A DNA stretch of 52,197 nt. Source: a bacterium. GTDB lineage: Bacteria; SZUA-182; DTGQ01; JAFGSM01. The notes below the pieces were generated by a model that was not told where the DNA came from, searched no databases, and saw only the letters and a list, made by a program, of their open reading frames with translations. A program made the translations under genes and the position numbers. Where the stretch lies: the NCBI GenBank assembly GCA_016934595.1, contig JAFGSM010000022.1, forward strand, positions 1 through 52,197, given 5' to 3'. Positions 1 through 52,197 of the stretch are shown here, in pieces. The number at the start of each line of letters is the position of its first letter. Within the stretch, counting starts at the first letter, position 1.

Positions 1-186
1 AAAAATTAATTTGTAGTATAATATTAAAATATCTTATGGATATTCTTACTTCAGGATTAGAATACAACAATCAGAGAAGAGTCATTTTAGTTTTCAAATT
101 TGATAAATACTATCCTGAGTAAATTATTAGTGATTATTCATTTTTAGAATCCATAAATTCATAAGTTATAAAGGGTTAATAACAAT
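1..186 (+). other. AT-rich upstream region of the atp operon
   Basis: No coding region is visible. A TATAAT hexamer lies at 17-22, but any matching -35 element would fall at or beyond the left edge of the window, so a promoter cannot be confirmed. The sequence just before atpB has no strong Shine-Dalgarno match; only a weak AGGG lies about 12 bases upstream of the ATG. atpI or atpZ genes, which often precede atpB, could lie further left. Confidence 0.4.
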
Positions 187-1464
187 ATGCATGTACATTT
201 TGGCTTAACGTGGTTTTATCAATTACTTTATTGCTTTATAACAACTGCCATTATTCTAATTTTTGCATATTTGGTTCATAGAGGCAGGAAAAAAGATGGT
301 GTTCCGGGGTCTATCCAAAATATTGCAGAGGTGTTGGTGGAAGCCCTGGACAACATAATTAGGCCTGAACTGGGTAAAGAAAAGTTACCTCATATCCTTC
401 CCTTCCTTGGCACCTTTGTTCTTTTTATATTAATATCGAACTTCTTCCTTATAGTACCCCATGCCCATCCGCCAACAAGCGATTGGAGCAATACCTTTGC
501 ATTGGCATTGATTGTTGTAATCTCCTTGCAATACTATAATATAAAGTTAAATGGACCCAAAAAGGCAGCTAAATTATGGTTGGACCCAATCCCGGGTTTG
601 GGTAAAAAGGAGGACTCAGAGGAATTAGAATCTGCAAAAATAAAAGGAGCAGGAGAAGAGCCAAATATAAAAAAGAAGTCAAGGATTTGGAAAATAGCGG
701 TTTTTCCATTTTTGATTCTCTACATTGTGGATAATTTTGCGGCATTAATCTCATTGCCAATTAGAACTATGGTCATATATTGTCTAATAGCTTCAGGCCT
801 GATTTTGGCTTTTTCACTTTGGATAAGGTCAAAGCTTAAAGGAGATAATATACCAACAGGCATCCAGTGCTTGATGGAATGGATGATTGTATCTTTATTA
901 AAAATTTTTGGATTAGAGGAAGAAAAGGATGTCTCCTTATTTAAATATGCCTTATTTTATTTTATAGGGACTTTGGCTTTAATTTTAGCTGCCGTATTTA
1001 TTCTATTTATCCCTTTTAATCATACGGCAATCGTAAATATACTAAGCGTATATTCGATACTCGTTGTAATCTTTTTTATTTTTAATTATCTAAATCACAG
1101 CTTAACTTGGCATAAAAAGGTTTTGAAGGCTGTTTGGGTGCCGGCGTCAAAGCTTTTAAATCTCTTAATGGGCTTTTTAAAACAGATTCCTGTAAAAATT
1201 ATCGTAATATTTCTTGTGGCATTGCATGTTGTTGATAATGGCGCAAGGATGCTTTCTTTATCGCTTCGACTTTTTGGAAACATTTTTGGCGAGCACAGCG
1301 TGCTTGCCATGGTGACAGATGTGGCTATTAAAAGGTATTATTTCGTTGTCCCCATTTTTATACCATTTATGATATTCTGTATGGATGTTCTCTTTGCTGT
1401 CATACAAACCTTAGTTTTTGTAATGCTTAGCCTCTTTTATTTTAAGGAGGAGCTTGGGGTACAT
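187..1464 (+). repeat. Two-unit internal duplication within atpB
   Basis: Unit 1 is encoded by about 187-765 and unit 2 by about 766-1464. Protein-level matches are colinear: YCFI with YCLI at an offset of 183 residues, a GT pair at 75-76 with one at 261-262, and IVDNFAALISLPIR with VVDNGARMLSLSLR at an offset of 168. The units are too diverged to be an assembly duplication. A long charged loop (about 138-166) is present only in unit 1. Confidence 0.75.
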
Positions 1465-1467
1465 TAG
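187..1467 (+). CDS. atpB: F-type ATP synthase subunit a, internally duplicated
   Basis: This is the membrane stator subunit that forms the proton half-channels against the c-ring. At 426 residues it is far longer than the usual 230-290. Residues 1-193 look like an a subunit with the canonical PPTSD motif (95-99) and the following helix, and stop at an arginine in the context SLPIR (193). Residues 194-426 restart as a second copy: YCLIAS at 198-203 mirrors YCFITT at 15-20, and IPTGIQ at 222-227 mirrors VPGSIQ at 39-44. The second copy ends with a canonical channel helix, SLSLRLFGNIFGEH, which carries the essential arginine (R361), and a normal last helix. The second copy has lost PPTSD, and the first lacks the end of helix 5 and helix 6. 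It is first in the operon, 110 bases before atpF. Identity as AtpB is sure; how the extra helices are used is unknown. Confidence 0.92.
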   Translation: MHVHFGLTWFYQLLYCFITTAIILIFAYLVHRGRKKDGVPGSIQNIAEVLVEALDNIIRPELGKEKLPHILPFLGTFVLFILISNFFLIVPHAHPPTSDWSNTFALALIVVISLQYYNIKLNGPKKAAKLWLDPIPGLGKKEDSEELESAKIKGAGEEPNIKKKSRIWKIAVFPFLILYIVDNFAALISLPIRTMVIYCLIASGLILAFSLWIRSKLKGDNIPTGIQCLMEWMIVSLLKIFGLEEEKDVSLFKYALFYFIGTLALILAAVFILFIPFNHTAIVNILSVYSILVVIFFIFNYLNHSLTWHKKVLKAVWVPASKLLNLLMGFLKQIPVKIIVIFLVALHVVDNGARMLSLSLRLFGNIFGEHSVLAMVTDVAIKRYYFVVPIFIPFMIFCMDVLFAVIQTLVFVMLSLFYFKEELGVH

Positions 1468-1577
1468 GTAAAAATAATAACTTAGGATACATTAGTAAGG
1501 TTTCATTTTTTTATTAAACTGATTATGGGATAATGTCAGTAACGGAATGATTGCTCTATTATTACGGAGGATGATCA

Positions 1578-2060
1578 ATGCTAGGATTTGATTTTTCTAA
1601 AACAATTTTTTTGGTAGCAAATTTTTTTATTCTTCTCTTTCTTATGAAAAAATTTTTCTTTAAACCAATAATGGAGATATTGGAGGCAAGAAAAGATAAA
1701 ATTGAAGAAGGCTTGAAGCAACGGGCAATAGCCAAAGAAGAACAGGAACAGGCATTAAGGGACAGGGAAGAGATTATTGCAAAAAGCAAATCAGACGCTC
1801 AAAAGATTCTGAATCAGACCGAGCAGATGAAAAAGGATATTATCGCTAATGCGAAGTCAGAGGCGGATAAGATTTTGAAGGACGCTAAAGCAGAGATTGC
1901 TAAAGAGAGAGAGGAACTGAGGCAAGAGATGAATCTAAAATTGATTGAACTTGTCAGTTCAGCCGCATATACCGCTCTTCCGGATCTTGCCAAACAGGAC
2001 GGTCATAAGGATTTAGTGGAGAGTGTAATCTTGGACAGTTTAAAGCGAGTGGCGCAGTAA
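1578..2060 (+). CDS. atpF: F-type ATP synthase subunit b
   Basis: This is the peripheral stalk subunit that links the membrane stator to F1. The protein has 160 residues, a normal length. One N-terminal membrane helix spans about residues 8-28. It is followed by a long, highly charged coiled coil rich in Glu, Lys and Ala (about 30-125) and a C-terminal part of the usual b type. There is no delta-like extension at the C-terminus, unlike the b-delta fusions of mycobacteria. The start follows a clear CGGAGGA ribosome site. It is placed before atpE, the reverse of the usual order, and there is a single b gene, so a b homodimer is expected. Confidence 0.93.
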   Translation: MLGFDFSKTIFLVANFFILLFLMKKFFFKPIMEILEARKDKIEEGLKQRAIAKEEQEQALRDREEIIAKSKSDAQKILNQTEQMKKDIIANAKSEADKILKDAKAEIAKEREELRQEMNLKLIELVSSAAYTALPDLAKQDGHKDLVESVILDSLKRVAQ

Positions 2061-2122
2061 AGCTTATATTGTATAATTTAAACCAATAACTGTTAATCAA
2101 AATTTTAGAAGGAGGCAGTATA

Positions 2123-2521
2123 ATGTCATTAAAATCAATATTTAAATCTGTAGAGCGTAGAATGTTTAAGGTTATAAGGAATAAAAAAACCATTTTTTAT
2201 GTGCTGACTAATACAATCTTAATATCGTTGGCCTCTCCTATTGCCCTGTGGGCTGAAGAAACAATGTCCACTATCACTACGCGGTCAGGGGAAGTCGCCT
2301 GGGTTGAGGCATTAAAAGCGGTAGCCGCGGCAATATTGCTTGGCTGGGGCGCGTTTGGAGCAGCTTTGGGAATTTCGAAGTTTGGAACGGCCTCTCTTGA
2401 AGGTATGTCCAGACAGCCGGAAATTCAGGGAAAACTTTTTATGACCATGTTGATTGGTATGGCTATTATCGAGGCATTGTGTCTTTATTGTCTGGTTGTA
2501 GCCTTGATCTTGATTATTTAG
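2123..2521 (+). CDS. atpE: F-type ATP synthase subunit c, with signal-peptide-like leader
   Basis: This is the rotor ring proteolipid. At 132 residues it is longer than the usual 75-90 because of about 45 extra N-terminal residues. These have basic residues, a hydrophobic stretch and a likely cleavage site after ALWA (44). The hairpin follows: helix 1 (about 65-93), the polar loop with RQPE (97-100), and helix 2 with the ion-carrying glutamate E117. The residue after that glutamate is Ala rather than Ser or Thr, and the helix 1 position that carries Gln in sodium c subunits is Ile, so proton coupling is the better reading. An AAGGAGG site precedes the ATG. The leader suggests Sec or YidC insertion with cleavage, as in some other phyla. 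Confidence 0.93.
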   Translation: MSLKSIFKSVERRMFKVIRNKKTIFYVLTNTILISLASPIALWAEETMSTITTRSGEVAWVEALKAVAAAILLGWGAFGAALGISKFGTASLEGMSRQPEIQGKLFMTMLIGMAIIEALCLYCLVVALILII

Positions 2522-2715
2522 ATAAAGGATTTTCATAGTTTATTGTGTCTGCACGAAGGACGCAGAATTGAACAAATAAGGAGCTTAACAATTTAATAGA
2601 AGCTATTAGTCTAATTTATGATAATAACTATTTGTTTAAAAGAAAAGATAGCTGATATCGTAAATAGATTGAATTGATTTTTATACTTGGAGCATTTTAA
2701 GGAAGGCCGGAAATT
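2522..2715 (+). other. atpE-atpA intergenic gap where atpH would be expected
   Basis: These 194 bases separate atpE from atpA, the place where the delta gene often stands. I see only a 19-codon open frame (from 2618) with no ribosome site, and no delta-like peptide in any frame. The stretch is AT-rich and looks non-coding. Confidence 0.6.
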
Positions 2716-4515
2716 ATGGAACAAGTTAAACAGGAAGGACTAAAAGAGGCTTTGAATAAAGCCGATCAACCTTTGGTCTTATTAAGCCCTACTATATATA
2801 GATCTGATTTTGTTGATAATCTGGAGAGGCAGCTTTCCGAGATTGCTGGTAAAAAGATACAGATTAAGGTATTTACAGATGCAAAGCAGGAAAGTCCGTT
2901 ATTATTTTTAAACAGGGACAAGAAGATAAATCTTGATGCCAGGCAGAGTTTTATAGGTGAGTTAGACAGAAGGTTCATGGAATTGAAGGGCGATATCCAG
3001 CAATTAAGGTCGGAGGATATCACAAAGGAACTCAGACAGATAATTGAAGCGACAAAGCCTACATTTAAGGTTGAGGATATGCGGCAGGAAGGCGTTGTCC
3101 TTCAGGTAGGAGATGGTATTGCAAGGGTTGCGGGCCTTGAACATGTAGGTTCCATGGAGGTCGTGGAATTTGCAGGCAGTGTCTATGGCCTGGCCTTTAG
3201 TTTGGAACAGGACGCAGTTGGATGTATTTTGCTTGGCGCTGAAGAGGATATCAAGGAGGGCAGCAAGGTTGTATGCACCGGCCATCAGTTGGAGATACCT
3301 GTAGGCGACGGAATGATCGGCAGGATAGTTAATGCCGTAGGGCAACCGATTGATGGTAAGGGTAAAATTCTTGCCACTAATTACAGACTGGTGGAAAGGA
3401 TAGCGCCACGCGTTGTCACACGTCAGCCTGTCCGTCAACCGGTACAAACTGGTATAAAGGCAATAGACGCCATGATCCCTATAGGCAGGGGACAAAGGGA
3501 ATTGATAATCGGTGACAGAAAGATCGGCAAGACCACCCTGGCGATTGACACCATAATTAACCAGAAAGGTAATAATTTGGTGTGTATTTATGCAGCTATA
3601 GGACAAAAGGCGGCTGCCGTAGCCAAAGTTGTGGAGGTTTTGCGAAGAGAGGGCGCCCTGGACCATACTATTATTGTAGCGGCGCTGGCCAATGAACAGA
3701 CAGCATTTAAATACCTAGCTCCATATACTGCCTGCGCCATTGGTGAGGAATTTATGGAACAAGGAAGAGACGCCTTGGTCATATATGACGATCTGTCAAA
3801 ACATGCAGTGGCTTACAGGGAGATGTCGGCTTTATTAAAAAGGCCTATCGGACGTGAGGCTTACCCGGGCGATATATTTTATGTACACTCGAGATTATTG
3901 GAGAGGGCTGCAAAATTAAGCGATGAAAAAGGCGGTGGGTCTTTGACAGCCATACCTATAATTGAAACTTTGGGCGGGGATGTGACCTCTTATATCTCAA
4001 CCAATGTTATATCCATTACTGACGGTCAGATATACCTGGAATCAGGATTATTTAATACGGGATTCCGTCCTGCTATCAATGTCGGTTTGTCGGTGTCAAG
4101 GGTTGGTGGAGCTGCGCAGACAAAGCTGATAAAGAAAATCGCCGGCAGGCTGAGAATAGACCTTGCCCAGTATCATGAAATGCAGGCATTTGTAAAGTTT
4201 GGCGCTGAGGTAGATGAGGCCACGAAGGCACAGCTTGCAAGGGGTGAGAGAGGCCGTGAATTGTTAAAACAGATTCAGTATGCTCCTATGCCTTTAGCGG
4301 AAGAGGCATTGGTGCTTTATGCCGTTGTAAATAGCCTGATGGATGAAATACCTGTCAAGAGGGTTGGCGAATTCGAAAAGGGTCTCGTGGCGTTTGCCCA
4401 CCAAAATTATCAGAATATTGTGGATATTATTCAAGAAAAGAAGGACCTTACGCCTGAGATAGATGCAGGACTCAAGGAAATAATTGCTGAATTCAAAAAA
4501 CAATTCGTTTCATAA
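2716..4515 (+). CDS. atpA: F-type ATP synthase subunit alpha with delta-like N-terminal domain
   Basis: This is the non-catalytic nucleotide-binding subunit of F1. The body is canonical: P-loop GDRKIGKTT, the [17 protein letters not shown] segment, and the arginine finger in [10 protein letters not shown]. At 599 residues it exceeds the usual 500-510 because about 95 residues precede the normal alpha start (near [15 protein letters not shown]). That extension reads like the C-terminal domain of delta/OSCP. It begins with a beta strand ending in a Ser-Pro turn, then a helix ([14 protein letters not shown]), then [11 protein letters not shown], a strand pair around [16 protein letters not shown], and a last helix with L and R at the expected places. 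The Gly-Gly of typical delta is missing. ATG 2716 follows AAGGAAGG. The alpha identity is certain; the domain origin is my inference. Confidence 0.95.
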
Positions 4516-4528
4516 GTAGAGTGTAAAC

Positions 4529-5482
4529 ATGTCACAGAAGTTGATAGATTTGAAAAACAGGATGAGAAGTGTTGAGAATATTAAGGGTACAACTGAGACC
4601 ATGTCTACTGTTTCCGCTGCAAAATTGGCCAGAGCCAGGTACAAAGCGGCTACTTTAGGTATTTTTGCTGAAAGGATGAGGCAAATTGCCTTGATACAGT
4701 CCGAACTTGCCCTTTTTTCCGAGAAAGACATGTTTTCCGAAGAGGTTTTAAATCAAGTCTCTCCATTGTTGGTCAAGAAGGTAAACAAAAACAGGATTGT
4801 GATGTTTGTCATTGCTTCGGATATAGGAATGTGCGGTAATTATAATGGCAGGATCGGCAAGACTGCTCAGGGTTTTTTAGATGGTATAATAAGGAAAAAC
4901 AAAAAGGCTGAGGTAGGTGTTTGGATTAAAGGAATCAGGGGAGAAAGGTTTTTTAAAAGGAACACCCCTTTTCCAATATTAAAAGTCGAACCCTGGTCAG
5001 ATCAAGGGGTATCAATATCTGATGCCCTGTCACTTATAATGACTATGACAGATCTCTTTTTACACAGGAATATCGATGAGATATATTGTGCCTATACAAA
5101 ATTTCTCAGTCCGGTTAAGCGGCAGCCCACGGTTATAAAGCTATTGCCTTTTAGTTTTGGGATTGAAGAGGAAACCAAGAAAGGAAAAACTGCCATAACA
5201 AAGTGGATATATGAACCGGATTCCCTGACGATCCTAAAAGAATTGATACCGATGTATTTCAAGATACAGATATTCGATATCCTTTTAGAATCTTATGCAA
5301 GTGAACAGGGCGCAAGGATGATGGCAATGGAAGACGCTTCAGACAGGGCTTCGGAAAAATTGCATGAGATGGGCATACAGTATAACAGGATGAGAAGGGA
5401 TTTAATCACACTGGATTTATTAGGTATTCTAAGTGCAGCCAGGGTAATAGAAAAAGAGTCTGCATCTCAAACAGCATTCTAG
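4529..5482 (+). CDS. atpG: F-type ATP synthase subunit gamma
   Basis: This is the central rotor shaft of F1. At 317 residues it is slightly longer than the usual 285-295. The N-terminal coiled-coil strand begins with LKNRMRSVENIKGTTETMS, the core has SDIGMCGNYNGRIGK in place of the common SDRGLCG, and the C-terminal strand contains ESYASEQGARMMAMEDAS and ends with DLLGILSAARV. The extra length is in the middle Rossmann-like part. It lies 13 bases after atpA and 15 bases before atpD, within one operon. Confidence 0.95.
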   Translation: MSQKLIDLKNRMRSVENIKGTTETMSTVSAAKLARARYKAATLGIFAERMRQIALIQSELALFSEKDMFSEEVLNQVSPLLVKKVNKNRIVMFVIASDIGMCGNYNGRIGKTAQGFLDGIIRKNKKAEVGVWIKGIRGERFFKRNTPFPILKVEPWSDQGVSISDALSLIMTMTDLFLHRNIDEIYCAYTKFLSPVKRQPTVIKLLPFSFGIEEETKKGKTAITKWIYEPDSLTILKELIPMYFKIQIFDILLESYASEQGARMMAMEDASDRASEKLHEMGIQYNRMRRDLITLDLLGILSAARVIEKESASQTAF

Positions 5483-5485
5483 TAA

Positions 5486-6931
<1,446 letters not shown>

Positions 6932-6948
6932 AAAAAGGACACACGTCA

Positions 6949-7419
6949 ATGGCAAAAGACAAGAAAAAGGGAAGGATATCCCTTGAAGTGCTCACTCCAG
7001 AGAAGGTTGTTCTTCAGGATAACGAAATAGATATTGTTGTTGTCAGGGATCTGGCGGGCGAACAGGAGGAAGGCGAGCTTACAAAAGAAAAGTATATAGG
7101 AATTTTGGCCAATCATGCGCCTATGTTGGTGCGCCTGCCAATTGCCCCGATAAGATATGAAAAGGCTGACGATGTTTATTGGGTGGTGGTTGCAGGCGGG
7201 TTCTTAGAGGTTGCTTATAACAAGGTGACAATACTTTCATTTGGAGCGGAAAAGGTTATCCAGGAACCCGATATAGATCTTGCTATCACTGCTAAAAAGA
7301 GGGTTGAGAGCTGGTTAGAGGGACAGGTAGGCGGAGTCGGATTTGATGAAAAGGCCGCTGAGGCTGATCTCAAAAAATCGGTTATCGAGCTTTACAGGGC
7401 TTCTTCTCATTCAGAGTAA
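6949..7419 (+). CDS. atpC: F-type ATP synthase subunit epsilon
   Basis: This is the rotor foot and regulatory subunit. At 156 residues it is longer than the common 130-140. The N-terminal beta sandwich starts with ISLEVLTPEKVVLQDNEIDI and contains ILANHAPMLVRLPIAPIRY and VVAGGFLEVAYNKVTILS. An acidic insertion of about ten residues (EQEEGELTKE) sits where the family usually has a short G-x-x-G turn. The C-terminal part is helical (about 108-150) and could form the inhibitory hairpin. It is the last gene of the operon, 17 bases after atpD. Confidence 0.92.
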   Translation: MAKDKKKGRISLEVLTPEKVVLQDNEIDIVVVRDLAGEQEEGELTKEKYIGILANHAPMLVRLPIAPIRYEKADDVYWVVVAGGFLEVAYNKVTILSFGAEKVIQEPDIDLAITAKKRVESWLEGQVGGVGFDEKAAEADLKKSVIELYRASSHSE

Positions 7420-7430
7420 TAATATTAACA

Positions 7431-7470
7431 ACGATATTCAAATCTTTTTATAAAAACTGTTCAATATCGT
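7431..7470 (+). terminator. Possible weak hairpin after the atp operon
   Basis: ACGATATT (7431-7438) and AATATCGT (7463-7470) are inverted copies with a 24-base loop. A short A/T-rich stretch follows but no clear T-run. It could be a weak terminator or simply chance in AT-rich DNA. Confidence 0.3.
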
Positions 7471-7574
7471 ACTAAAAAACTATATCGATATGTTTAGCAG
7501 CCCTCTGTTTATAATAACATATTGAATGGTTTTTTTTACAGCCGAAAATTTTCTTTTGTTCCCATAATTCAAAT

Positions 7575-8507
7575 ATGAAGCTAAAACTGGATTTTGAGAG
7601 TTTAGAATCACAGTGGAAAGCAAGGCAGATTGATCTATTCCCTTGGCTGGACGGCCTTTTTGCGCTTATAAGAACAAGGAAAAGCCTTATAAGAGAAACG
7701 GAAAAGAGGCTCTCTTCCTCTACGCATGCCACAATGGTGCAGTTTTTATCCTCAGATGACAGAGATTGCGCAAGAGTAGCCCGTCAGATCATCAAAAAAC
7801 AGGACCATGAATCCTTACTGCCAATATTACTCTATAGCCTTGAGAAGATCGAAAAAAAGGATTATCCCAGACGGGTAATGGAATCCCTGCTTGATTTTAA
7901 TCCGAACCTTTCATTTGGATATCTTTTGGGATATCTAAATCTGCGGCAGATGCATAAAGATAAAGTATTTCAAATGATAAGCGGGATTTTTCAGCATTTG
8001 GATGAGTCTTATCCAAGCCCTTATACGAAAGAACAATTTTTTGTTGATATTTTTTATGCGATTAGAACCGATCTAGAAGATCGTATGCCTTCTTCCAAGA
8101 TATTAAAGACCATGGAGGACTTCGAAAAGATAGTTTTGGATCTAAGGATTCTCAAACTTATATACAAAAGTATCGCCAAGAAAGAAGACGACAGGGTAGT
8201 TGAAGATGAAATGCGAAGGATTGGCAGGGAGGTTGTTATTTCTCTTAAGGGTTTGTCTTTTAAGTTTGATCATTGCGATATTATTATTGAGCAGATATCT
8301 GATGTCATTCCATACATGGCCCTTATGAGACTTGATGCAGATTTGGAATTTCTTGAGGACTTGCCGTCCAAGATCAAAACATCTCCTGTATCAAAGGATG
8401 AAAAAGAAGATATAATTGATAAGGCTAAAGCGGCTATAAAGATTATCGAACAGCCGGAGCGGTGCATTCAGGAAATATTGGATGAGCTTGAGGCGCCTCC
8501 GTTTTAA
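7575..8507 (+). CDS. Hypothetical helical protein, 310 residues
   Basis: I do not recognise this family. The protein is hydrophilic, with no signal peptide or membrane helix, and is predicted by eye to be mostly helical. Alternating Leu/Ile and charged residues and short paired helices, as around RVARQIIKKQDHESLLPILLYSLEKIEKK, recall HEAT-like or other alpha-solenoid folds, but no repeat can be called with confidence. The acidic C-terminal tail ends ILDELEAPPF. No good ribosome site precedes the ATG. It stands alone between the ATP synthase operon and rplM, with 155 and 289 bases on either side, and could be a regulator or a structural protein. Confidence 0.7.
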   Translation: MKLKLDFESLESQWKARQIDLFPWLDGLFALIRTRKSLIRETEKRLSSSTHATMVQFLSSDDRDCARVARQIIKKQDHESLLPILLYSLEKIEKKDYPRRVMESLLDFNPNLSFGYLLGYLNLRQMHKDKVFQMISGIFQHLDESYPSPYTKEQFFVDIFYAIRTDLEDRMPSSKILKTMEDFEKIVLDLRILKLIYKSIAKKEDDRVVEDEMRRIGREVVISLKGLSFKFDHCDIIIEQISDVIPYMALMRLDADLEFLEDLPSKIKTSPVSKDEKEDIIDKAKAAIKIIEQPERCIQEILDELEAPPF

Positions 8508-8581
8508 TAAATCTGGTTTTATGTCTCCGGTTTTATGAAATCTACCTTGTGCTTCTCTCCTCTTATATCTATTTATGCCTC

Positions 8582-8610
8582 TTGACAAAAGTAATTTCAG
8601 TCTTTAAAAT
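8582..8610 (+). promoter_or_regulatory. Sigma-70-type promoter for rplM and downstream genes
   Basis: TTGACA at 8582-8587, a 17-base spacer and TAAAAT at 8605-8610 form a near-consensus vegetative promoter. Transcription would start near 8617 and leave a leader of about 180 bases before rplM. That is long enough for ribosomal-protein feedback, but I cannot draw a convincing structure there. Confidence 0.7.
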
Positions 8611-8796
8611 ATTTGTTTATTTTACATTAAATTTTGTTATTAAATTTGTTTTACAATTAAACAATCAAATATTAAGATTAGACAGGGTGTATTCATAAAA
8701 GGTCTTTTTAAGATTTGGATCAGTATATATTGAAATATCCTGGCTGTTCAACGATTCAAATTTTAGATTTTTTACGGGTACATCGAGAGAGGGATG

Positions 8797-9237
8797 ATGA
8801 AAACTTTTAGCGCAAAAAAGGAAGAAATGCAAAGGCAGTGGTTTATAGTGGATGCTACGGATATGACTCTTGGACGTCTTGCCACACGGGTTGCAAATGT
8901 TTTGAGAGGCAAAAACAAGCCGATCTTTACGCCTCATGTAGATACGGGCGATTTTGTTATTGTTATCAATGCGGAAAAGGTAAGACTGACAGGAAATAAA
9001 TTGGAAAAGAAGGAGTTTTACCGTTATTCGGGTTATCCTGGCGGGCTGAAAACTATTCCTTTAAAAAAGGTTATGGATAAAAAACCTGAATTTTTGATAA
9101 TGCATGCGGTAAAGGGGATGTTGCCAAAAAACATATTGGGACGCAAACAGATTAAGAAACTAAAAATTTTTGCAGGGCCTAATCATAAACACCAAGCCCA
9201 ATGTCCAAAACCTTTGTCCACCGGATATCATTTATAA
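8797..9237 (+). CDS. rplM: 50S ribosomal protein L13
   Basis: This is a large-subunit ribosomal protein. It starts MKTFSAK, matching the family start MKTF, so the second of two adjacent ATG codons (8797) is preferred over 8794. Family features include [37 protein letters not shown] and a final segment with [10 protein letters not shown]. The length of 146 is normal. rpsI normally follows directly, but here two unrelated genes intervene. Confidence 0.96.
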
Positions 9238-9282
9238 AATCCATATCTGGTAAAAATGATCTCAAATTTAGATATTAGGTAG

Positions 9283-9888
9283 ATGACCAAGAAAACAAAT
9301 CAGTATAAAAGAAAGAAATATCTTATTCAGAAGGTATTTCAGGCAAAATTTATCGTTATCTTTCTGCTCTTGCTTATATTAGGGAGTATAATATCGGGTG
9401 TTATCCTGTATTCAAAAACTAATACCTATTTAGGTTATGATTACGGCAAGGCCCATTCCAAGATCAAAGAGACAGGCGATATCCTTCGGCCTGTCTTGTT
9501 TATATCTTATGGCATAAGCATTGTATTAATAGGTATAGCCACCATTTTCTTGACTATATTTATATCTCATAAGGTTGCCGGACCCCTTTACAGGTTTGAG
9601 CGCAGCGCTGAAGAGATAGGAAAAGGCAATTTGAGGCTGGTGACAAAGATCAGGGACTCGGATCAGGCAAAAGGCCTGGCTGATGCTTTTAGTCGTATGA
9701 CCAAGGATTTGAGAGAAAAGATACTGGAGATCGATTCAAATTCACAAAATATTAATAGAGTTATCGAAGAAATAAAATGGATGATCAGTCAAGAGACCCT
9801 TGATGTAGCAGATATTCAAAAAAAGATTGGAGATCTGGATCAGATGTCTAAGGTGCTGCGTCAATCTTTACAATATTTTAAGCTTTAA
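9283..9888 (+). CDS. Two-helix membrane protein with HAMP domain
   Basis: This is an inner-membrane protein of 201 residues. Transmembrane helices span about 22-44 and 71-95. They enclose only about 25 periplasmic residues, so there is no room for a usual sensor domain. After the second helix comes a HAMP domain (about 100-150: GPLYRFERSAEEIGKGNLRL, then a second amphipathic helix). A short coiled coil ends the protein, with no kinase, methyl-accepting or cyclase domain. It may relay a signal from a partner. The next gene, 14 bases downstream, is a periplasmic multiheme cytochrome and is a natural candidate for the sensing element. Confidence 0.8.
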   Translation: MTKKTNQYKRKKYLIQKVFQAKFIVIFLLLLILGSIISGVILYSKTNTYLGYDYGKAHSKIKETGDILRPVLFISYGISIVLIGIATIFLTIFISHKVAGPLYRFERSAEEIGKGNLRLVTKIRDSDQAKGLADAFSRMTKDLREKILEIDSNSQNINRVIEEIKWMISQETLDVADIQKKIGDLDQMSKVLRQSLQYFKL

Positions 9889-9902
9889 ATCATGAGCCGA
9901 AA

Positions 9903-10394
9903 ATGGATTATAGATCTTTTCCTCTCAAGGGGTTAGGTTTTATAATGGTGAGCCTTTTACTTATCACTATTATTACTATTGCCCAGGATTCATCCGAGGA
10001 TGGTCACGAATTTATGAAAGATCCAAACAGATGTCAAGAATGTCATCTGGGGAAACCGGTATTTGGAGAAACAGATTACAGGGACCTGAAGTTTACGGAT
10101 TATATTGTAAGCCTTTGCCATAGGTGCCATACAAAAGAGTCTTTAGGCAGGTCGCATCCGGTTAATATCACCCCTTCTGAAGATATGGAAATACCAGAAG
10201 ATCTCCATCTTGACGAATATATGAATATGACTTGTGCAACTTGTCATAAACCTCATGGCGATCCCTATACGACATTGAAACCTACGGATTATGAATCGCC
10301 GGTTCGGGAATTTGATGTGCGAACTTATCGTTCATATTATTTGAGACGTACGAATATACAGAATGCGTTGTGCTACGCCTGTCATAAAAGATAA
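9903..10394 (+). CDS. Tetraheme c-type cytochrome
   Basis: This is an exported small cytochrome of 163 residues. A hydrophobic N-terminal segment (about 8-27) is a signal peptide or anchor. Four CxxCH haem attachment motifs are present: CQECH (44-48), CHRCH (72-76), CATCH (111-115) and CYACH (157-161). Free histidines such as H85 and H118 could be distal ligands. The spacing resembles the doubled-CxxCH family of electron carriers. It is tightly linked to the upstream HAMP gene and 27 bases before the rpsI start codon. Covalent haem attachment would need a cytochrome c maturation system outside this window. Confidence 0.9.
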   Translation: MDYRSFPLKGLGFIMVSLLLITIITIAQDSSEDGHEFMKDPNRCQECHLGKPVFGETDYRDLKFTDYIVSLCHRCHTKESLGRSHPVNITPSEDMEIPEDLHLDEYMNMTCATCHKPHGDPYTTLKPTDYESPVREFDVRTYRSYYLRRTNIQNALCYACHKR

Positions 10395-10421
10395 ATGGAC
10401 AATTAAAAAGGAGTGAATAGA

Positions 10422-10817
10422 GTGGCTGAATTGAATTATAACTATGGTACAGGAAAGAGAAAGACCTCGATAGCTCGTGTATGGATTGAGTCAGGATCAG
10501 GAGAGGTCCTTATAAATGGACGCTCCCCTAAAGAGTACTTCATGATTGAAAGATTGATACAGATGGTTTATCAACCTCTCCAATTAACAGAAACAGCATC
10601 AAGACTGAACATCAAAGTAAACGTGGAAGGCGGAGGAATTTCTGGGCAGGCTTGCGCTGTTCGTCATGGGATTGCGAAGGCCCTTCTCAATATGGACAAG
10701 GAACTTCGTCTAAAGCTTAAAAAGGCCGGATTCTTAACAAGGGATCCAAGGGCAAAGGAGAGGAAAAAATATGGGCAAAGAGGCGCAAGGGCTAGATATC
10801 AGTTTTCAAAGAGATGA
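10422..10817 (+). CDS. rpsI: 30S ribosomal protein S9
   Basis: This is a small-subunit ribosomal protein near the P site. It has the family start YNYGTGKRKTSIARVW, the GGGISGQACAVRHGIAKAL segment and the universal C-terminal tail RARYQFSKR that reaches toward tRNA. Two in-frame GTG codons are possible. The one at 10422 lies eight bases after AAGGAG and gives MAELNYNYG, so it is preferred over 10413, which overlaps the ribosome site. The protein has 131 residues. Confidence 0.95.
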   Translation: MAELNYNYGTGKRKTSIARVWIESGSGEVLINGRSPKEYFMIERLIQMVYQPLQLTETASRLNIKVNVEGGGISGQACAVRHGIAKALLNMDKELRLKLKKAGFLTRDPRAKERKKYGQRGARARYQFSKR

Positions 10818-10833
10818 TATTTAGGACCTTCCT

Positions 10834-12039
10834 GTGAAAATCATCGAAAAAGGAACGCTCACCCTTGTCAGGGGCATAAAGGCATCAGGTATCCATTGTG
10901 GCTTAAAAACTGGAAAGAAAGACCTTGCTTTGATCTTTTCAGAATCTCCTGCAACTGCCGCAGGTGTTTATACCCGGAATAAAATTGTTGCGGCGCCTGT
11001 TCTAGTTACAAAGGAAAACCTTTCCGGTTACCGTGCTCAGGCAATAATCATTAATAGCGGTATTGCCAATTCTGCGACAGGTAAAAAAGGCATTGAAGAC
11101 GCTCGCAGAATGGCATCTGTGACCGCCAACGCCCTAAATATCCCTCCGGAATACGTCATCGTGGCATCTACTGGCCGAATAGGGAATTTTCTGCCGATGG
11201 AAAAGATCTCATCCGGAATCAGTTTGGCGGTTAATTCTCTTTCAGAAAAAGGCGGAGATTCTGCTGCCGAGGCGATCCTTACCACTGACACCTTTTCCAA
11301 AACGATAGCCGTTCAGCTCGATATCTCAGGATTGACTGTAACCCTTGCCGGGATGGCCAAAGGGGCAGGCATGATACGTCCTGACATGGCGACTATGCTG
11401 GCCTTTTTGGTTACAGACGCATCTTTTGATGTAATTACACTCAGGTCTATGCTGAGCAATGCAGTGGAGAAAACGTTTAACAGGATAACAGTGGATGGGG
11501 ATACAAGCACCAATGACATGGTCATTATAATGGCCAATACCCTTTCAGGGATACCGTCGATTATGCAGGGAAGCAGCGAAATGTTTAAATTTGTTGAGGC
11601 GCTGGAATATGTATGCCATGAGTTGGCCTTAATGATTGTAAGGGATGGAGAGGGCGCTACAAAGCAGGTAAACATTAGAGTCATTGGGGCGCATACACAG
11701 AAGGAGGCCGCAAGGATTGCCTTTAGAATTGCAGAATCACCTCTGGTAAAGACCTCCATATATGGAAGAAGCTGTAATTGGGGAAGGGTTATCGCTGCAG
11801 TGGGTATGGGGGGTGTTCCGATAGATCCTGAAAAGATCGATATAAACTATGGACCGTATCAGGTTGTCCAAAATGGCATGAGCCTTGGTCAGGAAAGGGA
11901 GAATGAAGCTGCGGACTACCTCAGATCAAAACAGATAAATATCATTGTTAATCTCAATCTTGGTAAAGAGGAATCCTCCGTTTGGACAACAGACCTTTCG
12001 CCCGAATATATTCATATCAATGCAGATTATATAACTTAA
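10834..12039 (+). CDS. argJ: Glutamate N-acetyltransferase / amino-acid N-acetyltransferase
   Basis: This is the arginine-pathway enzyme that moves acetyl from N-acetylornithine to glutamate. The 401-residue precursor cleaves itself into alpha and beta chains before Thr187, in the motif RPDMATMLAF, with KGAGMI just before it. The N-terminal part has GVYTRNKIVAAPV, and the beta chain has DGDTSTNDM and RDGEGATK. It starts with GTG, preceded by AGGA. Whether it is mono- or bifunctional cannot be read from the sequence. It lies 16 bases after rpsI and is co-oriented with the ribosomal genes. Confidence 0.95.
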   Translation: MKIIEKGTLTLVRGIKASGIHCGLKTGKKDLALIFSESPATAAGVYTRNKIVAAPVLVTKENLSGYRAQAIIINSGIANSATGKKGIEDARRMASVTANALNIPPEYVIVASTGRIGNFLPMEKISSGISLAVNSLSEKGGDSAAEAILTTDTFSKTIAVQLDISGLTVTLAGMAKGAGMIRPDMATMLAFLVTDASFDVITLRSMLSNAVEKTFNRITVDGDTSTNDMVIIMANTLSGIPSIMQGSSEMFKFVEALEYVCHELALMIVRDGEGATKQVNIRVIGAHTQKEAARIAFRIAESPLVKTSIYGRSCNWGRVIAAVGMGGVPIDPEKIDINYGPYQVVQNGMSLGQERENEAADYLRSKQINIIVNLNLGKEESSVWTTDLSPEYIHINADYIT

Positions 12040-12118
12040 ACTTAGAGGTTTGTATAGAGTGCTAATAGACTCATTGACAAATATAGGAATTGAGCCTTGA
12101 TAATAGAGGATTTGATCC

Positions 12119-12147
12119 TTGCATGTATTGGCTTTTTGTGTTATATT
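12119..12147 (+). promoter_or_regulatory. Promoter for rpsB operon
   Basis: TTGCAT at 12119-12124, a 17-base spacer and TATATT at 12142-12147 fit a sigma-70 promoter with a start near 12154. A second candidate lies just upstream, TTGACA at 12074-12079 with GATAAT after a 19-base spacer, which is less well spaced. Either would drive rpsB-tsf-pyrH-frr and perhaps further. Confidence 0.5.
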
Positions 12148-12153
12148 TCCAAC

Positions 12154-12263
12154 ATGTTAGACCACAACGCACACCCATTAAGCATGGGCCGGGTGTTGGC
12201 AATGCCAATTTGCCTATGAGATATTGGGTGGAGGAATAAAAACCCATATTTGGAGGTTATTAG
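12154..12263 (+). promoter_or_regulatory. Structured leader of rpsB (candidate S2 autoregulatory element)
   Basis: The untranslated region between the likely start and the rpsB ATG can fold. ACACCC (12171-12176) pairs with GGGTGT (12191-12196), or alternatively CCCAT with ATGGG inside it. Next comes a clean hairpin, TTGGC-AAT-GCCAA (12196-12208). The competing use of the same CCC suggests two states. rpsB leaders that bind S2 are known in several phyla and often carry a CGCACACC-type strand like the one here. That this is such a leader is inference. Confidence 0.45.
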
Positions 12264-13205
12264 ATGTTCAAAGTTTCGATGAAGCAATTATTGGAGGCGG
12301 GTGTCCATTTTGGCCATCAAGCAAACAGATGGAACCCAAAGATGAAAAAGTATATCTTTATTGAGAGAAACGGTATCTATATTATCGATTTGCAAAAGAC
12401 GCTGCGTTTATTCAAAGATGCGTATCAATTCGTTCAAAACATCACGGCAGAGGGTGGAATTATAATATTTATCGGCACAAAAAAACAGGCCCAGGACGTC
12501 ATAAGGGAGGAGGCTCAAAGGTCAGCTATGCCCTATGTCAATCAAAGATGGCTGGGCGGGATGATCACCAATTTTGATACTATACAGAAAAGCCTTGCCC
12601 GTCTTAAGAAAATGCAGGAGATGAAGGAAGAAGGCAATTATTCAGGGCTTGTAAAGAAAGAGATCGGAAAGATTGAGAAAAAAAGGCAGAAGATGGAGAA
12701 GGTGCTTAAAGGCATAATGGATTTAGAAAGGGTTCCTGATGCGCTATTTATCATCGATATAAAAAGGGAAAGGATTGCCGTTAATGAGGCCAACAAACTA
12801 GATATACCAGTTATAGCCATAGTAGATACAAATTCTGACCCTGACGGGATACAGTATCCAATCCCCGCAAATGATGATGCTATTAGGTCTGTTAAGCTAA
12901 TTACTTCCACGATTGCGGATGCAGCCATAGAAGGACGTGGGGAATGGCTGTCCAGGCTTGCAAAAGATGAAGAAGAAGGAGACACTGTTAAGAAAGAGTC
13001 TGTAGCCGGCGATTTAACCCTTGATGAGATGATCGATGAGGAATTGTATGAAAAGGCGGAAGATGAAGCAATGGTAAAATCGAAGGCAAGGGTTGAAGAA
13101 AAGGGAAAGAGGGAGACAAGGGAAATAAAGTCGAAAGTGAAGGAAAATATTAAGCCTAAAACCAAGGAAACGGCAAGGCAGAAAAAGACTAAGGATAAGG
13201 AATAG
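12264..13205 (+). CDS. rpsB: 30S ribosomal protein S2 with charged C-terminal extension
   Basis: This is a small-subunit ribosomal protein. The family core is clear: [71 protein letters not shown] and [10 protein letters not shown]. The core ends near residue 235. About 75 further residues, very rich in Lys and Glu, extend the protein to 313. GGAGG lies eight bases before the ATG. The tail is low-complexity and probably disordered. Similar acidic and basic tails on S2 occur in several phyla and have no known role. Confidence 0.96.
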
Positions 13206-13279
13206 ATTCTAAAGGGTATAGCAAAATTATAGATATATTTGAACTGGTCAATAATACAAGGTTAAGAGGGATAAAGATT

Positions 13280-13882
13280 ATGGATATTTCAGCGCAGTTG
13301 GTTAAGGACCTCCGTGCAAAGACCGGGGCCGGTTTTATGGAGTGCAAAAAGGCCCTTGCCGAGACAGGGGGAGACATAGAAAAGTCTGTTGAGTATTTGA
13401 GAAAAAAAGGCATTGCAACAGCAGCTAAGAAGGCGGGCCGCGAGACATCCCAGGGGTTGATCCATTCGTATATACACGGCAATGGAAGAATAGGCGTACT
13501 TTTGGAGATTAATTGCGAGACAGATTTTGTGGCAAGGACTAATGAATTTAAGGAATTATCCAAAGATATGGCCATGCAGATAGCGGCATATAGCCCGTTA
13601 TATGTCGCAAGAGAAGATGTGCCTGCCGAATTGATAGAAAAAGAAAAGGAGATTTACTTCTCCCAGGTGGATGATGGCAAAAAGCCACAGCAGATAATAG
13701 ACAAGATCGTGACAGGGAAGCTGGATAAGAATTTTTTTTCGCGGATATGTTTGATGGAGCAGCCGTTTATCCGGGAGGATAAGAAGACTGTAAGGGATAT
13801 CATCACAGAAAAGATAGCCTCATTAGGTGAGAATATAAACATAAAGAGGTTTGTCCGTTTTGAATTGGGCGAAGACGTATGA
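13280..13882 (+). CDS. tsf: Elongation factor Ts, compact form
   Basis: This is the nucleotide exchange factor for EF-Tu. The N-terminal UBA-like domain has [19 protein letters not shown], followed by [19 protein letters not shown] and [17 protein letters not shown], which carries the TDFV motif that enters EF-Tu. The length of 200 resembles the short Thermus-type protein rather than the 283-residue E. coli form, so it probably works as a dimer. The stop overlaps the pyrH start. Confidence 0.95.
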
Positions 13883-14610
13883 GTTATGACCATCCTTTTT
13901 ATAAAAGGGTCGTTTTAAAGCTTAGCGGAGAGGCCCTTCAGGGTGAGCGCGGGTTTGGGATTGATTCCAAGACAGTTATGTCTATCGCTGAGGAGATAAA
14001 GGAAGTCAGGGCACTTGGCGTAGAGATAGCGCTGGTAATCGGAGGCGGGAATATTTACCGTGGAGCATCCGGTGAAGTATCCTGCGTGGAGAAGACATCG
14101 GCGGATTATATGGGTATGCTTGCGACCGTTATAAACGGGCTTGCACTGCAGGGCGCTTTGGAAGATTTGGGGGCATTCACGAGGGTTCTAAGTGCGATCG
14201 AGATGCCAAAGGTTGCGGAACCTTATATAAGGCGCAGGGCCATTCGTCATATGGAGAAGGGGAGGATAGTCATATTCGCCGGAGGCACAGGCAACCCATA
14301 TTTTACTACAGATATGGCCGCGGCCTTGCGGGCTATCGAGGTTTCTGCAGAGGTGATACTCAAGGCCACAAAGGTTGACGGGATATATAGCGCAGATCCC
14401 CTAAAACACAAGGATGCCCAAAGGTATGACAAACTCACTTATATGGAGGCTATAAAAAAGAGGCTTCGCGTAATGGATAATACAGCAATCTCCCTTTGCA
14501 TGGAAAATTCCCTTCCCATAGTAGTCTTTAATTTCAAGAAGAAGGGGAACATAAGAAGGATTATTTGTGGAGAACCCATAGGATCATATATAAAGGATGA
14601 GGAGTCATGA
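13879..14610 (+). CDS. pyrH: UMP kinase
   Basis: This enzyme phosphorylates UMP to UDP in pyrimidine synthesis and belongs to the amino-acid kinase fold. Motifs include [13 protein letters not shown] at the start, [29 protein letters not shown] and [14 protein letters not shown]. The length of 243 is normal. Its ATG overlaps the tsf stop (ATGA), and its own stop overlaps the frr start. This indicates translational coupling in the conserved rpsB-tsf-pyrH-frr order. Confidence 0.97.
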
Positions 14611-15164
14611 TCAAGTCATTGCATAAAGAGACACAAAACAGAATGGAATCCGCAGTCAACGCCACAATGCACGAGTTTGGAACTATCAGGACAGGCAGGG
14701 CATCTGTATCCCTTTTGGATGGCATAAAGGTGGACTATTACAATACAGTCACCCCGCTAAATCAGATGTCCACTATATCTATCCCAGAGCCAAGGCTTAT
14801 GGTAATTCAGCCATGGGATCCTTCGATCCTTTCCGGTATTGAAAAGGCCATCCTTAAATCAGACCTTGGCCTGAATCCCACTAATGACGGCAAGGTTATT
14901 CGTCTGGCTATACCAATGCTTACCGAAGAAAGGCGAAAGCAGTTGGTCAAGGTAGTAAAAAATATGGCCGAGGAGAGCCGCATTTCCATAAGAAATGCCC
15001 GAAGGGACAGCAATGAAAAACTCAAAAACATGGAAAAGGACAGGCAGATCACAGAGGATGAATATCACAACGGGCTTAAGGAAATCCAGAAGCTGACTGA
15101 CGAGTTTATTGCCAAGGTGGATGAAATCCTGGAAAAGAAAGAAAAAGAGATAATGGAGGTTTGA
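14607..15164 (+). CDS. frr: Ribosome recycling factor
   Basis: This protein splits post-termination ribosomes together with EF-G. It has 185 residues, the normal length. Family features include [52 protein letters not shown] and [14 protein letters not shown], followed by a long three-helix-bundle helix. It overlaps pyrH by four bases. Confidence 0.97.
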
Positions 15165-15189
15165 TGGTGAAAGATAAGATTGCCTTTGA

Positions 15190-16308
<1,119 letters not shown>

Positions 16309-16420
16309 CAGATATGAAACTTGGTTTGATGTATAGGAATTTCAGAACATCGGTGTAAACGAAAAATTGCCGAAGGCCTAATTTGTAAGCTATAAGCATT
16401 CACCAAAGGGGGGTACAGAA

Positions 16421-16795
16421 ATGATCTTATTGAATATTGCCTTTGCCATGTCATCAGGTGGAGCTCAGGCTGCTGAACAATCTGGGGGGGGGATGATGGG
16501 CGGTTTAATTACCCTTGGACTTGTCTTTCTGGTCTTTTATTTTCTCCTTATCAGACCCCAGCAGACACAGCAGAAAAATCTTCAGCAGATGCGAAAGAAT
16601 CTGCGAAGCGGAGACAGGGTTATGACAAGCGGAGGTTTATTTGGCACAATAGAATCGATATCACCTGAAAGTGTAATGCTTAAAGTTGCAGATAAGGTGA
16701 GGATCGAGGTAGCCAAAAGCGCTATAGCTACTCTCAGGGGTGATGAAAAAAAGGAAGGTGGAAACAAAAGCGAGACGAAGAAGGACAAACAATGA
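16421..16795 (+). CDS. yajC: Sec translocon accessory subunit YajC
   Basis: This is a small inner-membrane partner of SecDF. It has one transmembrane helix (about residues 29-46) followed by the family signature FYFLLIRPQQ and a cytosolic domain with LRSGDRVMTSGGLFGTIESI. The tail is Lys-rich. GGGG precedes the ATG. It has 124 residues, a normal length, and sits just before secD as in most bacteria. Confidence 0.95.
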   Translation: MILLNIAFAMSSGGAQAAEQSGGGMMGGLITLGLVFLVFYFLLIRPQQTQQKNLQQMRKNLRSGDRVMTSGGLFGTIESISPESVMLKVADKVRIEVAKSAIATLRGDEKKEGGNKSETKKDKQ

Positions 16796-16863
16796 ATGTT
16801 TTGAAAGGGCAAAGTAATCGAAAAAAATTAAATATAATTAAATTAAATATATAGGAGGAGACA

Positions 16864-18453
16864 GTGAAAGATAACCTTAAATGGAGATTTTGGCTGATTG
16901 TTGCCGTTAGTGTTGTTGCCTTTGTTTATATAATGCCTTCTGTCACAGGCAGTCTCCCTGATTGGTGGAAAAAAAAGGTAGACAAGATACATCTTGGGCT
17001 TGATTTACAGGGAGGGATGCATTTGGTTCTAGGCGTAAAGCTGGAAAAGGCTATAGAAAGCCACATCGATAGGACTGTTAGCGCCCTTAAGGATTTAATG
17101 AGGGATAAAGGGATTGTGTATGATGAGATAAGGCGGACGGATACAGGAGATATTGAGATAAAGCTCGTCACAGAAGAGTTTGTTCCTTCCCTTGAAAAGA
17201 TCATGGATGATTACCTCAATTTTGATATTAATCATCCTGTGGGAGGCGACAACACAATGTTTAGGCTTTCTCTTAAACCATTAGAGAAGGAAAGGGTTAA
17301 GGATTCGGCGCTCAATCAGGCCCTTGAGACTATACGAAACAGAATCGACCAGTTCGGTGTAAGTGAACCCACTATCCAGAAGCAGGGCGATGAAAGGATT
17401 GTGGTTGAAATGCCGGGCATCAAGGATACCAAGAGGGCGATAGATCTGATAGGCAAGACTGCCCAGTTGGAGTTTAAGCTCGTAGATGATGATTCAAGCC
17501 TCGATGAGGCGTTAAAGGGTAATATCCCTTCAGACTGCGAGATACTTTACGAAAGGACTTTGGACAAAGGAACAGGCAAGTTTATTAAAAAGCCTTATTT
17601 GATCAAAAAAAGGACTCTTATGACTGGTGACGTATTGACGGATGCGGAGGTAAAGATAGGCGGAGAATACGGAGAGTCCTATGTCGCGATTGCATTTGAC
17701 AAACCTGGCGCAAGGCTTTTTGAACAGATCACTGCCGAAAATGTCGGCCGCAGACTGGCGATTATTTTGGATAAAAATGTCTATTCAGCTCCTGTTATAC
17801 GTGAGAAGATCGCCGGAGGACATGCCCAGATCACAGGAAGATTTACAACCGAGGATGCCCATGATCTGGCTATCGTCCTGAGGGCAGGCGCGCTGCCTGC
17901 TCCTGTGGAGATACTTCATCAGCAATCGGTCGGCCCTTCCCTGGGATACGATTCGATCAAAAAAGGGCTTATCTCCATGCTGTTCGGATTCTTTATGGTG
18001 GTGGTGTTTATGGTCGTATATTATAGACTTTCCGGATTTGTGGCAGACCTCGCCTTGATATTGAACATCGTTCTGATAATGGCCGTGCTCTCCTTATTCA
18101 GAGCCACACTTACATTGCCTGGGATTGCGGGCATAGTCCTGACGATAGGTATGGCCGTTGATGCAAATGTCCTTATCTTTGAGAGGATAAGAGAGGAACT
18201 TGAGTTCGGAAAAACGGTGAGGGCTGCAATCAGTTCGGGTTATTCCAAGGCATTTATCACTATTTTGGATGCAAATATCACCACGCTTGTCGCCGCAGTA
18301 GTGCTGTTTCAGTTTGGCACGGGACCCATAAAAGGTTTTGCGGTTACCCTTAGCATAGGTATCTTGGCCAGTATGTTTACCGCTATCTTTGTTTCCAGGT
18401 TCGTGTTTGACTGGTTTATGAGCAGGAGGAAAATAAGCACGCTGAGCATTTAG
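16864..18453 (+). CDS. secD: Protein translocase subunit SecD
   Basis: This RND-family membrane protein uses the proton gradient to pull exported proteins through SecYEG. The first helix spans residues 9-27. Motif LGLDLQGGMHLVLG follows, then the large periplasmic P1 domain with AQLEFKLVD, then GRRLAIILDKNVYSAPVI and LRAGALPAPVEI. Five further helices follow, with GMAVDANVLIFERIREE in the channel region. The length of 529 is typical. It starts with GTG, preceded by GGAGGAG. Confidence 0.97.
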   Translation: MKDNLKWRFWLIVAVSVVAFVYIMPSVTGSLPDWWKKKVDKIHLGLDLQGGMHLVLGVKLEKAIESHIDRTVSALKDLMRDKGIVYDEIRRTDTGDIEIKLVTEEFVPSLEKIMDDYLNFDINHPVGGDNTMFRLSLKPLEKERVKDSALNQALETIRNRIDQFGVSEPTIQKQGDERIVVEMPGIKDTKRAIDLIGKTAQLEFKLVDDDSSLDEALKGNIPSDCEILYERTLDKGTGKFIKKPYLIKKRTLMTGDVLTDAEVKIGGEYGESYVAIAFDKPGARLFEQITAENVGRRLAIILDKNVYSAPVIREKIAGGHAQITGRFTTEDAHDLAIVLRAGALPAPVEILHQQSVGPSLGYDSIKKGLISMLFGFFMVVVFMVVYYRLSGFVADLALILNIVLIMAVLSLFRATLTLPGIAGIVLTIGMAVDANVLIFERIREELEFGKTVRAAISSGYSKAFITILDANITTLVAAVVLFQFGTGPIKGFAVTLSIGILASMFTAIFVSRFVFDWFMSRRKISTLSI

Positions 18454-18547
18454 AAGGCTGAATAATATAGTGATTGCTTGATATCAGAGGAACATCTATA
18501 AATAAGATTATGAACCATTAAAAAGATGATATAAACAGGAGGCGGCG

Positions 18548-19675
18548 ATGCGTTTTTTTGAATCCAAAACAAATATAGATTTCATGGGCGTAAGAAAATG
18601 GGCCATTCTTGGATCCGTCTTGGTGATCCTGATGGGTATCATTTCCCTTGTGGTAAAGGGCGGGCCAAGATATGGGGTGGATTTTGCCGGCGGCACACTG
18701 GTCCAGATAAAATTTCAAGATCCGGTGGATATAAACAGAATACGAGATATTTTGAAGAACCTTGATATTGGCGAGGTTTCTATACAACAATACGGCGAGG
18801 AAGATTCAAACGAGGTGCTTTTAAGGATGACCCAAACTACATCTTCTCTCGAAGGATTTGAAGAGATCATTAAGGATGCGCTTGCGAAAGATATGGGGGC
18901 TGCTGCATTCGATATACGCCGCGTGGAGATGGTAGGCCCGAAGGTGGGCAAGGATTTGCGGGAAAAAGGGATATGGGCGATCATATTTGCCTCACTGGGT
19001 ATCTTGATTTATGTCTGGTGGAGGTTTGAATTTGTTTATTCCCTGGGTGCAATAATGGCCTTGGTACACGATGTTTTGGTAACCATCGGCGCCTTCTCCC
19101 TTACAAACAGGGAATTTACGCTTCCTGTCATAGCCGCGCTCTTGACAATAATAGGTTATTCGATCAATGACACTATTGTCGTTTTTGACCGCGTAAGGGA
19201 CAATAACAAGATTTTGAGGGGCAAGCCACTTGAAGAGATATTGAATACAAGCATTAATGAAACTTTGAGCAGGACAATACTAACATCCCTTACTACATTT
19301 TTTGTGGTATTTTGTCTTTTTGTTATGGGCGGGCCTGTTATAAACGATTTTGCATTTGCCCTGATAATAGGTGTTATTGTCGGAACATATTCTTCTATCT
19401 ATATAGCAAGCCCTGTGGCGCTTTTTTTACACAAATTTGCTTTATCTGCGAGACCGGTTGGCAGCAGGACATCAACCAAAAAGGAGATCACAAGGGCAAG
19501 GATTGCGTCTACCGCTGAAAAAGGCGGAGTAAGCAGGATGATGGCTCAGCAAAAGCAGGGCAAATCAAAGTCCATATCTAAGCCTGGTGGAGGTATGCAG
19601 GGTCAAAAGAAGGCTTCAAAAGGGGCTGCAAAAAAGCGGGATAAAAAAGAAAACGGGTCGCCCAATAACGACTAA
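18548..19675 (+). CDS. secF: Protein translocase subunit SecF
   Basis: This is the partner of SecD. It has motif YGVDFAGGTLVQIKF after the first helix, WWRFEFVYSLGAIMALVHDV, and the signature GYSINDTIVVFDRVRDN, with six helices in all. The length of 375 is longer than the usual 300-320 because of a basic, glycine-containing tail of about 70 residues, likely cytosolic and disordered. It lies 94 bases after secD and is the last gene before a strong terminator. Confidence 0.97.
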   Translation: MRFFESKTNIDFMGVRKWAILGSVLVILMGIISLVVKGGPRYGVDFAGGTLVQIKFQDPVDINRIRDILKNLDIGEVSIQQYGEEDSNEVLLRMTQTTSSLEGFEEIIKDALAKDMGAAAFDIRRVEMVGPKVGKDLREKGIWAIIFASLGILIYVWWRFEFVYSLGAIMALVHDVLVTIGAFSLTNREFTLPVIAALLTIIGYSINDTIVVFDRVRDNNKILRGKPLEEILNTSINETLSRTILTSLTTFFVVFCLFVMGGPVINDFAFALIIGVIVGTYSSIYIASPVALFLHKFALSARPVGSRTSTKKEITRARIASTAEKGGVSRMMAQQKQGKSKSISKPGGGMQGQKKASKGAAKKRDKKENGSPNND

Positions 19676-19767
19676 TATATCTTAATGGTTATTTACATTA
19701 AACCCTTTCCTGCCCTGTTTATGCCCGCGAGGGGTTAAATCCTTATATACAGACCGCCTTGTAAGAT

Positions 19768-19812
19768 AAAAAAGGGGATCCATGCGGCTTCGCCGCATGG
19801 ATCCCCTTTTTT
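19768..19812. terminator. Strong bidirectional intrinsic terminator
   Basis: A near-perfect inverted repeat has 21-base arms: six A, GGGG, then ATCCATGCGGC on one side and the exact reverse complement ending in six T on the other. The loop is TTC. Because both strands end in a T-run, it can stop transcription of secF from the left and of hppA from the right. These two genes converge here. Confidence 0.93.
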
Positions 19813-19863
19813 GAACTTCTACACAATAAAAAAATATTATAAAAGGCCTTTCAAAAAGGTAGT

Positions 19864-21909
19864 TTAAAACAGGCTCATCAACAGCCCGTGCAATCTTAAG
19901 ATCAAAGGAACAAATACCAGCGAAACCACGGCCATCAATTTTAATAATATATTCAATGAAGGGCCTGCCGTATCCTTATAAGGGTCTCCGACTGTATCGC
20001 CAACGACAGATGCCTTGTGTGCATCCGAGCCCTTGCCGCCCAGGTTTCCCTCTTCGATGTATTTTTTTGCGTTATCCCATGCGCCTCCTGAATTGGCAAG
20101 CATGACTGCAAGCGGAACTCCTGTTATAAGGGATCCTACAAGGAATCCTCCCAATGCCTCTATACCAAGGATGATGCCTATAGCCAGAGGAAATAAAACA
20201 GACATAATGCCTGGCAACATCATTTCCTTTAAGGCATTTTTAGTGGTGATATCAACGCATTTCGAGGAATCGGGCATAGCCTTGCCTTCCATGAGTCCCT
20301 TGATTTCCCTGAACTGTCTTCTGACTTCTTCCACAATGGAAAACGCAGCCCTTCCAACAGCCTGCATAGCCATGGCGCAGAACAGGAATGGGACAATCCC
20401 TCCGATAAAAAGCCCTGCCACGACTCTGGAGTCCATGGCATTTAAAATGTCCAGTCTGGCTGACTGTCCATACGCCACAAAAAGCGCCAATGCCGTCAAG
20501 GCGGCGGAACCGATGGCAAATCCCTTGCCGATTGCGGCAGTTGTGTTTCCTATCGCATCCAGTTTCTCTGCCCTCTTTCTTACTTCAGGCCCCATGCCGG
20601 CCATTTCGGCTATGCCTGCTGCGTTATCCGCAATCGGACCATATGCATCCACTGCCACAGTCATTCCTGTTATTGAAAGCATGCCTATGGCTGATAAGGC
20701 TACGCCGAATATGCCTGCTGTCTTGTATGAAACGATTGTGGCAATGGCAATGCCGATGATGGGCAAAGCGGTTGATTTCATGCCGATGGCAGTGCCTTGG
20801 ATGATGACTGTCGCCGGACCGGTCTTTGAAGAGTTTGCTATAGTGGCAACAGCTTTTCCGGAGGTATAATACTGGGCAACATAACCTACAATCATGCCTG
20901 CTATCAGTCCTGACAAAACCGCCCAGAAAAACTGAATATTGCCGTACCATGACACAGTAAGGACAAATGCCCCTATGGCAAGAAGAACTGCGGAAGCGGT
21001 CATTCCCTTGTTGAGCGCCTTCTGTGGATCGGATTTTTCATCCGTCCTGACGAAGAATATCCCGATAGTGGAAGAAACAATGCCCCATGCAGAAATAAGA
21101 AGGCAAAGCATCACGCCCTTTATATCGATCCTCGGATTTGGCGCAGCCGCGATCACCATACCGGAAACTATGGCCCCGATATACGATTCAAACAGATCAG
21201 CGCCCATTCCTGCGACATCGCCAACGTTATCCCCAACGTTATCCGCAATGACAGCGGGGTTTCTTGGATCGTCCTCAGGTATGCCTTTTTCTACCTTGCC
21301 CACCAAATCGGCGCCTACGTCTGCAGCCTTTGTATAGATGCCGCCTCCGACCCTTCCAAAAAGGGCGACCAGTGAAGCGCCCATAGAAAAGCCTGCAATC
21401 ATACGGACTGCTTCAACAATGGCAGTGGTTTGGTCAGGCTGGAGTCTTTTTTCAATTAAAATAATAGTCAAAAAAGCCAGTGAAAGGCCAAGGAGGCCGA
21501 TGGAGACAACGCTTGTCCCCATCACTGCGCCGCCCGGAAATGCCACGCCAATTGCCTCATTATAGCTCCGGGATGCAGCCTGAGCGGTTCTGCAGTTAGA
21601 TCTTGTGGCAATGCTCATACCTATGTATCCTGCTGATACCGAGCAAAGGGCTCCAAAAACAAAGGCGAAGGCGGTTTTTTTATCCACGAAAAAGAAAAGG
21701 ATAACAAATACTATAACTACCACTATGGCAATGGATTTATATTCACGGAATAGAAAAGCCATTGCGCCTTCATGAACGGCATTGGAAATCTGGATCATCT
21801 TTTCTGTGCCCGGATCCTTCGATAAAATCCTCTTTGCAAGAATCCAAACAAAAATAATGCCTAAAACACCGATCCCCATGGAAATAAAAATAGGATACAA
21901 ATTTGTCAT
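19864..21909 (-). CDS. hppA: Membrane-bound K+-dependent pyrophosphatase
   Basis: This integral membrane enzyme hydrolyses pyrophosphate and pumps cations. It has 681 residues and about 16 helices. Substrate motifs are intact: DVGADLVGKVEKGIPEDDPR, NPAVIADNVGDNVGDVAG and, near the end, GDTVGDPYKDTAGPS. The segment GNTTAAIGKGFAIGSAALTAL has Ala and Gly where K+-independent enzymes have Lys and Thr, so K+ dependence is expected. The glutamate in GMGADLFESYIGA is at the position seen in Na+-pumping members, while plant-type H+ pumps have it four residues later. AAGGAGGGGG precedes the ATG. Confidence 0.97.
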   Translation of the reverse strand: MTNLYPIFISMGIGVLGIIFVWILAKRILSKDPGTEKMIQISNAVHEGAMAFLFREYKSIAIVVVIVFVILFFFVDKKTAFAFVFGALCSVSAGYIGMSIATRSNCRTAQAASRSYNEAIGVAFPGGAVMGTSVVSIGLLGLSLAFLTIILIEKRLQPDQTTAIVEAVRMIAGFSMGASLVALFGRVGGGIYTKAADVGADLVGKVEKGIPEDDPRNPAVIADNVGDNVGDVAGMGADLFESYIGAIVSGMVIAAAPNPRIDIKGVMLCLLISAWGIVSSTIGIFFVRTDEKSDPQKALNKGMTASAVLLAIGAFVLTVSWYGNIQFFWAVLSGLIAGMIVGYVAQYYTSGKAVATIANSSKTGPATVIIQGTAIGMKSTALPIIGIAIATIVSYKTAGIFGVALSAIGMLSITGMTVAVDAYGPIADNAAGIAEMAGMGPEVRKRAEKLDAIGNTTAAIGKGFAIGSAALTALALFVAYGQSARLDILNAMDSRVVAGLFIGGIVPFLFCAMAMQAVGRAAFSIVEEVRRQFREIKGLMEGKAMPDSSKCVDITTKNALKEMMLPGIMSVLFPLAIGIILGIEALGGFLVGSLITGVPLAVMLANSGGAWDNAKKYIEEGNLGGKGSDAHKASVVGDTVGDPYKDTAGPSLNILLKLMAVVSLVFVPLILRLHGLLMSLF

Positions 21910-22363
21910 AAACCCCCTCCTTAAAAAGATTCTTGTCTAGTGTTTACGGTTCTTATCTTATCCATATCGTGCTTCCGCAAGTAAAATCCATTGTAATAAA
22001 ACGTTCAATGAACCTAAAAGGCCGTCTGGAGGACCATGGTTGTGCCGAAAAGGATTTTTACTAAAACCCGGAATGTCAAAAATTATCTTTTTAAAATGTA
22101 TTACCATCGCGCTGAAAAATCGATGAAATCATTGAAATTTTAGATCCAAAAATTAGTGAAGCTGTGAATTTTCATTCCCCTTTTTTGAAACTAATATTCA
22201 AAAATGTTTCACTATCATTTTGAAATATAAGAGAATCGAATGTTCAGATCATGGCCGTGCGAGGCATTGAGTCCGTATGAAAGATACCATTATTTATGAG
22301 ATTTTACAAATCATAAGACACAAATCCGAAGACACACATGAACTATAAATTAAACCTTTTTGA
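21910..22363. other. Intergenic region between hppA and asnB
   Basis: These 454 bases hold the hppA ribosome site at the left end and otherwise no gene that I can support. The short open frame overlapping the asnB end (22294-22524, minus strand) has no ribosome site or recognisable product. Confidence 0.5.
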
Positions 22364-24274
22364 TTATGATCCTCTGAAATATCTTCCGGCCCGCCACTGT
22401 TCAAACATAAACAGAGTCCAAAGGGATTTGCGGTTATCCACATTGCCTGCCATGTGATCATTGAGCATCTTCGAAATAAAATCCGGATCAAATATACCTT
22501 CCCTTCGGATCCGGTCAGGAGCAAATGTATCCTGGAAAAGCTCTCTCAACTCCCCTTTGATCCATTTTGCAACTGGGATGCCGAATCCCTTTTTATGCCT
22601 GTTTATAATCCTGCCGGGGAGAAAATGTCTTGCCGTTTTTTTAAGAAGGTATTTTGTTTTCAATCCTTTCAATTTAAATTCAGGTGGCATGCGCGTTACG
22701 AAATCAACGCAGGTATGATCCAGAAAAGGCACTCTTACCTCAAGGGAGTTTGCCATGCTTGCCCTGTCAACCTTAACCAGGAGGTCATCCTGGAGATACA
22801 GTTTGGCATCAAGATACAGAATTTCGTGAAGGGGGTGATTGGCCTTTGCTTTTTCTATGTGCCTCCTGACCGGATCGTATGTGTCGTGTCCTGCAAGTGC
22901 ATCCAAAAACTGGGGCCGGAAAAGGCGGGCCTTGTCATGAGGGCCTAACGAACCCATCCAGAGCGTGTGCCTTATCCCGGTCGGTTGTGTGATTCCTGTT
23001 ATGAATCTTTTTGCACGAAAATCCAGGCTGAAGTTTTTGGCAGACACGGGCATTTTATTGATCACAGGCTCTATTATCCCCTCCCTTAGCAGCCTGGGCA
23101 TCATTAGATAAAACTTGGCCAGTCTGTGTGCCTGATAGGTGTAATAGCCCGCGAAGAGTTCATCCCCGCCATCCCCGCTAAGCGCTACAGTTACATTTTC
23201 ACGGCAGAAACGGCAGAGCAAAAAAGTCGGCAGCAAAGAAGCGTCCCCAAAAGGTTCATCTAAAAAATCAAAGACCTTTGGAAGCACCTCAAGCATCTGG
23301 GAGGTATCAAACATCCTCTGGCGGTGATTGATACCTATATGATTTGCGGCCTGTTCCGCATAAGATGACTCATCGAATGAACGTTCAAGAAAACCTATCT
23401 GATAGCTTTCTATGGGATAGTTAGACTGATCATGGGCCAGTGCGGTTATCATGCTTGAATCTATCCCGCCGCTTAAAAACGTTCCGAGCGGCACATCGCT
23501 TATCAGCCTTCTTTTTACAGACGCCTTTAAAAGTTCAAGGAATTTCTCCTCATATTCTGTTTCATTTAGCCCCTTTGAGGAGCTTTCACCTGAACTGTAA
23601 TCCATGTCCCAGTATTCCTTAAGCCTGGCATTTCCATCTTTGTATATAAGCATGTGGCCGGGCGGGAGCTTTAATACCCCTTTATATATGGTCTTTGGGG
23701 TCGGGACATATTCGTAGGTAAGGTATAAATCAAGGGATTCCATATCAAGACCTGGCTCCCAGTAGGGATATTTAAGGAGGGCCTTTAGTTCTGAGGCAAA
23801 GGCAATATGCCCTTGCTTGTTTATCATATAATGGAGGGGCTTTATACCCATGCGGTCCCTTGCCAGGATAAGCCGCTTCTTTTTTGAATCCCAGAGAGCG
23901 ATACCGAACATCCCGTTCAGATATTCTACAAAATCCTCCCCCTTTTCCTCATAAAGATGCAGTATGGCCTCGCCATCCGAACACGTAGAAAACCGGTGTC
24001 CTTTTTTTATAAGATCTTTTCTCAGCCCCGGGAAGTTATAGATTTCCCCATTATAGACGAGCCATAAAGATCCGTCTTCGTTTTTCAGGGGTTGATGTCC
24101 TGTCTTAAGATCGATGATGCTGAGACGTCTCATGCCCAGGGCCATCCTGTCCTCGACATGAGCGCCCCAGTCATCGGGACCTCTGTGGATCATTGTGTCG
24201 CACATATCCTTTAATACGGATCTGAGACTCTCAGGATCAATGTCTTTATAAGAAAAACCGCATATACCGCACAT
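22364..24274 (-). CDS. asnB: Asparagine synthase, glutamine-hydrolysing
   Basis: This enzyme transfers glutamine-derived ammonia to aspartate using ATP. The N-terminal class II glutaminase begins MCGICGF with nucleophile Cys2 and has RGPDDWG (31-37) and NGEIYN (75-80). The synthetase half has the PP-loop LSGGIDSS (267-274), ALSGDGGDELFAGY and EVRVPFLDH. It has 636 residues. The need for Cys at position 2 fixes the start. No ribosome site precedes this ATG, and a TATAAT lies 11 bases upstream on the coding strand, so the messenger may be leaderless. AsnB paralogues in envelope gene clusters sometimes amidate sugars or peptides, so asparagine is likely but not certain as product. Confidence 0.93.
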   Translation of the reverse strand: MCGICGFSYKDIDPESLRSVLKDMCDTMIHRGPDDWGAHVEDRMALGMRRLSIIDLKTGHQPLKNEDGSLWLVYNGEIYNFPGLRKDLIKKGHRFSTCSDGEAILHLYEEKGEDFVEYLNGMFGIALWDSKKKRLILARDRMGIKPLHYMINKQGHIAFASELKALLKYPYWEPGLDMESLDLYLTYEYVPTPKTIYKGVLKLPPGHMLIYKDGNARLKEYWDMDYSSGESSSKGLNETEYEEKFLELLKASVKRRLISDVPLGTFLSGGIDSSMITALAHDQSNYPIESYQIGFLERSFDESSYAEQAANHIGINHRQRMFDTSQMLEVLPKVFDFLDEPFGDASLLPTFLLCRFCRENVTVALSGDGGDELFAGYYTYQAHRLAKFYLMMPRLLREGIIEPVINKMPVSAKNFSLDFRAKRFITGITQPTGIRHTLWMGSLGPHDKARLFRPQFLDALAGHDTYDPVRRHIEKAKANHPLHEILYLDAKLYLQDDLLVKVDRASMANSLEVRVPFLDHTCVDFVTRMPPEFKLKGLKTKYLLKKTARHFLPGRIINRHKKGFGIPVAKWIKGELRELFQDTFAPDRIRREGIFDPDFISKMLNDHMAGNVDNRKSLWTLFMFEQWRAGRYFRGS

Positions 24275-24285
24275 ATATGATATGG

Positions 24286-24291
24286 ATTATA
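24286..24291 (-). promoter_or_regulatory. -10 element of asnB, very close to the start codon
   Basis: A perfect TATAAT on the minus strand ends 11 bases before the asnB ATG (24274). A start six to eight bases downstream leaves a leader of only about four to six bases. No convincing -35 hexamer is seen at the right distance. Confidence 0.4.
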
Positions 24292-24450
24292 GTATAGCCT
24301 TTTGATTTTATTATTTTACGAGTCCATAAGTCTTGCCGGGAAAAACTCCCTTTATCGATTTTGTCCAGCCGCTATGAATTTTACCCGGTTAATATAGAGC
24401 CTGAATTATACATAAATTAAACTTTTTCATCAATCTGCCCATAAATACGC

Positions 24451-24556
24451 CAGCAATTCTCATTACGAAAATTAATTGCGATAAAGGTATATCCAAGATT
24501 CAAGTAATACCCCTAAGAAAGCCCATCTTTTTAAGCGGTCATAATGAGAATTGCTG
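24451..24556. repeat. Inverted repeat between asnB and the beta-helix gene
   Basis: CAGCAATTCTCATTA (24451-24465) returns as its exact reverse complement TAATGAGAATTGCTG (24542-24556), 76 bases apart. TAAATACGC occurs directly before the first arm (24442-24450) and directly after the second (24557-24565), so the unit is bounded by direct copies, like a target duplication. The interior has no open frame. It may be a small non-autonomous element or a shared operator for the two divergent genes. Confidence 0.6.
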
Positions 24557-24707
24557 TAAATACGCCTGACAAAAAATTGACAATAAGATTGTATGTTGAT
24601 ATATTGAAATCTTTAACATGGCTGAAAACAATAACTTAAACTCATTATTAAAAAATCAAATGAGTGTAATCAAAATAGAACAATTCTGGCAGGGCAGGGG
24701 ATAATTT

Positions 24708-25967
24708 ATGGATTTTAATGACACAAAGAAAAAGGTTTTGCTGCTTATGGAAAAGGGGGTAAAGGTCACAAACCCTTCAAGCATTGATATTGGCGATGAG
24801 GTGGATATTTCAAGGATATCCGGCGAAGGGGTGGTTCTTTATTCGGGGTGTAAAATCTACGGCAAAAAGACACTTGTCATGTCAGGAACCAAGCTGGGAT
24901 ATGAGGCACCTGTCACCATAAAAGATTGCCAGATTGGCCCGAATGTCGAGCTCAAGGGCGGTTTCTTCACCAATTCCGTATTTCTTGAAAAGGCAAATAT
25001 GGGGTCTTGCGCTCAGGTAAGGGATGCATGCATCCTGGAGGAGGAGGCAAACGGGGCCCATTGTGTGGGACTAAAGCATACCATCCTGTTTCCGTTTGTA
25101 ACACTCGGAAGCCTTATCAACTTTTGCGATTGTCTTATGTCCGGCGGAACAAGCAGGAAGAACCACAGCGAGGTTGGAAGCTCTTATATACACTTCAACT
25201 ATACACCGAACCAGGATAAGGCAACGGCCTCGCTGATAGGGGATGTGCCAAGAGGTATAATGCTTGATCAGAACCCTGTTTTTTTGGGCGGCCAGGGTGG
25301 TTTGGTGGGGCCCGCTGTGTTGGGCTTTGGAACGGTCCTGGCGGCAGGCGTGGTTTTTCGGGGGGATTCAACAGAGGATAACGCGCTCATTGTTGCTCAG
25401 TCATTGGATGATAAAAAAGCCGTCTTTTATCCGGGCCTGTATTGGAATATATCAAGGAGGGTCTTGAATAACATAACCTATTGCGCGAATCTTATTGCCC
25501 TGCGGCACTGGTATCTGGATATCCGTTCGCAATTCCTGCAAAAAGATAGTATGGGAAGGGAATTGTTCACAGGAGCGCTTGAAAAGATAGATATTGCCAT
25601 TGAGGAGAGGATAAGCAGGTTCGAGGCGCTTGTTAAAAAATTGCCCGAATCCGCCAGGATTTATAAATCTGTAATGAGAGAAAAGGCATCCAAAAAACTG
25701 ATGGATCAAAAGGCTGAGATATTTGACAAATGGGGCGAGATAGAGGATATCTTTTACAGGTTCAGGGATAAGGGGATAGATGTCCCTTCCAGAACATCCT
25801 TTATGGAGATGATAGTTTCTGAAATAGAAAAGGGTGGACATGGTGATTATATCAGTGTGATACAAGGGCTTGACAAAAAGTGGCGTGAAACAGGCACAAG
25901 CTGGCTGGATGGGGTTGTTAATGATATAAGGAAAGGGATACTTGAGAAGATACCTTCTTTTGGCTGA
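24708..25967 (+). CDS. GlmU-like left-handed beta-helix protein
   Basis: The N-terminal two thirds (about 15-235) show irregular hexapeptide repeats of left-handed beta-helix acyl- and nucleotidyl-transferases, for example VELKGGFFTNSVFLEKANMG and VGPAVLGFGTVLAAGVVF. The central part GGTSRKNHSEVGSSYIHFNY looks like an active-site loop. The C-terminal third (about 255-419) is helical and has no counterpart that I recognise. There is no pyrophosphorylase Rossmann domain, so it is not a full GlmU. Its neighbour glmM, 64 bases downstream, makes glucosamine-1-P, which suggests an acetyl- or uridylyltransferase step or a binding role in amino-sugar metabolism. The exact reaction is not established. 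Confidence 0.7.
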   Translation: MDFNDTKKKVLLLMEKGVKVTNPSSIDIGDEVDISRISGEGVVLYSGCKIYGKKTLVMSGTKLGYEAPVTIKDCQIGPNVELKGGFFTNSVFLEKANMGSCAQVRDACILEEEANGAHCVGLKHTILFPFVTLGSLINFCDCLMSGGTSRKNHSEVGSSYIHFNYTPNQDKATASLIGDVPRGIMLDQNPVFLGGQGGLVGPAVLGFGTVLAAGVVFRGDSTEDNALIVAQSLDDKKAVFYPGLYWNISRRVLNNITYCANLIALRHWYLDIRSQFLQKDSMGRELFTGALEKIDIAIEERISRFEALVKKLPESARIYKSVMREKASKKLMDQKAEIFDKWGEIEDIFYRFRDKGIDVPSRTSFMEMIVSEIEKGGHGDYISVIQGLDKKWRETGTSWLDGVVNDIRKGILEKIPSFG

Positions 25968-26031
25968 TCATCTTGATGCCCTTGTATTAACTCACCAAAC
26001 CTGTTAAATAAATCAAAAAGGAGAGTGTAAG

Positions 26032-27381
26032 ATGGGAAAATTATTCGGCACGGACGGGATAAGGGGCGTTGCAAATAAATATCCGATGACAGCGGACATG
26101 GCTTTAAAGATAGGAAAGGCGACTGCCCATCTTTTTAAAAGGGAAGGGCACATCCCTAGGATCATTGTAGGAAAGGATACCAGGATTTCCGGATATATGC
26201 TTGAGAATGCATTGGTTGCGGGTATCTGCTCCATGGGGGTCAATGCCATAATAGTAGGGCCGGTACCTACTCCCGGCATCGCATTTCTTACTGAAAGCAT
26301 GAGGGTTGATGCAGGCATTATGATATCGGCGTCTCATAATCCTTATCAGGACAACGGAATCAAGATTTTTTCAAGCGATGGTTTCAAACTCCCTGATGAA
26401 AAGGAGATGGAAATAGAGGAAATGATATTCTCCAAGGATCTGGATACATTGAATACCTCGCACGATAATTTGGGAAAGTCCTTTAGGATGGAGGATGCCA
26501 GAGGAAGGTATATAGTTTTTTTAAAACACGCCTTTCCAAGAGGATATACACTGGAGGGTACAAAGATAGTCCTTGATTGCGCCAATGGCGCTACATATAA
26601 AGTGGCCCCAGAGACCTTTTTCGAATTAGGCGCTGATGTGACTACCTTATTTCATGAACCTGACGGCAAGAACATCAATCTGAATTGCGGGTCGCAGCAT
26701 CCCGAGACCCTGGCAGAAGAGGTAGTGAAAAGGAAGGCCGATGTGGGATTCGCCTTTGACGGGGATGGAGACAGGGTAATAGCCGTAGATGAAAATGGCT
26801 CTGTTTTGACTGGCGATCAGGTCATGGCGTTTTGTGCAAGGACAATGAAGAAGGAGGGGAGACTTTCCAACAATCTAGTAGTTTGCACGGTGATGAGCAA
26901 TATAGGGCTTGGGATCGCCTTAAAAGAGCAAGGCATAGAGCAAATGGCCACAAAGGTTGGAGACAGATATGTCCTGGAAAAGATGCAGGAAAAGGGCGCA
27001 TCTATCGGCGGGGAAGACTCCGGCCACATCATCTTTTTGGATCATCATACAACAGGGGATGGGATCCTGACCGCCCTGCAGGTTCTTGCGGTTATGAAAA
27101 AAGAGCAGAAGACATTATCCATGCTGGCCAAGATAATGAAGGTCTTTCCTCAGAAGCTTATAAACATAGATGTCAAGCAAAAGCCTGATATATCGGAGGT
27201 TCCGGAGATCGTTGAAGCGATTAGAGAGGCCGAAGCAAAACTTGCTGACAAGGGGAGGGTGCTCGTCAGGTATTCAGGCACCCAGTCCATGTGCAGGGTG
27301 ATGGTGGAAGGGCCAACCGATAAGGAAACTGAAAAATACTGTAAAAAAATCGCTGACGTTGTGATGAGAAAGCTTAATTAG
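26032..27381 (+). CDS. glmM: Phosphoglucosamine mutase
   Basis: This enzyme converts glucosamine-6-P to glucosamine-1-P for UDP-GlcNAc synthesis. It has 449 residues. It starts MGKLFGTDGIRGVAN, has the phosphoserine loop ISASHNP with Ser101, the metal loop DGDGDR (243-248), the sugar loop GGEDSGH and the C-terminal phosphate loop RYSGTQSMCRVM. GGAGAG lies upstream of the ATG. The FGTDGIRG start favours GlmM over phosphomannomutase. Confidence 0.95.
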   Translation: MGKLFGTDGIRGVANKYPMTADMALKIGKATAHLFKREGHIPRIIVGKDTRISGYMLENALVAGICSMGVNAIIVGPVPTPGIAFLTESMRVDAGIMISASHNPYQDNGIKIFSSDGFKLPDEKEMEIEEMIFSKDLDTLNTSHDNLGKSFRMEDARGRYIVFLKHAFPRGYTLEGTKIVLDCANGATYKVAPETFFELGADVTTLFHEPDGKNINLNCGSQHPETLAEEVVKRKADVGFAFDGDGDRVIAVDENGSVLTGDQVMAFCARTMKKEGRLSNNLVVCTVMSNIGLGIALKEQGIEQMATKVGDRYVLEKMQEKGASIGGEDSGHIIFLDHHTTGDGILTALQVLAVMKKEQKTLSMLAKIMKVFPQKLINIDVKQKPDISEVPEIVEAIREAEAKLADKGRVLVRYSGTQSMCRVMVEGPTDKETEKYCKKIADVVMRKLN

Positions 27382-27507
27382 TGTTCGTCCCTGAGAATAT
27401 CATTTTCGGCTTTTTGGTGTATAATATTATTTGATTAATCCTAGAGGAAGGTGTTGATTGATAATAATCAGCGTATTCCCCGTTTTTATACAGGCTGTGT
27501 TTATTGA

Positions 27508-28299
27508 TCAGCGCCCGATCCATTTCTTCACAAGATGTTTATTGTCACGCACCCAGTTGTAATACTCCGTCCTGGCGAGTTTTGATGCCGCCGCCTTATC
27601 CAGAATGACTGTGGCATGATTATGGAGCTGAAGCGCTGATGCGGTTATCTGACTGGTGACAGGCCCTTCAATAAACCTTGCGCATACATCGGCCTTTTTC
27701 TCCCCGTTTACGATCAGCAATATCTTTCTTGCTTCCATGATCGTCCCTATACCCATAGTGATTGCAAAACGGGGAACATCTTCCTCTCTTTCGAAAAATC
27801 TGGCGTTGTCTTCGATCGTTTGTTTATCAAGGGCCTTTACCCTTGTACGGCTTGCGAAGGAAGAGCCTGGCTCATTAAAGGCGATATGCCCGTCGCCTCC
27901 TATGCCAAGCAACTGTAGATCGATGCCGCCTGCCTTTTTTATCTGTTCCTCATACCATCTGCAAAATTCCTCGGGATCGTTGGTATCCCCTTGCGGAACA
28001 TATACATTTCCTGGATTGATATTGACGTGTTTGAAAAGGTTCTCCCACATAAAGAAATTATAGCTATCCTTATGCAACGGAGAAAGCCCTATGTATTCAT
28101 CCAGATTGAAACTCTTTACCTTTGAGAAGTCCAAACCATCCTCTTTGTGCAATCTTATTAGTTCCTTATATGTCCCTATTGGTGTGCCTCCGGTTGCAAG
28201 TCCCAGAACTATGTCATACTTTTTCTTGATCTCATCGGCGATTATCCTGGCGCATCTCCTGCTCATTTCATCATAACCGGATGTAATGATTATCTCCAC
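27508..28299 (-). CDS. nagB: Glucosamine-6-phosphate deaminase
   Basis: This enzyme interconverts glucosamine-6-P with fructose-6-P and ammonia. It has 263 residues. Motifs include LGLATGGTPIGTYK, SFNLDEYIGL with the catalytic Asp, and GIGGDGHIAFNEPGSSF with the Asp-His-Glu set. It lies 20 bases downstream of the large GlmS-like gene on the same strand, so the two are probably co-transcribed. The usual role is catabolic; with free ammonia the reaction can run toward glucosamine-6-P. Confidence 0.95.
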   Translation of the reverse strand: MEIIITSGYDEMSRRCARIIADEIKKKYDIVLGLATGGTPIGTYKELIRLHKEDGLDFSKVKSFNLDEYIGLSPLHKDSYNFFMWENLFKHVNINPGNVYVPQGDTNDPEEFCRWYEEQIKKAGGIDLQLLGIGGDGHIAFNEPGSSFASRTRVKALDKQTIEDNARFFEREEDVPRFAITMGIGTIMEARKILLIVNGEKKADVCARFIEGPVTSQITASALQLHNHATVILDKAAASKLARTEYYNWVRDNKHLVKKWIGR

Positions 28300-28319
28300 C
28301 TTCGTCCTCCTTGTATAAT

Positions 28320-31300
28320 TTATTTTCGATTCAAAAAGGATTCTTTGATCTTTTCAGCGATTTTTCCCTCAGTCCCCGTCATAAGAAAACCGGCGCTCAA
28401 GCCCTCTAATAAACTGTCATCCCAGGGGATGTCCCATTCTGTGACAATATCCACAATCTCGTTGTATTTTTCGCTGCCCATGGCCTTGATCTTTTTATCC
28501 ATAGAAAGGTCATCCAGGAAGGTTATATGAAAGACCGTAAGATACATCTCGCCTTCCTTTTTTCCCATTAATGGAAATATGATAATCTGCGCATTATCCC
28601 TTAAACCGGTTCCGACATACACCTCTGCGTTTTTAACCACGGTTCGTTTTGTACCCTTCAATGTCCGGTCTTTTTCAACCCGTGAAGGGATTTCAGCGGC
28701 AACTCCCAGACGGTCGAGTAGCCTTATGCTGGAATCCTCCGTAGGCCCTCTGACCGGATCAAGCCCGGTTATATGATATAGCGTGGCCCCTTCAACCTCT
28801 TTGACTGCGGGCTGTATGTGTCTTAAGTTTGAGATTACGCTCGGGCTCAAATCCTGGGGGCCAAAGCCCATTTTGGGGAGCATATCAAAGATCACGCCTG
28901 AGAGTATCACAGGCAACCTGCTTGTCCCGACAGTGACTGTTTTTGCCTGATGTTTTATGGCATCTATCGGCCTTGACAACTGGCCTATGATCTCGTCAGT
29001 GACCTGAGTCAACATGATGAGGGGGTCGCTGTGTGCCGCCGTAGGCCCGATGTCGTTAATCATTTCGTTTACAGGGATCTGTCCTATGGCATATCTGCAG
29101 GCTAGGGCAATATTGCAGAGTGTGGAAGGCTTTACAGCGCATTCGAATCTCCCTTCCTCTTTTCTGTGCATGGCCTCCTTTACAAATTCCTTTAAAAGGA
29201 GGCGTACCTCTCTATCATATATCATATCAGGGCCGTCTTCGTCCAGTCCGGATAGAATCTCTATCCTCTTTTGCAGTCTGACCTTGAACTGGCGGAAAAA
29301 GTCCGCCTCAGCATTGATCGCCCTTGCAATATAATATCCAAAGAGATGCCCTGCAACCGTATTGAGGACAGGCGCCATTCGTTCATTGATGGTAGGTACA
29401 GTAAGTATGACGTCAGCTAATCCAAGGATGCGATCCTCTCCCTCTGTTGCTATACAGATAACTGTCGCCTGATGGGCCTTGAAGATGGCTATATCCTTTA
29501 TCACATCACCCAGGACAACATCCCTGTTTCCCGCAGCGCATACAATAATCAGCGGCTCCGCCGAGAGATCTATATGTTTTCTGTCCTCGACTACATCGGC
29601 GGGCAAGGTCTTGTAGCACAATTCGCTCAGCTTGATCCTTATCTCATCCGCGGCCATCTTATTCGGGCCGCTTCCGACAACAGACCAGTTCCTCTTTTTT
29701 AACGCCACAGGGCCTGCTGAGGATGATATATAATCCCTGTTTTCCGTTATGATCCTGTACATAAGGTTGGGCAACCGCATAAGGTCTCTGACCTCCGAGG
29801 CGATATAGCCGTCAGGCATTGCCTGAAGGATCTGGGTTATAAAAAGGCCGATTATACAGCCTGCGGCGATTTGAGTATAAAATGCCTTTGTGGATGCAAC
29901 GGACATCTCTATATCCCTTCCATCGCCTGTATAGAATACCCCGTCCACCTTGGTGGTGATATCGGAATCCCGCCTGTTGACGATCGCCATCGTGAATGCC
30001 CCGTGGTTCTTGGCCATATCTATGGCCTTGTTTGTGTCTGTTGTCGTGCCTGATTGGGTAACGGCAATTACAAGTGTATCGGTCATGGAACGGTCAAGCC
30101 CGAATCCGCTCAATTCGGATGCCTTTGTTGCGCTTATGGATATAGAAGCCCTTGAAAGGTATTCAGACATAAGCATAGCTATACCCTCTGCGGCCACGCC
30201 TGCGGTTCCCTGGCCTACAAGATATATGTGTCTGATACTGCCTGCACAGAGGGCTTCCTTTATTCGGCCCGGGATGATCTCTTCTCCCAGGTTGAAGACA
30301 ACCCGCCTTTCCCTGTCCTCTTTTATGACAGCGGCCTTTCCCCTCATGGTTTTTCTGACAGACTCAGGGGCCTGGCTTATCTCTTTAAGGTAATAATGCG
30401 GGAATCCCTGTCTGTCAATGTCACGGGTCGTTATCTGAGCGGTTTTTATACTGGATTCTGTCACCGGAATGGGATGACCGTCGTAATAACATGCACTGAT
30501 GCCTTCCACGCCGCCCTTTGTGTCGATCACAAATATTTGTCCCTGTGTTTCCTTGCGGCCAGGTATCCTTTCTTTTTCCCCGTCGAGTTTTATATAATAT
30601 GGGGTCTGCTCGACAAGCCCATAGACCTCTGACGAGGCAACATAGCAATCGCCCCCTATTCCGATGAAGATGGCCTGGCCGCTTCCCTGTTGAGCAAGAT
30701 ATATATGATCAATCTCTTTGTCGGATTGAATGATGATTGCGTGTGAGCCTTTGAAATCGGATACTGCCAGTCTAACCGCCTCATTCAGGGGATGACCCTT
30801 CGATACATAATGTCCTATCCAGAGTGGTATGATCTTTGTGTCGGTTGTGAAATATGCGGGTATGTGAATGCCGTCTTCCTCCTCAAGTCTCTTCCTGATC
30901 TCCTGGTAGTTGTCTATATCCCCGTTCAGGGCTGCATTTATCTGGATCGCATTCGTAGGCGTTTTATTGGAGACTGTGGAATTGTCAATCGGATGGCAAT
31001 TGACCTCTGTGATATCACCTACAGACGCCCACCTGGTATGGGCTATAGCCTGTGAATATATGCCCTGTTGAGATAGCGCCATGCTGAAGATATTATCCTT
31101 TGCGATTTCATCCCTCAAAAAAAGCACGTTTTCTCCCAACTGGCCAAGCTCCCTGGCAGTCTTGAATACAAAACAGAGATTAGGCCACTGTGAGACGATA
31201 GCCTTGTGGGTAAAATACTTGATGACCTTCCGTTTTTCATACTCCTCATACAGACCGGCGTCTTTCAGAGACGTTTCCCAAGATTCTGCCCCTTCTTGAT

Positions 31301-32051
31301 CAGGTAGCCTTATCATCAGGGAGATGCCTGCCGAGTCTCTACCCCTTATCTCAAGGCGGTCGAGGTTATTCAATATAATATTGATTTTGAACATCTCGCG
31401 GATGAGGCGTTTTGAGATATCTCCGTCCTTCTCCTTTTTCACATGGGCAATGAGGTGGTCAACCTTTTCGAGATTTGCGAGCAGTTCCCTTTCCAGCCAC
31501 CAGACGCTGTCTTTGAGTTTTATCAAACGATTGTTAACCATCTCGATCGTGGATGAACCGATTTTGCTCCCCGCCTTATCAAGAATGGAGTCCTCATTCG
31601 AAAGAAAGGGATTTATCTCTGTGACGAGTTTCCTTAACTCCTCCTGGGCCTTTTTGTCTTTGAATATATGCTCAAAGACCTTTATCCCTTTCAAGGCAAT
31701 AATCTCATCCATAAATCCGGACAGGGATAAATCGCCTCCAAGATATTCTCTTTCGGATATCTGCCCTTCCATAAGCGCACGGAGTCCTTTTTGGTATATC
31801 TGCAGCCACAATTCCTTTATCTTGCAGATATTTGAGGCATGAACCTTATCTGCATACTTTTTCCGATCCTTTCCGGTTTTATCCTTGTATTCAAGAATGC
31901 CTATGAATCCGCAGCAAAGATGATTAACATGTAAGGGGAATAGTATCCATGAACCATCCGGCACACTATATGGTGATTTTCCGCAATATACCGGGGACGT
32001 AAGGAGGGATGACAGGCAGATAGAAATTTTGCGAAAGATGGATTTAATCAT
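28320..32051 (-). CDS. Giant GlmS-like glutaminase/SIS-domain protein
   Basis: The protein has 1243 residues from the chosen start, twice the usual GlmS. The glutaminase half is split. CGFIGIL (from Cys47) matches the MCGIVG start. It is followed by about 185 inserted helical residues, then the continuation RLEIRGRDSAG (232-242), HTRWASVGDITEVNCHP (338-354) and a degenerate NGD. Two SIS domains follow. The first (about 605-745) has VTQSGTTTDT and SVASTKAF; the second has SELCYKTLPADVVEDRKH in place of the usual KEISYIHAEAY segment. About 280 unassigned residues end the protein. The frame is open to 32102, but those first residues fall in a dispersed repeat, so ATG 32051 is used. There is no ribosome site. 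It likely makes glucosamine-6-P or a related sugar. Confidence 0.8.
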   Translation of the reverse strand: MIKSIFRKISICLSSLLTSPVYCGKSPYSVPDGSWILFPLHVNHLCCGFIGILEYKDKTGKDRKKYADKVHASNICKIKELWLQIYQKGLRALMEGQISEREYLGGDLSLSGFMDEIIALKGIKVFEHIFKDKKAQEELRKLVTEINPFLSNEDSILDKAGSKIGSSTIEMVNNRLIKLKDSVWWLERELLANLEKVDHLIAHVKKEKDGDISKRLIREMFKINIILNNLDRLEIRGRDSAGISLMIRLPDQEGAESWETSLKDAGLYEEYEKRKVIKYFTHKAIVSQWPNLCFVFKTARELGQLGENVLFLRDEIAKDNIFSMALSQQGIYSQAIAHTRWASVGDITEVNCHPIDNSTVSNKTPTNAIQINAALNGDIDNYQEIRKRLEEEDGIHIPAYFTTDTKIIPLWIGHYVSKGHPLNEAVRLAVSDFKGSHAIIIQSDKEIDHIYLAQQGSGQAIFIGIGGDCYVASSEVYGLVEQTPYYIKLDGEKERIPGRKETQGQIFVIDTKGGVEGISACYYDGHPIPVTESSIKTAQITTRDIDRQGFPHYYLKEISQAPESVRKTMRGKAAVIKEDRERRVVFNLGEEIIPGRIKEALCAGSIRHIYLVGQGTAGVAAEGIAMLMSEYLSRASISISATKASELSGFGLDRSMTDTLVIAVTQSGTTTDTNKAIDMAKNHGAFTMAIVNRRDSDITTKVDGVFYTGDGRDIEMSVASTKAFYTQIAAGCIIGLFITQILQAMPDGYIASEVRDLMRLPNLMYRIITENRDYISSSAGPVALKKRNWSVVGSGPNKMAADEIRIKLSELCYKTLPADVVEDRKHIDLSAEPLIIVCAAGNRDVVLGDVIKDIAIFKAHQATVICIATEGEDRILGLADVILTVPTINERMAPVLNTVAGHLFGYYIARAINAEADFFRQFKVRLQKRIEILSGLDEDGPDMIYDREVRLLLKEFVKEAMHRKEEGRFECAVKPSTLCNIALACRYAIGQIPVNEMINDIGPTAAHSDPLIMLTQVTDEIIGQLSRPIDAIKHQAKTVTVGTSRLPVILSGVIFDMLPKMGFGPQDLSPSVISNLRHIQPAVKEVEGATLYHITGLDPVRGPTEDSSIRLLDRLGVAAEIPSRVEKDRTLKGTKRTVVKNAEVYVGTGLRDNAQIIIFPLMGKKEGEMYLTVFHITFLDDLSMDKKIKAMGSEKYNEIVDIVTEWDIPWDDSLLEGLSAGFLMTGTEGKIAEKIKESFLNRK

Positions 32052-32055
32052 TTTT

Positions 32056-32200
32056 CGTAATAGTTTACCACGGATTTTCACTGAATTGAACTGGACAGTC
32101 ATTTTCCGTGATATTCCGTGTACTTCCGTGGTAACATTCTGTATTAACGTAATTTATTCGGCTCAGGGTGAACGGTTACCACAAAAGATATTTTCCTACG
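32056..32200 (+). repeat. Dispersed repeat, left copy
   Basis: This stretch of about 145 bases is similar, by eye about 80 percent, to 47964-48110 in the same orientation. Shared blocks include CCACGGATTTTCAC, CGTGTACTT and TTAACGTAATTTATTCGGCT. The first half is itself an imperfect palindrome: its two ends read TACCACGGA inward on opposite strands, with CACGGA recurring every ten bases. No protein is encoded. It lies just upstream of the GlmS-like gene and overlaps the first 16 codons of that open frame. Confidence 0.8.
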
Positions 32201-32226
32201 AAGATTAAAATTGCGTAATAAGGCTA

Positions 32227-35200
32227 TCATTTGGCTTGAGTTACTGTCGCCTCATCGGTTTGGCCGGTTTTGTCATCCTTTACACTGACAGTGAAAGTCA
32301 TGCCATCCGCTGCAGCGGTTGTAATAAGGACCGCTGTTCGGCCTCCAAGCTGTATAGAAGTGCCGGATGCTAAAAATGTCCCTTCATTAGTAGTCCATAT
32401 ATAATTGGCAGGGACATCGCTTCCTCCGGAAGCGGTGAATGTTGCGTTTCCCCCTCCGGCTACGATGTTTTTTGTCCCAGGTGATATTTCAAGTACGCCG
32501 ATGAGGTTTCTAAGAAGAGAACATTCAATGTCCCCATTGTTCTCTGATGTTACAGTTATGGTCAATGTGGACCATTTATTGGATTTATCAGTCAGATCAT
32601 TGGTCCAGGTTAAATGATAGACCGTGTTCCCATACTGAACATCTGGCATATCCACATTTGTATTTCCAGCCAAAGCCCCTTCACTAGCTGTAACGGAGAT
32701 GGTTGTTCCAAAAGTCAAGGGATTGCCGTTTATGTCGGAGACTGTGTATATAAACGTCTGGGCCTCTGTGTTAAACAATGAGCTAAATGTCCCATATTTT
32801 TGATAAGTCGCATATTCGGGTGTTACGGTGATCTGTGTATTTCCGGAGTACAGAACCTGAGTCGTGGTGAATATGTTATAAAGGTCGTCAGGTGTTGTGA
32901 TATTGACTCGGTTCCATGTTGTTCCGCTGTCAGCGCTCTTAAATATGAAACGCTTATATGTACCTGCAAAGAGCATATCGTTTCCTGATGCTCCATCGAT
33001 CTCAAGAGCGAATATGGCGTTATTTCCAAGGGATGTCACCCTGCTCCATGTTGCGCCGCTATCGTCACTCCTGAATACCCCTCCAACTGGCGAGTTGCCA
33101 TCCGTATATGTTCCGGCATACAGGGTTCCATCGATGGCATCGATCACGACATCTTTGACATAAGTATTGTTTACATCTGAGCTGTTTACATTGGTTGTCG
33201 CCTGTACCCAGTCATTTGCCCAATTGGTGCTCCTGTAAATGCCTCCAAGCATAGTCCCTGCATAAACCTCTCTTGTTCTGACAGGGTTCACAAGTATTGT
33301 ATTAATAACCGTAGAAGAGAGGCCGTTATTTCTTGGTGTCCAGGTTTCGCCTCCATCTTCGGTCCTGAAAACCCCGCCGCCGCAGGTGCCTGCATATAGA
33401 CGGGTGGAAGCAGTTGGATCGATGGCCAATGACATAACGTTTGTGTTTAAGATGCCTGAGTTTTTCCTTTGCCATGTATAGCCGCTGTCTTCCGATTTAT
33501 AGATGCCTGAGCCATACAAGGCCGCATAGATTTTGCTCTTATTGACAGGATCTACCGGATCGGAGTCTATAGCCAAAGCATAAACAGAATAAATTATTGG
33601 CAGCGTATCGGATGTTTGATAATCCACCGTGACAGCGGCCCCATTGATCAGGTTTGTGCCCTTTACAATGAATGCTATATGCTTTGCATCAGTATATATA
33701 TATTGTCTGGTTTCCACACCACTAAGATAAACCCTTGTTTTTGCCCTGTTTTGATCGCTGGGGTAATCAAGTGTATATGTCTGATCGGAAAGCCCATCTG
33801 AATCGGCATCCGCCACATTGAGGTTTCCGCCATTTTCAGGCGGGGCTTCTCCCTTTATTTCCTTGGAGATGCTCATGTTTTCCCATCTTCCTCCTCCGCC
33901 GATACTCCTGAATATTCCTCCATCCGTTGCCGCATAGACTATACTTGTCTGGTTCTCATCAACCTTTATGTCCCTGACAACCCCGTTTTTAAGTCCAGTT
34001 TCCGGCCGGCCGATCCATGACCAATGAACCGGATCGGATTTGGCATCGGTTGTCTTGATGATCCCAGCCCCGTCTGTTCCGGCGTATATTATGGAGGGAT
34101 TGGAGGGGTCTCTGGTAAGGCAAAGAATTCTTCCCCAATTCCCCGTTTGTGTGGATGCTGCAACAGTCACAAAGCCATCCTCGGGCATCTTGCCCATTGA
34201 CGTAAGCATCGCTTCCGCTTCTGATGCGCCTGTTGAGTCAGGGACAATGCCAGGGGACGTGATGCTGGCATAATTCGCAGTAAAATATACAGCGGTTCCA
34301 GGAGGAACGGGATTATGATATCGGTCGGTCATTTTGGCATATATTGTATCCTCAAGGTTTGAGTAAACCAGACCTGCTATATTAAGTGTCTTCGGGTGTG
34401 CGCTGAAGTTCTCTCCATCGGGAAGCCCTCCAGCTATTGCAATGGAAATAGACGCGGATTGCACCTCTTCATCGTCTGGATACCCGTTATTGATATAATC
34501 GTCAATAAATGCGACGATCTGAACTGTGCCTGCTTTGTATCCGCTTTCCAGTGTTGTGCTGACTTTGCCGCCGACTGTCAATGCCCCGAAAACGTTTATA
34601 GAATCATCGACCCCAGCCCCGGGTTTAAGTGATTCTCCTCCGCCGAGGCCGTTGTTCAGCAGGATGAATTCAACCCTGACACCATCCCCCACAGGGTTTC
34701 CGTTTTTGTCACGTATCTCGAAGGTTAAAGTGGATGTCTGATTCTTGTCCGTTCCTTTTATATAGATTCTATCAGGATCTGGATTCATAGCAAGATCTGT
34801 CGCCAGTACAATATTGGAGTGGGCGCCTGGCATGATAGTTATGGCGATAGATTCGGATGCGCCCTTAGCCGTTGCTGTGATTGTGGCGACACCAACGTTT
34901 ATCCCTGGCGTGAATGCGGCGGTTGCCACCCCGGAGGTGTTTGTCATAACTGAAGGGGTAATCCCTCCCAAATCAGTTGTAAAATTGACGATTACTCCGT
35001 TTAGAGGGGCGCCCTGATCATCCTTAACATTGGCGGTTATTATTGCGTATGTGGGTTGGCCTACATAAAGGGTTGTGGGCGACCCGGTCAAAGAGATGAC
35101 AGCAGATCCCGTTGCAGTTTCACCATCAGTAACTTCCGTGTCTGTGCCGGTGCCCGTCGTTGCTCCGCTGGTTCCGCCGGATTTTTTGCAACCCGCAAGA

Positions 35201-35295
35201 CCTTGACATAATATAAGTGACAGTATAATGAAAATGGCCGTAATGTGTGGCGCCAATGAATGATTTTTTGTAAGCATTTTCTTCGTGATCTTCAT
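32227..35295 (-). CDS. Lipoprotein with Ig-like domains and BNR beta-propeller
   Basis: The lipoprotein signal ends in the lipobox LAGC, followed by a Gly/Thr-rich linker. Ig-like (Big_1, invasin-type) domains follow, for example NGVIVNFTTDLGGITPS with GVATAAFTPG. The central part is a propeller of Asp-box/BNR repeats with copies such as YAGTCGGGVFRTEDGGETW and YAALYGSGIYKSEDSGYTW, like sortilin or Ycf48-type folds. A further Ig-like domain ends the protein at about 1022 residues. The ATG at 35295 follows TAGGGG, so it is preferred to the GTG at 35325, which overlaps the pilQ stop. It is last in the pilM-Q operon and may sit on the periplasmic or outer face near the secretin. Its function is unknown. 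Confidence 0.85.
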   Translation of the reverse strand: MKITKKMLTKNHSLAPHITAIFIILSLILCQGLAGCKKSGGTSGATTGTGTDTEVTDGETATGSAVISLTGSPTTLYVGQPTYAIITANVKDDQGAPLNGVIVNFTTDLGGITPSVMTNTSGVATAAFTPGINVGVATITATAKGASESIAITIMPGAHSNIVLATDLAMNPDPDRIYIKGTDKNQTSTLTFEIRDKNGNPVGDGVRVEFILLNNGLGGGESLKPGAGVDDSINVFGALTVGGKVSTTLESGYKAGTVQIVAFIDDYINNGYPDDEEVQSASISIAIAGGLPDGENFSAHPKTLNIAGLVYSNLEDTIYAKMTDRYHNPVPPGTAVYFTANYASITSPGIVPDSTGASEAEAMLTSMGKMPEDGFVTVAASTQTGNWGRILCLTRDPSNPSIIYAGTDGAGIIKTTDAKSDPVHWSWIGRPETGLKNGVVRDIKVDENQTSIVYAATDGGIFRSIGGGGRWENMSISKEIKGEAPPENGGNLNVADADSDGLSDQTYTLDYPSDQNRAKTRVYLSGVETRQYIYTDAKHIAFIVKGTNLINGAAVTVDYQTSDTLPIIYSVYALAIDSDPVDPVNKSKIYAALYGSGIYKSEDSGYTWQRKNSGILNTNVMSLAIDPTASTRLYAGTCGGGVFRTEDGGETWTPRNNGLSSTVINTILVNPVRTREVYAGTMLGGIYRSTNWANDWVQATTNVNSSDVNNTYVKDVVIDAIDGTLYAGTYTDGNSPVGGVFRSDDSGATWSRVTSLGNNAIFALEIDGASGNDMLFAGTYKRFIFKSADSGTTWNRVNITTPDDLYNIFTTTQVLYSGNTQITVTPEYATYQKYGTFSSLFNTEAQTFIYTVSDINGNPLTFGTTISVTASEGALAGNTNVDMPDVQYGNTVYHLTWTNDLTDKSNKWSTLTITVTSENNGDIECSLLRNLIGVLEISPGTKNIVAGGGNATFTASGGSDVPANYIWTTNEGTFLASGTSIQLGGRTAVLITTAAADGMTFTVSVKDDKTGQTDEATVTQAK

Positions 35296-35321
35296 AATTA
35301 TTATTCCCCTATCTTTTATTA

Positions 35322-37337
35322 TCACTTTGTAGCAAGGGCCTTGTCGGATTTAATTACCCTGGGAGTAATAAATATCAGCAGTTCATCAAATCCTTGATTA
35401 TTGTCCTTGGTCTTGAAGATATGGCCAAGGATAGGTATATCTCCAAGAATAGGAACTTTTTTGACATTGCTCCCTTCATTTTGTTGATATAGACCGCCGA
35501 TTACCGCAGTGTCCTCATCCATAACAATCAGCCTGGTTGTGGCTGTGCGCGTGATGATCGAAGGAGCTCCATTGACAGTCCTTCCCCAGTCCGGTTCGCT
35601 TTTGTCTGCCTGTATCCTCATTAATATATTGTTATCAGGGGTGATCTGCGGGGTCACAGTGAGGTTTATGGCGGCATCCACAAAATTTGTGCTGGGATTC
35701 CCTTCAGCATCGGTTGTCTGATAGGGGATCTTTGTTCCGCTTTTTATGGTCGCCTGTTCATTGTCGAGGGTCAATATCCTTGGATTGGAGATAACCTTGC
35801 CCTTCCCGCTTTGTTCCATGGCCTTGAGCTGTATATCCAAAGCTGTCATGCCATTGAGATGCCCCAGTGTGACGCCAATAGCGCCGAATGCATCCGATGA
35901 GATCGGAAGATTGACAGCAAAATTGTCTGCGCCTGTAGTGCCTTTTACATCTATTGTATTGACGAATTTGTAATTTGTCTGTTTGGAATATGTTCCGCCC
36001 CATTGAATGCCAAGGTCTTTGGCGAAGTTTTTATTTGTCTCGACTATCCTGGCCTCGATCATTACCTGGGGTGTAGACCGGTCAAGTGTTTCGATAATTT
36101 TTAGAATTTCTTCGATCGTCGATGGGAGGTCTTTGATTATCAGGGTATTGGTGCGCTCATCCATCATTATGGAAGGGGGCTCAGCCAATCCCTCGCCCTT
36201 GCTAAGCATGGGGGTTAATTTTGCCATAAGCACATCAGCCTTGGCATAGTTGATGCGCACAATCTTTGTTGAAAGAGGTTTTGCCTTGATGGACTCCTCC
36301 TTGGCCTTACGTTCGGTCTTTATAGCTTCGAGCTCCGCTTCTTTTTCAGCAGTAAAGGTTTTTGGCAATCCTATGCGAATGATATTGCCTTCCATCTTCA
36401 TGCTCAGTTTGTTGGTCCTGAGAATGACGTCGAGGGCCTGATCCCATGGAACGGGTTTCATAAGAGTAATATTAACTTTACCCTGGACCTCAGGGTCTAT
36501 AACGAGGTTATGTCCGCTTACGTCGGCGATTATCCTCAGGACGGACTGGATGTCCGCATTTTGAAAATCAAGTGATATGGGTTTGCCTGTAAACTCCTTT
36601 TTTGAGAAAGGGGTATTATCATTTTCAGCATTTGTTGTCTTTTCGGCTGTGAGTTTTCCCTTTTTAGAATTGGCGTTGGGTGTCTCAGGTGTTTCATTTG
36701 TTGAAGTCCCGGGTGTTAACCCCCTTTCAATATTAATGGCTGAGCTTCTCAGTATCTCTTTTTTATGTGTAACGGCTGGAGGCAATCCGTATGCATTCGA
36801 TTCGTTTATAGATTTTTCGGATTCAAAAAGGACAGACGAAGATTCCGATTCGGTCAGGATAGATGAAACTGCTGGAGAAACGTCTATTTTGCTCTGAGCC
36901 ATGCTTATTTTCAGTATGCCTTCTTCCCTGTTTATCTCATAAGGCAGTATTTCGCTCATCTGTATTGTAAAGATGGCCTTTACCGAATCCTCGGATAAGA
37001 CCTGTTCAGGTACCACCTTTTGAATATTTCCCTCTGTCATTTCGAGAGGTTTGAGATCTCTATGGATGTAAACGTTGGGCATTTCCAAAACGATCGCAGG
37101 CGGGTCTTGTTGCACAAAGGACGTGTAATCAAACATCCGGTTTGAATATAATGTGATCACAGTCATTTGGTCATAATTCTCGGTTTTGATATCCGTAATG
37201 AGGACATCATTCGATGCGGGATCAGGGGTGGATGATTGCCCCATAAATTTGGGTTTGCAGGAAATGATGGAGAACGGTATTACGGTAATCATAAATGATA
37301 GGAGTAACAGCTTATTGGCAAAAAATCTATGTCTCAT
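35322..37337 (-). CDS. pilQ: Type IV pilus secretin PilQ
   Basis: This is the outer-membrane pore for the pilus. The N-terminal signal ends in ISC and may be a lipoprotein signal. An AMIN domain (about 45-150) is followed by a low-complexity linker, an STN/N0 domain (ISLDFQNADIQSVLRIIADVSG), an N1-type domain (RINYAKADVLMAKL) and the secretin domain with VMIEARIVETNK, SNPRILTLDNEQATIKSG and the signature VPILGDIPILGHIFK, ending FITPRVI. The length of 671 is typical. It follows pilP by 38 bases. Confidence 0.96.
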   Translation of the reverse strand: MRHRFFANKLLLLSFMITVIPFSIISCKPKFMGQSSTPDPASNDVLITDIKTENYDQMTVITLYSNRMFDYTSFVQQDPPAIVLEMPNVYIHRDLKPLEMTEGNIQKVVPEQVLSEDSVKAIFTIQMSEILPYEINREEGILKISMAQSKIDVSPAVSSILTESESSSVLFESEKSINESNAYGLPPAVTHKKEILRSSAINIERGLTPGTSTNETPETPNANSKKGKLTAEKTTNAENDNTPFSKKEFTGKPISLDFQNADIQSVLRIIADVSGHNLVIDPEVQGKVNITLMKPVPWDQALDVILRTNKLSMKMEGNIIRIGLPKTFTAEKEAELEAIKTERKAKEESIKAKPLSTKIVRINYAKADVLMAKLTPMLSKGEGLAEPPSIMMDERTNTLIIKDLPSTIEEILKIIETLDRSTPQVMIEARIVETNKNFAKDLGIQWGGTYSKQTNYKFVNTIDVKGTTGADNFAVNLPISSDAFGAIGVTLGHLNGMTALDIQLKAMEQSGKGKVISNPRILTLDNEQATIKSGTKIPYQTTDAEGNPSTNFVDAAINLTVTPQITPDNNILMRIQADKSEPDWGRTVNGAPSIITRTATTRLIVMDEDTAVIGGLYQQNEGSNVKKVPILGDIPILGHIFKTKDNNQGFDELLIFITPRVIKSDKALATK

Positions 37338-37375
37338 TTGTGTTGCCTCCTTGATCTTCCTTTTTGAGACCTTGG

Positions 37376-37924
37376 TCAGGTGTTTTTTTCATCTTTTTCT
37401 TCATACTTGATCTTTAACAGGGATATCTTTTCGACTCTGTTTCCAAGATAATCAGTGGCAAACTCCTGTATCACCACTTCTTTCTCGGTTATTTCCTTTA
37501 CGATTCCGCCATGTTTTCCTACAGGGGTTCCTACGTTGATCATATAAGATTTGCCTTCAGGGGTCTCGACTACCCCCTTTCTTCCTAATGCCCCCCATAC
37601 GATCCCTACAAGGTTTATTTCTGTTATCTCATATTTTTGTAAACCGATCGCCGCCCTTTTAGGCAATTCAATGGCACTATCCTCTTTCCATAGCTTGGAA
37701 TAGAACGGGTCCCTTTTCCCTGCCGGATTATAGCGGTATCTGTCTTGATTAGATTCCGTGTTTTCGATTGTATCGGCTGATGGCAGAGGATTAGGGTCGG
37801 CTGATTGCGCAAGATTTTTATAAAATGGGAATATGAAGAACAATAGAGATGTAAACAAAACGACTTTAAGAACGATGTCAGGTAAGGCGCAATTTTTTTT
37901 AATAAAAGATTTCATAATTATCAA
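37376..37924 (-). CDS. pilP: Type IV pilus assembly protein PilP
   Basis: This periplasmic protein links the PilN-PilO dimer to PilQ. It has an N-terminal hydrophobic segment, a disordered linker with the typical RYRYNPAGKRDPF entry, and a beta domain with LVGIVWGALGRKGVVETPEGKSYMINVGTPVG. Most PilP proteins are lipoproteins; here the hydrophobic segment lacks a clear lipobox. It overlaps pilO by four bases. The first ATG (37924) and a second one three codons on are both possible. Confidence 0.9.
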   Translation of the reverse strand: MIIMKSFIKKNCALPDIVLKVVLFTSLLFFIFPFYKNLAQSADPNPLPSADTIENTESNQDRYRYNPAGKRDPFYSKLWKEDSAIELPKRAAIGLQKYEITEINLVGIVWGALGRKGVVETPEGKSYMINVGTPVGKHGGIVKEITEKEVVIQEFATDYLGNRVEKISLLKIKYEEKDEKNT

Positions 37925-38517
37925 GACTGCGCGTCCCCCGAAGTCTTTGCTGTAAATCTAAATGTTATGGCCTGACAGCTAGTCTCCAGGATAACAGTGT
38001 CTCCCTCCAGTTCAGGTTTTTTCATGGAAATGTCATTGATGTTTACTATTCTGGGAAGATTGGCGACAAGATCAAAGAATTGCGCAACTATATGGTAGCT
38101 TCCTTTAATGATAATGTCTATTGGAACATCATTATAGAAATCCCTTGGAACCTCAGGTTTAGGCTGAAAAAGAAGGAATTCCAGGCCCACCATGCTTCCC
38201 ATGTCGGAGATTTTGGTCAAAAGGCTCGGTATCTCCTTTTCTGTCGGGAGCTGGGCCTGAACCTCAATCAGCCTTTTTTTGATCTTTTCCAGCTCTTCTT
38301 CTATATCTTTTATCCCCTTTGTCACTTCAAGATTCTCATTCAGGGTTTCTTGCAGTTTTGTCAATTCGGCCTGAAAGATTTCGATTTTTGTTTGTCTTGG
38401 TTTAAAGACATAATAGTAGCCCATAAGAGAGAAAATTAATATAAACAATACAAGGATCAATACCTTTTTGGATGCAGGGGTGGAGGATAGTGTCTTATTG
38501 AGTTCTCTGATGTCCAT
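37921..38517 (-). CDS. pilO: Type IV pilus assembly protein PilO
   Basis: This is an inner-membrane alignment protein. It has a short cytosolic start, one transmembrane helix (about 19-37), a coiled coil (about 45-100) and a ferredoxin-like periplasmic domain with VGLEFLLFQPKPE and PIDIIIKGSYHIVAQFFDLVANLPRIV, characteristic of PilO. It has 198 residues. Its ATG immediately follows the pilN stop. Confidence 0.93.
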   Translation of the reverse strand: MDIRELNKTLSSTPASKKVLILVLFILIFSLMGYYYVFKPRQTKIEIFQAELTKLQETLNENLEVTKGIKDIEEELEKIKKRLIEVQAQLPTEKEIPSLLTKISDMGSMVGLEFLLFQPKPEVPRDFYNDVPIDIIIKGSYHIVAQFFDLVANLPRIVNINDISMKKPELEGDTVILETSCQAITFRFTAKTSGDAQS

Positions 38518-39090
38518 TTAAGAGACACCCCCCTTTTCGTCTGTTTTGGCAGGAAGGAATTCGATTTGGCATCTAATGCTGAATGTGTGAAACTTCTTCC
38601 CTTTTACTACGGTCTGCCTTAGATTTTGAAGATCTATGCCCTTAAAATAAGGTGATTTATCAAGTTGTTGCATAAATTCAGATATGGCATTGTATGACGG
38701 TGTCATTCCCTCCAGGCGCAGAGAATCCCCTTGATTAACCAGGTTGTTCAGCCATACCTGCTCAGGGATGGCAAAACCCAATTCTTCCATAACATGGACA
38801 GGCCATTCCTGCTTTTTTTTCAGGGTGTCTATTATCTTGATCTTATTTTCCAGAATTGCTTTGTCATCTTTCAGTTTTTGTATCTTTTGAAGGTCCAGCT
38901 CCGAGCTTTCAATCTGTTTTCTTGTTTCGGCAACTTGCATTTTAAGTTCATTAACCCTGCCATTCATCTTTAACATGATTATGGACATTATTATCAACAG
39001 CAGGAAAATGGCTCCGCAAAGCACTGCTGAGTCTTTATATAAGACTACCGGAGGTTTTGGTTTTCTTGGAAGTAGGTTGATCCTTATCAT
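38518..39090 (-). CDS. pilN: Type IV pilus assembly protein PilN
   Basis: This is an inner-membrane alignment protein. The conserved cytosolic motif INLLPRKPK at residues 4-12 binds PilM. One transmembrane helix (about 24-44), a coiled coil and a periplasmic ferredoxin-like domain follow. It has 190 residues. Its start overlaps the pilM stop by four bases, so the two are translationally coupled. Confidence 0.95.
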   Translation of the reverse strand: MIRINLLPRKPKPPVVLYKDSAVLCGAIFLLLIIMSIIMLKMNGRVNELKMQVAETRKQIESSELDLQKIQKLKDDKAILENKIKIIDTLKKKQEWPVHVMEELGFAIPEQVWLNNLVNQGDSLRLEGMTPSYNAISEFMQQLDKSPYFKGIDLQNLRQTVVKGKKFHTFSIRCQIEFLPAKTDEKGGVS

Positions 39091-40157
39091 CTGTCTCCAA
39101 TCCTTCTCAAACCAAGGCCAACCACGACAGCCATCATGGGGGCGATGGAGGCAATAAATTCCATATCGAATCTTTTAGGGTCTATCAGTATATTTTTAAA
39201 GGGGTCAACGATCTCGACATGGATTCCCAGTTTTTCGTTTAGAAATTCAGGCAATCCTTCGATCATTCCTGCGCCTCCGCTCAAGTAGATATTGGAAATG
39301 GGGCTGTCCTCCGCAGTGGCTCTGAAATAATCAAATGACCGCTGGAATTCGGCCAGGAGCTCATCTAGAAAACCATTCATGGAAGGCTGTATATCATCCT
39401 TGCTCCGGCCTTCTACTTCATGACCCTTCAATAATGCCTCAGACTGTTCAAAATCTATAAGCATATCCCTCTGGATGTTTCTATGAAACTGATTGATGCC
39501 TATTGATGCGTCTCTGGTAAAAGAGGAGGCGTTGCCTTTTAGTATATTGATGCAAGTTGTCTCCGCCCCTATATCGATCAGAGCTGTAAAACCATCCTGC
39601 AAAGGGGTGTAATTTTCTTCAAACTGATTTTCCAGTGCAAAGGCGTCAATATCCACAACAACAGGTTTCAGTTCGGCAAGCTCCACCAGATTTACTATAT
39701 CTGCGATCCGGTCTTTTTTTACGGCTACCAAAAGGACATCCATTTCATCGTCAGGGCCATCGGATTTGGATATGATCTGGAAATCAAGGCTTACATCATT
39801 GATGTCGAAAGGGATAAACTGTTCCGCCTCCCATTGGATGGATTCCTCCAGTTCCTCATCGATCATCTTGGGGAGCTTTATCTTTTTTACGATAACCGAT
39901 CTGCCAGAGATAGAAGTGGCTATATTTTTGTTATCGATCTTGTTTTCATCAAAAACCTTTTTTATGGTCTCGGCAACTACCTCGGGTTTTTGTATCCCGT
40001 CTTCACTTATCACCTCGGGGGGGAGCTTTTTAAAAGCCAGTTTTATCAGTTCATATCCCTTGCCTTCTTTGTTCTTGTTCCTTGCCAATTGTACGACTTT
40101 TATAGCGCTAGCCCCTATGTCCAAACCCACCAGATCTTTATTTTCAAAAAATTTCAA
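39087..40157 (-). CDS. pilM: Type IV pilus assembly ATPase-like protein PilM
   Basis: This is a cytosolic actin-like protein that forms a ring under the pilus machine and binds the PilN tail. The FtsA/actin-type motifs are LVGLDIGASAIKVVQL near the start, ALIDIGAETTCINI (phosphate 2) and IYLSGGAGMIEGL (adenosine). It has 356 residues. It is first in the pilM-N-O-P-Q-lipoprotein operon. Confidence 0.96.
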   Translation of the reverse strand: MKFFENKDLVGLDIGASAIKVVQLARNKNKEGKGYELIKLAFKKLPPEVISEDGIQKPEVVAETIKKVFDENKIDNKNIATSISGRSVIVKKIKLPKMIDEELEESIQWEAEQFIPFDINDVSLDFQIISKSDGPDDEMDVLLVAVKKDRIADIVNLVELAELKPVVVDIDAFALENQFEENYTPLQDGFTALIDIGAETTCINILKGNASSFTRDASIGINQFHRNIQRDMLIDFEQSEALLKGHEVEGRSKDDIQPSMNGFLDELLAEFQRSFDYFRATAEDSPISNIYLSGGAGMIEGLPEFLNEKLGIHVEIVDPFKNILIDPKRFDMEFIASIAPMMAVVVGLGLRRIGDR

Positions 40158-40762
40158 AGAAGCTCACCCCTTTCCATTTTGATATTTTCTTCCATACTAA
40201 AATGTTCGGCAATAAGTGAAAAAACGTTCGGGTTTGTAAAAAGGGATTTAAAAAATCGCCTGGTTTTTAACAAACGATCTTGCCATTTTGCGTCGTCGAA
40301 AAGGATGAAAATAAACGACGAGGTGTATTTTCAAAAAATCAGAATAAAATCCAAATCAACGACAGAAAAAAATTATATCAAATATTCATTGCTGTCAAGT
40401 TATTATGCCGAAAATAAATTATATTCATTTTATAGAAGTATTTGGGCCATTATTGGATGTTAGCTATTTAATAACGTTAGTTTAAAATTGATATCCGCTT
40501 GCAGATTGTTTTTCCCTGCTTTGATGTAAAAGGTATGATCCTTTGATACCCAAGGAAAAAATAAGAATGAAAGATACCTTATTGGAAAGAAAAATTGGGA
40601 TTTAAAGGTCTGGTTGATTTAATAAAACTAACAAAAATCGCCTACTTTATATTATTAATGAGAGATTTGAAATGCAGAAAAGAATCCCTTTAAATGCGCA
40701 TCGGATTTGGGTTTATATGTTTTTTTACATTTATGGCAAGCCTTTTGCCTATTTAGACAGGA
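40158..40762. other. Divergent intergenic region between pilM and the minor-pilin operon
   Basis: These 605 bases are AT-rich with no supported gene. Promoters for both pilus operons must lie here. A sigma-54-like site is listed separately. Short open frames crossing the region on the plus strand have no ribosome site and look random. Confidence 0.5.
40734..40748 (+). promoter_or_regulatory. Sigma-54-like -24/-12 site before the minor-pilin operon
   Basis: TGGCAAGCCTTTTGC has GG and GC exactly ten bases apart and matches most of the consensus TGGCAC-N5-TTGC. Transcription would begin near 40760, only about three bases before the ATG at 40763. That would leave no ribosome site, so the match could be coincidental or the transcript leaderless. 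RpoN control of pilus genes is well known in other bacteria. Confidence 0.35.
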
Positions 40763-41308
40763 ATGAACAATAAATCTATAAACAATAAGGGCGTTACCAT
40801 GATCGAGTTAGTCATGGTCATTGCTATAATCGCCATAACTGCATGCATAGCAGTCTCGGGCTTGATTGTTTTAATGCCTAAATTGAGCCTTAATGCGGTG
40901 GCGAGGGATGTGTCGTCTAATTTTCACAGGGCGAAAATCGAGGCGGTCAAAAGGAACCTGCTGTGTACGATAACATTTAATATATTGGTTAATGGTCATA
41001 TATATGACTATGTAGTTTATATAGACTCCGACCAGGACCTCGAATATGATGCAGGCGAGGCAGTCATAAAGGCGGTAAGATTTTCCGATTATAAAGGCAG
41101 TGTTGGATTCGACGTCACCAAAGGCAACGCCGACGGCTTGACCTTTGAAAAGAATGACGATAATAAACCTTCTGTTGGGTTTAATCCGAGAGGACTTCCG
41201 ATCAATAACAGTGGCGGCTTTGGAATAGGTTCTGTTTACCTTAAAAACGCTCGCGGCAATACAAGACAGATATCTGTGAGCCCGGCAGGGAGGATAAGTA
41301 TCGATTGA
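40763..41308 (+). CDS. Minor pilin, GspH/FimT type (set 1)
   Basis: This prepilin-like protein has 181 residues. The cleavage motif is NNKG followed by VTMIELVMVIAIIAI, with the usual Glu at +5 and a hydrophobic helix of about 22 residues. The globular part resembles GspH/FimT, with an acidic calcium-like stretch DSDQDLEYDAGE and GFNPRGLPINNSGGF near the end. It is first in the plus-strand set that leads to PilY1. Confidence 0.88.
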   Translation: MNNKSINNKGVTMIELVMVIAIIAITACIAVSGLIVLMPKLSLNAVARDVSSNFHRAKIEAVKRNLLCTITFNILVNGHIYDYVVYIDSDQDLEYDAGEAVIKAVRFSDYKGSVGFDVTKGNADGLTFEKNDDNKPSVGFNPRGLPINNSGGFGIGSVYLKNARGNTRQISVSPAGRISID

Positions 41309-41396
41309 TTTGGTGTGGAATCACGATATCTATTATTTAATTAAATCAACATGCATGATATCAACCAACAGTAAAAAAAAAGAGGCGTATTCATCA

Positions 41397-42206
41397 ATGT
41401 CTTACAGATCTTACAATGAAAGAAAAACCGGCGGTTTTACTTTTATTGAGTTGCTGATAGCCATCTTTATGAGCTCTGTTATATTGATCGCCATATTCAA
41501 TTTTTATATCTCACAGAACAGGTCTTATTCTGTGCAGGATCAAGTGACGGAGATTCAGCAGAACCTGCGTGCTGCAATAAATATGATGGTGAAAGAGATA
41601 AGGATGGCCGGTTATGATCCTTCTGGAAACGCAGGGGCGGGGATTCTGGCGGCCAGCAATGATGGCATACGTTTTACGATGGATTTAGATATGGATGGAA
41701 ATACTAATGTTTATAATGAAGACATTACATACGGCATTTATACCGAAAACGGCATCAAAAAGCTGGGAAGAATGAGCCCTTTTAACGCTTCCATGCAGCC
41801 ACTGGCTGAAAATGTCGAGGCGCTCGGATTTGCTTATGCCTTTGATAGCGATGGGGATGATTTACTGGATACAGACGGCTCTCAGACCATCTGGGCGGTA
41901 AAAAGCGGCAGTACATGGTTTGATCTGGACACCAATGACGACGGGAAGATTGATGCGAACGATTTGGTTAATACCGGACAGGATACAGGGATTACGGCAA
42001 ACCTTTCCGATATTCGGGCTGTCAGGATATGGCTGCTTATTGGCACAAGCAAAAAAGATGACGATTTTATAAACAAGAAGACATATATTGTGGGAAATCA
42101 GGTCATAACCCCCAGCGCTGATTCAGATACATCCAATGACCACAAAAGGATGAGGGTTCTTGAAACGTATGTAAAATTGAGAAACCTGTCCCTATCAACG
42201 TATTAG
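41397..42206 (+). CDS. pilW: Minor pilin, PilW type (set 1)
   Basis: The prepilin motif is RKTGGFTFIELLIAIFMSS. The chosen ATG (41397) gives a 12-residue leader and has AGAGG 11 bases upstream. The frame stays open to 41310, but that would give an unusually long leader. After the helix come DQVTEIQQNLRAAINMMVKEIRMAGYDPSG, a PilW-type segment, and acidic loops such as DLDTNDDGKIDANDL that look like calcium-binding sites. The gene order FimT-PilW-PilV-PilX-PilY1 supports the name. Confidence 0.88.
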   Translation: MSYRSYNERKTGGFTFIELLIAIFMSSVILIAIFNFYISQNRSYSVQDQVTEIQQNLRAAINMMVKEIRMAGYDPSGNAGAGILAASNDGIRFTMDLDMDGNTNVYNEDITYGIYTENGIKKLGRMSPFNASMQPLAENVEALGFAYAFDSDGDDLLDTDGSQTIWAVKSGSTWFDLDTNDDGKIDANDLVNTGQDTGITANLSDIRAVRIWLLIGTSKKDDDFINKKTYIVGNQVITPSADSDTSNDHKRMRVLETYVKLRNLSLSTY

Positions 42207-42310
42207 AAAACCGGTTATTTGTCAGATAGTCAGGGCAGATGCAAATGGGGTCGTGTTTTGCTATAAACTTAGTGGGAAAAATTTAATATTTATAAGAGGT
42301 AAAAGTACTT

Positions 42311-42760
42311 ATGAGAATAAGGTTTTCAGACACGGGGATATTTCAACAGGGTTTTACCCTTATAGAGATACTTATAAGCATGGCCATATTCATGATAGGA
42401 TTTTTGGGGATCGCTATGATGCTAATAAGCACAATAAGAGGGAATTCTTTTTCCATAAGGTTGACCAATGCGGTACAGTTGGCTTCACAGCAGATAGAAG
42501 AGATCAACACGATGGACTATAACAGTGTTATCGATGTTGATAATGACGGGATTTCGGGTTTGAATGATCAGGATGTGTCTACAGCGGATGGCTATAACCT
42601 GAATGCGGAATCAGGCGGCATTGGAGAATTATACAATATCTATTGGAACGTGGCTGAAAATAGCCCTGTGACAAACACAAAGACAATAAGGGTTATTGTG
42701 ATATGGGAAGAGGAAGGAAAAAATAAAATGACAATCCTTGATTATTTAAGGACATTTTGA
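42311..42760 (+). CDS. pilV: Minor pilin, PilV type (set 1)
   Basis: This prepilin-like protein has 149 residues with leader MRIRFSDTGIFQQG and then FTLIEILISMAIFMIGFLG, the GFTLIE type of motif. The segment NAVQLASQQIEEINTMDY is typical of PilV. AGAGG precedes the ATG. It sits between the PilW and PilX homologues. Confidence 0.88.
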   Translation: MRIRFSDTGIFQQGFTLIEILISMAIFMIGFLGIAMMLISTIRGNSFSIRLTNAVQLASQQIEEINTMDYNSVIDVDNDGISGLNDQDVSTADGYNLNAESGGIGELYNIYWNVAENSPVTNTKTIRVIVIWEEEGKNKMTILDYLRTF

Positions 42761-42769
42761 GGTGTAAAA

Positions 42770-43282
42770 ATGAAATCCATTAAAATCATAATGATCCCGG
42801 ACATATTGAAAAATCAACGGGGCACGGCATTTATAATTACAATGATGCTCCTGATACTTCTCACCTTTATGGGGACCTTTGCATTGACGACGACAAACAT
42901 AGAGATAAACATTGCCGCGAATGAAAAGGATTATGTGCGTGACTTTTACATCTGTGATAGCGGATGGAAGGAGATACTTCCATGGCTCAACAACCATGCA
43001 TCTCCGCCGTCGTTGGTGAACGTCTCTTTGAATGATCCTAACACGGTGAAAAATTTTGGAGGCGGAGGGGATGGGATGACAAACAGCGCATTTCCAAATG
43101 GTACGGAGGATGGAAGCCTAAGCGGGATTCCCTACTGGAATAGGGTTGTATATAACACCAATACATTTGTTCCGGGAAGCGGCAGCGACTATTTGAGATT
43201 CTTTTATACGGTCACAAGCAATGCAAACAGGCGACAGGAGATAGACGTGACAATGGCAAAGGTTTTTAAGGTTGGATATTAA
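42770..43282 (+). CDS. pilX: Minor pilin, PilX type (set 1)
   Basis: The protein has 170 residues. The N-terminal segment NQRGTAFIITMMLLILLTFMG matches the PilX N-terminal domain, which lacks the usual Glu at +5. It continues with TTTNIEINIAANEKDYVRDFY, also typical. It ends with DVTMAKVFKVGY. It lies 9 bases after pilV and about 107 bases before the pilY1 start codon. Confidence 0.85.
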   Translation: MKSIKIIMIPDILKNQRGTAFIITMMLLILLTFMGTFALTTTNIEINIAANEKDYVRDFYICDSGWKEILPWLNNHASPPSLVNVSLNDPNTVKNFGGGGDGMTNSAFPNGTEDGSLSGIPYWNRVVYNTNTFVPGSGSDYLRFFYTVTSNANRRQEIDVTMAKVFKVGY

Positions 43283-43389
43283 ATCGATCTGTAAATCCCG
43301 AAGCTTAGGGAAATGAAGAAATAGAGAGAAAAACAAAAATGAAAAAAATTTGATAGAATCACATAAATTTTATTATGGGAGGTGCCGCC

Positions 43390-46300
43390 ATGTTTCGCCA
43401 ACGATTGGAAAAATTAGTTGTAATAGCCATTATAGTGTCTGTTGCTGTTTTGATTATAACAATGCCTGCAAATGTTAGGTCAGCTTCGGTGGATGTCAGG
43501 GTATCGGACTATCTGGACGATGGAGAGGAAAGGGTAAGCGACGGCGCGGTTGATCTGACGAGCCAGGATTTGGAACTTGTGGATGATTCCGGAAACCGTG
43601 GTCTGCAGATTGTGGGCATCCGTTTTCAGAATGTGGCTGTTCCTCAAGGGTCTGTGATCACAAATGCCTATATAGAACTTGAGGCATATGAAACAGACAG
43701 CGGAGCGACAAGTCTGACTATCAGAGGCGAGGCTGCTGATAACGCGAACTATTTTAGCTCTGCCGGTTATAATATTTCAAACAGATATAAAACGGCCGCC
43801 TTTGTTTCGTGGGGCAATATGCCTGCATGGAACATTTTGAATGAAAGGCACCAAACGCCAGATCTCAAATCGATCGTTCAGGAGATAGTGGACAGAACCG
43901 GATGGGCTTCCGGAAACTCAATGGCTTTTATCATCTCAGGAACAGGGGAGAGAACGGCTGCCTCATACGATGGAAAATCCGGATCAGCCCCGTTATTGCA
44001 TATAGAATATACCTCTAATTCGATAGATATCAGGGTGTCCCAATCGAGCGACGACGCTGAAGAGAACGCGGGGAATATGTCCCTCGCCAGTTCTGACCTC
44101 GAACTTGGTCAGGACGGTTCAGCCCAGACAGTGGGCATCCGTTTCCGGAATGTAAATGTGCCACAGGGGGCGCTTATTACCAGATGTTATATTGAGTTTG
44201 AGACGGATGAAATAGACACCGTCACCACAAATCTGGTTATCAAAGGGGAATCTTCAGACACTGCGGTCACATTCAGCAGCCTGAGCGGTGATATCTCAAG
44301 CAGGGCAACAACGAACGCATCCGTGTCCTGGACAAATGTCCCTGAATGGAATACTGTCGATGAAATCCACCGGACCCCTGATTTAAGCTCGATAGTCCAG
44401 GAGATTATTGGGAGGTCAGGGTGGTCGGCAGGAAATGCCATGGTGTTCATTATCACGGGCTCAGGCCAAAGGACCGCTGAGTCATACGACGGGGAACCTG
44501 CTGCCGCGCCTCTTCTCCATATAGAATATGCGCAGGGTGGATTTCCCTTCATTACGGTGGATAAAAACACCTTGGGCAGCGTCTGTTATGTAGGAACTGA
44601 TGCTTCACAGGGCGGTTTCACACTCAGCAATACAGGTTCGGCCACATTAGGCTATACAATATCAGACAATGCAACCTGGTTGTCTTGCTCTGCTGTTACG
44701 GGTCAACTTACTGCTGGGGGATACCTTTATGTTACAGTCAGTTATATAACATCTTCTTTAAGCGCAGGGGCATACTGGGGCACGATTACTATTTCAGATC
44801 CCAATGCGCCTAACAGCCCGGTTGAGATCGATGTCGGCGTGACTGTTCAGGCGCTTCCTGCTTCAACTGCCTGCGGCCATGTGCCTGTATATACAGAGAA
44901 TCTGGTGAGCCCTGCGATCTTGATACTCCTTGATGTTTCTGGCAGCATGAGAACCTTGATGCCCATATCGGATCAGGCGAATAATCCCAGGACGCCTGAT
45001 CTTGCGCCAATTGTTCAGGAGATTGTGAACAGGTCAGGGTGGGCGTCCGGAAACTCTATGGTATTTATAATCACAGGAAGCGGGCGAAGAACAGCTAAAT
45101 CCTATGATGGATCATCAGGATCTGCCCCTCTTTTGCATGTGGAGTATGATTTATCGTCTGTGGTTGATGTCAGGGTGTCCCGATCCAGCGATGACGCAGA
45201 GGAAAAAAGCACAAGAAGGGTAACTTTAAACAGCAACGATCTGGAATTAGTCAATGATGGTTCGGATCAGACCGTAGGCATACGTTTCCAGAACGTCCAG
45301 ATTCCAAAGGGAGCTACTATCACAAAAGCCTATATCGAGTTTGTGATCAACGTATCAAACAACGAGGCAACATCTTTGATTATTAAAGGCGAGGCATCCA
45401 ATAATCCTCCGACATTTTCGACATCTACAGGGAATATCTCAAACAGGGTCAAAACCTCCGCATCCGTGTCATGGAGCAATGTCCCCGAGTGGATAAAACC
45501 TACAGATCAGAGCAGGGTTGACATAGGAAAGGCAGTGATCAGCGAGCTGGTTAAGGATACAGGCATTTCATGGGGGTATGGCACATGGTCTACAAATGTA
45601 ACCTCATCTGACGGTTATGATTCCAGCGTTGATTATACAAAGGTTCATATCGGATGCAAGTTCCATGACGCCAACCATCAGGCGGACCTGCAGGCAAAGG
45701 TTGCTGCGACAACAACCTATTCAAGAACCCCTTTTGCCCCTTCGATAGAGGCATCAAGAAAGTATTTTACTTGCCAGAAAAAGGATAAGGATGGGACAGG
45801 CGACTATTATGTCGAGATAGATTGTCAGCCGAAGTTTTTGATTGAAATAACGGATGGCCTGGGCAATGTCGACAGCACAAATGATACGGTAAGACAGCGC
45901 ACGAATGATCTTTGCGATGCAGGCGTGACGCCAATAGCGGTTGGCTTTGGGATAGACGATGCCACCCAGATCAAGATAATGGCGGAGGTAAGCAATTCCA
46001 GGGGACATCTCTCAAGCGACCTGTATGCCGTGCACGATGAAGTAAATGGCGTAGGGCAGCCTTTTCTTGCCTTTAGCAAGGAGGCATTGGCAGAGGCCCT
46101 CGCAACAATCACCGAGCGAATAAAGGTTTTGATATTCCACGGCTCATCTCCTGCCCCTACAACCACAGCGGATCATGGCGACATGGTCATTGTCGCCGAG
46201 TTTAATCCTGCGGACTGGTCAGGGGACCTTGTGGCCAATACCTTCGATCCCTCCACAGGCAAATGGGACTACAAAATATGGAGGGCAAGCGAGGCTATGC

Positions 46301-47934
46301 CTTCGATAAGGGCGATATATACCGTCGATCCGTTTGACGCCAACTCTGTCATTTTATATACGGATTCCGTGCTGGCCAATGACAACTGGCTGTGCAAGGA
46401 TATTGGCGACATAATAAAATCGACCCCGATCATCATCGGCACGCCTCCTTTCTTTTATGATTTTGACGGGTACAAGGGATGGAAGAGGGGGGTAACCCGT
46501 GATCCTATGGTTTACGTAGGCGCCAATGACGGCTCTCTTCACGCTTTTTCCCTTCTGGATGGCTCTGAAAGATGGGCCTTCGTGCCTAAAAGCTCTCATG
46601 TGAAATTGGATAAAGCTAACGACCCTATATATAATATGTGCGGCGAAGAGTATTGTCATCAGTATTTTGTTGACGGATCGCCTCAGGCAGGGGATATCTA
46701 CACAGGATCAAGCTGGATGACCATCCTTGTATGCGGCTTGCGTGAAGGCGGAGAGTCTTATTTCGCTCTGGATGTCACACACTCAAATCCATTTGGACAG
46801 ACTGACGGGGTGAATTACCTGTGGGAATTTATGGACCCCGAACTGGGCCAGACCTGGGCTGATCCATGCATTGAAAGGGTAAGAAACGGCTCAGGCGCTG
46901 CATGGAGTGTCTTCTTCGGATCAGGTTATTCAACATCTGATCAGGCAAATAAAGAGGCATACCTGTACGGGATCGTCGCGCATGATAAAAGCCCTCTATG
47001 GAGAGACGGAATAAATGATGTAAACAGGATAAAGTTATCGTCATCCACCCTGAAAAATGACGCCCTTTCTCCGCCCCTGGTGGCTGACCTTAACGCCGAC
47101 TATAAAGGAGATCGCATTTATGCAGGGAATATGTATGGGACATTGTACCGCGTATCCAGTATAGGAAAAGGCGAGACTCCGGTTATAACAGAGCTTTTTG
47201 ATTTTGGCGGTACCTCTCAGGCAAATCCCATAAGGGCCAAGGCTGCATACGCCTATGGGACTACTGCCGGAGACATATGGGTATATTTCGGCACAGGAAG
47301 GTATGAATCGCAGATAGATAAGACTACAATGACGAAGCAGTACTTTTTCGGCCTGAGGGAGTCTATCTCTTCAACAAGGACATACCGGCCTGGGGATTAC
47401 GATATAGCGATTATGACAATCGACGCCGCACTGACGCAATACACAAATCCTGTAACCGGCGAGACACGGCCGGTCAGGGTTATCTATGGCTCAAACACAT
47501 CAAAGAATTCATGGGCCGTTGAGCTCGACAATAGTTCATCCGGACTTTTGGGAAGCGAGAGGGTCATAGAAGAGCCATTGGTCGCGGGCGGGATAGTATA
47601 TTTTACAACCTTCATCCCCGATGAAGATATCTGCGCTGGAAACGGGGATGCCTGGGTATACGCACTGAGTTATGATACCGGTCTGCCCCCTATCTGTCCT
47701 GTGTTTGACCTAAATGGGGATGGGGTTTTTAATGATGATGACAAGGTGGAAGACGCTCAAGGCGTAAAACACAGCGTGGCCGCTATTAAGGTTGGAAGCG
47801 GTCAGGGGTCCAATCCTGTGCTTTTGAAGAATACATTATTTATAACCACTACAGACGAAGATGTCACGGCGCTGCATGTTAATATGCCTGGGATGAGGGC
47901 AAACGTCACATCATGGAAGGACAAGACATTGTAA
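43390..47934 (+). CDS. pilY1: PilY1-type pilus tip adhesin with duplicated and inserted repeat domains
   Basis: ATG 43390 lies seven bases after GGGAGG, so it is preferred to ATG 43375. The protein has 1514 residues. A signal peptide is followed by two beta-sandwich repeats of about 170 residues, then a BACON/Ig-like domain, then a von Willebrand A domain opened by the MIDAS motif LLDVSGSM. A third, permuted repeat copy interrupts this domain before it resumes at SRVDIGKAVISELV. The C-terminal half is the PilY1 beta-propeller with YVGANDGSLHAFSLLDG and a calcium loop in DLNADYKGDRIYAG, plus a later acidic loop FDLNGDGVFNDDDK. It probably caps the pilus and senses or binds surfaces. Confidence 0.92.
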   Translation: MFRQRLEKLVVIAIIVSVAVLIITMPANVRSASVDVRVSDYLDDGEERVSDGAVDLTSQDLELVDDSGNRGLQIVGIRFQNVAVPQGSVITNAYIELEAYETDSGATSLTIRGEAADNANYFSSAGYNISNRYKTAAFVSWGNMPAWNILNERHQTPDLKSIVQEIVDRTGWASGNSMAFIISGTGERTAASYDGKSGSAPLLHIEYTSNSIDIRVSQSSDDAEENAGNMSLASSDLELGQDGSAQTVGIRFRNVNVPQGALITRCYIEFETDEIDTVTTNLVIKGESSDTAVTFSSLSGDISSRATTNASVSWTNVPEWNTVDEIHRTPDLSSIVQEIIGRSGWSAGNAMVFIITGSGQRTAESYDGEPAAAPLLHIEYAQGGFPFITVDKNTLGSVCYVGTDASQGGFTLSNTGSATLGYTISDNATWLSCSAVTGQLTAGGYLYVTVSYITSSLSAGAYWGTITISDPNAPNSPVEIDVGVTVQALPASTACGHVPVYTENLVSPAILILLDVSGSMRTLMPISDQANNPRTPDLAPIVQEIVNRSGWASGNSMVFIITGSGRRTAKSYDGSSGSAPLLHVEYDLSSVVDVRVSRSSDDAEEKSTRRVTLNSNDLELVNDGSDQTVGIRFQNVQIPKGATITKAYIEFVINVSNNEATSLIIKGEASNNPPTFSTSTGNISNRVKTSASVSWSNVPEWIKPTDQSRVDIGKAVISELVKDTGISWGYGTWSTNVTSSDGYDSSVDYTKVHIGCKFHDANHQADLQAKVAATTTYSRTPFAPSIEASRKYFTCQKKDKDGTGDYYVEIDCQPKFLIEITDGLGNVDSTNDTVRQRTNDLCDAGVTPIAVGFGIDDATQIKIMAEVSNSRGHLSSDLYAVHDEVNGVGQPFLAFSKEALAEALATITERIKVLIFHGSSPAPTTTADHGDMVIVAEFNPADWSGDLVANTFDPSTGKWDYKIWRASEAMPSIRAIYTVDPFDANSVILYTDSVLANDNWLCKDIGDIIKSTPIIIGTPPFFYDFDGYKGWKRGVTRDPMVYVGANDGSLHAFSLLDGSERWAFVPKSSHVKLDKANDPIYNMCGEEYCHQYFVDGSPQAGDIYTGSSWMTILVCGLREGGESYFALDVTHSNPFGQTDGVNYLWEFMDPELGQTWADPCIERVRNGSGAAWSVFFGSGYSTSDQANKEAYLYGIVAHDKSPLWRDGINDVNRIKLSSSTLKNDALSPPLVADLNADYKGDRIYAGNMYGTLYRVSSIGKGETPVITELFDFGGTSQANPIRAKAAYAYGTTAGDIWVYFGTGRYESQIDKTTMTKQYFFGLRESISSTRTYRPGDYDIAIMTIDAALTQYTNPVTGETRPVRVIYGSNTSKNSWAVELDNSSSGLLGSERVIEEPLVAGGIVYFTTFIPDEDICAGNGDAWVYALSYDTGLPPICPVFDLNGDGVFNDDDKVEDAQGVKHSVAAIKVGSGQGSNPVLLKNTLFITTTDEDVTALHVNMPGMRANVTSWKDKTL
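43489..44010 (+). repeat. PilY1 repeat unit 1
   Basis: This unit of 174 residues starts VDVRVSDYLDDGEE and ends APLLHIEY. Shared marks with unit 2 are VGIRFQNVAVPQGSVIT, SWGNMPAW, TPDLKSIVQEIVDRTGW and SYDGKSGSAPLLHIEY. Confidence 0.85.
44023..44529 (+). repeat. PilY1 repeat unit 2
   Basis: This unit of 169 residues, IDIRVSQSSDDAEE to APLLHIEY, is colinear with unit 1 and separated from it by four codons. At the DNA level the units have diverged at many third positions. Confidence 0.85.
44989..45492 (+). repeat. Circularly permuted PilY1 repeat unit inside the vWA domain
   Basis: This segment of 168 codons starts with the second half of a unit (RTPDLAPIVQEIVNRSGW to APLLHVEY) and continues with the first half (VDVRVSRSSDDAEE to SWSNVPEW). 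It equals the second half of unit 1 joined to the first half of unit 2, copied as one block. It sits in frame shortly after the MIDAS motif. Confidence 0.8.
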
Positions 47935-47963
47935 CAATGTAACGATTGCGGATATAGACAAAA

Positions 47964-48110
47964 CGTAATAGTTCGCCACGGATTTTCACGGAATTGCACT
48001 GGACAATCATTTTCCCGTGATATTTCGTGTACTTCTGTGGTAAAAATCATGCGTTAACGTAATTTATTCGGCTTACAGTGAATGGTTACAACAAAACCAG
48101 ATTCCTTACG
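47964..48110 (+). repeat. Dispersed repeat, right copy
   Basis: This is a direct-orientation partner of 32056-32200, about 147 bases long, between pilY1 and the next gene. It has the same CCACGGATTTTCAC and TTAACGTAATTTATTCGGCT blocks, with scattered substitutions and single-base indels, so neither copy is recent. Confidence 0.8.
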
Positions 48111-48173
48111 TTCGTTAATATTCATCCCTGGATCATTCCCGGCAGCGATCGATAGATAAGGGGGGGGTAGTGT

Positions 48174-48737
48174 GTGATGAAGGGAAGGCCTTTCATAGTT
48201 TCCATAATATCGATCTCAATCATAGCATTTTTGTTTAATGCATGCCCGAAGATTGTTTCCGCTTCTTATGAAATTCAGCTAAAAAACGGTAAAACCTATG
48301 TCATTCACAATTACTGGGAAGAGGGAGACCTGATAAAGTTTCATTTTCACGGAGGCGTCATAGGAATTCAAAAGGATACTATCAAATCGATCAAGGACTC
48401 GGATGCCCCTGTTGTCGTTTCTGGAGGAGGTCCATTCTGGTCTGGTGATGCGGAAGAATCCAATAAAAGGCGGGTGAAAAGGGATATACCGAAGGAAGGC
48501 TCGGATGGGGAACTCGCCCTGAAGGGGAAAAAGGCCTCCCTTGAAAGACAATTAAAAGACACGCTTGATCGTTACAGGGAGGCAAAGCAATCCGATAATA
48601 ACGATTCGATGTCCATAGAATTCCGGAAGGTTTCGGAGATATCGGCGGCGCTCGAAGACCTGAAAAAGGAGGTCAAGGAGATATATAACTGGGACCTCCC
48701 CGACTGGTGGAATAAGGAATCAGATACGCCTCCATGA
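48174..48737 (+). CDS. Exported protein of unknown function following PilY1
   Basis: The protein has 187 residues. A signal peptide (about 1-30, cleavage near VSASYE) is followed by a small beta module, YEIQLKNGKTYVIHNYWEEG to GVIGIQKDTIKSIKDSD. This reads like a short barrel that recurs beside pilus genes. A charged coiled coil (about 115-170) and a Trp-rich end (DLPDWWNKES) follow. I know no function. Its 3' end overlaps the convergent gene by 18 bases. The position suggests a partner of PilY1 or of the minor pilins. Confidence 0.75.
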   Translation: MMKGRPFIVSIISISIIAFLFNACPKIVSASYEIQLKNGKTYVIHNYWEEGDLIKFHFHGGVIGIQKDTIKSIKDSDAPVVVSGGGPFWSGDAEESNKRRVKRDIPKEGSDGELALKGKKASLERQLKDTLDRYREAKQSDNNDSMSIEFRKVSEISAALEDLKKEVKEIYNWDLPDWWNKESDTPP

Positions 48738-49982
48738 TATTATGTCAATCCTGGAGAGAGTCTTGGTGGTGCTGCTGCTTGTGCCCAGATTTAGCAGATT
48801 TTTATCGTAATGTATATTCCCGTTTCCGGATATCTTGGCGGTGTCGCCTACGACCGCGCCAAAGATATCGCCGTTTCCTGATATATGAACATATGCTGCC
48901 GGGGCATAGATCGCCCCGTAGAAGTTTGTATTCCCGGATGCATGAACGGTTCCACAGGTGGATGTGCCATAAACAATAAGGTTTTCAGGCAGATTACTCT
49001 GGTTGGCTATCCCGTTTCCACTCAGGTGTATGTCTCCTGATACATAAATAGTCAATGAGCTTGCCGGAGTGGAGAGGATATTCAGCACACCGTTTCCGGA
49101 TATATCCAGGTCTCCGTCAACATAAAATACAACATCCCCGCTGATTATCCCCTGTGCATTGGCGGTTATCTTGATCTTTGGAAGGCGGTATGTCCCCGAT
49201 GTGAATGTTTTGCTGCTGTTTCCACCTATATTCAGTGTCTGCGCTGTTCCGCCTCCAGGGTCAGCCACTGGTGTCATATCCTTTGGGCTTTCCAGAGAGG
49301 ATTGAGTGCCAGTGACAGATGCCCCCCCTGAGATGCTAATAACTGTATTTGGATCGCCGCCTGCGCCTACGACAGCGTCGCCATAGACTTCCGCATTCCC
49401 GCTAAGAGTAATGCCGCCTGCGCCTGTCGAGTTCGTTCCTACGTTGCCATCTTGATCTTGCCCTTCCCCGCTCCATGGCCCTTCAGAGGAATCATAGCTG
49501 TCTATATAACCGTTTCCGCTTAGTTCAACGCTTCCATTGCCGAACAATGCGTGCTCAAAAAAGGTATTGGTCGTATAAACAGGTAAAAATATCGCCTCGA
49601 TTTGTGCCACAGCCCCTGAAGAGGTTGTCCCAGTAGAGACCACCCGTCTTTTTTCTCCGCCTGCCGCTTCTATCGTTACTGTATAATGCCCATCATCAAT
49701 AGTGATATTGTTCAAGATGATGTTAGGGTTTGTATACGCGCATATGAGCCAGTTCGGATCGTTTTGAGCAAGATATTCCCCCGCATGGCTTATGCCCGCC
49801 TCTGCGATATAGAAAGCACCCTTTATGTCCTTGAGATTCCCTGATATCTTGGTATCAGTTACGGTTGTCCTTATGGCGTTCATGCCTGCCGCCGTCAGTG
49901 CGAACAGCGCCAAGAGGCAGATGATTAAGGCCACGCCTGATTGCTTATCAGATGATCTTTTCATAACAGGTCTCCATTGCAT
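48720..49982 (-). CDS. PilX-type protein with beta-helix-like C-terminal domain (set 2)
   Basis: The protein has 420 residues. The N-terminal segment SGVALIICLLALFALTAAGMNA is of the PilX N type, followed by ISGNLKDIKGAFYIAEAGISHAGEYL. The C-terminal half has many short repeats built on SGNG, such as LSGNGYIDSY, DISGNGVLNIL and HISGNGDIFGAVVG, as in polymer-forming or DUF7305-like right-handed beta-solenoids. This gene replaces the short PilX of set 1, and no PilY1 follows it. It may supply the adhesive part of the second set itself. Confidence 0.82.
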   Translation of the reverse strand: MQWRPVMKRSSDKQSGVALIICLLALFALTAAGMNAIRTTVTDTKISGNLKDIKGAFYIAEAGISHAGEYLAQNDPNWLICAYTNPNIILNNITIDDGHYTVTIEAAGGEKRRVVSTGTTSSGAVAQIEAIFLPVYTTNTFFEHALFGNGSVELSGNGYIDSYDSSEGPWSGEGQDQDGNVGTNSTGAGGITLSGNAEVYGDAVVGAGGDPNTVISISGGASVTGTQSSLESPKDMTPVADPGGGTAQTLNIGGNSSKTFTSGTYRLPKIKITANAQGIISGDVVFYVDGDLDISGNGVLNILSTPASSLTIYVSGDIHLSGNGIANQSNLPENLIVYGTSTCGTVHASGNTNFYGAIYAPAAYVHISGNGDIFGAVVGDTAKISGNGNIHYDKNLLNLGTSSSTTKTLSRIDIISWRRI

Positions 49983-50073
49983 TATACAAAAGTTGTTATT
50001 TGTTATATTATTATTTAATTTTATTAATCTAAAAACTTATTTAATACTTTTTTGTGCCAGACAAATCATAGGG

Positions 50074-50802
50074 TTAATTTCTCAATGAAAAAACGGTTTT
50101 TGTCGTATAATATTTATATTCATGCGTATTCGGATTCTTTTTGGATGTCCTGGCGGTTGTACTGATCTCCAACCTTCTTATATTCGCAGGTGTACATGTG
50201 AGGGCACCTGAGGAATCATATCCCTGCAAGGTCAGGCCGGTTATATTTTCGGCAAAGAGCCTTGTTGTCCCGTTTTTTGTATAATCAAGCTCATTATCCG
50301 ATGTATCCCTGGCAAAACCTTTGGCAGATCTTATTTGATAAAGTGAGGTATTGTCAGGGAGGTCGGACCACGGGGGAGAAACCGTCAACTGATTGGCGGT
50401 GTTTGATGTTATCGTCTTTGTTTGGCCGGTACCTGGGCCATTTACTATCGCACACGTATAGTTTTGCCATGCATTTACATCCCATGATTTCGTTGTGTCA
50501 GATAGCGTGCCTGATCCGCTTCCTGTTGCCGTGCCGGCTTCTTCAATAGAAGTGAAGGTTATACTGCCGTTATTTACAGTGCAATCAATAGCTGTTATAG
50601 TGGAGATGTTTCTCATTTCCCTTGCCATGAAAACAATAGATGCCCTTGCCTCCTGGTGCATATCGGTTATGTTTTCCTGAGCGCAGTAGTTTCTTTTGGA
50701 TGCCATCAGGATGCTGTATATTCCAAAGATCGCAATGATCGCGATACTCATGGCCACCATAAGCTCAATAAATGAAAATCCTCTGTTATCCCTATCAATC
50801 AT
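50074..50802 (-). CDS. Minor pilin, PilW type (set 2)
   Basis: ATG 50802 gives MIDRDNRG and then FSFIELMVAMSIAIIAI, a seven-to-eight-residue leader with AAGG upstream. An upstream TTG at 50823 would overlap the preceding gene. The sequence continues ENITDMHQEARASIVFMAREMRNI, the PilW-type stalk. It has 242 residues. It is the third gene of the minus-strand set and lies 91 bases upstream of the PilX-type gene. Confidence 0.87.
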   Translation of the reverse strand: MIDRDNRGFSFIELMVAMSIAIIAIFGIYSILMASKRNYCAQENITDMHQEARASIVFMAREMRNISTITAIDCTVNNGSITFTSIEEAGTATGSGSGTLSDTTKSWDVNAWQNYTCAIVNGPGTGQTKTITSNTANQLTVSPPWSDLPDNTSLYQIRSAKGFARDTSDNELDYTKNGTTRLFAENITGLTLQGYDSSGALTCTPANIRRLEISTTARTSKKNPNTHEYKYYTTKTVFSLRN

Positions 50803-50812
50803 ATTAATAGCC

Positions 50813-51202
50813 TTAATCCACAAGTTTTGAAAGGACGCTCTTAAGAGATATGTTATGGGTCCTGTTTTGGTCTGACCACGTGACAGTCACTGTTACCTTT
50901 TCCATATTTGCGGAATTTTGATAGTTGGGATCGATCTGCCATGACCTTGTAAATATGCCCCCTGCCTGTCCTGCCTCATCAATATTTGTTTCATAGCCTG
51001 TCGTATTATTACCGAATCCGGTATTTTTCAATCCCTCCATCTTTGTTTCGGCCAAAAGGGTGGCAGTGGTAATGTTTTTGGATGAGGAGTTGGATTTCAT
51101 GACCGTAACCTGCATCCCATAGAGAGCAAGGAGACCAAGTGACATGAGGGCCATGGCCACGACAATCTCTATCAATGTAAAACCTTTTCTGTCTATATTC
51201 AT
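50813..51202 (-). CDS. Minor pilin, PilV type (set 2)
   Basis: The protein has 129 residues, with leader MNIDRKG and then FTLIEIVVAMALMSLGLLALYGMQ, followed by TATLLAETKMEGLKNTGFG, a PilV/GspI-like stalk. It lies 71 bases after the set 2 FimT-type gene. Confidence 0.88.
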   Translation of the reverse strand: MNIDRKGFTLIEIVVAMALMSLGLLALYGMQVTVMKSNSSSKNITTATLLAETKMEGLKNTGFGNNTTGYETNIDEAGQAGGIFTRSWQIDPNYQNSANMEKVTVTVTWSDQNRTHNISLKSVLSKLVD

Positions 51203-51273
51203 CTGTAAATCCCTTTGGATATTTTCATCCCCCTTTGTTAATCCTAAATTTATTGGTGTTTCATCATATTTTT

Positions 51274-51738
51274 TTAAGATGGCGTCTTGCTGATCCTTAT
51301 CCTGCCTGTCCCTAATAGATTGATATATTTGGTTTCAATGTAATTTGTTAAAGTAATGTTGCATATACCGGATGTTCCTTCGGAACTGAATGCCGGATTC
51401 ATATCAGCAGTGAATACTACATCGCCAAAATCCGTTCCTATGTCCCTGGTTATTATTTCTTCTCCTGAGTCGTATATGCCGTTGCTGTTTCTATCATCAT
51501 GTATTTTGTATGTATGTCCGTCGTATACGTGACATCCGGTCTCATTATTGAACAATACCCTGAAGTCATTTTTCTTTGAGATCGCCTGCATCCTCGCATA
51601 TTGCAGGTCATAATAAACCATCTCTGTCGCCCCGTCGATCTTTTTTGTCTGGATATTGGGGAAAGTCACTAAACTCAGGATGGATATAATGCTTATAACA
51701 ATGACGAACTCTATCAGGCTCATGCCTTTTTTATTCAT
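51274..51738 (-). CDS. Minor pilin, GspH/FimT type (set 2)
   Basis: The protein has 154 residues, with leader MNKKG and then MSLIEFVIVISIISI. The stalk has MVYYDLQYARMQAISKKNDFRVLF. An acidic stretch HDDRNSNGIYDSGEE resembles the calcium-like loop of the set 1 homologue, so the two sets share ancestry. It is first in the minus-strand set. Confidence 0.88.
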   Translation of the reverse strand: MNKKGMSLIEFVIVISIISILSLVTFPNIQTKKIDGATEMVYYDLQYARMQAISKKNDFRVLFNNETGCHVYDGHTYKIHDDRNSNGIYDSGEEIITRDIGTDFGDVVFTADMNPAFSSEGTSGICNITLTNYIETKYINLLGTGRIRISKTPS

Positions 51739-51839
51739 ATCTAAACACCTCTAATGTATAATCGGCATTTAATGTAAATTTCGCCTACACGTTGGGTAAT
51801 GAAAAATAAACGGTTATTTTGGGTTCAAGGAGGGTGCTC

Positions 51840-51947
51840 ATGACCGGAATTTTCAAGACCTGTTTCCGCGTGGTCTATGACCTTTTCTTCACCATGTTAG
51901 GGGAGATCAGCGCACCAACATTTACAGGTTTGACAGTAATGCTTTAG
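51840..51947 (+). CDS. Possible small protein, 35 residues
   Basis: An ATG lies six bases after a strong AAGGAGGG site and opens a 35-codon frame, MTGIFKTCFRVVYDLFFTML and 15 more residues, ending at TAG 51945-51947. The first part is amphipathic to hydrophobic and might be a short membrane or regulatory peptide. It could equally be the cut-off start of a decayed gene, as DNA after the stop is non-coding. It is outside any operon and divergent from the set 2 pilins. Confidence 0.4.
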   Translation: MTGIFKTCFRVVYDLFFTMLGEISAPTFTGLTVML

Positions 51948-52197
51948 TTTAGCCCAGATATTACTATTAATATCCAACTACTGCTTTATGTCTACTTACT
52001 AATACTGTATAAACCAATTTCCTTGGGGGGCCTTTTTTTCATTTTTGCCATGAAAACACATTTTCATCCTCGGGATCGAACAACTCTTGTTCATGAGCGT
52101 TTAATCTCTGCGGGTTTAATTCCCCGCCCCCTCGGGGCGATCTAAAAGAATAAAATAATTCATTATAATACCCCGCTGCTTGCGGCGGGGTGGTTTA
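51948..52197. other. Right-edge non-coding region with GC-rich palindromes
   Basis: AT-rich DNA changes to a cluster of three GC-rich hairpins in the last 90 bases: GCGGG/CCCGC (52110-52127), CGCCCC/GGGGCG (52125-52139), and the one at 52171-52190. The first two share bases and exclude each other. No coding region is seen. Confidence 0.55.
52171..52190. repeat. REP-like palindrome
   Basis: CCCCGCTGC and GCGGCGGGG form a nine-pair stem with one T-G pair and a TT loop, preceded by ATTCATTATAATA and followed by TGGTTTA. Such units are typical of repetitive extragenic palindromes linked to REP-associated tyrosine transposases. The transposase, if any, would lie beyond the right edge. Confidence 0.5.

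Follow-up and report, generated by a model that had tools for sequence, protein, structure and literature searches.

Two homologous a-subunit domains fused in one chain of a second bacterial F-type ATP synthase

Results and Discussion

The window, i.e. the whole stretch of 52,197 nucleotides analysed here, carries close to its start an F-type ATPase operon in which an a subunit (AtpB) is encoded together with the subunits b, c, alpha, gamma, beta and epsilon (1578-7419). The same genome (G000) also holds a canonical F-type operon on a separate contig, where the a subunit measures about 270 residues, and we therefore refer to the operon in the window as the second one. Its features and the respective evidence are as follows:

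187..1467, + strand: atpB, doubled a subunit of the second F-type ATPase, 426 aa (open frame, Pfam, hhalign; kept in the relatives G001 and G003)
187..585, + strand: N1 (residues 1-133), corresponding to helices 1-4 of ordinary a subunits and including N85, PPTSD (95-99) and G123 (HMM score, invariant residues, alignment of ordinary a subunits)
220..765, + strand: copy 1 of the repeated segment (residues 12-193), with helix 5' truncated at its end and R193 replaced by Lys in the relatives (hhalign register, alignment)
766..1269, + strand: copy 2 of the repeated segment (residues 194-361), of which N2 is the N-terminal half, with decayed channel residues (hhalign, column comparison, low N2 score)
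586..1194, + strand: block without counterpart in ordinary a subunits (residues 134-336), composed of a cytoplasmic linker, h5', h1', surface helix 2', h3', h4' and a linker (skipped in alignments)
1195..1464, + strand: C2 (residues 337-426), channel helices 5 and 6, with R361, N365, H370, D400 and Q407 (HMM score; invariant R, L, F, N and Q columns)
1578..2060, + strand: atpF, b subunit, 160 aa (PF00430)
2123..2521, + strand: atpE, c subunit with a leader-like N-terminal extension, carboxylate in IIEALCLY (PF00137)
2716..4515, + strand: atpA, alpha subunit with an N-terminal extension of ~110 aa (PF00006 etc.)
4529..5482, + strand: atpG, gamma subunit (PF00231)
5498..6931, + strand: atpD, beta subunit (TIGR01039, 724 bits, cut-off 462.85)
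6949..7419, + strand: atpC, epsilon subunit (PF02823)
7575..8507, + strand: companion gene of no known family, 310 aa, directly 3' of atpC in all three doubled operons (conservation)

The atpB frame (187-1467) comprises 426 codons and is open, without an internal stop. Its product scores 145.8 bits against PF00119 (ATP-synt_A; cut-off 33.9) and 108.7 bits against TIGR01131 (cut-off 102.6). PF00119 matches twice, with profile positions 2-119 at bases 226-579 and with positions 2-216, i.e. the whole domain, at bases 775-1443. Divided into unit 1 (residues 1-193) and unit 2 (residues 194-426), the protein shows 22% identity between its units in blastp (E 0.002), and hhalign of three-sequence profiles yields 97.3% at an E value of 2.6e-11. 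In this register columns 13-192 of unit 1 lie on columns 3-169 of unit 2, with R193 placed on R361. In each of three doubled proteins the Smith-Waterman score between the units exceeds those of 1000 out of 1000 window-shuffled controls (z 7.7-13.4). AtpB thus holds two homologous a-subunit domains fused in one chain, as an earlier note on this DNA had proposed; the halves are significantly similar and in register, and the middle segment, being homologous to unit 1, is not an unrelated insertion. As described there, PPTSD (95-99) is confined to unit 1, and SLSLRLFGN along with the last helix is confined to unit 2. Of the two units, which the note had described as complementarily degenerated, only unit 1 is truncated; unit 2 spans the whole domain.

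Among nine genomes of the phylum the doubled a subunit is found in three (G000, G001 and G003), which represent three genera and two families. The relatives of AtpB have 426 (G001) and 425 (G003) residues and are 58-60% identical to it over both units; their presence in other genera shows that the layout is no assembly artefact. In two further genomes, G002 and G004, the a subunit of the orthologous operon is single, with about 260 residues and 35-41% identity to either unit of AtpB, and an F-type a subunit was undetected in the remaining four of the nine. A canonical F-type operon is also present in each of the five genomes G000-G004. Outside this order no doubled a subunit was found in searches of 386, 392 and 136 genomes (partly overlapping, ~900), where matches in the latter two were listed only at E <= 1e-14. 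Scans of viral contigs and of genome contigs returned no useful relatives of AtpB, and a search with an N2 profile in the phylum of G280 was empty and uninformative. The sample of doubled proteins comprises three sequences from one clade. In the openly licensed papers covered by our literature search no doubled F-type a subunit is described.

Hydropathy and helix prediction arrange AtpB as h1, surface helix 2, h3, h4, h5', h1', 2', h3', h4', h5 and h6. This corresponds to about nine membrane helices plus two surface helices, where about ten helices had been expected. The loops carry 28 Lys and Arg residues on the proposed inside versus 3 on the outside, which indicates that the four added crossings leave the orientation of C2 normal. 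A single-sequence AlphaFold2 model (pLDDT 48.5, pTM 0.28) was interpreted for helix positions alone. AtpB shares with F-type a subunits (PF00119/TIGR01131) its homology, the family residues in N1 and C2 and the setting in an atp operon. It differs from them by two domains per chain, by about nine membrane and two surface helices compared to five to six membrane helices in a single domain, and by a block of ~200 residues. AtpB is therefore a variant rather than a typical member of the family.

Ordinary a subunits pair with AtpB in two pieces, residues ~8-138 (N1) and ~337-426 (C2), and the ~200 residues in between are skipped. This pairing results when the doubled proteins are aligned with eight ordinary a subunits (hhalign E 1.5e-45), is seen again across many of 254 matching genomes and is also obtained with solved a subunits, e.g. 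those of chloroplasts and Bacillus PS3. Scored with an HMM of ordinary a subunits, N1 reaches 80-84 bits (N-half of the single orthologues: 83-85) and C2 56-63 bits (C-half: 59-63), compared to only 13-26 bits for N2. N1 contains the family-invariant residues P40, E48, G63, N85, P91 and T97. N85 in helix 3, which is Asn in 23 of 23 reference subunits, persists in N1, whereas the N2 segments of the three proteins have V, V and I there; G123, conserved in 22 of 23, likewise persists in N1 and has given way to W in N2. Thus, the helix 3 Asn and the PT[SD] region (N85, P91, T97) are preserved in N1, whereas N2 has lost N85 and, in part, the rest. In C2, R361, N365 and Q407 fall on family-invariant columns (E. 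coli R210, Asn214-like and Gln252-like), and the E. coli 219/245 pair corresponds, by offset from R361 and Q407, to H370 and D400, both invariant in the three doubled proteins. Judged by these columns, the R361/N365/H370/D400/Q407 set of a-subunit residues, including the essential Arg, is present in C2, for which proton conduction is predicted. The second channel arginine that the earlier note had seen in R193 aligns with R361, but position 193 is Arg in G000 and Lys in both G001 and G003, so that R193 is no conserved counterpart.

We assign a probability of about 0.62 to the reading that AtpB is a tandem-duplicated a subunit in which N1 and C2 form the working proton path and the inserted block is a retained structural part of the stator. 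One ordinary a subunit with its proton path would thereby be made up of N1, which supplies helices 1-4 from copy 1, and C2, which supplies helices 5-6 following copy 2. The insertion between them would consist of four membrane helices plus a surface helix (h5'-h1'-2'-h3'-h4'). As the inserted crossings are even in number, the topology of C2 would be kept. In Bacillus PS3 helices 1, 3, 4 and 5 flank the periplasmic half-channel, which meets the c-ring between helices 5 and 6; one b helix contacts a-subunit helices 1-4, the other helices 5 and 6 and the 3-4 loop (PMC6377231). Its retained residues point to N1 as the likely half-channel partner of C2, against which it would pack. The copied half-channel in N2 is devoid of its polar residues and thus probably provides no second proton path. 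The extra helices 1-4, of which 1' and 2' are better kept than 3'-4', most likely became a structural element of the stator and are best read as an added docking surface. Since helices 1-4 hold one b helix in PS3, an extra copy would give the second b helix a dock of its own; from this analogy and modest differences in conservation we tentatively place the second b helix on N2. It is possible, though rather doubtful, that N1 and N2 grip the two b helices symmetrically or that N2 provides an additional, regulated access route next to the c-ring. If true, the copied block would have a new function in the motor, and we know of no solved complex with such an F-type stator architecture.

If, on the other hand, unit 2 (N2 and C2) were the working a subunit, unit 1 (N1 and h5') would be an addition, e.g. 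a clamp on b or on the edge of the c-ring. The Pfam domain is matched in full by unit 2 (profile 2-216), which forms one contiguous stretch and, compared to C2 alone, scores about 5-15 bits higher in G000 and G001 and level in G003. A full contiguous domain that lies slightly above C2 alone in two of three proteins makes packing of N2 on C2 possible. However, N2 has lost the invariant Asn and the near-invariant Gly that N1 keeps and evolves faster than N1, and N1 scores like a functional N-half, which renders this assignment unlikely.

With regard to its origin, the repeat fits one in-frame tandem duplication inside the gene, by which residues ~12-193 would have given rise to a second copy at 194-361. 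The remaining end, 362-426, is unique and has no partner in unit 1. In this event, ~182 codons of a ~260-codon gene would have been duplicated in tandem directly after the position of the channel arginine, and no later helix deletion would be needed. As such a duplication yields the layout at once, there is no need to regard unit 1 as a full copy that has degenerated. The earlier note had assumed two complementarily degenerated copies that divide their functions, i.e. a whole a subunit duplicated and fused, each copy losing what the other kept, with functions split between complete ancestral subunits. Ancestral constraint does reside in the first half of unit 1 (N1) and the second half of unit 2 (C2). 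Yet only the middle N-half has decayed, N2 has been retained as an extra rather than deleted, and R193 is not conserved as Arg. Moreover, this route would also require h5b-h6 to be lost precisely up to the point of fusion, where one internal duplication explains the same layout. If N1 and C2 represent the single subunit of the ancestor and it is the copied block that has lost channel residues, no division of functions has to be invoked, and we regard one as improbable.

The middle block is relaxed and evolves faster than N1 and C2, yet it is under purifying selection, with dN/dS values (G001-G003) of 0.07 for N1, 0.16 for the middle and 0.044 for C2. Between G000 and its relatives, surface helix 2' and h1' are 55-66% and h3'-h4' 42-50% conserved. 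Lower conservation, the higher dN/dS and the vanished channel residues would suit a neutral passenger without function, but its ratio of 0.13-0.16 is far below 1 and unit 2 has kept a length of 233-234 residues with invariant P, G, Q, E and W positions across three genera, so that we give this notion little credence. Two chains from one gene, arising via an internal start at the conserved Met195 or via proteolysis and giving a split a subunit, are highly improbable: T194-M195 is invariant in the three doubled proteins, but a Shine-Dalgarno-like stretch before Met195 is absent from all three genes and the frame is continuous.

In a tree of alpha, beta and gamma, from which the a subunit was left out, the operons with the long homologues in G001 and G003 and that of the window group together as a clade (99/99), to which the single-copy operons are sister, and hence a single duplication event suffices. 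The species tree (SecD and RpsB) and the tree of the canonical operon unite G001-G004 against G000 (100/100 and 99/99, respectively), and forcing the second-operon tree to follow the species grouping is disfavoured (AU p 0.017). Owing to this conflict, the doubled operon was probably exchanged between the two families, as judged from these phylogenies; old paralogy followed by losses is an alternative that we keep in view.

Few components of the F-type motor are as constrained as the a subunit. If the working subunit is indeed interrupted by a decayed copy of one of its halves, the stator channel tolerates a large internal duplication. The single-copy orthologous operon provides a before/after comparison, by which the half-channel and the b-docking parts of subunit a become testable. 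For an F-type ATP synthase whose a subunit is interrupted by additional membrane helices we found no described counterpart in the openly licensed literature. V/A-type ATPases possess multi-hairpin rotor subunits (c/K), which are enlarged by internal duplication and fusion. In both cases a membrane subunit of a rotary ATPase is enlarged by duplication; there it belongs to the rotor, whereas here it is the channel subunit of the stator.

The second operon shares with those of G002 and G004 the N-terminal extension of alpha, the operon type and the absence of a delta gene. It differs in that the latter are without internal duplication, have the order B-E-F instead of B-F-E and encode a c subunit without a long N-terminal extension. 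The gene atpH (delta) is absent from the second operon, and each genome has one PF00213 gene, which lies in the other operon. The alternate F1F0 or N-ATPase is likewise encoded by a further F-type operon next to a canonical one and likewise lacks the delta gene. However, N-ATPase operons start with beta and epsilon and hold atpQ/atpR, whereas the order here is a-b-c-alpha-gamma-beta-epsilon, and the scores against the N-ATPase models stay far below the cut-offs (TIGR03306 for a, 72.4 versus 302.1; TIGR03324 for alpha, 596 versus 750.5; TIGR03305, 608.7 versus 752). Membership in this group was thus rejected.

The ~110-residue N-terminal extension of alpha (2716-3075) is present in all five second operons and exclusive to second operons of this order. 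It has no Pfam match, and its model reaches a pLDDT of 49.9. The predicted order of elements, beta-alpha-beta-beta-alpha, and an alignment with the C-terminal domain of delta that is in register and not significant (hhalign 1.4%) suggest a possible fused delta-like domain. The leader-like extension of the c subunit (2123-2521) measures ~60 residues in the doubled operons and is largely missing from c of the single operons. Epsilon of G001 and G003 (L034:10687-11613 and L036:10591-11499) has ~300 residues including a proline-rich repetitive insert of ~150 residues, which is missing from epsilon of the window (6949-7419). The companion gene was considered as a marker of doubled operons and rejected, because distant homologues occur in single-copy genomes, in G004 at ~4.5 kb upstream of the operon and in G002 at another place in the genome.

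According to homology matches on the window and contigs C31, C113, C221 and C272, the genome apparently encodes up to three rotary ATPases of the V/A type in addition to two of the F type. The window also contains a membrane pyrophosphatase gene (19864-21909) and, at 28320-32102, an open reading frame of 1260 residues that resembles glutamine-fructose-6-phosphate aminotransferase and is about twice the usual length.

Follow-up and report, generated by a model that had tools for sequence, protein, structure and literature searches.

How does an F-type ATP synthase hold its peripheral stalk when its operon contains no gene for subunit δ and its α subunit begins with a long stretch of additional residues? 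The window, a 52,197-nucleotide stretch of DNA, is contig C54 from its first base and raises this question at positions 187–7419, where an operon with the order a-b-c-α-γ-β-ε is found:

187–1467, forward strand: atpB, subunit a, 426 residues, with an apparent internal duplication of aH1–aH4 (PF00119 matched twice; alignment).
1578–2060, forward strand: atpF, subunit b, 160 residues, of canonical length and type (TIGR01144, 85 bits, cut-off 65.5; alignment).
2123–2521, forward strand: atpE, subunit c, 132 residues, with a signal-like N-terminal extension (PF00137; alignment).
2716–4515, forward strand: atpA, putative fusion of a δ C-terminal domain with α, 599 residues (TIGR00962 from residue 98; open frame; orthologues in four genomes).
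4529–5482, forward strand: atpG, γ (PF00231).
5498–6931, forward strand: atpD, β (TIGR01039, 724 bits).
6949–7419, forward strand: atpC, ε, 156 residues (PF02823).

Neither the open reading frames nor a profile search revealed a δ gene in this operon, where the contig ends 186 bp upstream of a, and none is present in the complete fused operons of four relatives from the same order (loci L041, L042, L043, and L121).

The atpA product matches the α equivalog TIGR00962 with 732.6 bits, above the cut-off of 484.45, and since the match begins only at residue 98, approximately 96 residues of α are extra. The earlier note had counted about 95 such residues, and this holds, with the extension being conserved within a single order, across five genomes: it is found in all four of the other genomes of the order, at 43–66% identity over 115 residues, and in none of four other genomes of the phylum (from outside the order, the same class included). 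A Shine-Dalgarno sequence of the same kind precedes the orthologous ATG in each of the four relatives, and the extension has a dN/dS of 0.056–0.058 (pairs L041/L042 and L043/L121, where dS is unsaturated), corresponding to purifying selection. Together, these two observations indicate that the extension is a translated and selected part of α. The fused gene can be divided as follows:

2699–2706, forward strand: Shine-Dalgarno-like AAGGAAGG, 5' of the fused ATG at 2716 (sequence; kept in relatives).
2716–3003, forward strand: N-terminal extension, residues 1–96 (TIGR00962 start; orthologues; purifying selection).
2770–2994, forward strand: δ/OSCP C-terminal-like domain, residues ~19–93, predicted as strand, helix, strand, strand, strand, helix (AF2 and Foldseek; hhalign to the δ C-terminal domain).
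3004–3051, forward strand: α N-terminal helix, retained 3' of the fused domain (alignment with canonical α subunits).
3007–4509, forward strand: canonical F-type α, residues 98–598, with the P-loop GDRKIGKT (TIGR00962, PF02874/PF00006/PF00306).

The structure of the extension was predicted with AF2 from an input alignment of four fused orthologues only, which contained no δ sequence. The window model comprises helices at residues 6–15, 30–44, 74–93, and 100–112 and strands at 20–24, 50–54, 62–64, and 69–72, with moderate confidence (mean pLDDT of 63, and 63–66 across models) that falls below 50 in the last helix. When the models were compared with 350,542 PDB chains in Foldseek, δ/OSCP structures were found at ranks 2, 3, 4, 5, 7, 9, and 10 for the window (probability 0.87–0.99), and the better model, that of L043, had δ/OSCP of bacteria, chloroplasts, and mitochondria at all of ranks 1–13 (best probability 1.00, E = 0.0045), with an engineered δ-α chain (9jc1) at ranks 29–30. 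Profile alignment with hhalign against 79 δ sequences paired residues 24–94 of the extension with the δ C-terminal domain (P = 2.2e-4), the score being equalled by one of 500 column permutations. Aligned to the separate domains, the extension gave P = 1.3e-4 for the C-terminal domain and P = 0.18 for the N-terminal domain, and alignment to segments of α gave scores of at most 13.6 versus 25.6–28.0 for δ. Scored with a δ HMM, L043 and L015 each exceeded all 4000 shuffles and the score of the window extension was reached by 16 of 4000; the signal was weak for L041 and L042 alone, with 148 and 535 of 4000 shuffles, respectively, reaching the score. In many Bacillota and Chloroflexota where δ is the gene immediately upstream of α, tblastn matches to the extension run in register into the C terminus of the separate δ, through its stop codon. 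Small gaps suffice for a joint alignment both with concatenated δ C-terminal domain plus α and with a natural fusion, L162, described below. The earlier note had proposed that the order of elements, including a GKK turn, follows the δ/OSCP C-terminal domain, and the structure predictions, hhalign, and alignment all agree with it.

A match to the OSCP profile, which the same note had put forward as a check, was absent from the Pfam search: PF00213 did not match the extension of the window, L043, or L121 above its gathering score, and NCBIfam models did not recognize the extension either. The note counted the lack of a match to the OSCP profile or fold as a refutation; the profile fails, whereas the fold agrees. 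The conserved GG of δ is replaced in the extension, which may account for the missing Pfam match. A PDB sequence search with the extension profile gave chance matches only, and a fold search of BFVD gave nothing. It could be argued from the missing Pfam match, from Foldseek E-values that are modest even at best, and from the IspF and thioredoxin-like folds lower down the Foldseek list that the extension has no relation to δ and represents a domain specific to this lineage, with a small α/β topology that is alike by chance. This appears very improbable, given the unbroken run of δ/OSCP at the top of the list for the better model, the independent choice of the δ C-terminal domain by hhalign, and the position of the gene in the operon slot of δ, within an operon that retains no other δ. 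The slot is seen in L121, where the order is a-c-b-[fusion]-γ-β-ε with 57 bp separating b from the fusion. The fold match, the choice of the C-terminal domain by the profiles, and the δ slot in this relative all point to a δ C-terminal domain on α. No reading frame resembling a remnant of the δ N-terminal domain was found in the gap separating the fusion from b or c, and the extension itself, at ~96 residues that align to the C-terminal domain alone, lacks the six-helix N-terminal domain. Thus, the extension is very probably the δ C-terminal domain fused to α, in an enzyme that has lost the δ N-terminal domain; the covalent join, in an operon devoid of the δ N-terminal domain, had been suggested earlier and is upheld.

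Fusion of δ to α is an architecture that is already known, natural examples without the N-terminal domain having been named in Acidaminococcus fermentans and in UniProt entries G4Q3K6 and A0A1I2C5T3 (PMC12229609). The fused operon of the window therefore adds a new and diverged lineage to a rare class of enzymes that was described in 2025. Like these cases, it carries a δ C-terminal domain-α fusion without the N-terminal domain in a natural operon; it differs from them in belonging to other organisms and to an order that also carries a second, canonical F-ATPase. A further example was found in G409 (Bacillota, the phylum of Ammonifex), where the fusion L162 (5160–6962, 600 residues) matches PF00213 over positions 100–172 only, with E = 1.6e-20. 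Its operon order, a-c-b-[δ C-terminal domain-α]-γ-β, and its restriction to the C-terminal part are shared with the fused operons described here, whereas its δ part is clearly recognizable and its subunit c has Na+-type residues. No other δ was found in the 2.88-Mb contig of this 2.9-Mb genome, indicating that a natural F-ATPase can dispense with the δ N-terminal domain.

The claim that atpH is missing held for the fused operon and for those of the relatives, but not for the genome as a whole. A genome-wide search of the source genome identified exactly one OSCP-family gene (C272:18684), situated inside a second, complete, and canonical F-ATPase operon with the order a-c-b-δ-α-γ-β-ε, and the four relatives likewise have exactly one real δ each, again in the second operon. 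A separate, complete atpH elsewhere in the genome is what the earlier note had named as a refutation; as the C272 atpH belongs to its own full enzyme, the claim fails at the level of the genome in its literal sense only. The consistent presence of one δ in all five genomes nevertheless raises the possibility that the full-length C272 protein joins the fused enzyme in trans, leaving the fused domain accessory or vestigial. The α N-terminal helix, the normal contact of δ, is retained, and supply in trans has been suggested for the δ-less F-ATPases of Kuenenia (PMC2936114). Such an arrangement is judged improbable, because purifying selection on the extension is strong and its predicted fold remains of the b-binding type, because the fusion in G409 exists with no other δ in its genome, and because the α subunits of the fused and C272 operons are only 51% identical, so that they would probably not cross-assemble easily.

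The link to the stator is also rearranged naturally in mycobacteria and in N-ATPases, and both cases differ from the window: in the mycobacterial fusion δ is joined to b, and in N-ATPases δ is absent and b is lengthened, with α being ordinary in each. A fusion of the mycobacterial type is ruled out by subunit b, which at 160 residues has no δ part. The missing δ gene would also fit an N-ATPase-like pump in which another subunit compensates for δ, yet TIGR03324 (alternate F1F0 α) reaches only 596.3 bits, below its cut-off of 750.5, while TIGR00962 passes; subunit b is short compared with the 246–255 residues of b in Kuenenia F-ATPase-2 and -3 (PMC2936114), and the gene order is not β-ε-X-X-a-c-b-α-γ. 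N-ATPase identity was rejected on these grounds, and a δ-less pump of this sort is extremely improbable.

The best explanation as a whole, and one held with high confidence, is that the fused operon encodes an F-ATPase of the δΔN-α type. It would be a second F-type ATP synthase that carries the b-binding δ C-terminal domain on the α N terminus and has lost the δ N-terminal domain. Set against it are the weak sequence similarity to δ, with no Pfam OSCP match and the GG lost, the only moderate AF2 confidence, and the complete δ of the second operon, which could in principle act in trans. The closest parallel is the engineered FoF1 of Bacillus PS3 (9jc1, 9jc2), in which the δ C-terminal domain (residues 105–178) was placed on the α N terminus and the N-terminal domain deleted, giving an enzyme with an ordinary b and no separate δ. 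Unlike the window, this enzyme is man-made, with a recognizable PS3 δ, the ε C terminus removed, and a single subunit a, whereas the fused domain of the window is too diverged for Pfam OSCP.

In PS3 F1, the δ N-terminal domain lies on the threefold axis and restricts the enzyme to one stalk (PMC12229609). The 2025 engineering study found that fusion of the δ C-terminal domain to α removes the one-stalk limit and proposed a natural counterpart in Acidaminococcus (PMC12229609). The engineered δΔN-α enzyme bears as many as three b2 stalks (two on average), every one of them accompanied by an a subunit, has an H+/ATP ratio of 5.8 compared with 3.0, and makes ATP at about half the proton-motive force (PMC12229609). 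With a C-terminal domain on each α and the axial, stalk-limiting N-terminal domain gone, the enzyme of the window would offer three equivalent b2 docking sites per F1, and b2 would be expected to dock canonically on the fused domain, b itself being canonical by TIGR01144 and alignment. The earlier note had assumed one peripheral stalk choosing among three δ-like domains. As an engineered enzyme of the same design binds up to three stalks (PMC12229609), that assumption is not the best guess.

By analogy with the engineered enzyme, the probability that each F1 of the window enzyme can take up two or more b2-a units is close to evenly balanced. Additional units would raise the H+/ATP ratio and, as in the PS3 enzyme, permit ATP synthesis at a lower proton-motive force. 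It is a serious prospect too, if somewhat short of an even chance, that the enzyme keeps one stalk in spite of its fused domain, with a single b2-a unit occupying one site and the other two being empty or capping F1. Solved F-ATPases were all single-stalk until recently, three-stalk particles made up a very low proportion even in the engineered fusion (PMC12229609), and the enlarged subunit a of the window may crowd the c-ring. A single stalk is harder to reconcile with the engineered enzyme, which according to SDS-PAGE has a mean of two a and two b2 per F1 and shows a doubled H+/ATP ratio (PMC12229609), and with the enzyme of Chloroflexus aurantiacus (9itj and related entries), which has two a, four b, and two δ chains per entry. 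Judging from these PDB chain counts, a natural multi-stalk F-ATPase, apparently with two stalks, seems already to have been solved, although its δ is a separate protein and its α is unfused, in contrast to the window.

Subunit a is the second unusual component of the operon. An internally duplicated a of about 426 residues with two PF00119 stretches is found in three of the five genomes (the window, L041 at 5442–6722, and L042 at 5380–6657), whereas in L043 and L121 subunit a is single and lacks the duplication. In the window, PF00119 matches twice, at 226–579 (profile positions 2–119) and 775–1443 (profile positions 2–216). Going by its alignment, the protein reads best as containing a diverged second aH1–aH4 between the original aH1–aH4 and aH5–aH6, plus a truncated extra aH5, in which the Arg is kept in the window and replaced by Lys in L041 and L042. 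Subunit c lacks the Na+ ligand pattern of G409 and looks H+-type from its residues. A more specific proposal, that the three fused δ domains recruit two to three b2-a units, with a carrying the second aH1–aH4 in three of five genomes, to form a low-gear enzyme with H+/ATP well above 4 beside the canonical F-ATPase, is offered tentatively; the extra membrane segment of a might restrict the number of a subunits around the c-ring. The canonical C272 F-ATPase would then be the ordinary-gear enzyme, for other conditions.

The number of stalks and a subunits sets the H+/ATP ratio, which was long thought to be dictated by the c-ring alone. Here the same architecture as in the engineered enzyme appears in a small, unrelated phylum, where purifying selection maintains it throughout an order in cells that also have a canonical enzyme, and together with G409 it makes the question of whether multi-stalk ATP synthases serve low-energy life testable in several lineages. 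In a quick α tree, the fused clade of the window (support of 100) stands apart from the canonical second copy and from G409. An AU test did not reject a single clade of the window-order and G409 fusions (p-AU = 0.33), so these fusions may have arisen once or twice, and a common origin of the two α subunits of the source genome was likewise not rejected (p = 0.54). A survey of 386 random genomes with TIGR00962 listed five α subunits outside the order with open frames of more than 560 residues; these proved to be stop-free upstream frames and not fusions, and in G435, G422, and G463 the large open frames likewise belong to ordinary α subunits.

Several minor features of the locus were also observed. 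Subunit c of the window (2123–2521) has a signal-peptide-like N-terminal extension of ~55 residues that is also present in L041 and L042 and absent from L043 and L121. In L041 (12218–13144) and L042 (12217–13125), ε is 302–308 residues long, its N-terminal domain being interrupted midway by a long, repetitive insert rich in Pro, Asp, and Met (MRDDAPRVMDD..., DLPEMPEAPPM...), and the ε of the window has a short insertion only. The 3.2-Mb source genome (G000) also seems to contain three V/A-type A-B subunit pairs (C31, C113, and C221; loci L005–L007 and L010), which with its two F-type operons would apparently amount to five rotary ATPases. Finally, a conserved gene of ~310–334 residues with no obvious annotation lies 3' of ε in the window (7575–8507), L041 (13163–14167), and L042 (13143–14144).
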